DNA of 64,000 nucleotides from Pseudo-nitzschia pungens (lineage: Eukaryota > Bacillariophyta > Bacillariophyceae > Bacillariales > Bacillariaceae), in assembly GCA_037355855.1 (NCBI GenBank), contig CM074758.1:6297001-6361000 (forward strand). Direction: 5' to 3'. This document shows, piece by piece, positions 1 to 64,000 of the stretch. The translations under genes and the position numbers were made by a program. Numbering within the stretch: the stretch's first letter is position 1; each line of letters opens with the position of its first letter. The notes below the pieces were generated by a model that worked only from the letters and a program-made list of their open reading frames with translations, had not been told where the DNA came from and did no database searches.

Positions 1-536
1 TCCCGATAGGAATGTTCTTGATAGGCTCGAGCTCAGGCGAAAAAGGATGAACATCGACGTGACTGACGACTTGGTCTTCAAGCAAGATCATGTTGGAACC
101 AGCGGCAGTCGTATCAGCGTGGCTGTCCAGCTCGCATTGCCCCTCAGGACTTGGTGGGGTGCGCGCGCGTGGCAGATCCATCTGGTACAACAGCCGGCCT
201 ACCCTACTCAATTTCGGGCACCGGCCGTCGGTTCAGTTCTTGGGGGTCTGTCCTTGGTTCGAGCCGTTGCCCTTCTTCTTGCCCTTTCTGCGCCCCCTGG
301 GAGGCAGCAGGCGTGGTAGAACTCGTGGACTGAATAGTTCGAGCCTTCTTCTTCTGGCGGAGGTCATACAACTGCTTGCGTTGTTCCTTGGAGAATGTCC
401 TGTAAACTTCGAGGGGATACTTCTTGTCTTCGATCGTACCACTGTACGATCCGCCGTTGCTGCTTCCTTTATTGCTACCGCCACCTTGGCGTACAGAGGA
501 GATACTTTGTGCCCTCTTCGTTGAAGCCGCACCCAT
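1..536 (-). pseudogene. Ty1/copia-like gag C-terminus and protease fragment
   Basis: Read on the minus strand, 536 to 204 encodes a basic gag-like tail with the segment YRTFSKEQRKQLYDLR, a pattern I associate with the end of gag in diatom copia elements. After a frame change, about 160 to 1 encodes PEGQCELDSHADTTAAGSNM followed by HPFSPELEPIKNIPIG, which fits a retroviral-type aspartic protease (DSHADT as active-site region). The piece runs off the left edge of the window and stops at 536, where the Ty3/gypsy sequence on the other strand begins. The frameshift between the two halves and the lack of any LTR mark it as a decayed fragment. Family assignment is by motif recognition only. Confidence 0.6.
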
Positions 537-539
537 CTG

Positions 540-1039
540 AAAGCTACGGCATGATGCACAGTGGAATCCAAGATGACACGACAGTCCGACACATTGTGGA
601 TCATATGAGCTGTCACGAAAGGCAAGCCAACAAGAAGAGCAACAAAAATACCAACAAACAACAAAAGCGCCCGAACAACAACAACAACAACAACAACAAC
701 AGCAACAGCAACAGCAACGCCCGAAAGCGCAGCTATAATTCCAACCACAAGGGAAACCAGAACAAGAAGAAATCCAACCCCTGTCGGATCCCAGGCCATA
801 ATCATGATTGGTCTGAGTGCCCAAAGAACCGGTTCTCCAAGAACTACAACAAGGGCTCCAGAAACAACCAACCGGAGACCTTCCATGCCAATACGAGAGC
901 TTTGATGATAGCAGGAAGCAACGAGACCTTCCAAGCCCACATGAACGCAGCACGCGACGCAGCAATCGAGGCGTACCATGCTAATCATGGTGGAAGAACT
1001 GAAAGGAGCATCGATGGGGAACTTGTGTGGCTCCCCTGA
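540..1039 (+). pseudogene. Ty3/gypsy-like gag, 3' part with zinc knuckle
   Basis: This is the open frame immediately upstream of the pol frame and in the same phase. It contains an asparagine run encoded by AAC repeats (about 675-720) and a zinc-knuckle-like segment CRIPGHNHDWSEC near 780-820, followed by a basic stretch. This composition is typical of the nucleocapsid part of gag. The 5' part of gag and any 5' LTR are missing, since the sequence to the left belongs to a copia fragment on the opposite strand. The frame ends at a single TGA (1037-1039), after which the same frame stays open into pol. That TGA could be a readthrough stop or a mutation. Confidence 0.65.
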
Positions 1040-4000
1040 GTCTCCAGAGGCTCCAAGCCTCTGAAGAAGCCCCCGGCTTCACCAAAACCAGCAATCACCT
1101 TGCCTCCAGCTCCCCTGGACCTGGATGCCAGTACAGCCCTGCTGTCTGGGATGACGCATGGAGGAGATCTCCCAGATAAAGAGGGGAAGGAACCTACAGG
1201 ATGGAGTATTCCTGTTGAGAGCTCAGCAAAACTAAAGCCTGCCGTAGCAGCAAAAACAATCGTTCGCAACATCCTACAGGATATAACGAACACGGATACG
1301 AATCGAAATCAAACAAATCGATCCAAGGGTACAGACGCAACATCGATTCATATCGATCCGAATGAGACAGCAGCAATAAATGGACCAACCTTGTCCCTGG
1401 CAAGAAATTGGTCTACCGGTACAGCAAAAAATCTCTATTGCAATCCCGGAAACTCCAAAGACTACACCAAAGGAGGTGCGCTGGAGCAAAATTATTTAAA
1501 ACTGCTGTCGACTGCTGGAAATACAACTAAAAATACAGCAGAACAGGCATCGAATAAGAGCATCGTGGCTCCCATTCCGAATACGAGCAACGTGGCTCCT
1601 ATTCTTCTAACCAACATACAGTACATACAAGGCATACCCCTCAAAGCAAGACCACTACTATCACTCCTAGATAGTGGATCCTCCGGAACTCTAATCAACA
1701 AAAGAGCCCTACCATTTGGCACAATGCCACTACGAAGCAAGCATCAAGTCCTAACTACTACAGCCAATGGCAGCTTCGACACTACAGAATATGTCATCAT
1801 GAAGAACATCAAGCTACAAGAGTTTGGCAACTACACTATCGACCTACAAGAGGCAAGACTCTTCCATTCCCCCGGCTGCAGATATGATCTTATACTAGGC
1901 AGAGACTTCCTCCACCTGGCACAGATCAATCTCCTATTCAAAGAAGGCGCAGTACAATGGATGGATAGAACTATTCCCATGAAGGATACCTCCTTATACC
2001 ACGAGTCAGACTACACCATGCTCATGGAAGAACTAGAAGATGCCAAACTCTTTGCTGATGATCTCTCCTTCGTCAACCCATACAAGTCCAAGGTGATCCT
2101 CGATAGAGCATACCAAGAAACAGATCCATCCACAGTGGCACAGCAGCAGTCCCACATGTCCAAGCAAGAGCAGCAGCAGTTCCAAGCAATACTAAACAAG
2201 TACCCTAACATCTTCAATGGGGAACTCGGCAAGTACCCACACAAGCAAATCTCTCTAAGACTGAAGCCCGGATCCAAGCCCATCCACAAGAAGCCTTATC
2301 CAGTTGCATACAAGCGAGAAGACCTATTCAAAAGGGAACTCCAGAATCTTTGTAATGATGGAGTCCTCAAGCGTTGTACTGGACCGGCTGAATGGGCATT
2401 CCCTACCTTTATTGTTCCAAAGAAAGACAACAGAGTTAGATGGGTATCAGACTTCAGAGAACTGAATGAACTCCTTGAGCGCAAACCTTATCCCATACCA
2501 AGGATACAAGATATCATGAACAAGCGCGGCAAGTATACTCACTTTACCAAGATCGATTTGTCCATGCAATACTACTGCTTTGAACTAGATGACGCAAGCA
2601 AAAAGCTCTGTACCATAGTAACCCCATACGGTTGCTATGAATACCAAAGACTACCGATGGGTGTCAAAGTCTCTCCAGATGTTGCCCAGCAACTAATGGA
2701 AGATATTCTACAAGACACCGACTGCACTGTTTATATTGATGATATTGGCATCTGGACCAATGGATCCTTTGACCTCCACATGAAGACCATTGACAAGATC
2801 CTCGACAGACTTAACCAGAATGGCCTCAAGTGCAACCCACTCAAATGTGATTGGGCTGTACAAGAAACCGACTTTCTTGGATACTGGATGACACCTACAG
2901 CAGTTAAGCCCTGGCGCAAGAAGATAGAAGCCATCCTACACATGGACCGACCAAGAACTGTGACCCAAGTCAAGTCCTTCCTAGGTGCTGTAGGATACTA
3001 CAGGGATATGTGGCCTCGCAGATCGCATGTCTTAGCTCCTCTATTTGATATAACAGGGACCCCCAAGAAAACTCCCCAAGCAGCAACCATCAAGGGCAAG
3101 CAAAGGAAAACTCCTTCAGCTTTCACTTGGGGTCCTGCTCAAGATAAAGCCTTTCAAGAGATGAAAGCAATGGTGGCAGCAGATGCGCTGAACACCTATC
3201 CGGACCTTAACAAGCCCTTTGAACTGTATACTGATGCCTCAGACCTCCAGCTGGGTGCTGCCATACTCCAAGATGGCAAGCCTATTGCATACTGGTCCAA
3301 GAAACTATCTGATGCCCAAAAGAACTACACTACTATGGAAAAAGAACTCCTAGCCATAGTACTCTGTTGCAAAGAGTACTGAAAGATGCTACTTGGTGGT
3401 GTTATCAACGTATACACCGACCACAAGAACCTTACGTTCAGGACCCTTTCAGTCCAACGAGTCCTCCGGTGGCGACTATTCCTAGAAGAATTCGGTGTTA
3501 ACCTCACTTATGTAGAAGGCAAGAAGAATGTTCTCGCAGATGCCTTCTCCAGGCTCCCCAGGATGGATCCACCTACTGTGGGGAAGAAAGAAGCCCTTAA
3601 TAAGGGCACTCTTATTGATTTTTTGAAACTTGAAGTCCCCAAGCAAGATGAAGAACTGTTTTTAGCAGAGTTCCCGAACCTATTCCAGCATTTATGCAAT
3701 GACGCAGATCAAGAATTATACTCCTGTTTGCTGAACAATGAGTGCCTGGTCAATCTACCAAACAACCAAGACTTGGAATGTCCGGTTAACTATAACAAGA
3801 TATACCTCCATCAGCAGAAGGACCCTACTGTCAAGTTCAAGATCCAATCCAAGGCATTCTTCTACCAAGAATTACAAGGCAATAACATCCTTTGCTATGC
3901 CAACCAATCCAACCCAGATAATTGGAGAATTTACATACCAAGTTCTCTTACGAATGATACCATCAAATGGTATCATCTCCTGTCGGGTCATTGTGGATCC

Positions 4001-4576
4001 ACCAGATTATATAAGACTATCTCAGCTCGCTTCTACGCAGACAACCTGTCCAACTTATGCAAGTCCTACATTTGCCCTGATGATTGCATCCAATACAAGA
4101 GCAGGCAAGCTAAATATGGGAAGCTTCCTCCCAAAGAAGCCCCGGTATCGCCCTTCGATGAAGTCCACGTTGATCTTATAGGCCCTTGGAAGATCACTGC
4201 TCAAAACAAGACCTACAACTTTAAGGCCCTCACCTGTATTGATCCAGTTACCAACTTACTTTATCTGCCATTAACTTCCAATCTATTGGCACTGAAACAG
4301 CTTAGGCAGCAAGGAATCAACAAAGCGCTGCTTCGGGATAACGCCAAGAGGATAGAACATACCTTCCGAATCAATGACAAGGTGTGGTTGCAGGAACCGG
4401 ATCCAGACAAGCTACAGCCTAGAAGAACAGGCCCCTTCAGTATCATACAAGTGAATGACAATGGTACAGTTAAACTTCAGAAAGCCCCTTCAGTAGCAGA
4501 AACAGTGAACATCCGGAAGCTGACCCCTTACAAAGAACCGGAGTCGGAGTCGACGGCCATTCACTGGGCATCGTAA
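1040..4576 (+). pseudogene. Ty3/gypsy-like pol (protease, RT, RNase H, eroded integrase)
   Basis: Domains occur in Ty3/gypsy order. The aspartic protease has LLDSGSSGTLI (about 1665-1700) and DLILGRDFL. The reverse transcriptase runs about 2270-2900 with RWVSDFRELN, LPMGVKVSP and the catalytic YIDDIGIW. RNase H starts at FELYTDASDLQLGAA (about 3220). The integrase follows with a GHCG...CPDDC zinc region and VHVDLIGPW (first catalytic Asp). A single TGA at 3380-3382 interrupts RNase H, and the frame continues unchanged at KMLLGGV. In the integrase the sequence jumps from the first Asp block straight to the C-terminal GPF-type domain (RRTGPFSII), so the second Asp and the Glu are deleted. The copy is therefore not autonomous. 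It ends 24 bp before an LTR. Confidence 0.85.
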
Positions 4577-4600
4577 GATTCGTCTAATCATGAGGCACTA

Positions 4601-4861
4601 TGTGACATGCTAGCGTAGCGAGCATGAATCACGATTAAATAATTAACCGAATCCCACATACGAGCTGACCTGTGTTTGAATACAAATATTCAAACTGTAC
4701 GCCGGGCGCTCCAGCAATGCATGTGTGCTGTTATTCAAATATGAGCACGGCACGCGTTTGTATATTCAAACGTTCACATGAAAATCGTAACGCTCGCTTA
4801 AGAGTTGAAACTTTAGTCACAATTTAATACTACTCCAACTTTTCTACCTTAGAGTGTAACA
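4601..4861 (+). repeat. LTR of 261 bp (3' LTR of the gypsy copy)
   Basis: The block starts TGTGACATGC and ends GTGTAACA, so it has the TG...CA ends of an LTR, and it lies just downstream of the integrase stop. A clearly homologous copy with the same start and internal landmarks (GTTTGAATACAAATATTCAA, CGCTCGCTTAAGAGT) lies at 48141-48409. There it is followed by a gag start, which supports the LTR reading. Confidence 0.8.
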
Positions 4862-4993
4862 GCCACTTCTACTACAACTTTTATTTGGTCGAGAGAAACG
4901 GTATCAAAGTCAAGTCCCAATGACTTATTATGCAATACATCAAACCACAACAACAGTTCTTCATCCTTCATCCGCATGGCATGGCACTGGTGG
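4862..4993. other. short spacer, nothing recognised
   Basis: This is the spacer between the LTR and the 3' end of the next minus-strand gene. No motif was recognised. Confidence 0.4.
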
Positions 4994-6487
4994 TCATAGA
5001 AGAGAAGAAACTGTTCGTCTGACCAATCCGAAAATAAATCTCTTTTTTCCTTTAGGATTTTTTTTTAAAATAGCATCGGGGGAGAGTCTGATACGACCAA
5101 AATGCCGAAGCTGGTATTCTGAACAACTGTGGGTGTAGAAAAGTCCATCCCTTTCTTTGCAGGAGTTGTTAATGAACCATCGGCCAGCTTTGATTAATTC
5201 CTTACCAATCAATTTTCTTTTTGCGTCAAACCCTGGACGAATCAGAAATGTCATTAATGGACCATCCGTTCGCCTATATCCATCTGCGTTGAGTTTTGAT
5301 TCACTTGGTAATGGGATGACTTCATTGAATGCCGCCGTAAAGTGAATGCAAGAGGAAAATGTCTCGTATTGTGACTCGTCTGCGAAGGTGCTGCATAACT
5401 GAGCTATTTTCGTGTGCCTCGCGAGAAGTTCAACCTTTCGTAGAACGGCGTCATCCTTAAAGTTTGGGATGCTCTCGGCCCTTGTAGACTGTGTTTGCTT
5501 CAATCTCTTTTTCTTCCAGGCTTCGGGGTCATCGTTATCTTCGCTTTCATCATCAGTTTGAGGCGCAAATTCACTATCGTCGTCATCGTCGTCGTCGTCG
5601 TCAGAATGACTATTTTTCTTTTGTTCTTCTTCACCGGAATCGACGGAATCGAAATGACTATTTTGCTTTTGTTCTTCGTGACCGGAATCGACGGCATTAT
5701 CTTCGACGGAAACTTCTTCTTCGGCAGGATGTTGTAGGGAATCACTTGGTTCAACGGCATCTTGTTCTGGTAGTTCTCTACCAACTAGATTGGAATATAA
5801 TTCTCTATCAACTCGATTGGAATATAATTGGAAAAAAGAATCGAGCAATTGAGATCTGCTAATCAGGGGTGAAGGAGAATCTTCTTGGACTGAAACTTCT
5901 TCTTCATCGGAAACTACTTCTTCGTTGGAACCTTCTTCTTCATCGGAAACTTCATCTTCGTCGGAAACTTCATCTTCATTGGAACCGTCTTCTTCATTGG
6001 AACCGTCTTCTTCGTTGGAACCGTCTTCTTCGTTGGAACAATCTTCTTCATTGGAACCGTCTTCTTCGTTGGAACCCTCTTCTTCGTTGGAACCGTCTTC
6101 TTCGTTGGAACCGTCATCTTCGTTGGAACCTTCATCTTCGACGGCATATTGTTCTTCTTCGTTGGGGTTGGAATTGTTGCCTTCAATGGCATAATCTTTG
6201 ACGGGAACTTCTTGTTCGACTGGTTGTTCGACATCATCTTCGGCTTCGGAAGAATCACTGGGTTCGACGGAATCATTTTCTCCTTCTGCTACATTACGAG
6301 CTTCCTCCCAAAAAGTTTGGTAATAAGAATCAAGAATAGACAAGCGGTGGTTCCGTTCTTCGTGAGTGGGAAAAGAAGGAGATCTGCTACTCGGCGGTGA
6401 AGGGGATCTGTTACTTGGAGGTGAGTTTGTGCATCGTGAGGGACGGGAGGACTTTCTTGCTGTTAGTTTCCTGTGACGTTTCACCAT
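4994..6487 (-). CDS. acidic-repeat protein, paralogue of the gene at 26593
   Basis: The product is about 497 residues. The start ATG at 6487 (MVKRHRK) is preferred over the longer open frame beginning at 6562, because the paralogue at 26593 also starts M-x-RHKK. After a basic, Ser/Pro-rich N-terminus comes a long acidic region with about a dozen copies of GSNEED-like hexapeptides and an aspartate run near 5580-5605. The C-terminal third matches the 26593 protein: LMTFLIRPGFDAKR...LIKAGRWFINNS against LTFLVGPGFNAYR...LIDAGNWFVKNS, each followed by an F-x-T segment. I do not recognise the family. Sharing this domain with a gene inside a large DNA transposon suggests it is transposon cargo or a captured copy. 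The frame is intact. Confidence 0.6.
   Translation of the reverse strand: MVKRHRKLTARKSSRPSRCTNSPPSNRSPSPPSSRSPSFPTHEERNHRLSILDSYYQTFWEEARNVAEGENDSVEPSDSSEAEDDVEQPVEQEVPVKDYAIEGNNSNPNEEEQYAVEDEGSNEDDGSNEEDGSNEEEGSNEEDGSNEEDCSNEEDGSNEEDGSNEEDGSNEDEVSDEDEVSDEEEGSNEEVVSDEEEVSVQEDSPSPLISRSQLLDSFFQLYSNRVDRELYSNLVGRELPEQDAVEPSDSLQHPAEEEVSVEDNAVDSGHEEQKQNSHFDSVDSGEEEQKKNSHSDDDDDDDDDSEFAPQTDDESEDNDDPEAWKKKRLKQTQSTRAESIPNFKDDAVLRKVELLARHTKIAQLCSTFADESQYETFSSCIHFTAAFNEVIPLPSESKLNADGYRRTDGPLMTFLIRPGFDAKRKLIGKELIKAGRWFINNSCKERDGLFYTHSCSEYQLRHFGRIRLSPDAILKKNPKGKKRFIFGLVRRTVSSLL
5920..6135 (-). repeat. coding 18-bp tandem repeats (SNEEDG units)
   Basis: Imperfect 18-bp units of the type CTTCTTCGTTGGAACCGT (plus-strand view) repeat about a dozen times and encode GSNEED hexapeptides inside the 4994-6487 gene. 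Unit length is a multiple of three, so copy number can change without breaking the frame. Confidence 0.8.
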
Positions 6488-6562
6488 GATGAGACCAAGA
6501 AATTTATGATGAAAGAAATTTATGATGAAAAACTGAGTTTTGATTGATGGAAAGTGGGACAC

Positions 6563-7274
6563 TTGAAGGTGTACGAGATTGGGTTTCTTTTATTTTTTTT
6601 GATCGTGGAGTATTTGTGAACACGAAACCAAGGTTTCTTTTATTTTTTTTTATCGTGGAGTATTTGTGAACACGAAACCAAATGATACCGTGGGTAATTG
6701 GTGAAACCGAAATGGTGAAACCAAATTGGTCAGAGTGTGGAACGTTTATAAAAACGTTGGAGTGTTGAAGAGTAAGGCGAGTTGAGCAGTGGAGAATAAC
6801 GAGTTGAGCAATGGAGAGTGACAACTTGAACAATGGAGAGAGACGAGTTAGTAATGTAGAGTAGCGGAGCATGAAGACATCGCAAATCCAGGTAGAGCAC
6901 TGCTGGTAGAATTTGTACTGGAAAATTGAATTTTTTGATTGGTTAATTGAGCGGGGTAACATAATGTACGATGGATTAAACGTTGCGTAGAGGCTTTAAA
7001 AAGGATCGGCCGTGACAATTCGACTTGTCCCCGTAAAAGAAAGGGATCGTGGATGCACTTAAAGTTATGTGGAATTTGGCTGGGAAACATTTCTCGTTTA
7101 GTGAAGTTGATTAAATGTTGTGATCGTGAAACCAAAGAATTTACGCTGAGAAACATGTAGAGTGAATTGATGCTGAGAAACATGTCAAGTGTTTCGAATG
7201 GTGTGATCAGTTGTTGTGAATTCATTAATTCCAGTTTGCAAAGATTGAACAAATAATTTTTAAACGCAGACATT
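6563..7274. other. intergenic, one 51-bp tandem duplication
   Basis: No gene was recognised. A roughly 51-bp unit containing TTTCTTTTATTTTTTTT and GTGGAGTATTTGTGAACACG occurs twice in tandem at about 6579-6680. Several near-repeats of GAGTTGAGCAATGGAGAG follow at 6775-6845. Confidence 0.5.
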
Positions 7275-7817
7275 ATGAGGGGATTGAGAGCTGACATGAA
7301 GGTCGTATTCGTAAACAGACCACTTTCGACTTGGTGGAACACTCCATTTAGCTTCAATGTTGGAGAGAGAGGTTTCCGTTATTTCGATATTCTTATCGAT
7401 CACTATGATTATTGCGAGAAAGAAGGAATTCGGACGAATCGAGAAGTCAACATTGAGGACGAAACCAAGGAAACGGCGGATGGGTTCTCGGTTGTTGTCC
7501 TGTACGTAAATAGTTGAATACAAGAATTTGAACCGAAATACAAGGTTACATTCACTTTTGAGTTGAGGGATGTTACTAAACATTGTTTTGATCACGAGGA
7601 TGCAAATTACATTGTCAGGTGCTACTTGGGAGACGATATCATCCGTGAGGTCCGTATTGAGGGTTACCTGCCTAACGGGGTGAGATTGATTGTTGAAAGA
7701 GGATTTATTGTGCATGAGTTTGGAATGGAGAAGTTTAAGAAAAAAATTAAGAAGGAGTGCCGGCATGTGACGAAAGAGCAAGAACTTCTCACAAGACGAG
7801 AGAGGCAGCAGGCATGA
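7275..7817 (+). CDS. unidentified small protein, possible 39-nt intron
   Basis: Two open segments (7275-7517 and 7545-7817) lie in the same frame, interrupted by one TGA at 7515-7517. A GT...AG stretch at 7506-7544 is 39 nt long. Removing it joins VVLY to VTFTFELRDV and eliminates the stop, so this could be a tiny intron. Alternatively the stop is a mutation and this is a pseudogene. The product would be about 167 residues, rich in aromatic and charged residues, with a lysine-rich C-terminus (FKKKIKKE). I do not recognise it. It lies head to head with the acidic-repeat gene at 4994-6487 and just before a minisatellite. Confidence 0.4.
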
Positions 7818-7884
7818 AGTACTACCAATTCGTAGAAATTAGAAAAAATCATAATGTACTACTAAGGATATGATTATAACAATG

Positions 7885-8042
7885 AGTGACGAGTGGAGTA
7901 CCGTAGAGTGACGAGTGGAGTAACGTAGAGTGACGAGTGGAGTAACGTAGAGTGACGAGTGGAGTAACGTAGAGTGACGAGTGGAGTAACGTAGAGTGAC
8001 GAGTGGAGTAACGTAGAGTGACGAGTGGAGTAATGTAGAGCG
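7885..8042. repeat. 22-bp minisatellite, about 7 units
   Basis: The unit AGTGACGAGTGGAGTAACGT(AG) repeats head to tail about seven times with very few differences (ACC for AAC in the first unit, AAT in the last). Open frames across it are by-products of the repeat. The following 60 bp (8045-8110) contain a looser array of TACAGCGCTACAGGG-like words. Confidence 0.9.
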
Positions 8043-8139
8043 CCACGGCGATACAACGCTACAGGGATACAGCGCTACAGCGCTACAGGGTTACAGGGAT
8101 ACAGGGACGGCGTGTACTACAATTGCTCACTTATCACTG

Positions 8140-8245
8140 CAGGGGCTGGGGTATCCGGTTATAGTAGTTATTGTACACGAATGACCATACCCCGACGGTA
8201 GCATAATAGGGTAGCATGGTATGATAGCATAGCAATTGACCATAA
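8140..8245. repeat. dispersed repeat shared with 52318-52420
   Basis: The segment containing TTGTACAC, AATGACC, CCCCGACGGTAGCAT and AGCATGGTAT matches 52318-52420 (CCCCGGCGGTAGCAT, AGCATGGTAT) in order and spacing. It contains no coding potential. It is probably the end of a non-autonomous element. Confidence 0.5.
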
Positions 8246-8380
8246 CCACGAAATTTTGGTAGGTAAAAATTGACTTTTCGACGTTAAAAAAAGGGCGAGG
8301 GTTGGAATTGAAAAAAAACGGGGTTGTAAATAGTTTTACCAAAGAAAAAATAGAGGTACAGGGTCAAAAAGGTCTAAAAA

Positions 8381-9043
8381 TGACCAGTTTACCTCGAAAA
8401 ACAGTTAACAGACGAAGTCAGAGAGGCAAAGACAATCAAACGTTTGATTGGCGAGAGGGCCCAACTTGGTGATGCAGAAGATGAGGTCTATAATCTTGAA
8501 ACTGGAGAGTTCACAAACAAGAACACTACAATTGCTGAAGACGCCCCACCACTTGGTCAACCCTCTCAACTATCAACTGCTGAGGACGACGCTACATCGG
8601 TCGAATCTCCTGCTGTTTTGACTCCTGGGATCAACACTTCGGCTTCTTCTGTTTCTGCTATGGCAAGTTGCTGTCGTACATCAAAGAGACAATACAACAA
8701 AAGAGGAGGAGCAAACAGACATAATGTGGTCAAAGTCATGAAGCGCACTGTAAAGTTGCAGAAACAAGCCTTGGAAGACGCAAAGGATCATCGAAAGATG
8801 ATGTTGGAAGCTCTCCAAGTTTGTGTTGCAGGCGCTGTAGAGTTCTCTAAGAACATGTTCGCTGTGAATAATCCTGCTGTGGCCGCCGCCATTGCTGCTG
8901 TTCCTGCTCCTGCTCCTCCTCCTGTTCCTGCTCCTGTTCCTGCTCCTGTTGCTCCTGTTACAGGGAAGAAGCGCCGACGTCCAATCGATATCGATAGTAG
9001 TGACAGTGACAGTGACAGTGACAGTGATGATATTCTTTTGTAA
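8381..9043 (+). pseudogene. Harbinger-associated accessory ORF, 5' incomplete
   Basis: The frame is open from 8381 (after a TGA) to the TAA at 9041-9043, but no ATG precedes the coding-looking region, so the 5' part is missing or in another exon. The product has an acidic N-terminal half, a basic motif TSKRQYNKRGG, a probable helical segment rich in K and Q, a Pro/Ala tract near 8895-8960 and a final basic plus (SD)n acidic tail. It converges tail to tail on a PIF/Harbinger transposase 150 bp away. That arrangement is usual for the second, DNA-binding protein of Harbinger elements. I cannot see a SANT/Myb domain because that end is missing. Confidence 0.45.
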
Positions 9044-9196
9044 TCGATTTAAATGAAATCTTTTTTTCATCCAATTTTTTTCATTCCGAATTAGCGTTCG
9101 AAATAGTGATTAGCCTTAACAAAAGGAACATGTTATATAGCTGACAAAGAAAAACTCTTCACCGAAAAATCGGAACGCGAAAAATCGGAACGCTAA

Positions 9197-10376
9197 TTAA
9201 GAACTAACATTATCAAAGAAGTCGTTCGCCGTTTCATTTGGAATCAAGTCATGGGAAAAGAACCCTTTGGTCTCACTCATGAAGGTGTTGAGGATTGTAT
9301 TGATCTGTACTCTCGACGTCTGATAGTTGTATAAGAGCATTGCAAGATGGAGTATGACCTTCCTCTCTCCACTATATTCTAAGGACATGTTGTCTTTCAG
9401 TCAAGGAAATCCACCCTGGATCTGTCTCATCCCCCACTCGGAGAGTTGGCGGCAACTCGTTGCAGCATTGTTGAGTACCACGTCGTGTGGCGTGTCAGGA
9501 TCTTGTTGTCCACTCTTGATAAGGTAGTCTTTGCTTTGTTTGTGAAAAGCTGAGTCGACCACTACCCTTACATTGAAATCATCGAACACCTTCTCCATCT
9601 TGTCGTATAGGCCATAGTCAGATATGGTACTATCATGCCAGCATCCGGGTCCATTCAATATAGCTCCCCGGATCTTTCCATCCAGTGCAAATAGAAGAAC
9701 CGAGTTAATGAAAGTTCCAGTAGTCTATCCATTGTAGAATTTGTTCTGTATAATCCAGTTACACGATTTCTCGAATGGAAGTTTAAGTCCATCACAGGCG
9801 CCCCACACCCTGTACTCCCCTAAGACCGGATATTTTGCAGCAAGGGCTTCAATGTATGTCTCAACCTCCTCAGCAGTTGGCAACCTAATTTCTGCAAGAG
9901 GATGTGTTTGCAGTGCTGCAAGGAGGATCCTACGAGCGAATCGGATCCATTTGTACATGGGAGAAGCAGTTGCACCAAAAGCCCAGCCTATCCCTCTTGC
10001 CGCTGATCCTCTGGTTCGGAACCAATACAACAGGAGTCCAAGACAACCGGTTGCGTCAAGTTCCCTTTTTCTTCCTGTTTTCCTCTTCATCTTCCTAATA
10101 ATTCCAGTGTCGGTGTCATATGTATAAGTATCATACAAAGGTTGAAACAAACCAAGCATCTCGTCGAAGACTTCATGGTTTACTCCACAGCAATTCAAAA
10201 GCGCTTGCTCGTTGCCGGATCTAAACATGGAGAGGAAGGGGGAAAGATTATATCTTCTAATTGCAATTCGTGGGGTTCTGCGATCTCTAAACCTTCTATC
10301 TTCAATCGATAAATGTGGATCGTTGTAATCGGGACATTCGTCCCAGAGGTAGTAGCACAGTAGCTCCAGAGACATG
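9197..10376 (-). pseudogene. PIF/Harbinger transposase with two in-frame stops
   Basis: From ATG 10376 one frame runs to the stop at 9197, broken only by two single stop codons. The DDE nuclease motifs are visible. WGACDGLKLPF carries the first Asp, NGPGCWHDSTIS and VVVDSAFH carry the second Asp region, and RQLSEWGMRQIQGGFP carries the Glu. The N-terminal half has the helical RFRDRRTPRI...NCCGVNHEVFDEM region typical of the family. The first stop (TAG, 9725-9727) follows FYNG, where the family usually has Trp. The second (TGA, 9401-9403) follows GGFP, where Arg is expected. Both look like single-base changes, so the copy died recently. I found no convincing terminal inverted repeats. Confidence 0.85.
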
Positions 10377-11690
10377 GTGGTGTTGTTATTGTTATTTTCG
10401 ATCGAAAAAAAGTTTTTTGTTGGAGATACAACTCCCCCCTGTTGTTGAGGATAGCAAAGGCAAAAAAACAGCGAGTGAAACTGAAAGTACAAGAAAATTT
10501 CGAAGCACTAAAGGGTTGCTGGCGCGCTAAAAATTGGCGATAGAGGCACGGGTAGGGAATAAAGAGAGTATTTTTGTTTTTGGAAACAAGATTCCAAATT
10601 CCAAAATAGGCCTTTTGCACGCCTGTCTGTCATCCGTTTTTAATGCCTGTCCGTTGGGTGCGCCAAAAACAATGTGGACATTGAATTTAGGATATGATAT
10701 TACACATATTAGTTTCGGGAATCACTCAATAAAAATGATTTCATTTGCAATTATTTTTATTACATGCATAATTAATTAATCATGCAAATTAATTACGCCA
10801 TAATTAAGCTAAAAGTTGTGTCATTAATTACGCAAGTGGGTAACAACATGGAGGTATACAAGGGCAAGAGTACATTTAGTGTGACACTCAAAGGTTTACC
10901 CATTCAAGATATATTTTAGTGAATTGCCTCTTTATGTGACGCCAATAGCGTCTTTCAAATAGTTAGTCAGAAAAAAATGAAATATTTTGTGGACAGATTG
11001 GAAATTTTGCTCTTGGATTGTTTCATCTCATATCAGAGCTAGAAGGCAAGAATCATCATGATACTAAACTAAATGATGTAGTACAATAGAGACAAGAGTG
11101 TTACAAGCCAGGTGTGGCATCTTCCAGAAGTGTCAGGTCAGATGATATATTCCACGTCAACTCAAAGATTTTTTTGAACCCGTCTGTAAAACCAAACCAA
11201 AATACAGAAAGTGCACTACTAAATCTTTCATTTGGTCAAAATAGTCTTCATAGATTGAATTTAGTTCTAGACTGTTGGAAAGACAATGGATGATGTCAGA
11301 AATTAGAAATTAGTAGAAATTAGAGACATTTTAATTTTGATTGATTGAAATGCTTTCATCACGTACAACAATTAAGCTGTAGAGAACAGTTCTGCTGGTA
11401 CCTTACGTAGTACTACTAGTAGGTAAGGTTTACATACATAATTACCGTGATGGTACAAGTTAACCTTGCCGGTACTGGTATCTATCTATGGATTTTTTGG
11501 ATTGCGTGACACGTGGAATGCTTTGAAACGCGACAAGGCACTGCCATGCACCGGACTGCAGTCAAAAGTCCACTCGTGATTGGAATACGATTAGCAAGTC
11601 TCCTTATCGCCGAATACAGGAGGCTGCTGGAAAGCAATAACAATAGACTAATCAATAGCTCTCACAATTTGCATATCACTACTTTGTAAA
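10377..11690. other. AT-rich intergenic DNA, nothing coding
   Basis: No gene was recognised. The stretch 10735-10835 is dominated by TTAATTA/TAATTA words around CATGCATAATTAATTAATCATGCA-like symmetry. At 11395-11480 there is a cluster of GGTAAGG/CCGGTAC words of the kind seen between the genes right of 51 kb. Confidence 0.4.
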
Positions 11691-12465
11691 CACTACTAGT
11701 AGACCCGGGGTATGGCATGATTTTAAAATCAAGCTGAGCGCTGATGACCATGAGCAGAAAGGAACCGATCGGTCAAGGCACTGACGGGACCAAAAGACTG
11801 CCAGAAAATGGAGGCACAGAGAAGCAAAACAGGGAGAAGGATATCCAGTGTCTGCAGCACCAAGGAAGACCGACCCCAGCAGTTGTTAGCTCCATTAGAG
11901 GGAGCAGCAGCAGCAACAGAGACACCTAAGGACCTAAACAGGACCATGGTCGACAACAGAAATAATCGAAAAATATAAAAATATCTGTCGAAAAAGTGAC
12001 ACATAATCCAGTGAGTGGACTAATTGGACCAACACTGAGTGGATGGACAGACCGAAGAGGGTATATGCCAACCAAAACCAAAATATACGGATATCTGGAA
12101 AGGTATATAATGAATACAAAAACACCACTAATCCCACGGGCCAACGGGAAGTGGGACCGGCCCGGTGACCGCTTAATAGAGAAGCAACGCCGGAGAACCA
12201 CGGGAATCGAATCCCATGAAATAAAAACAGAAACAACTCCGGGGAACCATAGGATTCCCGGGAACTAAAGAGAGAAACAACTCCCACCACTGTACAAGCC
12301 GGGGAAGAATCAGTTATAACATGAGTTATCACAAGAGCAACAAAATCCAGCAAGAAAAACTGGAGGAGCTGGAGCAATCATTCTTGCTCAGTTTCAACAC
12401 AAAGCAACAAGATAACAGAAATAGTGTAACTAAATTAAATCTAATAGAAAACTGATTAACCCACC
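11691..12465 (+). other. probable leader of the gypsy gag at 12466
   Basis: This is non-coding, purine-rich sequence immediately 5' of the gag start. I searched by eye for an LTR end and a tRNA-complementary primer site and could not fix either. Two partly similar blocks, CCGGAGAACCACGGGAATC and CCGGGGAACCATAGGATTC, occur about 50 bp apart (12190-12265). Confidence 0.35.
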
Positions 12466-13878
12466 ATGGCATCCAAAGGAACTAAACTGAAACCCTTTAA
12501 CTTCACACGGGAGGACTGGCCGGAAGATGCCACCACCGTGAAGATGAGTATAGACAGTGAGAAGGGCGGCGTCGCGTTCAGCAACTACCTGAAAGTCCTC
12601 ACCGGCACTGAAAGACCGGAACTCTTCATTATCTGGAAGAGAGACTTTGACCAGAAGATTGCTGGCAATGACAAACTCCAAGGAGACCAGAAACTGGATG
12701 TCCTACAACGGATTCTCGCCAATGAGGCACTATCCCTTGTCCAGATGACCCTCAGCCGGTCCTACTATGCTGAACCAAACCACAAAATACACAACAACAA
12801 ACTGGTCCAGAAAAAGATCCAGGAGATTGAAAAACGTGATCCAACAACCAACAAGCCTCCCTCTGGGGCAACCACGGAGGTGGAAAAGGGGAACTCCACC
12901 CCAGAAGCAGACAAAACCAAACCGACTGCTACGGCAAAATCCCACGAGGAAACAGAACCGGAAGAACTGGCTCCAATCCCCAAGAAGAGCGTCCCAAACG
13001 CCCTCGCCCAGTACTACCAATCTGAGGAGTACAAGAAGGATGTCATTGAGGAATGCATGCATGCCCTCAAGCTCAAAATCTTTGGCAATGACATGAACAG
13101 GAAGCGCTCGTATATCCTCCTCCGCAGATTCATGCGGGGGATGCGAGTAGAAATGAAATATGGCATCCGAGCCTGGGCCAATCGAATGGCCGAATTACAG
13201 AGCTACTTGCCAGACTGCCTATGGGACAGTGGCAATGACCCGGTAGAAGCACCTACCAGCTTCACACTGGCAGAAATGAAGGAAATGTTGGATTCCAACA
13301 TGACCCACGCCCAACGCGAGAAATTGGAACACATTGGATGGGATCTATATGCCCACTCCTTCAACACCACCATCAACAAGCTCGAAAATCTGGAAACCAC
13401 CATCCGGAAGGAGGAAGAACTCCAAAAGCGCATCGCCGAACTGGAAAAGAAGAATGGCGGCGCCAAGAAGAACTCCAAGGCCACTCTTGGGGGAGGAAAC
13501 AACCCTGGAAAGTCCCCTGGCAAAAAGAAGCGCCCTATGGACAACGGCAACAAACAGCTCTGCAAAACCTGTGGCAAGGTCCACGCAGGCAAATGCTGGA
13601 AGCTAACCCGAGGCCCCTCCAAGAAGGGGAAATTTGACCGGGAGACCATCAACTTGCTCAAGGATCATTTTGTGGCAAAAGAAGACTCAGACAATGAGCA
13701 ACATTCCAAACCCCACTGGGGAAGGAACCTATCAAACCACGAGTACTCATATATGCTGGCCACGGCCCAAGCTGACCATGAGGTCTCAGACGACAAGATC
13801 GATATCTCCAAACAAGACCTCAAGGAGTACAGAAGAAAGTACAGAAAGACCTTCAAGAAGAAAGGATCCCACAACTGA
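12466..13878 (+). CDS. Ty3/gypsy-like gag polyprotein
   Basis: This is an intact 470-residue frame starting at CCACCATGG. The N-terminal region has the gag matrix/capsid pattern (FNYLKVLTG-type block, then FIIWKRDFDQKI). A long Pro/Thr/Lys linker follows. A helical capsid-like region contains RSYILLRRFMRGMR, then a coiled-coil stretch (NKLENLETTIRKEEELQKRIAELEKK). The zinc knuckle is CKTCGKVHAGKC (C-x2-C-x3-H-x3-C) near residue 366, followed by a basic region. The frame ends in TGA directly followed by ATG of the pol frame in the same phase. This family differs from the gag at 33226 and is not the same copy as the element at 540-4861. Confidence 0.75.
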   Translation: MASKGTKLKPFNFTREDWPEDATTVKMSIDSEKGGVAFSNYLKVLTGTERPELFIIWKRDFDQKIAGNDKLQGDQKLDVLQRILANEALSLVQMTLSRSYYAEPNHKIHNNKLVQKKIQEIEKRDPTTNKPPSGATTEVEKGNSTPEADKTKPTATAKSHEETEPEELAPIPKKSVPNALAQYYQSEEYKKDVIEECMHALKLKIFGNDMNRKRSYILLRRFMRGMRVEMKYGIRAWANRMAELQSYLPDCLWDSGNDPVEAPTSFTLAEMKEMLDSNMTHAQREKLEHIGWDLYAHSFNTTINKLENLETTIRKEEELQKRIAELEKKNGGAKKNSKATLGGGNNPGKSPGKKKRPMDNGNKQLCKTCGKVHAGKCWKLTRGPSKKGKFDRETINLLKDHFVAKEDSDNEQHSKPHWGRNLSNHEYSYMLATAQADHEVSDDKIDISKQDLKEYRRKYRKTFKKKGSHN

Positions 13879-13983
13879 ATGGCTGATACCACCCACACCG
13901 GACCCCGCATCATCAACAGGTTTGCAGATGTCTGTGTGGAGGTACTGGACCACAAGGGAAGGGGAGGATGCTCCGGGGTCTAG
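13879..13983 (+). pseudogene. first codons of gypsy pol, truncated
   Basis: An ATG follows the gag stop with no gap (TGA at 13876-13878, ATG at 13879-13881) and in the same frame. It encodes about 34 residues (RIINRFADVCVEVLDHKG) before a stop at 13981. Within about 12 bp the sequence becomes LINE ORF1 on the minus strand, so the rest of pol is lost at this junction. Confidence 0.5.
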
Positions 13984-13994
13984 GGGATCTAATG

Positions 13995-14493
13995 GGGAGC
14001 AGTTCTGCTGCGAAGCCACAGCTGAGCGACATACAATTCCAAGGTTTTTCTGTCTGGGAGGGTAGACCACAGCTTGGTGACAGGCTTGGCTTTGGGGTTG
14101 AGCCTAGCTCTGGAAGGAAAAACATAGAGCACCAGGCGCTTGTCAACTTTCCAGAGCAATTCCAGGGCTTCCTTGAGAGACTTAAGCAGTTCATCATACA
14201 GCTCTCCAGGGTGCTGGGTCATGAGCCGGGGAAGGGAAAGTGTTACATATGAACTGTGAGAACACTTGGAACCTTCAGTGACATCTACTGGAGCCCTAGA
14301 ATCACTAGAGCAGACCCCTCAGCGTTGGAGAAACTGTCCATCAGAAGAGGACAGCACTGTAGCACCACCTAGACCAGGAAGAAAGGATACTGATCTGGAA
14401 CTGGAAGCAACACCCCCTGCTGTGGGGGCAGGAGCAGGAGGCTTCTGCATGAAATACCAGTGGGATCCAAGGACTTGGTTAGCTGCCAACCAA
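13995..14493 (-). pseudogene. LINE copy B: ORF1 fragment left of the LINE A insertion
   Basis: This minus-strand segment is clearly homologous to 37134-37645 within ORF1 of LINE A (shared landmarks GAGCAGTTCTGCTGCGAAGCC, CTTGTCAAC, GCTGCCAACC). It ends on the right at GGTTAGCTGCCAACCAA, exactly where LINE A begins. ORF1 resumes at 41503 on the far side of LINE A with the same 17 bp. It is therefore the other half of the copy at 41503-44475. Its left end is truncated against gypsy sequence. Confidence 0.85.
14477..14493. repeat. target-site duplication of LINE A (left)
   Basis: GGTTAGCTGCCAACCAA at 14477-14493 is repeated exactly at 41503-41519, at the two ends of the minus-strand LINE A. The left copy abuts the TTAATTAA-type 3' tail and the right copy abuts the 5' end. 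Confidence 0.85.
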
Positions 14494-14791
14494 TTAATTA
14501 ATTAATATACGTATTTAAATAACTTTAATCACCAAAGGTGAAACTAAATTACTCAGTCTGTAACCAGACTTTAACGTCGCCTCCATCGAAGAGTCAGGAC
14601 CCCAAGTGGCAGAACGACAAATTTTCAATCAAACCTTGTACATCAAGCAGGGAAAAAGACAAGCAAGTCCCACAAAATAGGGACTTGAGAGAAAGTGAGA
14701 TTGGATGATATTGGGATTCAAACCAGTATCAAAAGGGATGGGACAGGATAAGAAGCAGGAACAGAAAACAAAACCAAGGTACAAAGTGTAA
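14494..14791 (-). other. 3' UTR and tail of LINE A
   Basis: Read on the minus strand this carries GTTAAAGTCTGGTTACAGAC, CCTTTGGTGATTAAAGTTA and then the tail of repeated TTAA. The same order of words appears on the plus strand at 63715-63967 with an ATT-repeat tail, which identifies both as 3' ends of one LINE family. Confidence 0.85.
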
Positions 14792-16363
14792 TCAACCCTG
14801 AGGTCCAGTAAGCCAGGCTCTGAGGAGAGCAGCCTCCCGTTGGTATGGCTGCACTGGTTGGACAGGCGCTGCATACTGCTTCCTGGCAAGGTGGATGGTT
14901 GCAAGCCACTGCCTCTTGGCAGTCAGGGTGTAACCTTGTAGGACTTGGAAAGGGATTTGTAAAAGGGAGTGTGACTGGGGAAGTGCACCAGCTGCACCAA
15001 TGGCCAATTCAGAGGTGATGGAAGCATCAAGAGATTGGTGTTGTTCAGCATCAAGGGTTCCCCTAGGACCATGGAGTCGTTCATTCCTGTAGGTCCAAAG
15101 ATCCCAGGAGGTAAGAAAGAACTGATGGATGATAGCTGTAGCCCAACGTTTGGGAGAGCGCTTGCTTCCAATGTGGGAATAGTAGTCAACCTGGATTTGA
15201 TACCAGCGAGGAGACCACCTCCCAAGAAGCCAGTTGTGCCAACCAATAGTCCTCTGTGCCCTGACAGCAGAAGCAATTGCAAGTGAGTAGGATGATGGAG
15301 AAATGTTCTGGCCCTTCCGAACTCTGGTGAGAAGATCCACAATGGCAACAACCAATGATGGATCAGTCTGCTCAACTTCAAGCCTCTTCTGCAGGGGTCC
15401 CTTGAAAGCAGACACACTGTGCTGTACTGCCCCAGTGTCCTTGCAGGAGAGCACATGAGAAACCTTCTCGTTTTCGGCATCACACAATGGGCACCTGGAG
15501 TGATCCTGATACTGGTAGTGAAGTAGTTGGTTACCAACACCAATGCAGCCAGAAGCAAACTTAACAAACCACCTTTGCATGCCAGGAGGTAAACGCTTAA
15601 AAGCAGACTGATGGGCACACCAATGGATGGAACTCAAAACAGGTTGTGGAATGGGGATATCATGGTGGGTCTGCCAATATTTAAGAAGAGGAGGACCAGA
15701 AATGGCAACATGCAAAGCATTCTGATCAAACCTTGAACACTTGCAACCATTGATAGAAAATGCCCAAGGCTCAAACACAAGTCTGGGATAGTGATGGGCA
15801 GAAGCTCTATGGACAGAGAGAAATGCCTTGGCCATGCTGTCAACCTGATGATTGCGAAGGGCCCACCAATCAAGAAAGATTCCAGCTTGATGGCCCTGAA
15901 CCCACTGAAAGTGCACAGAGATTGGCAGGGCAGAAATCATGTTTCTGATGACATAAACATAATCAAAAGACTTCTGGGAAATAACCAATGGCCAAGATCC
16001 CTGAGCCTGTTTGAGAGCTGTGTCACCATCCAGGGCAATGGTGATAGAGCCAGAAGCAATATCAAAGATACTCACCAGAGCAGTGCAACAGGTGAGAACT
16101 CCAATGATACCTGCCAGTTCACTCCTATAGGATGACTGATCCTCAGGGGATCCACTGACAAAATTACAGCCAGTGAGGAAGAAAGAAGCAGACTTGGTGG
16201 AGGTATCGGGTGACAGAATGAAAGCAGAAGTACCTCTGAGAAGGTCCGGATCAAATGAACCATCACATACAGCACTGGCAGTACCACTCTGAATAGCATC
16301 AACAATGTGCTGACAGCCAGCCTGTGGTAGGGAATATTTGTGGAGAAGTACCCTTGGAGACAC
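14792..16363 (-). pseudogene. LINE A ORF2: RNase H domain and terminal zinc knuckle
   Basis: The frame is open for 523 codons. The RNase HI motifs are in order: ASAVCDGSFD (Asp), SYRSELAGI (Glu), TIALDGDTAL (Asp) and RNHQVDSMAKA (Asp), spread over roughly residues 35-180. Near residues 280-310 there is RCPLCDAENEKVSHVLSC, a C-x2-C-x8-H-x3-C knuckle of the kind found at the end of LINE ORF2. The frame differs from that of the reverse transcriptase upstream (stop at 16545), so at least one frameshift separates the two and this part would not be translated as it stands. Confidence 0.8.
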
Positions 16364-16544
16364 ACAGAGTGCATCAAAGGCATCTACTGGGGAGTCTGGA
16401 AGAGAATCATATGGATTTTACTCCATAGGATCCATGTCAGGAGGTTCAGAAGCAAATGCAGAGGACCCAACCACGCGTACAACTTGGCCGCAAATAACAG
16501 GGCAGACAAGCTCAATAGCACATGCTGGTTTGTCAGAAATAATT

Positions 16545-18315
16545 TCAGAAGTGGCCCTGTATCTGCCCCTGCCCTGGGAGGTGCTCACAATCCAGCCAGT
16601 AGAAGTTTTGGAGAATATTCTGTTGGTGGATGGAGACAAAAACCAAGGCCAAAGAGAAGCTGTCTGGGGAGAGAGCCAATGCCCAAGGTGAAAAGAAGGA
16701 GCTAATGCCCTGTCTGCAGGGGGGGGCGGGGCAAGGGGGAAGAAAACAGGTCTGAAGCGCCTTGACCCATAGGCGCTGAGCTGCTGGAGGCCAAGATGGA
16801 GGACATCTAGGCCAGTCAAGATGATCTCTCAAGTGGTTGGAGGATGCCAGCTGGAAAGCCATGGGGGTAAGCCTTGTCCCATCTGGAGTACAAATATCAG
16901 CAAGGGAAATAGCCTTGAGGGACATGCGCATGTGATTCAAGAGGGACAAGTCAGCACCTCTGAAGCCAGCGTTGACAAAGGCTTGCATGAGATAACAGTC
17001 ATTGGAACGGAGCAGAGGGAGATCTGGGAAGTCTTCAACCAAGCTCACAGGGTGATCAGAAAAGAACTTCCACACATGTTTGTACCAGCAAGGAGTGACG
17101 TATGAAGCAAAAGGATGATAGGGTGTGACACCAAGATGGAGAGGAAATCCAAGTTCAAGCCAGAGAGACTCAGCAGTTAGCCTGAGAATCCTACCAGTTT
17201 GTGAGGACCTGACAGATTCCTGAAAGAGAGTGGCAATATGACTAAACTCTTGGAGGAGGTATGGATGGATGAAACCAAAGCCTTGATAGAGGGAAGGACC
17301 ATAGAATACATGTCTAGGAAATGTCCGCGACATCCCTGCTTTGTTCAGCACAGGAACAAGAGCTGGGTGAATTATCTTAGTCCAGGTGGCCTCATCAAGT
17401 TGCGTGACAGGCATGGGGTATTCAACAGACTTCATGAACGAATACTTGAAGGTGTAGAGGGATGCTCGCTTCTCACACTTGGAAGCCTTGAGTTGAGAGC
17501 CAAAAGACTGAGACTGGGACTTCATGTGAGCAATCTGTGCTTCCTCATTGCCATCCATGGAGATAAAAACCCCAAGGGTCTTGTCAGCATGGTCAACTTC
17601 AAAACGATCCAGGGTAGCTCGATTGCCATTTTTGTCAGCAACAGAGAAGTCACCGGGCATGTCAGCAATTGAGCGATAGTCCCAACCGGATCCATTCCAT
17701 TTGAAATCAATCAAATAACAGAAGGATTTGGCAGGTTCAATAGCACCACCAGTGGCAATAATGCCACCAGCCCATCGGTCAAGAGCTTCCTGAAAGTCAA
17801 CAGCCAATTCCTCACCAGATGTCGAGGAATCAGAGCCAGCACAAAACAAATCTGTGTCATCCACAAAGGCAAAACCCACAAGAGAAACCAGTTGCAGTGA
17901 CAATGAAGTGATAAGATGGACACCATGCCCAGCCTGTTGCATCATTCGGAAGACAATTGTGGACACCAAAGCCCAAAGAGTTGGACCAATACCATTGCCT
18001 TGGCCACAACCACTGAGAGGAACAGGTTCATCACCATACACAGGGCCTGACCGACCAAAACCAGTTTTGATATGGTGCTTGGCATGTTGCAGAGTAGACA
18101 GGAGAACCTCACACACATGTGCAGGAACCCCAAAGCTCTGGAGAGTGAGACCTGCAATGGCATCATTCATAGCAACAGCACCGGATCTGTGCTTCTGCCG
18201 CAACACATCACATATGAGCTTCTTGTTCAGGCAGGTGTTGATGGCCTTGTGGTGTTTCCTGCTACCATGTTGATCAGCAGCCACTGCATTGGCACGTTCA
18301 GCATGGGCAAGAATG
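16545..18315 (-). pseudogene. LINE A ORF2: reverse transcriptase domain
   Basis: The frame is open from the edge of the inserted transposon (18315) to 16545. Reverse transcriptase landmarks in order are ADQHGSRKHHKAI, SGAVAMNDA, GCGQGNGIGP and the catalytic GFAFVDDTDLF. Between MNDA and AGLTLQSFG about ten residues usual for this family, with the C-x-D-R core after motif A, appear to be missing in frame. That would inactivate the enzyme. The open frame extends five codons beyond 18330 into transposon sequence by chance. Removing the transposon joins this frame exactly to 31890. Confidence 0.85.
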
Positions 18316-18339
18316 CGTCCGAAAACTGCTTCGCGACCC
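18316..18339 (+). repeat. left terminal inverted repeat
   Basis: It begins CGTCCGAAAACTG and ends in TTCGCGACCC. It pairs with 31864-31887 on the opposite strand with a single mismatch at position 14. It is followed by four further TCGCGACC words up to 18372, probable subterminal transposase sites. Confidence 0.85.
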
Positions 18340-18715
18340 ATCGCGACCAATCGCGACCGGATCGCGACCCAATCGCAACTTGTCTAAAAAAAATTCGACC
18401 CCAATTTTTTATTTCACAACCTTTTTTCCATTATTCTCCACTTTTTTCCATTATTCTCAACCACATTTCTCCCTTTTCTCAACTCCCCCAACGTGTCGAC
18501 GGAAATGTTCTGTTCTAGACCCTGACATTCAGTCCCTCTTCACATTTTCATTCCATTTTACACATTTGACACACTTGACTCAACACAACAAATAATTTTT
18601 AATCCAATTTACTTCAATCACACCAAAGTGTTTTGTCACGCACCTTTGTGAACTTTTTTTTTCAGTGGTGTCACATCACATACCGGGACATCGCATCACA
18701 AAAACACACACCACC

Positions 18716-21700
18716 ATGCCGAAAGCTTCCTCGGACCCAAGGCACTTTGCCAATGAGCCCAGAATACCCAAGACATTCCATTGTCGCAACTGCATTGCCT
18801 CCGGAAGAAGAAGAAAATCAAAATCCTTCAAGGGATACAAACAAGAATCGAGCCACTTTCACACCTACCGATACGTATCTCAAGGCCTCTCCAGGCATCT
18901 CTATTCCAACAGTGATTGCCAAACTTATTATGTTAAGAACGATCTTATGGATTTTATTTCTTCTGCGAAAGCCGAAGTCACCCTCCCTTTGGTCCGACAC
19001 ACACCATCACAGTATGGACTGACAATGACACAGAATGGACCACAAATCCCCCCCTCCCTTGCCCCAAATGACACCGCCGCAACAACTTCTATCCATACCT
19101 CACTCAATCCTCAAGTGATCGCCAATGTACTCATCCCACCCATGGACAGACAGGCAATCGAATCGCATATGGCTGAAAATGAGGAACAAATGAATGCAAT
19201 CGATTCCGATGTTGATGCACCTGACAATTTTGATGCCAGTTCTGACACCGAAATATCTGATTCCGAAATCATGAAAAGCACCACCATTTCCATAAACGAA
19301 AGAGAGGAAACATTCCGGAACCGCACTCTGTTCCCACCCCGTCCGGAACTTATTGCCGAAATCAACCTCCTCAACATTATATCGCAGCACAAGCTACCTC
19401 TTTCCACTTATCAAACCATTTTCAACTGGGCGAAAGACAGCAACAATCTTCCCGGTTTTGATTTCAAGGTTACACCAACAAGAAAACGTGACGCCATTTT
19501 TCAAGAAATAAAAAAAAATCTTGGCATATCTTCCGAACCCAAATTTGAGCCCAAAATTGTGAATTGGCTTCCCGACAACAAACCCACCCAAATCTACGTC
19601 CGCTCTTTTCTGGATGCTTTGTATTCCCTTCTGTCGAACCCAGATTTAATGATGGAAGAAAATCTGTCATTCCCCAACAGCAATACCCCCTTGTCACCAG
19701 AGCATTTCCCGGTTCGAACTGATTCTTGTCCCATCACTGAGTTGCACCACGGATCATGGTGGTCGGATTCCTGGAGATCCCTCTGCATAGAAGAAAATTC
19801 TGAAATCCTTGTTCCCATCATTTTTTACATGGATGGAATTAGCTTGGATGCGCATGGAAGACTATCACTGACTCCACTCAACATGACCCTAGGCATATTC
19901 AACATTGAAACCAGGAAAAGGCCGGAAGCATGGACAACAATCTATTTTCATCCTGACTCAGATTTGGAGAGCATCCACCATTCAAGAAAACCATCTCCAA
20001 AAGAATCAATCCAAAACCTCCATAATGCCCTAGAAGTGGCGCTCCGATCTTTCAAAGAAGCATGCGAGTCCACCCATGAAGGCATCCAATGGGATTTTCT
20101 CCCTTATGCCAGCCAATTGTGGCAAGTCAAAATGAAATTTGCAATAGCCTATGTCATCGGTGACACAGAACTGCATGATAAATTATGTGGCAAATATGGT
20201 TCCCGGTCGGGGGGTGTACAAAAGCTTTGCCGACACTGTAACTGTTCCACCAAGGACATAAATATTCCATCAGCACAACAAACAGCCTCTCTTTGGGTCC
20301 CATCAGATTTTCATACATTTCCAGACTCAGATGCCACCACCACCAAGGAATATTTCAACAATATTTCTCACCACCAAATCAGAAATGCATTCCACAGTCT
20401 CAACTTTGGTACCAATGTAAACAACATCCACCTAGCCACGCCCGGTGAATGCCTCCACATGCACCAGCTCGGGTGTGCCAAACGAGAGGTAGAATCCCTG
20501 GAGCAACTGATGAAGGGTTCAATACCATGCCCGTATGCTGATCACCTAAAGACCGGTGTTTCCACAGTAAATACAATTGGGCATGTCTCTCAAAAATATG
20601 GAGCCCTTCTCTCAAGGCAGTCGGATCGTGACTTTCCCAGAACTAAATTCAGCTCCAATCTTCTATCTGTCACTAAAAAGGAGGGGCACGATTACAGTGG
20701 TATGCTGATTTCGATTCTTCTAACATTGGTTTCTGAATCCGGCATTGCAATTTTGAGGGACAACTCATTTGTGAAGAAGCACATTGATGTTATCGAACAA
20801 ATCATCTCTATGGAAGAATTTCTCAAACACGGCCGTCCAACCACAAAGTGCATCAAAAATCTTCCCAAAACCATCATTCATTTCCTCAACTCTATCAATG
20901 GCACCTGCCTTAGGAAGGGAATGGGAACAAAATTGATAAAAAATCACCTCTACTTTCACATTCCGAAGTACATCAGTCTGTGGGGTCCAACATTAGGTTT
21001 CGATTCTGCATATAGTGAAAGTCACCACAAGACAGAAATAAAAGCACCGTCCAAAAATACTCAACAAAATGCCGCAACCTTAGTCCATCAGACAACCCAT
21101 CGGAAAGAAGAAGCATCTCTCCTTCGACTCGCAACCTCTCATTACAAGTTGAAGAAAGTGGGTGGTGATCCGAAAGTCATATCCCGCAGGCCATCCCAGT
21201 ATGGTGCCCGTTTCACCATTTTTCAGGATGGAACCAAAAGTTCGATGCGATGGCTCAGACAACGGAACTACAACAAACCATTTCATTCATCAATTGTACT
21301 AGATTTTGTTTGCAACTCTGTCCTTCCTTTGCTGAATGACACATCCAGCATATTTGGGTTCACCGAACACAACAGATGGGATTCTGTGAATCGTGTCAAC
21401 TACCTGTTCCGATGTCACCCCTCATACAGGTCTGATTCAGGCCAAGTTAACAGTGTATGGTTTGACTGGGCAATGTTTGCAGTTGATGACAACACTGAAA
21501 TCCCCTGTCAAATGCTGTGTTTTCTGCACGTGAAAGATTTGAAACAACCCACATCGGCTGTGAATGGATACAATGTCGATTCCGATGGCATCTACGCGGT
21601 TGTCAGAAAGTTTAGAGAGGATCCGAGGTCTACATCATCTCACTTTGTAAAAAGTGGCTATCTCGACAATACTTTATATTTATTTAACACTGACACTATT

Positions 21701-21907
21701 CTTTCCGAACTGGCAGTTGTTCCTGAACTGGACGAGAATGCGGAACCAGTAAACAATGGTCTGTGGTTGGTTGTTCACAATCGGTTGCAATGGCTCGAAT
21801 TCTTCGAAAAGAGGAATAATTCTATGACATATACTACCTACGAGAGCCTCTACTCCGCTTGTCCTGTACAACGAGAGGAATCAGACAACACCGGCATGGC
21901 GGAATGA
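18716..21907 (+). CDS. CACTA/Plavaka-like transposase
   Basis: This is an intact frame of 1063 residues from ATG 18716 (a further in-frame ATG lies at 18665). An N-terminal zinc-finger-like segment, HCRNC (about residues 22-26) then QGLSRHLYSNSDC (about 60-72), resembles the finger of Plavaka-type transposases. The presumed catalytic region has YMDGISLD (about residue 373, first Asp candidate). It continues with IGDTELHDKLCGKYGSR...LCRHCNC (about 480-510), a block widespread in protist transposases of this group, and ATPGECLHMHQLG (about 575). No internal stops or frameshifts are seen, so it may be functional. It lies 340 bp inside the left terminal repeat and reads inward. A distant relative such as another DDE family cannot be excluded without a profile search. 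Confidence 0.75.
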   Translation: MPKASSDPRHFANEPRIPKTFHCRNCIASGRRRKSKSFKGYKQESSHFHTYRYVSQGLSRHLYSNSDCQTYYVKNDLMDFISSAKAEVTLPLVRHTPSQYGLTMTQNGPQIPPSLAPNDTAATTSIHTSLNPQVIANVLIPPMDRQAIESHMAENEEQMNAIDSDVDAPDNFDASSDTEISDSEIMKSTTISINEREETFRNRTLFPPRPELIAEINLLNIISQHKLPLSTYQTIFNWAKDSNNLPGFDFKVTPTRKRDAIFQEIKKNLGISSEPKFEPKIVNWLPDNKPTQIYVRSFLDALYSLLSNPDLMMEENLSFPNSNTPLSPEHFPVRTDSCPITELHHGSWWSDSWRSLCIEENSEILVPIIFYMDGISLDAHGRLSLTPLNMTLGIFNIETRKRPEAWTTIYFHPDSDLESIHHSRKPSPKESIQNLHNALEVALRSFKEACESTHEGIQWDFLPYASQLWQVKMKFAIAYVIGDTELHDKLCGKYGSRSGGVQKLCRHCNCSTKDINIPSAQQTASLWVPSDFHTFPDSDATTTKEYFNNISHHQIRNAFHSLNFGTNVNNIHLATPGECLHMHQLGCAKREVESLEQLMKGSIPCPYADHLKTGVSTVNTIGHVSQKYGALLSRQSDRDFPRTKFSSNLLSVTKKEGHDYSGMLISILLTLVSESGIAILRDNSFVKKHIDVIEQIISMEEFLKHGRPTTKCIKNLPKTIIHFLNSINGTCLRKGMGTKLIKNHLYFHIPKYISLWGPTLGFDSAYSESHHKTEIKAPSKNTQQNAATLVHQTTHRKEEASLLRLATSHYKLKKVGGDPKVISRRPSQYGARFTIFQDGTKSSMRWLRQRNYNKPFHSSIVLDFVCNSVLPLLNDTSSIFGFTEHNRWDSVNRVNYLFRCHPSYRSDSGQVNSVWFDWAMFAVDDNTEIPCQMLCFLHVKDLKQPTSAVNGYNVDSDGIYAVVRKFREDPRSTSSHFVKSGYLDNTLYLFNTDTILSELAVVPELDENAEPVNNGLWLVVHNRLQWLEFFEKRNNSMTYTTYESLYSACPVQREESDNTGMAE

Positions 21908-21969
21908 ACCCTTCCACAATACTAGGCACGTAACTAAATAATAAAAAATCTTTGTATCATTTGCTCAGT

Positions 21970-22555
21970 TGCGAATCGATCCATCGCATATTCCGATCCG
22001 TATCAAAATCAATTGATCCGTCGCTCCTTTTCGGAACAACCGAAAATCGATCCGTCGCTCCTTTCTGGAACAACCGAAAATCAATCGATCCGTTGCTCCA
22101 TTTCATAACATCCAAAAATCAATCGATCCGTCGCTCCATTTCATAACATCCGAAAATCGATCCGTCGTTCCATTTCATAACGAACCGAGCAACCGAACGA
22201 TCCTTCGCTCTTTTCTGCAACAACCGATCGATCGATCCGTCGCTCCAAATCGATCCGTTGCTCCGAATCGATCCGTCGCTTCATTGCATCGTTCCATTTC
22301 ATAACATCCGAAAATCGATCGATCGATCCGTCGCTCCTTTCTGGAACAACCAAAAATCAATCGATCGATCCGTCGCTCCTTTCTGGAACAACCGAAAATC
22401 AATCGATCGATCCGTCGTTCCTTTCTGGAACATCCGAAAATCAATCGATCTGTCGCTCCTTTCTGGAACAACCAAAACTCTATCGATCGATCGATCGCTT
22501 CTTTCTGGAACAAACCCAAATCGATCGATCCTTCGATCTTCTATTTGAATCAGTC
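21970..22555. repeat. minisatellite of about 30-45-bp CGATCCGTCGCTCC units
   Basis: Units of the form GATCCGTCGCTCC-TTTCTGGAACA-ACCGAAAATCAATC recur more than ten times with variable length and small changes. It sits between the convergent transposase and RING-like genes. Open frames on both strands here are repeat artefacts. Confidence 0.85.
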
Positions 22556-24508
22556 GTTCCGCCAAAACTCTGAAACCTCCTCTTCCTCCGTGTCTGATTC
22601 TGATGGTAGTGAAGCCGAACCGTAGTCAATTAAATTTGGATGAACATAAGAAACTTCTGAACCCGAATCTGAATTATCCATGTCCGCATCCGAATCCGAA
22701 TTAGATGATTCAGATTCATCATCCTCTCCTGCATTATCATCATCATCATTCTCAGCATCTGCATCCTCGTCATCATCTGAAGGAGGAGCGTTGCCTCCAG
22801 CATTAGCATTGGCTGCAGCGATTGCAGCATTTGCTTGGTCCAAAGCATCCTGTGCATTGGCTGTCTCTTCCTGAGCTGCCAAGACCGCAGCTTGAGTTAA
22901 TATTGCCTCGTCCCGTGCCTCATTCCTCTCTTCCTGAGTGGCATTTGGATTTGCGTCCACTGCCATCCAACGCTCAAACGCTGCTTGCCACTCTGCTTGT
23001 CTCTGAGCCTCCACTGCGGCTGCCTGTTCATGATTCACTTCTGCGGCTCGTCTCCATCTTCTTTCTCTACCCCAGTCCAACAAGCAGAACACAAATGTTT
23101 CGGGACCGCGACCCCCCCTTCCCATGCCATATTTGGTGTAAGAATTGGTGTGCTTAGTTGCAAAACCGATCTTGTTCTCTATACTGTAAACAGTCTCGCC
23201 ATCCTGTTTACCAAATGAGTCATAATGAATGCCGACTGGATGCTGGACAAGGGTCGTCGAATTGAGGGAAGAAAACTGATACAAAATGTCACCGATCTCC
23301 TGCCTTCTTGCCATTGCTATAGCTTTCCTGTGGTTTCTCAACTCCCGATCCACTGCAAGTGGCACCACATTCAGACCATTGACCATGTTGCTTAATTGTC
23401 TCAGCAGCAAGGCACTCACTATCTTCGCCTCAGTGAATGGTTGAAAGAATTTATAATCAGAAAACATATCCTCTGTGATAGGCCCAATCTGCCCCCCAAA
23501 CTGGGGGTTGCAATACACAAAGTGAACAGCCTTCCCTTGCCTGTTTATGTAAAAAACATGAATTGTGTGCCGGTCTGGAACAACAAATGCCCCCCGTCCG
23601 GACCTTGGTGTCACAATTGGGTTGTCGAGCATCTGAAAGAGTGCTCTAGTTGGTCCTCTGTAGACACCACTGCTGCCACCACTTCTCATCTGTTCTATGT
23701 TGTTATTTGCAGTCATGGACTCAACTTTCTTAAACAACGAGTGAACGTCATTCTGGGTCATCTGGAGTCGATGGCTTCCGTGATAGAATCTTGCCAACAA
23801 CAGGTTGCACTTCTGCTTCCCTTCTTGTTCATTTTTGGGACCGAATGATCCAACAATAAGTGTCACATGGCATTTCTTCAACCTGTCACGACACGTGAAC
23901 ACTCTTGATTGTTTAATTCTTTCCATTGTGTACTCTGGCGTCTCCTTTATCTTGTTCTTGCACATCGTTCCGTGAATTATGATCAGTTGCACGATGTAAG
24001 TTCTTGTTCTGCTGGGATCCACTATATCAGAGCACTCAATTTTCTTAACTTCTGTTTTAACCGTGTCCGTGAGCTTCTTTGCTGTTATTCCTGATTCTGC
24101 TATCTGACGTGCAAGCTCATATCCCACCACAAAGTGTTTCACTCCTGGCAGTTCAGGTTCCTTGCCCAATCCATGGCAGTCAACAATGTTTTCTGAATTG
24201 AAAGGAGTGTCAATCAGCAAGTCATACTCTGGTAGGACAAGGAACCCATCATACTTTAATCGAACCGCGCGACTCGCAACATCAATGAAGTGCCGATGGG
24301 ACCTCACCACTTGCTCCTTTTGGGCATAGTAGATACATCCATGACAAGTGGATACTACCCCGATATTGTTTTCTAGCGATTGTTTCATCTGCTGTAGCAC
24401 CGAGGGCAGTGTAGTCTTCTCCTTGTCCATTCGGTTGAACAGTAGTTGCAGACATCTTCTGCAAGCAAAATTGCCACAGGACGTGCATGTTATGCCGTCG
24501 TCCGTCAT
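22550..24508 (-). CDS. cargo gene 1: Cys-cluster protein with acidic tail
   Basis: This is an intact 652-residue frame from ATG 24508. The N-terminus has CTSCGNFACRRC and, some 40 residues on, CHGCIYY, a RING/treble-clef-like zinc site. One more Cys (SCP) lies just upstream in frame beyond the ATG, so the true start may be in an upstream exon. The middle (residues about 80-420) is globular and unrecognised, with FVVPDRHTIHVFYINRQGK and VHFVYCNPQFGG, which look like beta strands. Then come a Gln/Ala-rich helical segment and a long Asp/Glu/Ser tail (about 22570-22760). It converges on the transposase across a minisatellite. Function unknown. It could be a partner of transposition or a captured host gene. 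Confidence 0.65.
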   Translation of the reverse strand: MTDDGITCTSCGNFACRRCLQLLFNRMDKEKTTLPSVLQQMKQSLENNIGVVSTCHGCIYYAQKEQVVRSHRHFIDVASRAVRLKYDGFLVLPEYDLLIDTPFNSENIVDCHGLGKEPELPGVKHFVVGYELARQIAESGITAKKLTDTVKTEVKKIECSDIVDPSRTRTYIVQLIIIHGTMCKNKIKETPEYTMERIKQSRVFTCRDRLKKCHVTLIVGSFGPKNEQEGKQKCNLLLARFYHGSHRLQMTQNDVHSLFKKVESMTANNNIEQMRSGGSSGVYRGPTRALFQMLDNPIVTPRSGRGAFVVPDRHTIHVFYINRQGKAVHFVYCNPQFGGQIGPITEDMFSDYKFFQPFTEAKIVSALLLRQLSNMVNGLNVVPLAVDRELRNHRKAIAMARRQEIGDILYQFSSLNSTTLVQHPVGIHYDSFGKQDGETVYSIENKIGFATKHTNSYTKYGMGRGGRGPETFVFCLLDWGRERRWRRAAEVNHEQAAAVEAQRQAEWQAAFERWMAVDANPNATQEERNEARDEAILTQAAVLAAQEETANAQDALDQANAAIAAANANAGGNAPPSDDDEDADAENDDDDNAGEDDESESSNSDSDADMDNSDSGSEVSYVHPNLIDYGSASLPSESDTEEEEVSEFWRND

Positions 24509-24734
24509 CGGACAGCTTGTGGTTCCTTTTGCAGTTCATTTTCCTTTCTGTGTCAGTGTTGTGACCGAACCCAGAACACAGTGGCTTGGTTGGCACAAGG
24601 TGCTCTCGCTCAAGATTTTCTGTTGGATCCTTCTCTTGCATCTACCACCCCTTATTTCTGCGTTGGTCTCCTCAGTGTCACCAATCGTTCGCCTGCTGGA
24701 ACGTGTCATTGTGGTGATCCTTTCTGCCGATTTC

Positions 24735-25080
24735 GTTCGATCCGTCGCTCCTGTACTCAACAACCGAGAATCGTACGGGTATTTCGTTGTCGCTCCTGTA
24801 CTCGACAACCAAAAATCGTACAGGTATTTCGTTCGATCCGTATTTCGTTCGATCCGTCGCTCCTGTATGGTATTTCGTTCGATCCGTCGCTCCTGTACTC
24901 AACAACCGAAAATCGTAGGCGTCGCTCCTGTAGTCAACAACCGAAAATTGTAGGCGTCACTCCTGTACTCAGCAACCGAAAATAGTAGGCGTCGCTCCTG
25001 TACTCAACAACGAAAATCGTAGGGGGTGTAGGCATCGCTCCTGTAGGCGTCGCTCCTGTAATCAACAACCGATCCGTCGC
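24735..25080. repeat. minisatellite of CGTCGCTCCTGTACTCAACAAC units
   Basis: About ten imperfect units built from GTCGCTCCTGTACTCAACAA and CCGAAAATCGTAGG, some with an inserted TATTTCGTTCGATCC. They share GTCGCTCC and CAACCGAAAATC words with the array at 21970-22555, so the two arrays flanking cargo gene 1 are related. Confidence 0.8.
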
Positions 25081-25194
25081 CTGCAACAAGAGAGAATGAA
25101 AAAATTTTGGTGTTAGTTATGATTCTAGAGGAAACAGACAGCAGTACTTGATAAAAGAAAAAAGAAGAAAGTATTTGTATTAAACTATGTCCCA

Positions 25195-25580
25195 TCGTTC
25201 GTCTGTGAAGCGATCGCACCGTGCGTCGTCGTCGTCCCTCTCAGCACCAATCGATCGATCGTTCGTCTGTGAAGCGATCGCACCGTGCGTCGTCGTCGTC
25301 CCTCTCAGCACCAATCGATCGATTGTACCCGGCGTCATTCCTGTCCGAAGCGATCGTACCCGCCGTCGTCCCTGTCCAAAGCGATCGTACCTTCCTCTTT
25401 ATCGTCGCCGTCGCTCCCCTATGGAAAGACGAAAGTAAAAACAAGAACAAACATCCTGTTAGAAGCGATCGTAGCAATCGTACCCCCGTCGTCACTCTCT
25501 GGAGCGATCGTACCTTCGTCGCGTTGTCCCTGTCTGGAGCGATCGTACCTTCGACGTCGTCGTCTTCCCTCTGCGCACCG
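25195..25580. repeat. duplicated 64-bp unit and GCGATCGTACC repeats
   Basis: A unit of about 64 bp starting TCGTTCGTCTGTGAAGCGAT occurs twice (from about 25196 and 25260). It is followed by several GAAGCGATCGTACC words up to 25550. No credible coding sequence was seen. Confidence 0.75.
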
Positions 25581-26592
25581 ATCGGTCGTGAGTTTCGTCT
25601 TCGTTTTCGTTGTTTTCAATATCTGTACCTCGTATATCTGGGTAAGCCAGGTAGTTCCAGGACTTCAACACACCCGACCTCTGTGATATGAATCAGACAA
25701 CAGAGCAGAAAGCAAGAGCGGCCGTTCTCAAGCTCCTCACAGCATGTGTTATTTTCAAAAGAGATGGTCCCCGTGCCTGATGGCTAGGTTAAACTGGACC
25801 GGCCAGAATATTCCGATGCAAGAATTGAAACGAAAATGAAAATGAAAATTATGACACATCCCATGAGGGAGATGTGGGGCGGAAAATTCACCGAAGAAAA
25901 TGACGTAAGAAAAAAAGACAGAAATGTATGTACGATGCGGTACTAAGTATACATGCTGCAAAAAAAATGACATGGCGCTGTACACTGTACGCGTATGTTA
26001 CTAGTACAAAATTTTTGGCGCGAAGTAGCATCATACACATCCTACTATACTGTACTACTAGTGTCTTCCCCACAATGAGCCAATCAAAAAATTCCTTACC
26101 AATGAGCCAATCAAAAAATTCCTTACGAATGAGCCAATCAAAAAATTAGAAAATAATTTTAAGTGGAAGGAGTAGCGTCGTTTGAATTTGAAGTGGAAGG
26201 AGTAGCTTCGTTTACGGTTTAAAACTGATGTCAATGTGTAAAGGCCCATTTCGAGCAAAGGCCCACGGTGGGGGAAATGGAAGTTCATCACACATCACAC
26301 GATCGTGACAACAAGTGACAACAATTCCATGAACAGTTGGGGATGAGCTCAACCAGTTGAACCATTGCCTATTGCATTTCGAAAGGTTTTAAGATGAATC
26401 ATCGTTTCGAAAGGTTTTAAGATGAATCATCGTTTCGAAAGGTTTTAAGATGAATCATCACAATTCAATCGGCTTGGGGACGGTCGAATGTATTTTTCAC
26501 ACATTGTTCGACGCATCGTTCCCTTCCACAACAATCAAATCGGTCTCTATCTTTAACAATCAATTCAACAATCAGGGAATACCTGCAGATAC
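25581..26592. other. non-coding DNA between cargo genes 1 and 2 with two small arrays
   Basis: Three tandem copies of GAGCCAATCAAAAAATTCCT(TAC) lie at about 26076-26150. Three copies of a 29-bp unit with TTTCGAAAGGTTTTAAGATG lie at about 26375-26460. A duplicated AAGTGGAAGGAGTAGC occurs at 26160-26210. No gene was recognised. The 26340-26590 part is the likely promoter region of the next gene. Confidence 0.55.
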
Positions 26593-27891
26593 ATGATGGC
26601 AAGGCACAAAAAGAAAAAAGGCACTACACCTCCTGAGTCACAACGCCATACAAATAGAAGAAGATCTACTCGTACCGAAGAGGAAACACCAGCACCACGA
26701 TCTGAAAGTGAGTCTGAGTCTTCAGCAGATGGATGGCCTATACCTCCAAGTCTGCCATCCAAAAATCCATTACCAGACTGGCCCATAGCTGTGCTTCAGC
26801 TCTACGAACAGGAGCAACAACATGGAGATTCTAGCAATTTGGAGGATTCGACTGCCACTCCCGTCGGTTCCAACAATTCGGACCATTCCACTGCCCAAAC
26901 CATGGACGACACTACCAACAGTGATGCTGCCAATAACAACAGTTCAAATAACTCGGATCATTCCACGGCCCCAACCATGGGTGACAATTCGAACCCTACT
27001 AATGGTACCAATGGGGACTATAATAATCCCAAGTTCCGAAAGCAGCAGAGGTTGAACCGGAAAATAAATCAAAGGGCCGAATCTGTCATTGAGATGAAAG
27101 ACAGTACTTCCATGAAGAAGTTTAAAATGGTGGCAGCAAACACAAAAGTACTGCAGACACTCACCACCTTTGAGGATGAAGAAAAACACCTGGAATGTCC
27201 TGGCTCTATGCATGGTTTATTCTGCTACGACGAAGTTGTTGAGAAACCACATTTAAAACCAACTGCCACAACCGAGAATGAGGACTATAAGAGAGAGGAT
27301 AAGCCAAAACTAACATTCCTTGTGGGTCCAGGTTTTAATGCCTATCGACAATCATTTGGAGAACGCTTGATCGATGCCGGCAATTGGTTCGTGAAAAATT
27401 CATTTGATCCTAAGAAACCAGAAACGCGCGTTGGACCTTTTCACACAGAAAATGTAGGAGAACATTACAGGGCAGTTTTTGGTGCTAGAGGGCGAGGTTC
27501 AGATGAGCAAGTGGAAGAATCGGATGGAAGAATTGAAGAGGCAGATCAACTTTTGACAGAGGAACAAATCGAAACCATTATTAGTGGTGAAACTAATGGT
27601 ATGACAATGCAACAAAGATTCCACTTCCGTGGTATGGTATATACTCAGATCACAGATGACAACCCGACCGCTACTACTGTGTCACAAAGGAGTTTGGAAA
27701 AGTACATCCGAAACGTGAAACAAGCCATCAAAGGGAAGAAGAAGAAGGAAAAAAAAAGGGGGGGGGAAGAAGGGCAAGAAGAGCTCAACATCAAGCCTTC
27801 CGTTCGACCAAATGAAGAAGCCACCACCAGGATCGGATCCGGGAAAAAAGCCACCACCAGGATCGAATCCGGGAAAAAAGCCACCACCTAA
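26593..27891 (+). CDS. cargo gene 2: paralogue of the 4994-6487 protein
   Basis: This is an intact frame of 432 residues (ATG at 26593 and again at 26596). It has a basic N-terminus, then a Ser/Asn/Asp-rich low-complexity region with repeated NNSDHSTA blocks. The shared domain at about residues 235-300 contains LTFLVGPGFNAYR, GERLIDAGNWFVKNS and GPFHTENVGEHYRAVFG, which align with the C-terminal domain of the minus-strand gene at 4994-6487. A Lys-rich stretch (KGKKKKEKKRGG) and two copies of ATTRIGSGKK-type repeats close the protein. The family is unrecognised. Presence of the same domain inside and outside this transposon argues for a transposon-associated gene family. Confidence 0.6.
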   Translation: MMARHKKKKGTTPPESQRHTNRRRSTRTEEETPAPRSESESESSADGWPIPPSLPSKNPLPDWPIAVLQLYEQEQQHGDSSNLEDSTATPVGSNNSDHSTAQTMDDTTNSDAANNNSSNNSDHSTAPTMGDNSNPTNGTNGDYNNPKFRKQQRLNRKINQRAESVIEMKDSTSMKKFKMVAANTKVLQTLTTFEDEEKHLECPGSMHGLFCYDEVVEKPHLKPTATTENEDYKREDKPKLTFLVGPGFNAYRQSFGERLIDAGNWFVKNSFDPKKPETRVGPFHTENVGEHYRAVFGARGRGSDEQVEESDGRIEEADQLLTEEQIETIISGETNGMTMQQRFHFRGMVYTQITDDNPTATTVSQRSLEKYIRNVKQAIKGKKKKEKKRGGEEGQEELNIKPSVRPNEEATTRIGSGKKATTRIESGKKATT

Positions 27892-28015
27892 GTAAGACAC
27901 AGGATGGGTATCAAAACATTGTAAAAATGGATCAAATAATTTAGGAATTAGTAGTAACAATTATGATAATATTATAATAAATCAATAAAAATGTACTCTT
28001 ACAACCCAAAAAAAC

Positions 28016-28930
28016 AATAAACTTCTTACTACCAGGAGTTATAGTATGATGGATGTAAGTTCTGCTTTCTCAGTAAAATTCCCAGCACCAGAGTTTACAC
28101 AACAGACTGTGCATATTTCCTGTGTATGGGTCAGCACACTGTCACAAATTTTTTCTATTCCACACTGAATAATGGTGTGTACTATATGCATCTATTAGAA
28201 AAGTAAATAGGAATAAACTTCTTGCTACCAATTATATTATGAATGTAAGAAGTTCTGATTTGTCAGAAAAATTCTCAGGAACCGAGTTTACACCACAGAA
28301 AAGGCATATTTGCTGTGTATGGGTCGCACTAACTATCATTTGTTGTATTCCACGCTGAATAATGGTCAGTATATGCATCTATTAGAATATTAAAAATGAA
28401 TAAACTTGCTACCAATTATATTATGGATGTAAGTTCTGCTTTCTCAGTAAAATTCCCAGCACCGGAGTTTACACAACAGAATGTGCATATTTCCTGTGTA
28501 TGGGTCACACTGTCACAAAATTTTTTTGTATTCCACACTGAATAATGGTGAGTATATGCATCTATTAGAATAGTAAATAGGAGGAATAAACTTCTTGCTA
28601 CCAATTATATTATGAATGTAAGTTCTGATTTGTCAGAAAAATTCTCAGTTTCCGAGTTTACACCACAGAAAATGCATATTTGCTGTGTAGGGGTCGCACT
28701 AACTATCATTTGTTGTATTCCACGCTGAATAATGGTCAGTATATGCATCTATTAGAATAGTAAAAAGGAATAAACTTGCTACCAATTATATTTTGGATGT
28801 GACACCTGGTGTCTGGGGACCATACCCAGTACACCACAGAATGTGCATATTTCCTGTCTATGGGTCACAGTTTCCGGCATTTTTTTGTGTTCTATTGTTA
28901 AAAATGCACAGATACACAAGTGGCTATGTA
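28016..28930. repeat. about 188-bp satellite in five units of two alternating types
   Basis: Units begin near 28016, 28210, 28398, 28585 and 28769 (each with AATAAACTT...GCTACCAATTATATTATG or a variant). Units 1, 3 and 5 carry or derive from TTCTGCTTTCTCAGTAAAATTCCCAGCAC, while units 2 and 4 carry TTCTGATTTGTCAGAAAAATTCTCAG. The array is therefore a roughly 376-bp dimer repeated about two and a half times, the last unit being diverged. No coding content. Confidence 0.85.
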
Positions 28931-29604
28931 AGATAATGGTGATTATTTGGTTACTAGTATGTCCAAGAATATGAAATAGAATAAACCAGGATGAAAAATT
29001 TGACAAAAAAAGTAGTAGTCCAGTCCCTTGGCAAAGAAAAATATATTTCTTGTGAAGGACTCCATCCTACCACATCTGACGCTTATGGTCATAAGGGTAC
29101 CACAGAGACTGTACGATCCTTTTGTTATAGCCATGGATATTGTCATTATATATGTGAATCTATCACAGCCAGTACTATCACTCGTACAACTCATACTTGA
29201 ACTGGTGGTGCTGCTGGTATACTTGTGTAGTAGTAGTACTACTAGTAATTTTTGCCTACTGTACAGCAGGGAATAGTAGAGCCAACAATACAATCAGTAG
29301 TGAATATGGGTACAGTAGAGAAACAATACAATCAGTAGTGAATATGGGTACAGTAGAGAATGAACAGAGATGTGCACAGGTGGATAAAAAAAAAATTATG
29401 GCGCGGGTGGGAATCCTCTTAAACATTTGGCCACGTCACCTACAATTTCCATAGTGAAGTGTATGCCATTACAAGTTGCGGGGATGGTGAGAGGAAAATG
29501 ATTAACAGGTTTTTTGTTAGTAGTGAAAAAACTGTGTTCACAATTTTATGGCTTCACATATTTTTTTTACTTCATATTTTTTTTTACTTCCGACGCCCGA
29601 AAAA
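28931..29604. other. non-coding region upstream of cargo gene 3
   Basis: No gene was recognised. A 41-bp unit with AATACAATCAGTAGTGAATA and GGGTACAGTAGAGAA is duplicated in tandem at about 29285-29365. A run of T lies just before the proposed ATG at 29605. Confidence 0.45.
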
Positions 29605-31196
29605 ATGCCTACCATATATGATGAGTATCAGCAAATAGAAAAGAAAGCAGATTGCAATGCACCAAGAAAGAATCGAAGTGGAAAAATTGTATCCAATGCT
29701 AATACAGGTGAGGATACTACTGCTAGTATTACCCCTACGAAATCGAACCCAAAGACAAGTCGAAAACTACCACCCACCTCAGGTGGTGCTGATGAAAAAA
29801 ATAAAAGAACCAAGAACAACCCGACCGCGGTTTTCGTTGGTACCACACCACCAACCAACAAACCCGCCCCACCGGGTCTTGTTACACCAAGAACTTGTAC
29901 GACCGGTACCAAAATAACACCAAGACCCACATACGAAGCATTGCTACAACAGCTAAAAGAGAGCCAGCAGAAAGTAGCTTCTTTAGAGAGGGATGTGACA
30001 ACACTGCAGAAGGATACAAAAAAAGAAGAGCCCACGCTGACGGTAACTACAACAGGGAAGAAGCCAAAGCCACAGATGGTACGAACCGTAAGTGAAGCAA
30101 AATTAGAGATAACGAAGCCGCATTCGGATAAACTTAAGGAACATCAAAAAGACGCGGGTTTGGAAGCACAGTTGACACGGCACATAAGAAATAGTTGGTT
30201 TCGTGGCTTGAAGTTTATTGTGGATGAGAATAAGGTCAAATCAATTTTGAAGAAAGCGATTGCGTCCCAAGCTGTGGTTCCACCCCATGGTATTTCATTT
30301 GAAATTTTTTATGGTTTTAACAGAAGGTTGGTGTACAAGGGTGTTTCAAATCTGCGGCACAATGCTCAAACTTTGGCTAGAAAACACTATCTCGGTACGT
30401 GCTTACTAAGTGAATACATTGGTTGCTATTACTGCTTGGTGGAGATTGATGGTATATCCCCTGCTACTCTAACACTTTCTACTGCTGCTGTGTAATCCTA
30501 CTAGAGGACACACTCGATCGCGAAGGCATTGTGCCCGATTTGTTCCCGGGTAAAGTGGAGATTGTGATGCAGGAGAGTACTAGTAGTAATGGAACTAGTA
30601 GAAAGAAGCTGGGACTGAACCCAGAGTACAGAAGGTATGACAATAACAGTGAAAATGATGATTTTTATTACTTTGTGACTCGGATTCTATCAAGCGTCTC
30701 TCCAATAGAGAGGGGCTACAATAAAAGAAAGACGACATGTTTGATGAGTGAAATATTCACAGAAAGCGATGAAGCATTTGCATTGATGATGATTCATAAT
30801 GAGTATGATGTTTGGGTGAATCATGTTGAGCAAAAAAGGAACGGTGGTGGCAGGATTGTGAGAAGGAGGAAGAAAAAGAAATTTTGTGACCAATACAGTG
30901 GAGAGGAGCAATCATGGTCGAAGGAAGGTCTAGCACTGTTCAATAACTTGTGCAGGGAGATTGTGGTGCTGAGGAACGATCCGAGAACGGGTAGAGAGTG
31001 TGAGGAAAGATTGAGAGAGAGGCTCCGTCGCGAGAGTGAAAACAATGACAACAACAACAGTGCGTTCGGTGAGGACTGGGTGCAGGAGGAAGAAGTTACT
31101 GAATACATTAGTCCAGAGCTACAAGCTTTGCTAGATGTAAATGAATATGAGGAGGACTTTACTGGCAGTAACGAGAACGGGTTGGAAAGTCTTTAA
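29605..31196 (+). CDS. cargo gene 3: two-exon protein of unknown function
   Basis: Two adjacent open frames in different phases are best joined by a 53-bp GT-AG intron at 30452-30504. Exon 1 (29605-30451) then reads on as EIDEDTLDREG into exon 2 (30505-31196), total 1539 nt, 512 residues. An alternative in-frame ATG lies at 29548. The first part is basic with Pro/Thr-rich low complexity and a Gln/Glu/Lys coiled-coil segment (LLQQLKESQQKVASLERDV). The centre has a globular block with WFRGLKFIVDE and FEIFYGFNRRLVYKG. Exon 2 is charged, with EIFTESDEAFALMMIHNEYDVW, and ends acidic. I do not recognise the family. It lies about 0.7 kb from the right terminal repeat. Confidence 0.55.
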
Positions 31197-31863
31197 AAAT
31201 CTTTTGAAACAAAATTTGTGTGGTGTGCATGAGGACGAAGACAATCGAAGCGAAGAGCAACGACGACTTCAGGGAGGATGACGAGGGCGGTCGGAGCGAC
31301 TTCTTAATTTGTGTGTGAGTGTGTGAGAAAATTGAACAGAGAATAAACAATTATTACAGTAGTATCAATATTTATCAAAAGAAAGACTTATATTTTGCAT
31401 CATAGTGTTTCAAAAATTTTTTCATTGGGGTCGCGATTCCTGTAATTCGGGTAATAATTGTGATTTTCCTGATGAATTTCTTGAGGGGTGTGATGGGAAA
31501 TACTTTGTGTCGGGATGAGAAATCAATTTTTGAGAGTGAATTTCTGCAACAGTCTCATAATATATAATGTTGGTAGGGTCGGTAATAATGAGTCAGATTG
31601 AAAAAAAATTGGGGGAAGGGGGGGATTATTTTGAGAAAACAAATATTTTTTTTTTAAATGTTGATTAATTTGATTAAGTGACTGAAGAAAAAAAATTGAG
31701 TCTTAAAAAAAAGTGGGTCGAGTATGAATTTTATTTTTTTTCTCGTAATTGAGGTAGTTACTGGGTCGCGATTGGGGTTGCGAATCGCAAGAGAGCTAGG
31801 AATCGAGCTACGTCAAAATGAGCCAGGAATAAATCGCGACCCCCCTAAATAAATTCTTGGGAG
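31197..31863. other. right subterminal region of the DNA transposon
   Basis: Non-coding. GGGTCGCGATT-type words appear at about 31427, 31763 and 31848, in inverted orientation to the TCGCGACC words near the left end, plus one in the same orientation (31828). They are candidate transposase binding sites. A/T runs dominate the rest. Confidence 0.55.
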
Positions 31864-31887
31864 GGGTCGCGAACCAGTTTTCGGACG
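31864..31887 (-). repeat. right terminal inverted repeat
   Basis: It ends CAGTTTTCGGACG on the plus strand and pairs with 18316-18339 with one mismatch. The flanking TG (31888-31889) repeats 18314-18315. Confidence 0.85.
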
Positions 31888-31889
31888 TG

Positions 31890-32868
31890 CGTCTGCCAAT
31901 CATCTTGTTGTTGATTTGGAACTCAGGAGACATCAACTGGATAAGCCTCATCTTATCCACTCTATATTCACCAGGTTTCTTGAAGATCTCAACATCAGTG
32001 ATGACCTGCCAAGCAGAAGGAGAGAAGCCAACAATCAATGGGACGGATCTCAGGAGAGTGTCAAACTTGTTCAACTGGGGATCAAGGGCAAAAGCCTTGT
32101 GGTGTGCAAAGCTCAAACAAGAAGGTTCACTGGCTGTGCGTTCCCTCTGGCATTTCCAGGCAGCAGCATTGTCAGCTGGACACACTGAATAGTCAAAGGG
32201 AGGCAAACTCAGTATAGAGTCAGGGACTTTGAGACAAGATAGAAATTCAGAAAGGTATTTGTCAGTGGCAGGAGGAGGAATGTATGTGCCATCAAGGACA
32301 TGAGCAGAAGCATGGGCAGTGCCTAGGTATCCAAAATCTTGAATGAAGGAGAGATTCATGGAAGGAGTGCCAAGACACTGCTGTTGACGCCTGACATTGG
32401 ATTCAGCCATAGCTGGTACCATAGTAGACTGAGACTCCAAGACCTGTTCAACACCATCATGGCCAACTGCAATAGCCCTCAAGACAGCTGACTTGTTGAC
32501 ACGTCCCCGAATAGACCGAGCAGCAAGGCCAAGCTCTCGTTGAAGCCGTTCCCTGCGCATCCTGGCACGGATCTGGGAAGCACTCTGGTTGTGGGGCTTG
32601 CCTTCAGCAAGAAGGGCATCCACCAGGCCTTGATTGAAGGAGTCTCTCCATGAGGGAGCTAACTTTTTCACTGCCCGGTATTGCCTGTAAGCTTGTTTCA
32701 GATGGAGGAGAGCACTGGAAAGATTACTGTGTTCTCCTTTGTAGAGAGAAAGCTTGCAGGCCAACCTTTCCAAAACAGTATGACTGGTGGACACACCCTG
32801 TCTCAACTTAACAACACGCCTCAAAAAGTCAATTGTATCACAATAGACTTGCAGCTTTGGTGACCATG
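31890..32868 (-). pseudogene. LINE A ORF2: linker and N-terminus of reverse transcriptase
   Basis: On the minus strand the frame opens at the edge of the gag-only element and runs into the DNA transposon. It contains an Arg-rich helical region (SQIRARMRRERLQREL), then PLIVGFSPSAWQVITDVEIFKK and RLIQLMSPEFQINNKMIGR, the block that precedes the fingers of LINE reverse transcriptases. The frame joins without shift to the endonuclease frame across 32869-34392 and to the reverse transcriptase frame across 18316-31889. Confidence 0.85.
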
Positions 32869-32873
32869 GAACC
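32869..32873. repeat. target-site duplication GAACC (left) of the gag-only element
   Basis: GAACC at 32869-32873 is repeated at 34388-34392, immediately outside the two identical-length LTRs. Confidence 0.9.
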
Positions 32874-33211
32874 TGTTACGGTCTAAGGTAGAATTAGATG
32901 GCGTAATACGGGATAGAGGTATTTTAAAGATGAAAGGTTAATAAATTGTGTTATAAGAGAGAATGGTTGAATACTTTACGAGATGGGAATGATTCCTTGA
33001 GTATCGGTGAACGATCGAATAATGATATATTATTCGGCAGGCATAATATCAATAATCGTTGATTCATAGGAATCTTTGTTTATCTTGATATTTGAATAAT
33101 ATTCAGTATATGTACATGAATATTATTTATATATTCTTGTGTATTGGAGCACATGCGGGATTCAATAATCATTTAGAGCCTCTCGTAGGGTACCTACGTC
33201 AACATGTCACA
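32874..33211 (-). repeat. 3' LTR of the gag-only element
   Basis: This 338-bp repeat matches 34050-34387, with only occasional differences visible (for example GGTAGAATTAG against GGTAAAATTAG near the start). On the minus strand it follows GGGGAACTA, a short purine-rich stretch that could serve as the polypurine tract. Confidence 0.9.
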
Positions 33212-33225
33212 TAGTTCCCCAATGA

Positions 33226-33807
33226 TTAGGTGAAGTTTGCATGTGGTTCGATAGTGTAGGTTCGCAGTTGAGTAGTATTGATGGAAAAGAGATATATGCT
33301 TGTTCGGAGAACCGGTTGAAGATGATAATATGCTGTTTGGAATATTTTGAAGGTATATGGAACTGGGATTGAATCTTTGCATGATATTTTGCTGGATTTC
33401 TTCAGCATTCGAAGGTATGTATGCATGATATCTTTTGCATCTTCCGCGCTGCAATGTTCTTGCTTGATGAATGCTGAGAAAGCTCTGTTGTATCCATTTC
33501 TTGTAGTTGGATAATCACGTTGGCTTCTTGTTAAGGCTCTCCATTTGGTTTGGGCATCGACAGAAAGACATCGGCCAAAGTATTTAATATATTTATTTGC
33601 TGATAGATCCAGATCTTGTGCTGCGTTCAGAAATGCTTCTTCGGTGTGTAGGAGTTCTTCTAGTCCTCCTGTGTTGGTGAATAGAGGGACCTTGACGCTG
33701 TCTTCTTGGTCTTCGGCGTTGTAAACTGTTAGTGTAACAAGCTTGGGATTCGCGCTGTCAAAGGCTCTCTTGTAAGGAATTGGAGGATCTCTGTATAATC
33801 CTGCCAT
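33226..33807 (-). CDS. gag protein of the gag-only LTR element
   Basis: The frame is 193 residues from ATG 33807 (MAGLYRDPPIPYKRAFD) to a stop 14 bp before the LTR. The open frame reaches back to 33912, but homology to the gag start at 48530 (MSGIYRDPPSPTRAPFD) fixes the ATG. It contains VKVPLFTNTGGLEELLHTEEAFLNAAQDL and a helical capsid-like portion (FGRCLSVDAQTKWRALTRSQ, AFSAFIKQEHCSAEDA). There is no zinc knuckle, so the nucleocapsid part is absent. Intact, consistent with a particle protein supplied by a non-autonomous element. Confidence 0.75.
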   Translation of the reverse strand: MAGLYRDPPIPYKRAFDSANPKLVTLTVYNAEDQEDSVKVPLFTNTGGLEELLHTEEAFLNAAQDLDLSANKYIKYFGRCLSVDAQTKWRALTRSQRDYPTTRNGYNRAFSAFIKQEHCSAEDAKDIMHTYLRMLKKSSKISCKDSIPVPYTFKIFQTAYYHLQPVLRTSIYLFSINTTQLRTYTIEPHANFT

Positions 33808-34049
33808 TTTGTTTCTTTGATTCAAAGCGTTCAATCGTGTTGATCGATTGACTATTCTTTGGATGCGTTCGATCGTATGGATCGATTGATTCGGTTGTTT
33901 CGTAGATATCAATCGTTTCGTTCGATCGCTTGTTGCTTCTTGCTTGTCAGGGTATCGTTGTATCCCTGTTGTTTACGATAAAGGATGTTTCTTGGATTCA
34001 GTACTGAGTTGGTTCTGTTTCTACTTTAAAGCACAAAAAGTAATTACTG

Positions 34050-34387
34050 TGTTACGGTCTAAGGTAAAATTAGATGGCGTAATACGGGATAGAGGTATTT
34101 TAAAGATGAAAGGTTAATAAATTGTGTTATAAGAGAGAATGGTTGAATACTTTACGAGATGGGAATGATTCCTTGAGTATCGGTGAACGATCGAATAATG
34201 ATATATTATTCGGCAGGCATAATATCAATAATCGTTGATTCATAGGAATCTTTGTTTATCTTGATATTTGAATAATATTCAGTATATGTACATGAATATT
34301 ATTTATATATTCTTGTGTATTGGAGCACATGCGGGATTCAATAATCATTTAGAGCCTCTCGTAGGGTACCTACGTCAACATGTCACA
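34050..34387 (-). repeat. 5' LTR of the gag-only element
   Basis: This 338-bp partner of 32874-33211. On the minus strand it is followed directly by CAGTAATTACT, the same junction sequence that follows the LTR at 48409, so both belong to one family of elements. Confidence 0.9.
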
Positions 34388-35771
34388 GAACCAAACCAGC
34401 TCTAGTGTGGCAGAGGTTTTGTTCAACAGAGAGCCGGAGAGAGGTGGAGGTTTCATGGAGTACTTCATATGTGGTGATGAGATCAGCGCGCACAGAAATA
34501 TCCCCAGACTGAAACTGAGCCAGTAGGTGCTCCAGCTTAGCTTGGAGAGAGAACACTCCAACCTTGAGGAAGCTGCGCCTCACACGCTTGAAGTACCATT
34601 GGCGTAAATGAGGGTGGGAGGACTGAAGTTTGGAATGAGAGAAGCTCACCGGAGGTGGCAAATGTTTTCCCATGATACTACCATTACAGACTTCAATCCA
34701 AAGCAGTCTATGGTCAGACTCCATACCATGGGCACCACCAAAGGGACAATACCCAGCCCTGAGAACATCAACATTCGCAGAGACCCAAATGGCATCAATT
34801 GGTGTTCTGGTAGTGTTTCTGTTGTGGGTGGCAGGGGGAGAAGACTGACTATGAAGGGTAAGAATGGCCTCTCTGAAACCAAGAGCCTGGAGCTCAAAAG
34901 ACAAGCCATCAGACCTGACATCAGCATTTTGATCAATCCCCAGAATGATCTGGTCACCCGCCCTCAGGCAAGCCTGAAGGGCAGCAGTCAAATCCCTGTG
35001 AAAAAGAATGCATGGATTGGGACTGAAAAGATTTTCAGCTGCTTGAAAGTAGCGGTACTGTTGATTCCAGACTGAGCCAAGATCCCTATCATTTTCAACT
35101 GGGCAGTAGGCAGAAAACATGGTGACAGTGTAGCCATCCCTGCCCTGAAACTTGACAAAGGACCATCTTCCAAGACCAGAAGGGTCAGCCCCATGGGCAA
35201 CCTTGTGGGAACTGAACAATTGGTCAATGGAAAAACCTGTGCCTCCAGGCTGAAGCCATGTGCAGTCAGAAGCTTCATGCTTGTTATTGGCAAGATAGGA
35301 AAAACTTGAGGGACAGACATTCTTCATGCGCCGATTGAAAAGATCACAGGGCAGGAGTTTGGATTCATTCAAACAATGTTCAGCAAAAAGCGCCACACTG
35401 GCGTTGCTCTTGACAAATTGACGGGAGTTGTGCCTGGACCTGGACATAAAAGCAGCTCTACGCTGGGGTCCAATGTTTTGGAAAGTGATGAGGGTGGAAT
35501 TAGATGATGGAGCTTGGGGAAAAGGATGTCCAAAACTATCAGAATCCTTAGCAGCAAGAGAGTCTCCATGAAGAGTTAACTGTACAAATTGAGAAGCTGG
35601 GAAAGAGGCGGAGGGGGAAAAGGGAGAAACAGTAGAAGCATTGATGGGATTTGGATTGGAAGGCATCCCATCAAACCTCATACCAGAAAACCTAACCATG
35701 ATCAGAAGGAAACCGAGTCTGTCGCACGGAAGGAAGAGTTGCCGGAGCTGATTTGGTGGAGACATTGGCAT
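34388..35771 (-). pseudogene. LINE A ORF2: APE-type endonuclease
   Basis: The frame encodes an exonuclease-endonuclease-phosphatase domain: ITFQNIGP, FAEHCLNES (Glu), MFSAYCPVEND, IILGIDQNADVRSDG (Asp/Asn), TPIDAIWVS (Asp) and GMESDHRLLW (final Asp-His). These are the expected metal and catalytic positions of a LINE endonuclease, which nicks the target to prime reverse transcription. After removal of the gag-only element the frame continues into the linker at 32868. Upstream, the N-terminal part of ORF2 is in another frame, so a frameshift lies at about 35692-35771. Confidence 0.85.
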
Positions 35772-36315
35772 GGCTCAAATCACTGACACTAGCATCATGG
35801 CTGGAGGAGAATGCAATAGCAGCAACTCCAACCCTCAAAGCAAAGGCTGCATCTTCCTCACCACCAGGCAAACCAAAAGGCAGGACAGCAGGAACTTCAG
35901 TTGAGGCATCAGGAGAGGCCACAGGGGAGTCACCAGCCATGGCAGTAGTGGGAGGATCAGGAACTTCAGGGGGGACATCGGGAGAGACACCAGGGGAGGC
36001 ATCAGCCTTGGCAGCATTGGGAGGATCACATCCAGGAGGAGCAGCACCTGCAGGCGGTGTAGCTAAAGTATCCATGGATTGGGAGTCATCAAAGCCCCCA
36101 CCACCACTGTCAGCACGGGCTTGGAGGTTAAAGTGCAAATCTAGATCAAAAGTGAGGTCTGGGGCAAGGTCAACGGACAAGTCATCATCAACAAGTTCCC
36201 AATCTCTTGCATCCCCATCACCAAAAAAGGGAAGAGAGGCATCCTGCATTGGATCTGCAGCAGGTGCAGTTTCCACAACACAATTGACAGCAGAATCCCA
36301 ATGGTAAGCCTCCAT
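35692..36315 (-). pseudogene. LINE A ORF2: N-terminal Pro/Ala/acidic region
   Basis: ATG 36315 starts five bases after the ORF1 stop (36323-36321), an arrangement fitting translation reinitiation. The region is low complexity, with DDDLSVDLAPDLTFDLDL and repeats of SPDVPPEVPDPP/SPDASTEVPA. It ends at 35692 in a frame different from that of the endonuclease. It is therefore either a disrupted N-terminus of ORF2 or a small separate frame. Confidence 0.6.
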
Positions 36316-36320
36316 TTCAG

Positions 36321-38654
36321 TCAAGCACTCAAGCACTCAGAAGAGAACCATTGTCTAACACAGGAACCATACTGAGCTTCCAGAAAAATAGGCAGGAAAG
36401 ACAACATGGCCATGGCTTCAGCCTTGGTAGTGATGTTGTACAAAGCAAGGATCTCGCCCCAGTATGGACTGGTATCAACAGAAAGAAAGAGAGGCCATGA
36501 CCAATTGTCACGGGTTCTGATGCCCATAAGCACACTGCGCAGTGTCTTCAAACCCAGCCCTTGGCCCAAATCAACAGGAAGATCAAGATCAACTACCCCC
36601 AAAACAGGAGCAGTTTCATGGCTCTCAATAAATTTGGCTTGTCGGTCCTTAGCTTGGCGAACAGTCTTGAGCTTGGAAGGGGGAAGGGGTCGGTCAGAAG
36701 GATTGGTAGCTGTCTCAATGAACTTGTAGAATTTACCATCAGGGAGAGAAGCAATGTCAGAAGGTTTGCACCGATTGAACTGGGCTTTGAGGAGCTTAAC
36801 AGTTTGAGCGCGCTTTGTAGCATCACATAAAACATGAGCAGCCAGAATCGGATTGGGATCAGGAGTTCTGGAGTTGTCCAGGCTGATATTCTTCCTGATA
36901 ACAGCAATAGGACAGGCCTGAAATCTGGGATGAGTCTGAAGCAATTCGTTGTAGTGGTCAAGATCAAAACTCTGCATGTAGGATCCAAGGAGAAAACCAC
37001 AGGTGACAATAACTGGGGCCTGTATGTGGTCAAATTTCAGGTCCATGTCACGATCTCTCAGCCTCTGGAGCAACTGGACAGAAAATAGAGTCTCCAGGGA
37101 AACACTGTGTCCCACAAAGAAGCGTAAGTGAGGAGCAGTTCTGCTGCGAAGCCAGAGCTGAGCAACATACAATTCCAAGGTTTTCCTGTCAGGTAGTGTA
37201 GTCCAAAGCTTGGTAACAGGCTTGGCCTTGGGGTTGAGCCGGGCTCGTGAGGGGAAAACATACAACACCAGGCGCTTGTCAACAGTCCAAAGAAGATCCA
37301 AAGCTTCCTTGAGAGACTTGAGCAGTTCGTCATACAGTTCCCCAGGGCGTTGTGACATCAACCTTGGAAGGGACAGAGTGACATAAGAACTATAAGAACA
37401 CTTGGTGCCAGCAGTGACATCCACTGGAGCTTGGGAATCACTTGAGCAAACCCCTCGGCGTTGGAGGAAATGCCCAGCAGAAGAGGACAAGACAGTAGCA
37501 TCACCACCACCAGGAAGAAAGGACACTGATTTGGAAGTGGAAGATTTGGAAGTGGAAGCATCATCAGCCACAGGGGGCGCAGGTGTAGGAGGTCTCTGCT
37601 TGAAATGCCAGTGAGAGCCAAAAACCTGGTTGGCTGCCAACCAAACTTTTCCTTCAGTGCTGGGCAAAAGGTTGCCTTTACAGTACATGGTGTCAAAACA
37701 CTCAGGTGACATCTTGGCCAAACCAATAAGACATCTCTTCAGAGCATGGCCGGAAGGTTGCTTGGTCCAGTCTGCAGAGGCTTGAAAGCAGAGAGAAGCA
37801 AGGGAAACCAGGGACTCCACAGAAGCAGTTCTCCACTCAGGGTTGTCAGGAAAAGCTTGAGCATATGCTAGAGGGATGGCAGACTGACAGACATCATGGA
37901 TGGATTTCTTGTCATTCCCATCCTTCTTGCTGAAGAAGTGAGTGGGACTTGGACACCCAGTCCATAGCCGGGATCCTGCTGGAGTGTTACGAAGAGTTTG
38001 GATGGGGGTGGGAATGGAAGCACGACCAGTAAAAGGCCCCTTACCGTAGAAGCACCAGAGGAAGGAATCTGAGTGAGCTTTGTTGGCAGCAGCCAGGGCT
38101 TTCTGGCACAGGGCATTTCGCTCTGCAGACGGTGTGTCAGAAAGAAATGCAAGAGTAGCTTGTTTCAGACTAGACTTGGAAGGAGAGACCTTGGAAGGAG
38201 GGTGCCTAGAGTCTGAGTGCGCAGAGCCGGGCTGACCATCCCCAGACGTCTCACTGTTGGACTTCCCACTGTTGGACTTCCCACTGGTGGACTTCCCACT
38301 GGTGGACTTCCCACGGGTGGACTTCCCACTGGTGGACTTCCCACTGGCAGACTTCCCACTGTCGGACTGCCTACTGCCTGAATGCCCAGTGTCGGAATGC
38401 CCAGTGCCTGACTGCTCAATGCTCATATCAACATCATCTAGTGCACCAGTAGACACAGCAGAAGTGAAGGACATATCATCATCAGAAGGGAGAGAATCCC
38501 TAGCTGGATGGGGAGAGGGAGGGGGAGAGGGAGTAGCCTGAACGGAGCCAGAAGGTGGTCGGCGGGAAGGAGTCTCCACAAAGGCGTGTTTGTTTGAAGG
38601 AGTGGCAGCCAAGGGAGGCCTTTTGCGCCCGGAAGCTGGCAGGGGAGGAGGCAT
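36321..38654 (-). CDS. LINE A ORF1 protein (777 residues)
   Basis: An intact frame from ATG 38654 (MPPPLPASGRKRPP). The N-terminal 170 residues are Pro/Ser-rich and contain eight or so tandem SGKST/SGKSN pentapeptides (about 38250-38350). The rest has a globular region (LWCFYGKGPFTGRASIP, RLWTGCPSPTHFFSKKDG, YVFPSRARLNPKAKPVTK, HIQAPVIVTCGFLLGSY) and a C-terminal Trp-rich end. I know no named domain for it. Position just upstream of the endonuclease/RT frame makes it the LINE ORF1, presumably an RNA-binding chaperone. Copy B at 41999-42891 and 13995-14493 is homologous throughout the parts present. Confidence 0.75.
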   Translation of the reverse strand: MPPPLPASGRKRPPLAATPSNKHAFVETPSRRPPSGSVQATPSPPPSPHPARDSLPSDDDMSFTSAVSTGALDDVDMSIEQSGTGHSDTGHSGSRQSDSGKSASGKSTSGKSTRGKSTSGKSTSGKSNSGKSNSETSGDGQPGSAHSDSRHPPSKVSPSKSSLKQATLAFLSDTPSAERNALCQKALAAANKAHSDSFLWCFYGKGPFTGRASIPTPIQTLRNTPAGSRLWTGCPSPTHFFSKKDGNDKKSIHDVCQSAIPLAYAQAFPDNPEWRTASVESLVSLASLCFQASADWTKQPSGHALKRCLIGLAKMSPECFDTMYCKGNLLPSTEGKVWLAANQVFGSHWHFKQRPPTPAPPVADDASTSKSSTSKSVSFLPGGGDATVLSSSAGHFLQRRGVCSSDSQAPVDVTAGTKCSYSSYVTLSLPRLMSQRPGELYDELLKSLKEALDLLWTVDKRLVLYVFPSRARLNPKAKPVTKLWTTLPDRKTLELYVAQLWLRSRTAPHLRFFVGHSVSLETLFSVQLLQRLRDRDMDLKFDHIQAPVIVTCGFLLGSYMQSFDLDHYNELLQTHPRFQACPIAVIRKNISLDNSRTPDPNPILAAHVLCDATKRAQTVKLLKAQFNRCKPSDIASLPDGKFYKFIETATNPSDRPLPPSKLKTVRQAKDRQAKFIESHETAPVLGVVDLDLPVDLGQGLGLKTLRSVLMGIRTRDNWSWPLFLSVDTSPYWGEILALYNITTKAEAMAMLSFLPIFLEAQYGSCVRQWFSSECLSA

Positions 38655-41502
38655 GGTGGGGCTGATAGTGGCTTAATAGGCGTGTTGGCGTGGACGCTGG
38701 TAGGCTGTCAGTGTTTACCTGTATGTAGAGGTACAGCTGCAGCTGGGGGTAACCTGGAGACAGGGTACAGCAGCAACAATGAGGGCAACCTTGGTCTGGA
38801 CAAGCAAAAAGTCCCTGGGGATCCAAAAAAATTATTGGAGCACACCCACAAGAGAATCACAGGGGAAGCAACCAGCTGGGTGCGAGAGCAACAACAGACA
38901 CGCCGCTTGGATGTAGAGGTGCCAGGTGATGACAAATGCCAGGGCAGGAGAAGCACCAGTTGAATGCAGAAGCAACAACAGAAACGCCACTTGGGTGCAG
39001 AAATGCCTGATGATGACAAAAGCCGGGGCAGTAGAAGTACCAGTTGAATGCAGAAGCAACAAACAGAACCGCCGCTTGGTTGAAGAAATGCCAGGTGATG
39101 ACAAAGGCCGGGGCAGTAGAAACACCAGTTGAGGGCAGAAGCAACAACAGAAAAACCACTCGGATGCTGAAAAGCCACAGCAGAAAAGAAACCAGCTGGG
39201 TGCAGGAGCAACAACAGACACGCCGCTTGGATGTAGAGGGGCCAGGTGATGACAAATGCCAGGGCAGGAGAAGCACCAGTTGAATGCAGAAGCAACAACA
39301 GAAATGCCAGGTGATGACAATAACAATAGGGCCGGGGCAGTAGAAGCACCGGTTGAAAGCAGAAGCAACAGCAGAAAACCTCCTGTGGAGTGCAGAAGCA
39401 ACAACAGAAACGCCGCGCTGGATGTACAGGTGCCAGGGGATAGCAAAAGCCGGGGCAGTAGAAGCACCAGGTGAATGCAGAAGCAACGACAGAAACACCA
39501 CTTGGGTACAGAACTGCCTGATGATGAGACAGCAGAAAAACAACCAACTGGGTGCAGGAGCAACAACAGACACGCCGCTTGGATGTAGAAGTGCCAGGTG
39601 ATGACAAATGCCAGGGCAGGAGAAGCACCAGTTGAAAGCAGAAGCAGCAACAGAAAACCTCCAGTGGAGTGCAAAAGCAACAACAGAACCGCCGCGCTGG
39701 ATGTAAAGTTACCAGGTGATAGCAAAAGCCGGGCCAGTAGAAACTCCAGTTGAGTGCAGAAGCAACTATAGAAACGCCGCGTGAATGCAGAAATGCCAGG
39801 TGATAGGTTGTATGCTGGGAAACAGGGTACAGCAGCAACAACAGGTCCAGTGGTGGTCTGAACAAGGAAAAACTCCAGGGGAACCAAAAGAAAAGACTGG
39901 AGCACTACCAGAAGAGTCGCGTTGGAAACCCACAGAGGTGCTCTGGAGTTACAGAATTTAGGAACTCAAGTAGACCACTGCAAATCGTGTAGAAACAAAC
40001 TGTAGAAACGAACCAACAACTGGCTTGGATCAAAGACCGGGTATCAGGAACGCTGCTTGGAGTACTTGTAAGTGGAAACAGTATCCAGGGGCAATTGGCT
40101 TGAAAACAGGGACCTTGAGCGGAGTAGAGCTGCTGTAGAATTCTACAGGGAAAATTCTGGTAGTTCTGTCTGGAGTTGCGGGCAAATGGATAGAAGTACC
40201 ACTTTTGGCCCTGTAGAATTGACGTAGAGGGAACGATTCAAATTGAAATACAGCAGCCCACCAGGGAAGTTAGTAGCTTGAAAACAGGGGCTTTAGTAGG
40301 AACACTTAGGGACCAGGGGATATCAATGGCAGGGCACACTTAAAAGGCTCAGGAGGGAACTTGAAGTTCAAACTCGCGAGTACTTATAAGTGGAAACAGT
40401 ATCCAGGGGCAATTGGCTTGAAAACAGGGACCTTGAGCGAGACACTTAGGGACCAGGGAAGCTGCCTGCTTGGAAACAAGGGGAATAATTAACGGTAGAA
40501 ACAGTATCCAGGGGCAATTGGCTTGAAAACAGGTACCTTGAGCGAGGAAAGCTGCTTGCTTGAAAACAGGGGCTTTAGTAGAAAGACCTATGGACCAGGG
40601 TGAGGCTTGTGTCTTGAAAACAGTGTCGAACTTGAAGTTCAAGTTGGGGTTGCTTAATAGCAAAAACATTTAGGGATCAGGGAACTCTCGAACACTTAGG
40701 GACCAGGGGAATTGTAGTCTTGAAAACAAGGGGGGGTAGTAGCTGTAGTCTTGGAAACAAGAGTGCACTAAGTAGAAGGTACTTAGGGATCAGTTGGTCT
40801 TGGCTTGAAAACAGGTGTAGTAGGGGGAGCCTTAAGTGAAAACACTTAAAGGACTAGAGGGCTTGGCTGAGAAACAAGGGTACTCTTAAATGATAAACAC
40901 TTAAGGAGTAGTGGGCAATTGGCTTGAAAATAAAGGGGGAACTGGAAGATATGCTCGCGCGAACTTGCAAATACTTAAGGATCAGCAAGTAGGAACCTTA
41001 TAGAAGGGGGGTGTATATGTGTTCGATCTTGAAGAATGTAGAACGTTAAGTGGGTTCGACCTTGAAGAATGTGGAACATTAAGTGGGTATCACTTAAGGG
41101 GCTTGAAAGACTGTATAGCTTTAAATAATAAGGTAGCTTGAAAACAGATCGAAAAACAAACCGAGCTCGTAGACAAAGCAGAAACAGGAGCAGCTGTAGG
41201 ATTAGTACTGGGCTTGCTGTAGAAAATTATGTGTCGTGTTTTCATGCTGCTTGTTGCTGTTGTTGCCGAATCGACCGACCGACAGGAAACAAGGAACCAA
41301 AGCAACCAAAGGAAGCAAGGGAAAGCCAAACAAACAGCAGAATCAGATAGGGGAGGTCTCTGTTAGTAGGTGTAGTGCTTGGTGTTGTTGTAGAAGCTTT
41401 AGAAGTGAGGGAGATATTAAAGGGGAATTGTGTGTAGAAATCTACGTGTTTTAAGTACTGGAACATTGGAACGTCGGACAAAATCGCGCGTCGCAAAATT
41501 GT
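38655..41502 (-). promoter_or_regulatory. 5' UTR of LINE A with monomer array
   Basis: About 2.85 kb of non-coding DNA upstream of ORF1. From 38860 to 39815 runs an array of roughly 100-130-bp monomers, each with CAACAACAGAAACGCC, GCTTGGATGTAGAGGTGCCAG, GTGATGACAAA and GCCAGGGCAGGAGAAGCACC words. The array is bracketed by two copies of a block with GGAAACAGGGTACAGCAGC (38750-38860 and 39815-39905). Copy B has only one such block and no array. From 40040 to 41000 many copies of GGCTTGAAAACAGG and ACTTAGGGACCAGGG recur. Repeated monomers at a LINE 5' end usually carry the internal promoter. That role here is inferred. Confidence 0.7.
38860..39815 (-). repeat. LINE 5' monomer array
   Basis: About eight to nine imperfect monomers with the ordered words described for the LINE A 5' UTR. 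Long open frames on both strands (for example across 38708-39905) reflect the repeat and are not genes. Confidence 0.8.
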
Positions 41503-41556
41503 GGTTAGCTGCCAACCAAACTTTACCTTCAAGGCTCGGCAAAAGGTTGCCTTAGA

Positions 41557-41998
41557 CTTCGATTGTAGGCTTTTGTTTGTCAGGGTATCGTTGTATCCCT
41601 GTTGTTTAGGATAAAGGATGTTTTGGATTCAGTACTGAGTTCTTGTCTTTGTCTTCTACTTTCAAGCGGACAGTAATTACTGTGTAACACTCTAGGGTAG
41701 AATTAGATGGAGTGATACGCGATAGAGGTATTTTAATGAAGGATAATTATAATTGTGAATGGTTGAATACTTTACGAGATGGGAATGATTCCTTGAGTAT
41801 GGGATGAATGAGCGATCGAAGATTATCAGCGAGTCATAAAGACTCTTGATATATCTTGATACTTGAATATAATCACTATCGAACTGTATGTGTATATATA
41901 CCAAACATACATACATGAATACCACATATATTGGAGTACATGCGGGATTCAATAATCATTTAGAGACTATCGTAGGATCGTAACATTAACATGTTACA
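41557..41998 (-). mobile_element. truncated gypsy-type element: LTR plus leader
   Basis: 41683-41998 is a 316-bp LTR (TGTAACACTCTAGGG ... ATGTTACA) related to the LTRs of the gag-only element (shared GAATGGTTGAATACTTTACG, GAGTACATGCGGGATTCAAT). To its left, 41557-41682 matches the untranslated leader of that element on the minus strand (GTCAGGGTATCGTTGTATCC, GGATTCAGTACTGAGTT). Gag and the second LTR are missing, so the copy is cut off at about 41557. Confidence 0.8.
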
Positions 41999-42891
41999 AA
42001 GGTGTCAAAACATTCAGGAGACATCTTGGCCAAACCAATAAGACATCTCTTCAGAGCATGGCCGGAAGGTTGCTTGGTCCAGTCTTCAGAATCTTGAAAG
42101 CAAAGAGAAGCAAGGGAAACCAGGGAAACCAGGGACTCCATAGAAGCAGTTCTCCAATCAGGGCTGTCAGGAAAAGCTTGAGCATAAACTGGAGGGATGG
42201 CAGACTGGCAGACATCGTGGATGGATTTCTTGTCATTCCCATCCTTCTTGCTGAAGAAGTGAGTGGGACTTAGACACCCAGCCCATAGCCGGGATCCTGC
42301 CGGAGTTTTGCGAAGAGCTTGGATAGGGGTGGGAATGGAAGCACGACCAGCAAAAGGCCCCTTACCAAAGAAGCACCAGAGAAAGGAGTCTGAGTGAGCC
42401 TTGTTGTCAGCAGCCAGGGCTATCTTGCGCAGAGTATTTCGCTCTGTCGCGGAAGAAGAAGCTGGCGGCTTGCCAGAAGGAAATGCAATAGTAGCTTGTT
42501 TCAAACCAGAATGGGAACCGGAGACCTTAGAGGGTGGGGGCTGAGAGTTTGAGTCCTCAGAGCCTGGCTGTCCATCACCTGACTGCCCACTGCTAGACTG
42601 CTCACTGCCTGATTGCCCAGGGCTGGACTTCCCAGTGCCTGATGGATTTGTGTTCATGTCTACATCATCACGCTCACCAATAGACACAGCAGAAGTGAAG
42701 GACATATCATCATCAGAGGAGGAGGCTAACTGGGGGGAATCTCTGGCTGGAAGGGGAGAAGGTGTGGCCAGAGCAGAGGCACCAGCAACAGGTGGTTGTC
42801 GTGAAGGAGTCCCTACAAAGGCGCGTTTGTTTGTAGGAGTGGCAGGCAAGGGAGGCCTTTTGCGCCCAGAAGCTGGCGGGGGAGGAGGCAT
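41999..42891 (-). pseudogene. LINE copy B ORF1, N-terminal 298 codons
   Basis: ATG 42891 begins MPPPPPASGRKRPP, parallel to LINE A ORF1. The SGKS pentapeptide region is much shorter and partly different (GQSGSEQSSSGQSG). The protein then follows LINE A closely through LWCFFGKGPFAGRASIP and ends where the LTR fragment begins. Confidence 0.8.
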
Positions 42892-44475
42892 GGTGGGGCT
42901 GGTATAGGCTGAATAGGCGTGTTGGCTCGGGCGCTGGTAGGCTTTCAGTATTAACCTGTATCTAGATGTACAGATGGGGGTATCCTGGAAACAGGGTACA
43001 GCAGCAACAACAAGGGTAACCTTGGTCTGGACAAGGAAAAGGTCCCTGGGGATCCAAAAAATATACTGGAGCACACCCACAAAAGTCACCGGGGAACTCA
43101 GAAATTTTTGCTAAAAAAACGAGCAAAATTTGTCTCACACTTGGAGCGCAAAACTCTGCGCGCGGAACTCTGCAAATCGTGTAGGCTACTCGTAGCTTGA
43201 AAATTGTGCAAATTTGAACAATTTTCAACTCCTGCAAATGTACCGTACGGTAGATGCAAATTCAAACTTGGAGCAATTCGAACTTGGAGCACTCGTGTAC
43301 CGTAGGCTTGTAGGCTTGTAAAATTTCGAGTCAAATATGATTCGATTTGAAATACAGCAGCCCACCTGGAAGCTGGTACCTTGAAAACAGGGGCTTTAGT
43401 AGGAACACTTAGGGACCGGGGGATATCAATGGCAGGGCACACTTAAAAGGCTCAGGAGGGAACTTGAAGTTCAAACTCGCGAGTACTTATAAGTGGAAAC
43501 AGTATCCAGGGGCAATTGGCTTGAAAACAGGGACCTTGAGCGAGATACTTAGGGACCAGGGAAGCTGCTTGCTTGAAAACAAGAGCTTTAGTAGAAACAC
43601 CTAGGGAAAAGGGGGGAGGCTTGTGTCTTGAAAACAGTGTCGAACTTGAAGTTCAAGTTGGGGTTGCTTAATAGCAAAAACATTTAGGGATCAGGGAACT
43701 CTCGAACACTTAGGGACCAGGGGAATTGTAGTCTTGAAAACAAGGGGCAGTAGTAGCTGTAGTCTTGGAAACAAGAGTGCACTAAGTAGAAGGTACTTAG
43801 GGATCGGTTGGTCTTGGCTTGAAAACAGATGTAGTAGGAGGAGCCTTAAGCGAAAACACTTAGGGACTGGGGGGCTTGGCTAGGAAACAGGGTAGCTCTT
43901 AAGTGATAGACACTTAAAAGAGCAGGGGGGCTTTTGGCTTGAAAAGAGGGAGGATACTGGAAGATATGCTCGCGCGAACTTGCAAATCTTCTAGAAGGGG
44001 GGGTGTATTTGTGTTCGATCTTGAAGAATGTAGAACGTTAAGTGGGTTCGACCTTGAAGAATGTGGAACATTAAGTGGGTATCACTTAAGGGGCTTGAAA
44101 GACTGTATAGCTCTAAATAATAAGGTAGCTTGAAAACAGATCGAAAAACAAACCGAGCTCGTAGACAAAGCAGAAACAGGAGCAGCTGTAGGATTAGTAC
44201 TGGGCTTGCTGTAGAAAATTATGTGTCGTGTTTCATGCTGCTTGTTGCTGTTGTTGCCGAATCGACCGACCGACAGGAAACAAGGAACCAAAGCAACCAA
44301 AGGAAGCAAGGGAAAGCCAAACAAACAGCAGAATCAGATAGGGGAGGTCTCTGTTAGTAGGTGTAGTGCTTGGTGTTGTTGTAGAAGCTTTAGAAGTGAG
44401 GGAGATATTAAAGGGGAATTGTGTGTAGAAATCTACGTGTTTTAAGTACTGGAACATTTCACGTCGCAAAATTGT

Positions 44476-44763
44476 AATTGACTGAATCCCATATGGGAAT
44501 CGAATATTATATATAGCCAGTCATGAATACATGTCAACATGTGTTCTAATTATTATGGTCGAGTCCCAGAAGGTGATATATGCCTAATCGTGGGAACCGA
44601 CAATGAATCAACATTTATGGCAAGAGCATGCCAAAATGTGGCTATGCTCGCGACCTCAAATTTTTTATGTTCTCATTCTTAATTCGCGTAACAATATTTC
44701 GCTAAGTATCTAAACATTCACAATTTTCATACCATTCTGTGATTTCTACTCTAGACCGTAACA
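44476..44763 (+). repeat. probable LTR upstream of the copia protease fragment
   Basis: The block between the LINE B 5' end and the copia frame ends TCTAGACCGTAACA and contains TGACTGAATCCCATATGGGAATCGA near its start. The TG...CA ends and its position fit an LTR. No second copy is in the window, and the exact left end is uncertain because it touches LINE B. Confidence 0.45.
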
Positions 44764-45185
44764 AGTCTGACAGCAGCTAGAAGAAAAGAATTGAATCTAA
44801 TGAGTCTCACCATCGTGCCCAAACGGGATAATCCGGGGGAACTGTTTCTAATGGTGGCCGAACAAACCAGAGTATTGACCTACGAGGAACAGAAACTGTA
44901 TAAAATAGAAGAAGATGTGTTGTCGGGGAGAATCAACAAGTTTCCAGACCAGTGGGAATTGTTATACAATGACAACGTGTTTGTATTTGACACAGGAGCA
45001 ACACAGACTTGCTCCTACAGCGGACGGGGAGCAGTCAACGTTCAAGCATCTTATTCAACCACAGTGATGCAGAGTGGAGAGGAAATAGGGCAGCAGAACA
45101 TTGGAGACATACGGATCGAAAAGATTGATAAGAATGGTGACAGATTGTATTCGGTAACTTTAAAGGACGTAATGATTGATCCCAT
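44764..45185 (+). pseudogene. Ty1/copia-like protease fragment
   Basis: The frame from about 44800 reads PDQWELLYNDNVFVFDTGATQTCS, a D-T-G-A aspartic protease active site. It is followed by VMQSGEEIGQQNIGDIR and YSVTLKDVMIDP, the conserved end of a copia protease domain. It starts only some 30 bp after the LTR-like block, so gag is missing. It breaks off at about 45185, where a transposase on the opposite strand begins. Confidence 0.6.
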
Positions 45186-46538
45186 CGACTGGGTCCACTA
45201 TCTGCCTTCAGCATCACACGGCGGCCAGGTTCATCTGTTGCATCCGGATAACAAGGAACCAAAACATTCTCAACGTAATAGATCAAAATGTTGGCATCGA
45301 TACTTCCGTCCTTGCTAAAGGCAACTGCAACAGGAAAGGACCGAATATCTTCAAGTTCGGTCGGCGAGTGTCCAAATTGTCCTTTGACATGTTTCATATT
45401 CATGATGAGGCATACCCTTACTATGGGCTCATCAGCATTGCTTGCTAACACAAATAATGGTGGGAGAGCTTCATTTTCGAAGTTGATTCCATACATGCAC
45501 GTGACCTTCTGGGAAGACTTGTTTGTTTGTCGTTGTGGATCAGGGAGGTTTGGATTGTTCGGAACAGCTGCTGGTCTTCCTCCTCTGCCATTCTTTGATC
45601 CATCAAGAGAGAATCCCATCTCATCAAACTGAAGGATCCGACGTTTCTGACCCGGCAAGAACACCACATTGCCCTTGATAGTCTTTTCTCTCTCATCGAC
45701 GGGCCATTGAGCAAAGCCTAGTAGCACCAGCCAATCCTCCCAATTCTTGTAGTGTCTGTTCTGATTGTCCCACGTCAACCAAGCTGCACGCAATGCCTCT
45801 CGATAGTCTGGTGACGAGAGCTTGCATGTCCGTGAGAGTTCACTCTGGATACGTCGATAGAAAGAGTTGCTTGGTAGCTGTTTCTACTCCATCTTGTTCA
45901 GCTTATGTTCACCGATCCCTGTTATGGCGGAAAAACATCATTTTTGTGGCGATTCAATCGATTTGGATCACAGTTTGTCTGTTCAAACTTGATTGGGACA
46001 AGTGAGACAAGCTCACATAGCAACTGAAAGTCCTCCTCCACAAATTACGCCTTTCCGGCCTTTTTTTTTTGGGCGACTGCCCCCACTTGACCTTTCCCTG
46101 AGACTTTGATTCAACTCACTGCCAGCAATTAGTTCTGCTCCAAAACATTCATTGATACGGCTCGCAATTTTTTTCAGCTGAATCGAAGCCTTTGAGGGGA
46201 AATTTATCTCTTCGATGCGCGTGAGGAATGATGAACCAACTTTGATTGCTGTACCACGAGCATCCTGCATGATTTGTGTCCTCTGTTCTTGCAGACTGTG
46301 CCTCGTTTGCAGTTCTTTGCTTCTCTTGAAACATCGTGAGCTTCGAAAACTTGGATTGATTTTGATGACGAAGAGGAACCGGTTGGGTTGCCAAAGTAGA
46401 CAGACTGCCTCCTGATACTGTAGTGGATTTGGAGGAGCTCTCAGCAGTTGAAAGGGGAGATAGTAATGTCATAGTTGCTAATAAAACTCTGTTGTCGGGG
46501 GGGGTTGTTTGAATTTCAATTGTGTCGGCCCGATTCAA
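45186..46538 (-). pseudogene. decayed DDE transposase
   Basis: The best part (45793-45186) reads RRILQFDEMGFSLDGSKNGRGGRPA and, at its end, RRVMLKADSGPSR. These are the first and second Asp regions of a DDE transposase type common in stramenopile genomes. The third acidic residue is lost at the copia junction. Upstream, 46538-46013 gives two further frames (with QEKQRTANEAQSARTED and LTRIEEINFPSKASIQLKKIASRIN) that look like its N-terminal half in shifted phases. Frameshifts and truncation make it inactive. The superfamily is not certain. Confidence 0.55.
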
Positions 46539-47974
46539 TTGGGCTCACCTATCAGTTGGTGGCGCAACTATCGGTGGCGCATCTGGCATGGATATAACAG
46601 CAGAAGAATTTGGAGTTTGGTTGTTTTGGGTTTTCCCCTCCTCGTTTTTGGGGGCACAATATTGGGACGCATGCTCTGTAGACTTTGCCTGATCCTTTGT
46701 TTCGGCGTATGGGAATCTGCCAGGCGCATAGCATCCCCCCCCCCGCCCAGTTTTTCCACCCCCCTTTTTAGATCGAAAAGTCACGGAATCAATCGCGCAA
46801 GGTCCTTTTTAGTCAGATTTGGTAGAGAATTGGGGACTTGCTCATGATGCAATACACCCGCTTGAAACGATCTTTTGTAGGGACATAAACCACTGCGATA
46901 TGTTAATCTGCGGAGCACAATGGCCGTTTCGATGGAATCACCATCATTGCAAGTTTCTCAATTGCAAGTGACGGCAAATATTAGCCAACCGAGCTGTAAA
47001 AGTGGGGATGGTTCACATGGTGAAAGCGAAGGGAAGCAGCATCTTTGATGTATTGTTGTTCCAAAAGCTCAGTCATGGTGAACAACTGGGTGAGAAATGA
47101 TGAATGGGAAAACACAACTATTCCTATTACAGACTTCCAAGGGAGTCTTCCGGTATGTGTACTCACCATTTTTCAACCCAAGGGGAGTGTATCGTTTGCG
47201 TCGACTGAAATATTTCAAGCACATGGTAGGTTGGCGCTTGGAAAACTGGTCTGGGTCCTGGGAGAGTAGCGCCATTGTCCGGGGAGAGTTTCTTTGTTTC
47301 GGTGTTTACAAAATTACAGTTTTGAGAGCAACTGAAGTGGATCAAAAAAAATGAACGCCTTTAGAAGAAGTGGGAAAAATTCCAGATTTTTTGTGTTCCC
47401 ACGGTAAAGCGCGCAAAATTCGAAAAATTGATTCCAAAGAGGTGTAGAAATGTGTAGGAAATGTACTATTCCTACAAAAAATGAAATTTTGGTCGTTGTT
47501 CTATATTTTGTCGGCAGCAGGTCAGAGCAAGCCGAGCTGCTGTTGCAGGCGTGGAAATCCAGATTTTTGTGCAATTGATACTTTCTCTTTTGTGTCACTT
47601 CTTCGGGAGGGTTTGAAGAGCAAAAACAAGCGCTTTTTGTTGTTAATAGACTTGCCGCCCACAAGAAATGGCTCAACCTTCCCGAGAACAAATAAAAGGT
47701 GTCGTCATTGGAGCTGCATCAGGGAGTTGGAGTATTCTTTGCTGGAATCGTAGGACGATCCAACGGAAGAATTGGGTCGGAGAGCTTGCTGTTTGGGTTG
47801 AGTCTTCTCTGCAGGGTACGGAGATTCTGTAGATTCTGGTACTGTTGGAACAAAAGGAGAAGGAATAAAGGTCTCCAGCAACAAGGAATTACAGCAAAGA
47901 ATAGGAGCTCATTTTCGAAGAAATCGACTTTGCAAACGCTCTGAACAGAACAACGTTGTAATTTAATCATTCAT
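46539..47974. other. no recognisable gene
   Basis: Open frames here are short and overlap on both strands without domain-like content. A run of C with G-rich complement lies at 46733-46745. 47640-47975 precedes an ATG and may be the leader of the fragment at 47976. Confidence 0.4.
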
Positions 47975-47975
47975 C

Positions 47976-48140
47976 ATGGCGTCCCAAAACAGCAAAAATC
48001 ACTCCAAGGAGGAGAAGTTGAACAAAGAAGAAGTCCTCAAGGATGATCCAGTACCATTTAGGTACTGGGATAATACGAGGTTAGAGAACTGCTCCATAGG
48101 ATCAAAATATCTCCAGGCTGAAAAGTTCAGACCAAGTTCG
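47976..48140 (+). pseudogene. N-terminal fragment of an unidentified ORF cut by an LTR
   Basis: ATG 47976 starts MASQNSKNHSKEEKLNKEE and continues VPFRYWDNTRLENCSIGSKYLQ until the LTR at 48141. In-frame codons beyond that are LTR sequence. The protein is not recognised. It may be the start of another retroelement frame. Confidence 0.35.
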
Positions 48141-48409
48141 TGTGACATGCTGGCGTAGCATGAAAAGCACGATTAATAATTAAAAACCGAATCCCACATA
48201 CTTGAGCTGACCGGTGTTTGAATACAAATATTCAAACTGTACGCCGGACGCTCCAGCAATGCATGTGTGCCATTATTCAAATATAAAGCACGGCGCGCGT
48301 TTGTATATTCAAACGTTCACATAAAAAATCGTAACGCTCGCTTAAGAGTCGAAACTTTAGTCACAATTTGTTACTACTCCCAATTTTTCTACCTTAGAGT
48401 GTAGAAACA
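48141..48409 (+). repeat. gypsy-type LTR (5' LTR), 269 bp
   Basis: TGTGACATGC...GTAGAAACA, homologous over its length to 4601-4861. It is followed at once by CAGTAATTACTG, the same junction seen after the LTR of the gag-only element, and then by a leader and a gag start. It is therefore a 5' LTR. Confidence 0.8.
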
Positions 48410-48529
48410 CAGTAATTACTGTTTATCTCAAAAAACGTAGGAAAAACAGTAGAACTCAGTACTGAACCAAAACAATCGAATAAACAACCCTTATCCTCAA
48501 CAACAGAGGCACGTTGTATCTCCAACAAG

Positions 48530-48725
48530 ATGTCCGGTATCTACAGAGACCCCCCATCACCTACAAGAGCTCCCTTCGATCGCACCAAGCCCAAGCTGTT
48601 ACTCTGTACAACGTCGAACGAGGCCGAACCGAAACCGCATGAAGGTCCCCCTCTTCACGGACGCCGGAGGGCTAGAAGAATTGCTCTTTGTGGAGAAGAG
48701 TCTTTCAGAAATGCTGCCAACTATC
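48530..48725 (+). pseudogene. gypsy gag N-terminus, cut by the assembly gap
   Basis: ATG 48530 gives MSGIYRDPPSPTRAPFD, matching the gag at 33807. After a shift of frame near 48625, VPLFTDAGGLEELLFVE matches VPLFTNTGGLEELLHTE. So this copy has a frameshift, and it is truncated by the run of N. Confidence 0.7.
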
Positions 48726-49225
48726 NNNNNNNNNNNNNNNNNNNNNNNNNNNNNNNNNNNNNNNNNNNNNNNNNNNNNNNNNNNNNNNNNNNNNNNNNNN
48801 NNNNNNNNNNNNNNNNNNNNNNNNNNNNNNNNNNNNNNNNNNNNNNNNNNNNNNNNNNNNNNNNNNNNNNNNNNNNNNNNNNNNNNNNNNNNNNNNNNNN
48901 NNNNNNNNNNNNNNNNNNNNNNNNNNNNNNNNNNNNNNNNNNNNNNNNNNNNNNNNNNNNNNNNNNNNNNNNNNNNNNNNNNNNNNNNNNNNNNNNNNNN
49001 NNNNNNNNNNNNNNNNNNNNNNNNNNNNNNNNNNNNNNNNNNNNNNNNNNNNNNNNNNNNNNNNNNNNNNNNNNNNNNNNNNNNNNNNNNNNNNNNNNNN
49101 NNNNNNNNNNNNNNNNNNNNNNNNNNNNNNNNNNNNNNNNNNNNNNNNNNNNNNNNNNNNNNNNNNNNNNNNNNNNNNNNNNNNNNNNNNNNNNNNNNNN
49201 NNNNNNNNNNNNNNNNNNNNNNNNN
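48726..49225. other. assembly gap (500 N)
   Basis: Exactly 500 undetermined bases, probably a placeholder of unknown true size. It separates retroelement sequence from the 3' half of clpB. Confidence 1.
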
Positions 49226-50945
49226 TCGTAGTCTGATTGGAGAGATAGACGTTCCATTTCAATTTGAATGATGCGGCGGTCGATCTCATCAAGAACTGTA
49301 GGTTTAGAGGTTAGTTCGTTTTTTAATTTGGCACATGCTTCGTCTACTAGATCGATCGCTTTATCTGGCAAAAACCGATCAGGAATGTACCTGTGACTTA
49401 GTTTAGCAGCAGCCAGAAGAGCTTCGTCTCGGATTCGGACACCATGATGGGTTTCATAGCGGGGCTTCAGTCCACGGAGAATACTAACGGTATCTTCGGG
49501 CGATGGCTGATCGATGGTGACTTGTTGGAATCGACGTTCCAACGCTTTGTCCTTCTCGATATATTGTCGGTACTCGTTGATTGTGGTTGCGCCGATACAC
49601 CTTAGTTGTCCGCGAGCTAGAGCGGGTTTCAGCAAGTTGGATGCGTCCATCGATCCCGAAGCGGCACCTGCCCCAACGACGGTATGCATCTCATCGATGA
49701 AAAGAATGATCTCACCTTCACTATTCTGAACTTCTTCCAAAACAGACTTCAAGCGTTCTTCAAATTCACCACGCATGCTAGCTCCGGCTACCAATGCCGC
49801 CAAGTCAAGCCCGATCAGTTTGCATCCTTGCAAGGTGTCGGGAACATCACCCGCCACCATTCGCTGCGCAATACCTTCGGCGATTGCAGTCTTTCCCACT
49901 GTGTCAGAGTGATGACGAATGTCGAAAAGCTGTGAGAGGACTCAATTTCAATGTTACATTTTGTTCACATTACCGCAATTACCTAGGATTTACAACCGTT
50001 CCAAAGCGGAAAAATTATCAACTTACCACCCGGATCACCAATCAAAACAGGATTGTTCTTCGTTCGACGACTCAAGATTTGAATGGCACGACGAATTTCA
50101 TCATCACGTCCGATGACTGGATCGAGCTTTCCTTGCTCTGCTCGTTCTGTGAAGTCTATGCCGTATTTAAGCAATGCGTCGTAGTTATTTTCGGCGGAGC
50201 GAGAAATGATCGGCCCGCTCTTCTCTCTCATTTTCACTATTGCATCCGAGACGTCTGTGTACTTTATGTTTTGTTTCAAAAATGCTTTGGTCGTGAAACG
50301 GTCGTCTTCCTTGACTAATCCCAGCAATAGCGCTTCAGCAGACACAAATGAATCGCCCAGGGTAGATTTTGCGCTTCGAGCGGCCTCCAGCACTCGGGGA
50401 AGGCTATAACCCATTGTTTTTTGTTGGGATGCTGTGTCTCCCTGCATTTTCGGTTGTTGCGCGAGATGCGTTTCTAATTCTTGTCGAAGAACCTTGACGT
50501 CGCACTTGACGTCCTTCAAGACTTTCTCAACTGCCTTTCGGGCGGATTCGGCATCATCACCAGCTTTGTGTTTGACTGGATTGAGTAAAAGATCCAACAA
50601 AATAGGACTTTCGACAGTTGACGTTTGGTAGAAATCGGCTGCCTTCGTTAGAGCGGCGACGACTGCCCATCCTGCTTCGGTGTATTTTTGTTCGTTAAAA
50701 TCGTCAGACGACATTTGCAAAGTAGAACTGAATGGGAACTTGCTCTTGATCGACCTCGACCTTTGTCGGCCGGCAATCAATTCTCGATCAGTCAGAGACA
50801 AGGGCTTTAGTGGGCCAGGATGAGTAGGTTGGCGAAGTATGCGAGGTGCAAAAGCGTTTGTGCCGGAAGAGGAAAGTCCACTGAATGCGGTGGTAGCCGA
50901 CAAAATTGCGATAACCGCCGAGCGGTGTTTGTTCAAAATCATCAT
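49226..50945 (-). CDS. clpB: ClpB-type chaperone, plastid-targeted (3' end in gap)
   Basis: Exon 1 is 50945-50027 and exon 2 starts at 49898. The 128-bp GT-AG intron (49899-50026) splits Walker A between GDPG and VGKT. Start ATG 50945 gives a signal peptide ([21 protein letters not shown]) and then SGTNAFAPR, the diatom plastid motif with Phe at the predicted cleavage site. A longer open frame to 50981 lacks this logic. A Clp N-domain (about residues 80-230) precedes AAA-1, which has Walker A, Walker B (IILFIDE) and ERRFQQV with arginine-finger context. The frame enters the middle coiled-coil ([14 protein letters not shown]) and is lost in the gap, so AAA-2 is missing. ClpB disaggregates proteins with ATP, here in the plastid stroma. 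Confidence 0.93.
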
Positions 50946-50981
50946 TTTGGTCGTTGCTTGTTTGAAGTCAGCTCGATTCAA

Positions 50982-53900
50982 CGCCGGTTAGATGGATGTA
51001 TCTTTGAACTTTGCTGGAGTATAAGGTACCTGTCCTTATCTTCTATAGTTTGGCTCGATTAACGTTGTCGCAGACTGACAATGTTAGGTGAAACAATGAA
51101 GTGATATTGTTGTCGCGAGCTTTTAGTTGGCGTCTCTTGTTCCGTTTCTCAGAAACCACAGATTGCGTTTTGTGAGAGTAACAAGGTACGTACAACACGA
51201 AGTGTTTTTTTTTCCAAAATGTACCGGTACGTACCTTACCGGTACCTTAGCGAGTGATTCAAGCTCTGAGAAATTCATTTTTACTCCGCTGTACTTCGTA
51301 CGAGTACCGGAAAGGGTAAGATTACAGTAATCTTAAGGTCTTACTTGCACTTATTTTTTACTATTCATCCTTTTTGAAAACCCTCGTGCGTGCGCATCAT
51401 TATTATTTGCATGCGTCCACCTCACGATTAAAAAAATCATACTCATCGTTTTGTGTGGCTGACTACGGTACGGTAACTTACGTAACTTACTGTCCGTTCA
51501 ACATCATCTCACCGTGATTCAAAATCGTTTCTTTCGATTTCCACGCTTTTCTTCGAATGTCGCACAAGTTGGTGGATCATTCTAGAAGTGGGTAAGAGTA
51601 AGGTTACGGTAACTTACTCGTACAGTAAGAATGTGGTCGAAGTTGTAGAGTTTAGGGGTAAGGTTAAGGTTAATGTTTATGAATCAATCAATTACGAAAG
51701 GATTAAAAGGCAAAAACTTACGAGCACTGACCCAGTCGTACGATACGCACTTAATTCTGTACATACAGTAATTACAGTAACTTACCGGTAAACCTTACCG
51801 GTACATTTCAATAAGATCTTACTTAAAATACGAAGTGCATGTTTGGGGTTTGCTGCTGTGTTCCAGGTGGCAGAGTGTCAGACGATCTTGGAGTGACTTT
51901 AAAATTTAGAATTAGTTGGTTATTGCTGAAAACAGGAACATGATGTTCCTGGTATATGAATGGGGTTAGGAATGTCCCACCAGGGGCTTAGTGTAAAGAT
52001 ATTCGCTCGTCAGCAAATAAAAGGTGATAACAATAACAACAGGATAGGACGGAGTCCCAGCAAATCGTGAGACTACAGTGTGTACTGTCTAGTCTATTGC
52101 ATACACTCAAACACTACAACAAGATACTCTCCTAGAGGTGCATCGGAATCATCGGAAGGGGAGGGCTTGATAGGTGTCTTATTTTAAAGGAAAAAGAATA
52201 GTGGAGGGAGCTGAGCCGAAGCGCTCAGCTCACTAAATCAGTGTGACAGCGCTGCGCTATAGTTAGTGAGCGTTAGCTCGCTTGCGCTCGCTAGCGCTAA
52301 CTCGCTAAATAACTGTTTGGGCCAGGTGTCCGGTCATGGTACATATTGTACACCAATGACCTGACCCCGGCGGTAGCATCGTATCTTAGCATGGTATCAT
52401 GGTAGTTTAGCAGCTTCCAGTGTCTCATAGCATTAGCAACCCTAACCCTGTAGCATTTAGCTACACCGTAACAGTGCTATACTCGGGGTACGTACGATTG
52501 GTACAGATCGTACGCGACGGCCCTAGTAAGTTCTGCTAGCATCCATACTAAGCAGGATATGTCTGTTGCTAAGCCTGTTGCTAAGTCTGTTGCTAAGCCT
52601 GTTGCTAAGCCTGTTGCTAACCATTTAGCACACAGCTCAGCACTCAGCTCAGCACCTGTTAGTCAGCTACTGGGTGCTGCTGTCTGTAGCCCCAGTACAC
52701 TCTCCTACACAGGAGCCTTGCTAGCACAGATCATAGCACCCACCTTGAATATCTTCATAGTCCCCGTGATTCATGCTAGTGGTCCTGTACTGAGTGACTA
52801 TACTGGTCCCCGGAAACAGATACTCCCAGGGGAACACCAGTACTCTTGCTTGTTGTACCAGGACACTTAGATGGATCATAACAGAATTCAGGGATGTGTC
52901 CATATAACTTGTCAGAGATCAAACTGCATCAAATATTGCAGTTTCCTATCAGAGGCCCGGCTGATTTGTAGTAAAAAAAGAGGGGGGTGAACCATAGGAC
53001 GTTTTGTCCTTGATTCGATTCCTTAACACATACAAGGAGATCAATCAGCCTTACTACTACTACTACTAGTTTGATATTTGATCATCAGCAAGAGATATGA
53101 AGAAGACAACAGAAACAGCAATAACAGCAGCCCACGGACTGCTGGCAAACAGTGAGTCTACAGGGGGATACTGTTCAAGCGCTATTGTATATGCTCAGAT
53201 ACTACAAGACACTCCCCTAGAGGTACAATAGTATTAGTCAATAGTGGGGGCATGATTTAGTGCTTGATTTAAAGGAGTTAGCTCAGCTCAGCTCAGCTCT
53301 GTATTTGTGACATCATCTTGTTCCCTTGTAGCATAGCACTCCAGCATGGGCATGGTGATACCAATGCTGGTGGTATGCATCTTAGTACTACTACTACTAG
53401 TAGTAGTAGTAGTATTACTAGCATCATTTCATGTATTTGTACAATACTACTAGTTCCATGAGAACATCTAAACAAGTGTGAGCTCTGGTATATCAAACAA
53501 ACAATCACATCTGGAAATACATGCTAGCGCCTATCAGGACAGTACTCTAGGTAGTACCAGTAGTAGTATCCTGGCAGCCTTGCACCAACACCCCCCTGTT
53601 TCACTAGTACTAGTACTAGTACTAGTATTGCTGCTTGTTTTGTTGGCTAGGGGAAGTACCCCTGTTGTTGCTGCTAAGGCATGTTTTCAAAGTTCAAGTT
53701 TATTGTTGTTACCCTAGCCGGTCTGTGAATCTGCTCTTTAGATTGGCCGAAGAGATGTCAAGTAAAATCAGATAAGCATCTAAAGAAAAAATCGATGTCA
53801 AATTTTATCACGTGAAGTTTTCCACTTGCAAATATTTTTGTGATGCGTTCTACTGGTCTTAGGCATCGCTCACACCCATCTGAGTGAGAGTGAATGCCAT

Positions 53901-54517
53901 GTAGGATTGTACGTGTGTTTCCCTGGTACTCATTCTTTTTTGTAACCAAATGAGTTTTGCGCGCGCCGAATGAGCCCACGTAGAAATTCTACATGTTTTC
54001 TGGTACTCATTCTTTTTAGTTGCATACTGTGTAGTTACCATCACGGTGTGCGCGCCTTTTCATCGTTGCATTCTAGTAATGAGTTGTGTAGGGTTACGTA
54101 AGGTTACCGATAAGGTTACTCTGTGGTAAGATTAAGGTTACTAAGATTACGGTAAGATTTAACCTCACTTCGATGAGAAAAAATATGAAGTAAACCTTAC
54201 TCGTAACCTTACCGGTAAGCCTTACTCCTTAGGAGTAAGATACCGGTACTTAAGGTTACGAGTAAGTCACAGCCGTGTCGAAAATAACCATACCGGTACC
54301 TTACTCTTACCGATTACTAACTTGTTCGAAGTCCGTGACCTCACCAGTAATCTTACCGGTAGCGGTACTATCCATTACCGTCGATACGAGAAAACCATTA
54401 TGTTCACCCGATACGACTTTCAAGTACACTTCCGACCCTGTTGCATATCTAGTCTCCCCCTCCAAGTGCTCATTTTTCCTCTCTCCGTAAGTATCCTTCC
54501 CTCCCGAGCAAGCCACG
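50982..54517. other. intergenic DNA, repeat-rich, no gene recognised
   Basis: Contains clusters of TACCGGTAAG/CTTACCGGTA words (51180-51340, 51595-51830, 54080-54400), a hairpin-rich block at 52205-52310, and a repeat shared with 8140-8245 at 52318-52420. There are also five tandem 12-bp GTTGCTAAGCCT units at 52563-52622, CTACTA/TAGTAG runs at 53385-53415 and ACTAGT repeats at 53606-53625. Two diverged copies of a roughly 150-bp block start near 52020 and 53100 and include ACTCTCCTAGAGGT / ACTCCCCTAGAGGT. The frame at 52559-52870 is repeat-derived. Confidence 0.5.
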
Positions 54518-55240
54518 ATGAAGACCCCGGAATCCGTTCTCAAGAAGCAAGCCACTCAAGAGAAGTTGGCCGCTGCTGCTGCCGAGGCTGCCAAGGCCGC
54601 TGAAGAAAAGGCCGCTGCTGATGCTGTCAAGTTTGAGGCTAACTCGAAGAAGTACGACGAGGAGTACGAAGCGACGCAGAAACTTGCAGTTGATAACCGT
54701 CGCAAAGCGAAGGCGGAAGGAGGATTTTATGTCCCTGCTGAACCCAAGTTGGCATTGGTTATTCGTATCAGAGGTATCATCGGTGTGTCCCCCAAGGCCA
54801 AGAAGGTCATGCAACTCTTCCGCCTTCGCCAGCTTCACAACGCGACTTTCGTTAAGCTTAACGAAGCAACTATCCGTATGCTTCGCTTGATCGAGCCTTA
54901 CGTAACGTATGGCTACCCCTCGCGAGCGACTGTCCAAAAGCTTGTATACAAGCGCGGATTTGGCAAGATCAACAAGCAACGCATTCCTATTGGATCAAAT
55001 GACGTCATTGCGAAGGGACTCGGTGAGAGCACCGGTATCGAGTGCGCTGCTGATCTGATCAACGAAATCTACACTGTCGGACCAAACTTCAAGAAGGCCA
55101 ACAACTTCTTGTGGCCCTTCAAGCTCTCGAACCCGAAGGGAGGATTCTCGCAGAAGACGAAGCTACTTCACTTCATGGAAGGTGGAGAAGCAGGTGCTCG
55201 TGGGGAAGAAATCAACAAGCTGGTCGCGAAGATGATCTAG
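54518..55240 (+). CDS. RPL7: large-subunit ribosomal protein uL30 (RPL7), cytosolic
   Basis: An intact, intron-free frame of 240 residues, the usual length for eukaryotic RPL7. The N-terminus is an Ala/Lys/Glu-rich helix. Then come GGFYVPAEPKLALVIRIRGIIGVSPK, FRLRQLHNATFVKLN, LRLIEPYVTYGYPS, LVYKRGFGK and GIECAADLINEIYTVGPNFKKAN, all hallmark RPL7 segments. The protein binds 5S/28S rRNA regions of the cytosolic 60S subunit. It has a GC-rich, codon-biased sequence compared with its surroundings, as expected for a highly expressed gene. The 450 bp upstream are rich in GGTAAG-type words. Confidence 0.97.
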   Translation: MKTPESVLKKQATQEKLAAAAAEAAKAAEEKAAADAVKFEANSKKYDEEYEATQKLAVDNRRKAKAEGGFYVPAEPKLALVIRIRGIIGVSPKAKKVMQLFRLRQLHNATFVKLNEATIRMLRLIEPYVTYGYPSRATVQKLVYKRGFGKINKQRIPIGSNDVIAKGLGESTGIECAADLINEIYTVGPNFKKANNFLWPFKLSNPKGGFSQKTKLLHFMEGGEAGARGEEINKLVAKMI

Positions 55241-56171
55241 ATTCGTCAATTACGGAAATCCAACATCACCGATCAAGCCTGTGTAATGGAAGCCAATCAG
55301 CGCCGTAGGCCGAGTGATTAAAATACTGATTACGGAAATAGACGAAATAATATTGTTGCCATTCCCGAAGTGCCGAACGCATTCAATTTGATTAAATTAA
55401 CTCGTCTGCAGAGAGGAATTCATTATTCCTGTTGTACGACTAATACCAAACATGAAAATCCGACCCATGAGGAACTCACCACTCCTCGCCGGGCGGTGAA
55501 GAGCTATTTGCAGAATATAAGCCTGTAGTATTATTTTAGATCTCTCCCTGTTGATGGCTCTTGTACATATCATCCTGTGACTGTTTGTCTAGTAAACAGA
55601 ATGATCTGTATGGATTTGACGAAAACGACAATCAGCCACGAAAATCAGAATGTGAGAGGTGTTTTTTGAAACCGTAAGGCTACGGTAAGCTTTTAAAATT
55701 ACTTCTACGGTAACCGTACCGGTAAGCCTTTTAATTACACAATGGTTTTGAATATCGTAAATTCGTCGCGTTTTCGTACAACCACGAGTCTCAATTGTTG
55801 TCCGACTCGTACTAAGTTACTTGTACGGTAACCTTAGTACAACGTACAAGTAATTTTTTTCATGTATCTCGATCCTTAGTGGGAGAAGGGAACCAGGTCA
55901 GAGATCGGATGAATGACAGACTGTATGGATTATGTTTTCACTCTTAGTACCGTAAGATTTATTTGTTATTACCGTAGTCCTAATTAACTTACTGGTAACT
56001 TACGTACCGGTAACCTTTTTTTTGTGAGAACGATACGTGTACCGGTAAGGTTCCGTGTAACCTTACCTTTTTAGGCGCAAAGTTTTTTTGTTCAAAAATC
56101 TATTCTTTGAAATGTACTCTGTGCATCGGAAGTCGAGGAGAATTCCGAGGTGGGGTTTGTTGTGAACAACC
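55241..56171. other. intergenic, GGTAAG/CTTACC-rich
   Basis: No gene. TACGGTAA, ACCGGTAAG and ACCTTAC words cluster at 55680-55850 and 55945-56070. Confidence 0.45.
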
Positions 56172-57984
56172 ATGGCGCTCAAACCAACTTTTTTTCTGAT
56201 ATTCTTAGTCAATCCATGCGAATCATTCGTCACTCAACCATATAGTTCGAAGAATGCATTCCGTGCGACTACGTCAACGTCTTTGGATCTTAAAACGGAA
56301 TGGACATCAGATTTCGATGGCTTCGTCGGGGACGGAGGAGACGAAGGCTACGATGACGAGAGTGCTTTCTCTGATTTTCTTTCGAAGAGCAACCGTGATA
56401 GAAATCGGGATCTCACAGCAGTGCAAGCACGGCTGTTTTCTCTGGGAGAAGATGTGATAGTAAATGACTTTGTTGGGAACATGGGTTTTGAAGAGGTTAC
56501 TGACTGGGAATATTACTATGAGAATGAGGAGGATCCAAATGATCGAAACGTTGTCAACCCAAACCCATTTGACGAGTCAAAACCTAAACGAACAAGAACA
56601 AGCAGTGGATCTGTCGTCCGTGTATTTCTAGGGGAATTAGTAGGGCGTCTCGGAGCAACGGTCAGGAGCAAGGGTCTAGACCAACGAATTCTGATAAAGG
56701 AGTACACCGGAAAGCTTGCGTTCCAATTGGCCAGGAACGACCAACGCAGTATTGCAGAGCTACAATCGAAATTGGTTGAGAACTACGATGATGCCGCTAA
56801 CGCAGGCTGGATCCAATCTGCTTCTTCAAGGTCTGTTCTGGCCAGAACAGATGATAAACACGTCAGTAATTTGTTGAAGGAGTTGACAACTGCTCCATAT
56901 GTCGGTATTCTAGGCGAGGTGAATCTGGCTGAGTTGGAAGGCGAGATGGATCCGAATGATTTCTACCGAGCACTTGGTGTCGCTCCACCGAAACCAGGCG
57001 CGGTATGGATTGTTTTTGAATATGGTACGATGCTTGGTGTTGGTGCAATATGATACTCGATTTATTTTCCAGACGATACCTGACGATGCTGATTGCTTGA
57101 TTCCAAATGAATAGCGGGGCTCAACACCATAGCCTCATATACTGCCACAGCACCGGAGAAACGCAGAGCTCAGCAGCCGCCGAAAAAATCGTTCTTTGGT
57201 GGATTTATTGAGCCTCCCCCTCTCCCGCCTTTTCGAGAACGAGCAAACTTTGTTGTCAAAGGGGTGATGGCCAAGAGCCTTTCAGCTCTAGCATCGTACG
57301 TCAGTTGCGCTTCATCTAACGTTGCGACGAAGTGAGCATCTATCAAAACTCACACATCCCGTTTTTTTTCACTCTGTTTTGAAAAGTATCCACGAAGCAG
57401 GCATTGCCCATCGAAGTATTGGAAGAAATTCGCTAGTTATTTCGAGTCCCAATCAAAACAAAGCAGAAGCCTCGTCGATTTACTTCACTCGAATCGCCGG
57501 GCTTACAATCAAGCTTTCTGACTTTGGATTTTCGTGCCTTTTGGAGGATTCTGCGAAAGATGAAGAATTTCTCTCCAGGTCACGGGCTTTTGGTTTATCA
57601 ATCCGAAAAGGCGACACTTCTAAAAAAATGAAATATTTTGCTATGGCAGAAGACCTTCACGCTTTGGGGTTTGTCTTCCTTGGATTGCTCCTCGTTTCCC
57701 TCTCGGATTTACCAAGATCTGATTCTCCTATGCCTGCTACGGATGAGGATACAATTCAAAAAATTTTGAATGAAATTTTCAACCAAGATTTCGAGGCGTT
57801 CAGAGAATATGTGGAGGCGGAGGAAGTTTGGAGCGAGCTTGTAAAATTGCTTGATGATAAGGATGGTGCTGGGTGGGATGTTCTTCAGACTTTGTTTAGG
57901 GCTAGAGAAACGGCAGCGGAGAGTACGAATGGTGTTGAAGTTGTCAGTGCGCGCGGTTTACTCGCAAACCGATTTTTCCAATAG
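56172..57984 (+). CDS. plastid-targeted protein-kinase-fold protein, HRD Asp missing
   Basis: Three exons, 56172-57024, 57115-57295 and 57387-57984, joined by GT-AG introns of 90 and 91 bp. They give 1632 nt, 543 residues, with every splice in frame (EYAGLNTIA and ALASIHEAGIAHRS at the joins). The N-terminus is a short hydrophobic signal (FFLIFLV) and then ESFVTQP, consistent with diatom plastid import. The kinase N-lobe is divergent (VFLGELVGR, ILIKEYTGKLAFQLA, hinge VWIVFEYAGL). The C-lobe has GIAHRSIGRNSLVI where HRD would be, so the catalytic Asp is Ser, and then IKLSDFGFS with an intact DFG. It may be a pseudokinase or regulator. Such HRS kinases are known in plastids, but I cannot name an orthologue. 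Confidence 0.8.
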
Positions 57985-59781
57985 TGTAGGTGCGATGAGT
58001 ATGAATTGTGTGCTTTTACGATATCAAAGTAATCTTACCGTACAGTAACAGGCGACGGCACGTGCTGTTGGAATTGCGAGAGAGTCGATGTTCCCGCCAG
58101 GGAGAAAAATGCTTTTCTATCAGATATGAATCTTGAACCTGAGATCACGCTCTATTGCTTCACAAAGGATGAATGTGCAAATAGTGATGAGAACAGGTCA
58201 GCTTGTTGTTGTAGTGGTTTCTATTTTAGATTGGGTAAATTCTAGAAAAGTGAGAAGAATCTGATCTGAATGTGATTGTGAAAATCACTCAGGTTTGTTC
58301 ATGTTCTCTTTATTTTCCGTGTTGTCACTGTTTTGATTGCTGTCGGAATTCAATCTTGCCTTGTTTCCCAGGATCGACTTCGCTGCTTGTCTGTCCGTCA
58401 TCCGGATTTCTGCATTGCTTCCAACAATGAAGCCCAAACATGACGTGAAGCCAATAACGACGATTTTGTGATGACATCTTCAAAAACTTTAGAACAAATT
58501 TCGAGAAGCAGCCTTATGAATACGAATATGTTGATTTTGTAACATTATCCAGGGCATTATCGAAAATATCAGAACGAACCGTATTTCGTTGATTTTGGCA
58601 AAAATCATCAACTTGAGTTCATGGATCGCCGATAATCATCAATACTAAAGAAGTTGAGTGCTTGTTTTATTTCTGTGTCGTCAGCGGTGATAAAATCGTG
58701 TGTTCCTGTTCTTGACGTTCCAAATCTTTGGGAGCTTGTCGGAATTCCCCATTGATGTTGGAGGAATTTCCATCAACTTCCCATGAATGTTAACGATTGA
58801 ATTCGGTGAACGGGGACATCAGTGTACTGTGCATATTTTTTGGTGGAGGTTGAGCAGTTCAGATGATTTTTACCATTGTCTATGTGACAGAACCTTTTAC
58901 CATGAAGTTGGTGCTGATGTGGCTCGAACCTCATTACCTGGGACCTACAGTACTATTGTTACGAAGTATTTTCTAGTCCCAAATTTTCCGGATAACAATA
59001 ATAACATGAAGGTGGAGGGTCTCATTTTGTAGAAAAATTGTAAATACTTTAAGGGGGAACAATTCTTTTAGTATCAAACAGCTCGATTTAAAATTGTAAT
59101 TGCTTGCTGCTTTGACGACGAGTAATTTCATCGCTAGTTGTGTTGCTGTCTAAGACGTTTGGTTGGCTACTTTCTAGTGCAAGGATCAATCTTTGAGATC
59201 GTGTTGCATTTTTGCCTTCTCTTCCCTAGTGATACTGCTGCACTTAAGCACCCACGCACAAATGCTGCTGTAACAGCTAGGGTCGTTAGAGAAACGATTA
59301 TCCAAGACATTACTGCAGGCATATCAAATTTACAGCAACGGATATGCAACTATTGTGCTTTTCAAAATTATCCGATGATGAGTTCCAGTGGTGAGGGGCT
59401 GAGTGTGAGGACTTGCCGTGATCAAATCCACAGGAACTTTCCGGAAAAAACCTTTGGGTACTACCAAAAGGCACGTTCTATTGTGTCATTATCTAATGGT
59501 CAAACTTGCTATGAAGCACAGAGTAACTATCGTTCTTTAGTACACATGGATGTCATGACTAAGTCGTTTCCATGCAAACAATATTTGCAGTAGGAATTCG
59601 AGTGCATCAAATCCAGGCTATCCGTATGACGAGGTGAGTTCTGATGAATACAACAATCGTGCTGAAGTAAATCGTGTTAAATAGTCAATCACACAGCCTT
59701 CACTTCTGAATGATTTACTTCGACCATTAACTTTTTTTCTCCGAGACACGTTTCTGCAGTCAATCGAAAATCGTTTTCTTT
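57985..59781. other. intergenic, no supported gene
   Basis: Only two modest open frames occur (58787-59032 and 59138-59593). Neither shows domain-like sequence or a convincing start context. A/T-rich, with few of the GGTAAG words. Confidence 0.4.
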
Positions 59782-60357
59782 CTAATACTTCGAGACTTTC
59801 GTTAATAGCGGATTTCTGTCTCGGAAGTAGTAAAGCTTTGCTCTTTTGACCTTCTTTTTTCCTTTGAAAATAAAGTTTCGTTCCAAAACTGTGGCTTCCT
59901 TGATCATTGGGGAATACATGGGGATTCTTCTCTCGATTGGCAATCCATAGACGACGTCGCGCAATATAAGAGAGGAACCAAGACCACGATTGACGATTCC
60001 CAAAACAACCCCTCGTACTTTCTCCATCTCTTGCTTTTCACCTTCTTTCAGACCACCTTGTGACACCATCTTCAGTTCGACGGAATCTCCAACACATATA
60101 GAATTTTTCCAAATGGTGGGATTTGTTTTTTTTCCCTTTTCACACGCCTCGTCGTTCAACTCCCCAAATAGCTTTGATGCTCGCTTTCGTGGAGATTTGA
60201 ATTTTTCGTAATCACGATGCCGTGGTCTATTGCCGTGATGCACGAATGGCATTTCGTCAAATCTCGCGGATGAAGCTGATGCGAGATACCTGTGTGAACA
60301 AGTCAGCGATTTCTTTGAGAGAGAAACAAGCGGGCGACTCGTCATAGTGGCAAACAT
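59782..60357 (-). CDS. organellar ribosomal protein bL19, probably mitochondrial
   Basis: 191 residues from ATG 60357 (MFATMTSRPLV). The two codons upstream in the open frame begin with GTG. The first 30 residues are basic with Ser/Ala/Arg (CSHRYLASASSAR), a mitochondrial-type presequence without an ER signal. The body is typical bL19: ICVGDSVELKMV, VRGVVLGIVNRGLGSSLILRDV, GLPIERRIPMYSPMIKE and LERNFIFKGKKKVKRAKLYYFRDRNP. bL19 sits at the subunit interface of bacterial-type ribosomes. Plastid bL19 is normally plastid-encoded in diatoms, which also favours the mitochondrial copy. Confidence 0.9.
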   Translation of the reverse strand: MFATMTSRPLVSLSKKSLTCSHRYLASASSARFDEMPFVHHGNRPRHRDYEKFKSPRKRASKLFGELNDEACEKGKKTNPTIWKNSICVGDSVELKMVSQGGLKEGEKQEMEKVRGVVLGIVNRGLGSSLILRDVVYGLPIERRIPMYSPMIKEATVLERNFIFKGKKKVKRAKLYYFRDRNPLLTKVSKY

Positions 60358-60693
60358 TTCCACCGCTTTCCTCCAAGATAAAACTGCCGTTTTATGTCTC
60401 CGTGTTGGTAAAAATGGAGTATGAGATCTTCCATGCGAAGGGAGAGAATGATGATATTACTGGTAAGTTACCTGAATTGAGGCGACGAATTTCCAGCAAT
60501 ACTTTTTACCATTGTACTGATGATGATGGTGTAGGTAGTTCGTACGTACACGTACAGTATATACCGTCCCACTACCAGTAAGGCATAAGATTTACCGTAA
60601 TCTCACTGCTCAAAAATCAATGAAACGAAATTTTGAAAGCAGTGAAGCGAGAATCATCAACAATCAAAACAACTAACTCCGTGCACAAACATA

Positions 60694-61363
60694 CCCGTGA
60701 AAAACTAAAATGAATCACGTCGGAGTGACAGATTGTTGCCTCACTATCTGACCAAATACCTCCTCCCAGTAACAGAAACCTCCTCAACGAAAGTTACAAC
60801 CTATTCGTAAACACTATAAACCGACTGTTTGCAACAACTCCTGTTGAAATCAGTGACTTACATCCATAGCTTTGGCCCCCTGTAGTTAGTGGTTTTTTCA
60901 AAAAATGGCCAAAAATTGATCCATCATGGTTAATGTAGACACTGGTACATTTTCTACACGGGACCATACGATCGAGTGACAGCATCTACATTTTCTACAC
61001 GCCGAGTGACAGCATGTTGAACTGAATTCGAAACGAAACGAAAAAAATGAGTTCTGTTTTTTGCTATGCGCGCAAGCCGAAAAACTATGCGCGCAAGCCG
61101 AAAAACTATGCCGGCTCGATGCTGTCACTCGAAAACACATAATTTTCGGCCCAATTTCTGTATTGGAGAGCTTACTAAGGGAAGAATAAGCAATGTTGTT
61201 TAAAAGTGAATATAGAGCATTGTAGAGTAGAGTGTTAGCTAACAGACGATGTCTTTACTTTGAACAGAGGTGGTGTATGCAAGGAGATATTCCAAAAAGC
61301 AAAGATGCTGTCACTCGACGTGATTCATTATGGTAAACGTGATTCATTTTAGTTTTCGACGGG
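60694..61363. mobile_element. 670-bp MITE with Tc1/mariner-like TA target site
   Basis: The ends are inverted repeats: CCCGTGAAAAACTAAAATGA at 60694 and, on the other strand from 61363, CCCGTCGAAAACTAAAATGA, continuing through ATCACGT. The right arm carries an extra 19-bp duplication before the pairing resumes with CGAGTGACAG. TA flanks both ends (60692-60693 and 61364-61365). The interior has no transposase frame but has several GAGTGACAGCAT words and a duplicated TATGCGCGCAAGCCGAAAAA. TA target and simple ends point to mobilisation by a Tc1/mariner enzyme. Confidence 0.8.
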
Positions 61364-61365
61364 TA

Positions 61366-62318
61366 CCCAGAACCGCCCAGAACTACGAAGGACGAACCAT
61401 GGACAGACAAATCGAATCCAAACATCCACCCATGACAGAGGGTAGCTGGTAAATCCTTATCAAACAAGCAATCAATAAATCCCCAGCAATTCCTAGTTCA
61501 CAATACCCAAATTTCCCTTTGCGAACAAATCAGTGAAAGTCTGCAGACATAAAAGTGCTGACCTTGATCACCACAGTGCCAGCTATGTCAGTATCTTTTA
61601 GTTTTCTTCTGTACTAGTAGTACTAGTAGTAGTAGTACTACTAGTAATAGTAATACTACTAGTTGTATGTCTACTTCTTCTGAACAGTGGTTTCAATGGA
61701 AAGATATTAAACAGAGCTATGGTGCTTTTGAGGATGCTGGTGGGTCTCTGGAGAGAAATATGTGCCGGAGCTACATACCCTAGTAGCGACTAACAGCACA
61801 CAAGACAGCATCCGAGCACCATAGTAAATGCTACAGGGTTGAGGATGCTGTATGCCACAAGCTAGTACTATGAACTACAGAATCATGCTAAGACTGCAGG
61901 GTATGGGTACGGTCAGGACCTAGATCATGTACTAGAACCTAATATGACCAGTCCTCCTGCAGTAATTGAATCGAAAAAACAAACACTCAGTCTGTGGGAA
62001 ACTTTCTTCAATCTCCTCCTCGCCACTGTTAACAAGGTGAGCCTGTTGGCAAACTACTGTTTCAGGGATGACCCTCTATGAATTGCAATGCTAGAGGATG
62101 TATCTTAGGCAGATATCTCAAAAATGTTCTGCTTATTTTTATCATTTTGGTAGAAACTTCTATCTAAGTGAACACTTCATGTGATCATTTTTCTGCCACC
62201 TCCTGTCATGCATGAAATCTACACCATACGTGTACACTGAAAGTCCAAGAAGAAAAGAATAACATTAGTGCGCTCAAGGAACATTATTTCATACAATATC
62301 CGTAACATTTCGGCGCCT
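61366..62318. other. intergenic with ACTAGT/TAGTAG microsatellite
   Basis: 61612-61660 is a mixed run of TACTAG, TAGTAG and TAGTAA words. No gene was recognised. Confidence 0.45.
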
Positions 62319-63237
62319 TCATGAACTTCCTAGAATTCGATTCAGGAAATTTGGGCCACCCGTTTCTGCTTCAAGAGCCGCGTCCAATTCTTCCTGTGTT
62401 GGCTGCCGAATGAATTTCTTATTCTCTATCAGCCCGGCTTTCTTAAGGCGCATAGCTTGCGGGTTAGCAAGAAGAGTGAAGCCTTTCCCATCTTCATTCA
62501 GAATTAGCACTTGGCCATCGAAAGGTCCGAAGCTAGCCGACTAGTTGTAAAAGAATATGTGATCAATGGTTAGCACGACGAATGTGTGTGTGGAACGATG
62601 ACACAATGTTGTTTTCACTTACAGCATCATTCATGAGCGTTCTCTGATAAACGAGTAATTCGTTCTTTTCACTGTTTTCTTCCGACTGCTTCTTGAGTCT
62701 TTCAATCAAAACGTTTCCTTCACTCGATTCCGCTGTCCGTGCCTCGCTATCCTTTCGTTTGACCACTTCTGTGGGTTGCCGAAAGTATTTCTGGGATTTG
62801 TCGTTTTCGTTTTCCTCGGTTCGGATCTCTGTCTTCAGACATGCGCCGAGAGGGCCACGCTTGGTACAAATCATTACAGACTCGCCTGTTCCCAAGGTCG
62901 GTGCTTCGGTTTCTCGTCCGTACTCATCAGCAAATACGGGAGATGACCCTAGAGTCAACACTCCAATGGCGAAACACGACACAATTGCGTGTTTGGCAAC
63001 CACATCCGACATAAAGCTCTTCACCTTCGCGTTCAAATATTCCAACGCATCGGCTTCGGTACCGGTATCAGATTCATTTCCCATAAACACGTCACCAACA
63101 ACAGACTTCGATCGAATACCATTTAGGGATGCATCTTTGACATTGAACGTCGGCGGAGCGAAGCTCGATGAAAGTGACGCTGTTCCCAGCGCCAGTGTGA
63201 TAGCAAATATTTTGCGGTTGCACATCGTGCTTTTCAT
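62319..63237 (-). CDS. putative thylakoid lumen protein of unknown function
   Basis: Exon 1 is 63237-62623 and exon 2 is 62540-62319. They are separated by an 82-bp GT-AG intron in phase 0, giving 278 residues. The presequence has three parts: a signal peptide (FAITLALGTASLSS), SSFAPP as diatom plastid motif, and a later hydrophobic stretch (IVSCFAIGVLTLGSSPVFADE) ending in an A-x-A-like lumen cleavage site. The mature part has GESVMICTKRGPLGACLKTE with two Cys, a Lys/Glu-rich helix, and then in exon 2 SFGPFDGQVLILNEDG and LDAALEAETGGPNFLNRILG. I do not recognise the family. Lumen location is inferred from the presequence. Confidence 0.75.
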
Positions 63238-63714
63238 CGTGTTCAGTCGGAACTGACTGGTTCTATCCGAATGCGATCAGCGTAGGCGGTTTTCAGAAAG
63301 TAAGTTTTAGTGTCCGAGTAATTAACTAAAATTACTTGCTAGTGTACGTTATTCTGAAGGGAAAGTTGAGGTCTAACGAGGACAATCCGACATTTTCAAG
63401 TACGTACGTACCAAGAACATTATGGCAATAAGTTTTTTTGAGAGAAAAATTTCCATGTTCATGCGCGTGCGCCTAATAAAATTGATGTAATTTTTAACGC
63501 TGTTTTTTTTTTTTAAATATCCACTTTAACGGCTGTAGGAGTATGTAGTACGAATGTAGAGTGTCCTCAAAACTGTCCTCAAAACGTGTTGCCATACCCC
63601 AGTCTTTCTTCCTGCCCTTACATATGCAGACTTGGTGATTTTCACGCTTCCTGTCCAGTGCCATACAGTTTCTTCTTTGATACTGGAAACTTCTCCTGCT
63701 ATCTTTCATCCCTT
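63238..63714. other. upstream region of the lumen protein gene
   Basis: No gene. The first 180 bp upstream of ATG 63237 contain ACTTGCTAGTGTACGTTA and TACGTACGTACC words. The minus-strand frame at 63494-63709 has no domain-like sequence and overlaps the probable LINE 3' UTR. Confidence 0.4.
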
Positions 63715-63967
63715 GTTACCCCCTAAGTCCTTCTTCTTTGGGACTTGCCTGCTGTTTCTTTCCCTGTTTGTTGTTTAAGGTTTGTTTTGCCTTTGTCATT
63801 CTACAACTTAGGGTCCTGATTCTTTGATTAAGGCAATGTTAAAGTCTGGTTACAAACTGAGTAATTGATGTCTACCTTTGGTGATTTTAGTGATCCACCT
63901 TTGGTGATTTTAGTGATCCACCGTTGGTGGTTAAAGTTACTTAAATATGTATATTATTATTATTATT
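63715..63967 (+). mobile_element. 3' end of a 5'-truncated LINE (same family as LINE A)
   Basis: It matches the LINE A 3' UTR read in the opposite orientation: CTTTGGGACTTGCCTG, GGGTCCTGATTCTT, GTTAAAGTCTGGTTACAAAC, TGAGTAATT, CTTTGGTGATT and TAAAGTTACTTAAATA. It ends in an ATT-repeat tail at 63953-63967. A 23-bp unit (CCTTTGGTGATTTTAGTGAT-CCA) is duplicated within it. The coding part is absent, as in most dead LINE copies. Confidence 0.8.
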
Positions 63968-64000
63968 GTGCAATTTTTGGCTTACTTACGTAATTGATTG

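Follow-up and report, generated by a model that had tools for sequence, protein, structure and literature searches.

DNA transposons are customarily described from their transposase only. VANDAL is a Mutator-type element, and the CACTA elements Spm/En have subterminal repeats and encode TnpA and TnpD, the former being a helper protein. In fungi, PlavakaA and PlavakaB belong to the CMCT clade (Kojima 2025); from the second D to the last E, Plavaka transposases contain the motifs C(2)C and H(3-4)H, target duplications are of 2 bp (2-5 bp for Plavaka/CMCT), some families have accessory genes, and the termini are TGT..ACA in PlavakaA and CATCA..TGATG in PlavakaB (PMC12730594). Also in fungi, DNA transposons that carry TET/JBP have passed this accessory gene, thought to be anti-silencing, between lineages (PMC12730594). 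In Arabidopsis, VANDAL elements with VANC combine an accessory gene with noncoding tandem repeats that differ between related elements (PMC5735166, PMC10398659). Our search of the open-licence literature turned up no study of Plavaka elements from diatoms.

The window analysed here is a stretch of 64,000 nucleotides from the diatom Pseudo-nitzschia pungens, and its positions 18316..31887 (+ strand) are a high-copy DNA transposon of 13,572 bp, of a subfamily designated A, whose borders were established from its ends, a 2-bp duplication and empty sites. The left terminal inverted repeat, CGTCCGAAAACTGCTTCGCGACCC (18316..18339, +; CGTCC...), has an inverted copy with one mismatch at the right (31864..31887, -), and TG is duplicated at both borders (18314..18315 and 31888..31889), just as the first-pass annotation of the window had described. 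The genome search with the 24-bp end that it had proposed produced 196 + 196 = 392 matches (<=1 mismatch), which rules out a single-copy element, and a reversed control pattern produced 0, which rules out ends arising by chance; chance matches in shuffles of the window were likewise 0. Many empty LINE sites exist elsewhere. Removal of the element had been claimed to restore a host LINE frame exactly, and the LINE flanks joined without it matched 40/40 of the places scored (from 384 candidates) at 97-99% over 122-124 bases, so the claim was right. Target duplications of 2 bp flank 11/11 elements read in subfamilies A and B, 3/3 short copies and 6/7 elements of a further lineage, E, and the termini are CGTCC..GGACG and CGTCT..AGACG. 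Subterminal repeats TCGCGACC occupy 18331..18376 (+; element positions 16, 26, 36 and 47), with four more lying in roughly the last 475 bp before the right end; the left copies number four in 9/11 elements and three in 2/11.

The transposase gene tnp (18716..21907, +) is an open reading frame of 1063 aa, and its intactness and Plavaka-like type, both proposed from the first reading, were upheld by the open frame, by homologues and by the C(2)C and H(3-4)H residues. Across 22 aligned rows, D373 was nearly invariant and D483, C505/C508, H744/H748 and E768 were invariant; these candidate catalytic and zinc residues follow the Plavaka/CMCT pattern, in which D, D and E are catalytic and the stretch from the second D to the E contains C(2)C and H(3-4)H, and here the D and E residues would be the catalytic ones. 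A protein-database search produced 125 homologues, many with a precomputed PF18759 assignment and one, P0118 (E 7e-63), that bears the name Plavaka transposase. The transposase of lineage E scored 31.7 bits against PF18759 (cut-off 26.3) and P0001, 49% identical to tnp, scored 24.5 bits, slightly below the cut-off; tnp itself, searched against Pfam up to E 10, hit none of its families, PF18759 included, and had no useful match in the PDB. All tnp relatives with a named organism in the protein-database search were from diatoms, Cylindrotheca and Pseudo-nitzschia, and scans of viral contigs with tnp, and with the accessory genes g2 and g5 described below, returned 0 relatives. The element is a Plavaka-type cut-and-paste transposon, and the suggestion of a lineage of large transposons that retain accessory genes between atypical ends (CGTC..GACG) was borne out.

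Three further genes lie within the window element. The frame of g2 (22550..24709, -), encoding a protein with a cysteine-rich N-terminus and an acidic C-terminus, begins at 24709 (MTRS..., as in its relatives) and is broken after 57 codons by an in-frame stop at 24536-24538, so that the gene is a damaged one here; what had been read as a gene at 22550-24508 is the portion downstream of that stop. The second, g3 (26593..27891, +), is open and encodes a charged, low-complexity protein of 431 aa with one conserved domain. The third, g4, was corrected from a single stretch, 29605-31196, to two exons (29605..30394 and 30505..31196, +; complete product of 493 aa) around a predicted 110-bp GT..AG intron (30395..30504, +), whose GT..AG and phase are conserved in 11/11 elements at lengths of 110-116. 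The earlier view of three intact genes was not supported, g2 having this stop.

As to whether these genes recur between the same ends, they do: the four genes occur in identical order, mostly open, in 11/11 A and B elements read, all from regions picked because gene hits clustered there. As far as this family is concerned, the refuting condition set with the first reading was thus decided in favour of that reading. Searches of g2, g3, g4 and g5 against Pfam, NCBIfam, PHROGs and the PDB gave no match indicating function, the Pfam searches that had been advised for the three cargo genes included. In the protein-database search the relatives of g2 and g4 were solely four predicted proteins labelled Psemu1, which we take to be P. 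multiseries, which lent no support to the idea of captured host functions. The view of g2 and g3 as inert cargo, or as genes taken from the host, would fit families without known kin and with so few relatives (1 among 7296 candidates for g2), but we consider it very improbable, since the g2 frame is open in 9/11 elements, the two genes occur in the lineages A to D and in some of E, and the dN/dS of g2 is low despite near-saturated divergence (0.22-0.23 in four A-B pairs; 0.23-0.31 where C or D was one of the pair). There are invariant Cys/His in g2, the Psemu1 relative included, and for tnp dN/dS was 0.16-0.20 (six pairs); both genes are under purifying selection. The g3 gene is fast-changing (about 0.5 between A and B), and the g4 values of 0.36-0.78, at low divergence, are weak evidence of constraint. 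Simple cargo was rejected on the recurrence in the 11/11 chosen regions and on the dS and dN comparisons, and g2, g3 and g4 are probably not mere passengers of the transposon.

Comparison of subfamilies A and B revealed how the element is put together. Their alignment ends at element position 3650 and restarts at 9853, i.e., it breaks about 60 bases past tnp and resumes about 280 bases past g3 (three pairs). Synonymous divergence between A and B was 0.054-0.126 for tnp and 0.021-0.070 for g4, and 1.34-1.46 for g2 and 1.35-1.41 for g3 (1.6-1.8 for g3 in a second alignment). At the level of sequence, the alignment break and the dS values demonstrate a core module, comprising the CGTC..GACG ends, the TCGCGACC subterminal repeats, tnp and g4, and an exchangeable cassette (21966..28167, approximate borders) comprising g2, g3 and the tandem-repeat arrays flanking g2, in the order array, g2, array, g3, that has been exchanged as a block between A and B. 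In the window the arrays consist of seven copies of GTCGCTCC (22005..22530) and eight copies of the same motif (24744..25584). The first-pass annotation had missed both the two modules and the movement of g2 and g3 between lineages.

Lineage E extended this pattern. Its transposase is 57% identical to tnp of A, with synonymous sites saturated, and in E5, the one cassette-bearing E copy read base by base, dS to A was 0.061-0.070 for g2 (A4 and A6) and 0.037 (A4), 0.086 (A6) and 0.192 (A1) for g3. All 21 E loci found have g4 downstream; upstream, g2 and/or g3 was present at 6/21, g5 at 14/21, neither at 1/21 and both at 0/21. That all three genes are kept with tnp accordingly holds for the 11/11 A and B elements, from chosen regions, and not for the 14/21 E loci without g2 and g3. 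These comparisons show, as far as sequence can, that the cassette passed into or out of lineage E, occupying the place of g5, a gene with an H-x-D...H pattern without profile support. A locus of lineage D, which is older, has all four genes in a different order; its ends were sought and not found. The cassette lies behind tnp in A and B and before it in D and E, as might be expected of a small transposon nested in larger ones, but no inverted repeat links its borders (longest 25 of 52, in the window element), and we give that explanation very little weight.

The array motif GTCGCTCC occurs 16-40 times in 6/6 A elements and 22 times in E5; 5/5 B elements have 0, as do the stretches of C and D. 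B elements contain TCGTCGTC 34-58 times, the C stretch 34 times and the D stretch 21 times; A elements contain it 3-9 times and E5 0 times. It also turns up 6 times in the 50 kb of the window that surround the element, and 4 times in 8.6 kb belonging to an E copy that lacks g2; all three gene-less copies read retain 14-21. The array motif appears to track g2 type and not transposase type, in a comparison for which the motifs were chosen post hoc and truly independent comparisons are few; because the exchanged segment includes the arrays themselves, there is physical linkage between motif and g2 type. The alternative that g2 and g3 are true transposition proteins, TnpA-like end binders partnering tnp, their exchange being incidental recombination of related elements, would account for the abundance of Cys/His in g2, for subterminal repeats like those of Spm elements and for the presence of both genes in 11/11 A and B elements (chosen regions). 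End binders would be expected to track ends and tnp, however, and the g2-g3 type does not; moreover, 14/21 E loci have the same tnp-g4 pair with g5 and no g2 or g3 hit, and we regard this alternative as rather unlikely.

The reading that we prefer, and to which we would give an even chance, is that of a two-module Plavaka-type transposon in which g2, with g3, may be an anti-silencing or regulatory helper acting on the arrays. Excision and insertion would be performed by tnp and g4; g2 (with g3) would be a sequence-specific DNA- or chromatin-binding factor on the adjoining arrays, keeping the promoters and ends of the element accessible by a logic that may resemble VANC of VANDAL or TnpA of Spm. 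The 6-kb gene-less copies, with ends and a B-type array, could be mobilised in trans. More tentatively, and with appreciably less confidence, the slot beside the tnp-g4 core might hold interchangeable counter-silencing modules, either the g2-g3-array cassette, whose specificity types would number two or more, or g5, which is unrelated to it and may be an Fe(II)/2-oxoglutarate enzyme. Swaps of the module would alter escape from silencing with the transposition machinery unchanged.

What emerges is a genome where the ends number in the hundreds and where, across several lineages, a block of two genes and its arrays has passed from one transposase to another. Should this block act against silencing, it would provide a natural swap set for the co-evolution of mobile elements and host defence in marine algae, and g2, g3, g4 and g5 offer for study several protein families without known fold or function.

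In its C(2)C/H(3-4)H transposase, 2-bp duplications and accessory genes the element is like Plavaka, differing in its four genes and in its CGTC..GACG ends, which are the termini of neither PlavakaA nor PlavakaB. To Spm/En it is likened by a related transposase clade, subterminal repeats and a helper protein, the last by description; its ends are not CACTA and its duplication is 2-bp, not the 3-bp of CACTA/EnSpm proper. With the TET/JBP transposons it shares an accessory gene passed between transposon lineages, here in the form of a cassette of two genes plus repeat arrays of its own, and with no Pfam match of the window proteins to any dioxygenase family. As in VANDAL/VANC, an accessory protein gene accompanies tandem repeats that vary between relatives, a likeness of description and not of sequence, the function having been demonstrated there and being inferred here.

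The element at 18316-31887 of the window belongs to a real, high-copy, multi-gene Plavaka-type lineage. Its 24-bp inverted ends carry one mismatch and are flanked on both sides by TG. The first-pass annotation had proposed a genome search with these ends, and such a search found further copies in abundance, with 392 matches, 196 per strand, at up to one mismatch in the 66.9-Mb genome, and none for a reversed control pattern of the end. The same annotation had held that removal of the element leaves a LINE host site, and this was borne out, as the LINE flanks joined without the element matched at 40 of the 40 places scored (384 candidates), and the empty insertion site is thus present many times in the genome. 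Among 100 ends listed there were 39 inward-facing adjacent pairs, 26 of them spaced 5-7.5 kb. Three short copies were read, all with 2-bp duplications and none with a match to the accessory genes of the window element (g2, g3 and g4); a piece of the transposase start was retained in two. The gene-less 6-kb copies L030 and L031 have an open stretch with approximately the first 95 transposase residues.

Ten additional regions were read, picked for matches to the transposase, g2 and g4 in one stretch, so that gene content is partly a product of selection. With the window copy, these gave 11 elements of 13.6-16.6 kb, all having perfect 2-bp duplications (TA in five, AA in two, and TG, GG, CG and TT). 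The expectation that the three accessory genes recur between the same ends held in all 11, within that selection, and the gene order in these regions chosen for transposase, g2 and g4 was invariably transposase(+), g2(-), g3(+), g4(+). The transposase frame is open in 10 of the 11, g2 is open from an MTRS start in nine, g3 is a single long frame in 10 (one with an altered tail), and spliced g4 is open in all. The window copy is among the two elements with a broken g2, contrary to its initial description as intact.

By g2 and g3 the elements split into two subfamilies, A (which includes the window copy) and B, and their modules have diverged very differently: A-B dS is 0.054-0.126 for the transposase and 0.021-0.070 for g4 (six pairs each), whereas it is 1.34-1.46 for g2 (four pairs) and 1.35-1.41 for g3 (six pairs; 1.6-1.8 in a second alignment). 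Alignment of three A-B pairs was lost ~60 bases past the transposase stop and regained ~280 bases past g3. The high dS of g2 and g3 and these breaks together argue that the element middle, ~6.2-7.6 kb, forms a separate block whose history is far older than that of the rest.

This cassette of g2, g3 and the arrays beside g2 has also been exchanged with a more distant lineage of the same genome, E, whose ends are related to those of A and B (CGTCTRATAACTGATTTT, 76 + 70 matches at up to two mismatches; control 0) and are bordered by exact 2-bp duplications in six of seven copies read there. The E copy at C5:4914729-4930693, E5, has a transposase 57% identical to that of the window, with synonymous sites saturated, and its g2 and g3 are A-type, with dS to the A copies A4 and A6 of 0.061-0.070 for g2, and for g3 of 0.037 (A4), 0.086 (A6) and 0.192 (window copy). 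E5 (L040/L041) sits inside a D-type g3 gene, bordered by CG and TC rather than by an exact duplication. Across 21 E loci, g4 was downstream in all, and the upstream slot held g2 and/or g3 in six (both genes in five, a g2 remnant in one) and a different gene, g5, in 14; no locus had both alternatives, and one, with a partial transposase, had neither. The tally derives from scored candidates (the best 40 of 101 for the transposase, 40 of 73 for g2, 30 of 30 for g3, the best 104 of 222 for g4 and 48 of 48 for g5), with bases read in two of the 21 loci, of which one carries the cassette and the other g5. From it, the E slot carries one of two alternatives, cassette or g5. One of the six cassette loci, C9:2649294 to ~2666000, has in the match listings an A-type left end and A transposase upstream, followed by g2, g3, E transposase and E-type g4; it looks like a hybrid and may be a recombination intermediate.

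The g5 gene (L042 4202-5494, C8:9202-10494; 431 aa) has an H-x-D plus a later H, invariant in six aligned copies. Such a pattern is familiar from Fe(II)/2-oxoglutarate enzymes; profile and solved-structure searches gave no family match and no backing for that reading. A further small minus-strand gene of 207-231 aa (L040 1675-2367, C5:4916175-4916867; L042 2222-2842) is present in the cassette-bearing E element that was read and also in the one that lacks the cassette; its L042 copy had no Pfam match.

Two further lineages were seen. The D locus on contig 11 has the order g3, g2, transposase, g4, with other sequence separating g2 and transposase; the latter is split by one stop, and the longer of its open parts shows 61% identity. 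Ends were looked for at this locus and not found, so the four genes are a candidate single element only. In the older lineage C (L032/L033, C6:4030001-4046500), g2 and g3 are open, only the two ends of the transposase are left, with LINE sequence in between, and the first 68 residues of g4 adjoin a retroelement polymerase frame.

Tandem arrays flank g2 on both sides. GTCGCTCC occurs in 16-40 copies in six of six A elements and 22 in E5, and in none of five B elements or the C and D stretches read; for TCGTCGTC the counts are 34-58 in B elements, 34 in C and 21 in D, against 3-9 in A elements and none in E5. The window outside the element has one and six, respectively, and 8.6 kb of an E copy lacking g2 contains 0 and 4. 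The B, C and D g2 genes are related (dS 0.50-0.68), and the B-type unit is retained in gene-less 6-kb copies. Array type thus seems to track g2 type, a lead rather than proof, since the choice of motifs followed inspection and the motifs are in physical linkage with g2.

Profile and structure-library searches matched none of g2, g3 and g4 to a known family or solved structure. The g2 protein has a cysteine-rich N-terminal start and an acidic tail, and a search of 7296 candidates gave it one relative, from Psemu1 (36% identity over 57%), in which the Cys and His positions are conserved in alignment; g3 is a low-complexity charged protein with a single conserved domain. At least three g4 relatives appeared among 8000 scored candidates listed, all Psemu1, a label we take to be Pseudo-nitzschia multiseries. 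The transposase is under constraint, and a dN/dS of 0.22-0.31 indicates the same for g2; the evidence is weaker for g3, with a value near 0.5, and for g4, at 0.36-0.78 between little-diverged copies.

The transposase had 125 homologues at E ≤0.01 among 4872 candidates, many of the 120 listed carrying PF18759 Plavaka, and those with a named organism were diatoms, mostly Psemu1. The window transposase had no match in a Pfam search, and that of lineage E matched above cut-off. In a quick tree (58 rows, SH-aLRT support only), D and E joined (99), then Psemu1 P0101 (98), then the A/B transposases (93). The gene models of P0101 (43789) and of P0122 (43790), a homologue of g4, are numbered one after the other, a hint that the transposase-g4 pair may be adjacent in Psemu1 too.

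We propose that excision and insertion would be carried out by the transposase with g4, and that g2-g3 may influence expression or silencing by way of the arrays. The transposase has, in correct order, the CMCT motifs described by Kojima 2025 (PMC12730594); the termini of the window element are unlike both Plavaka subgroups named there. The nearest working parallel to the proposed g2-g3-array action is VANC, an Arabidopsis transposon protein that causes methylation loss and has targets that are often tandem repeats varying between related elements (PMC5735166, PMC10398659). What is surprising is that a two-gene cassette has been exchanged as a module between transposases, for which the nearest parallel is TET/JBP in fungi, an accessory gene passed between transposons (PMC12730594).
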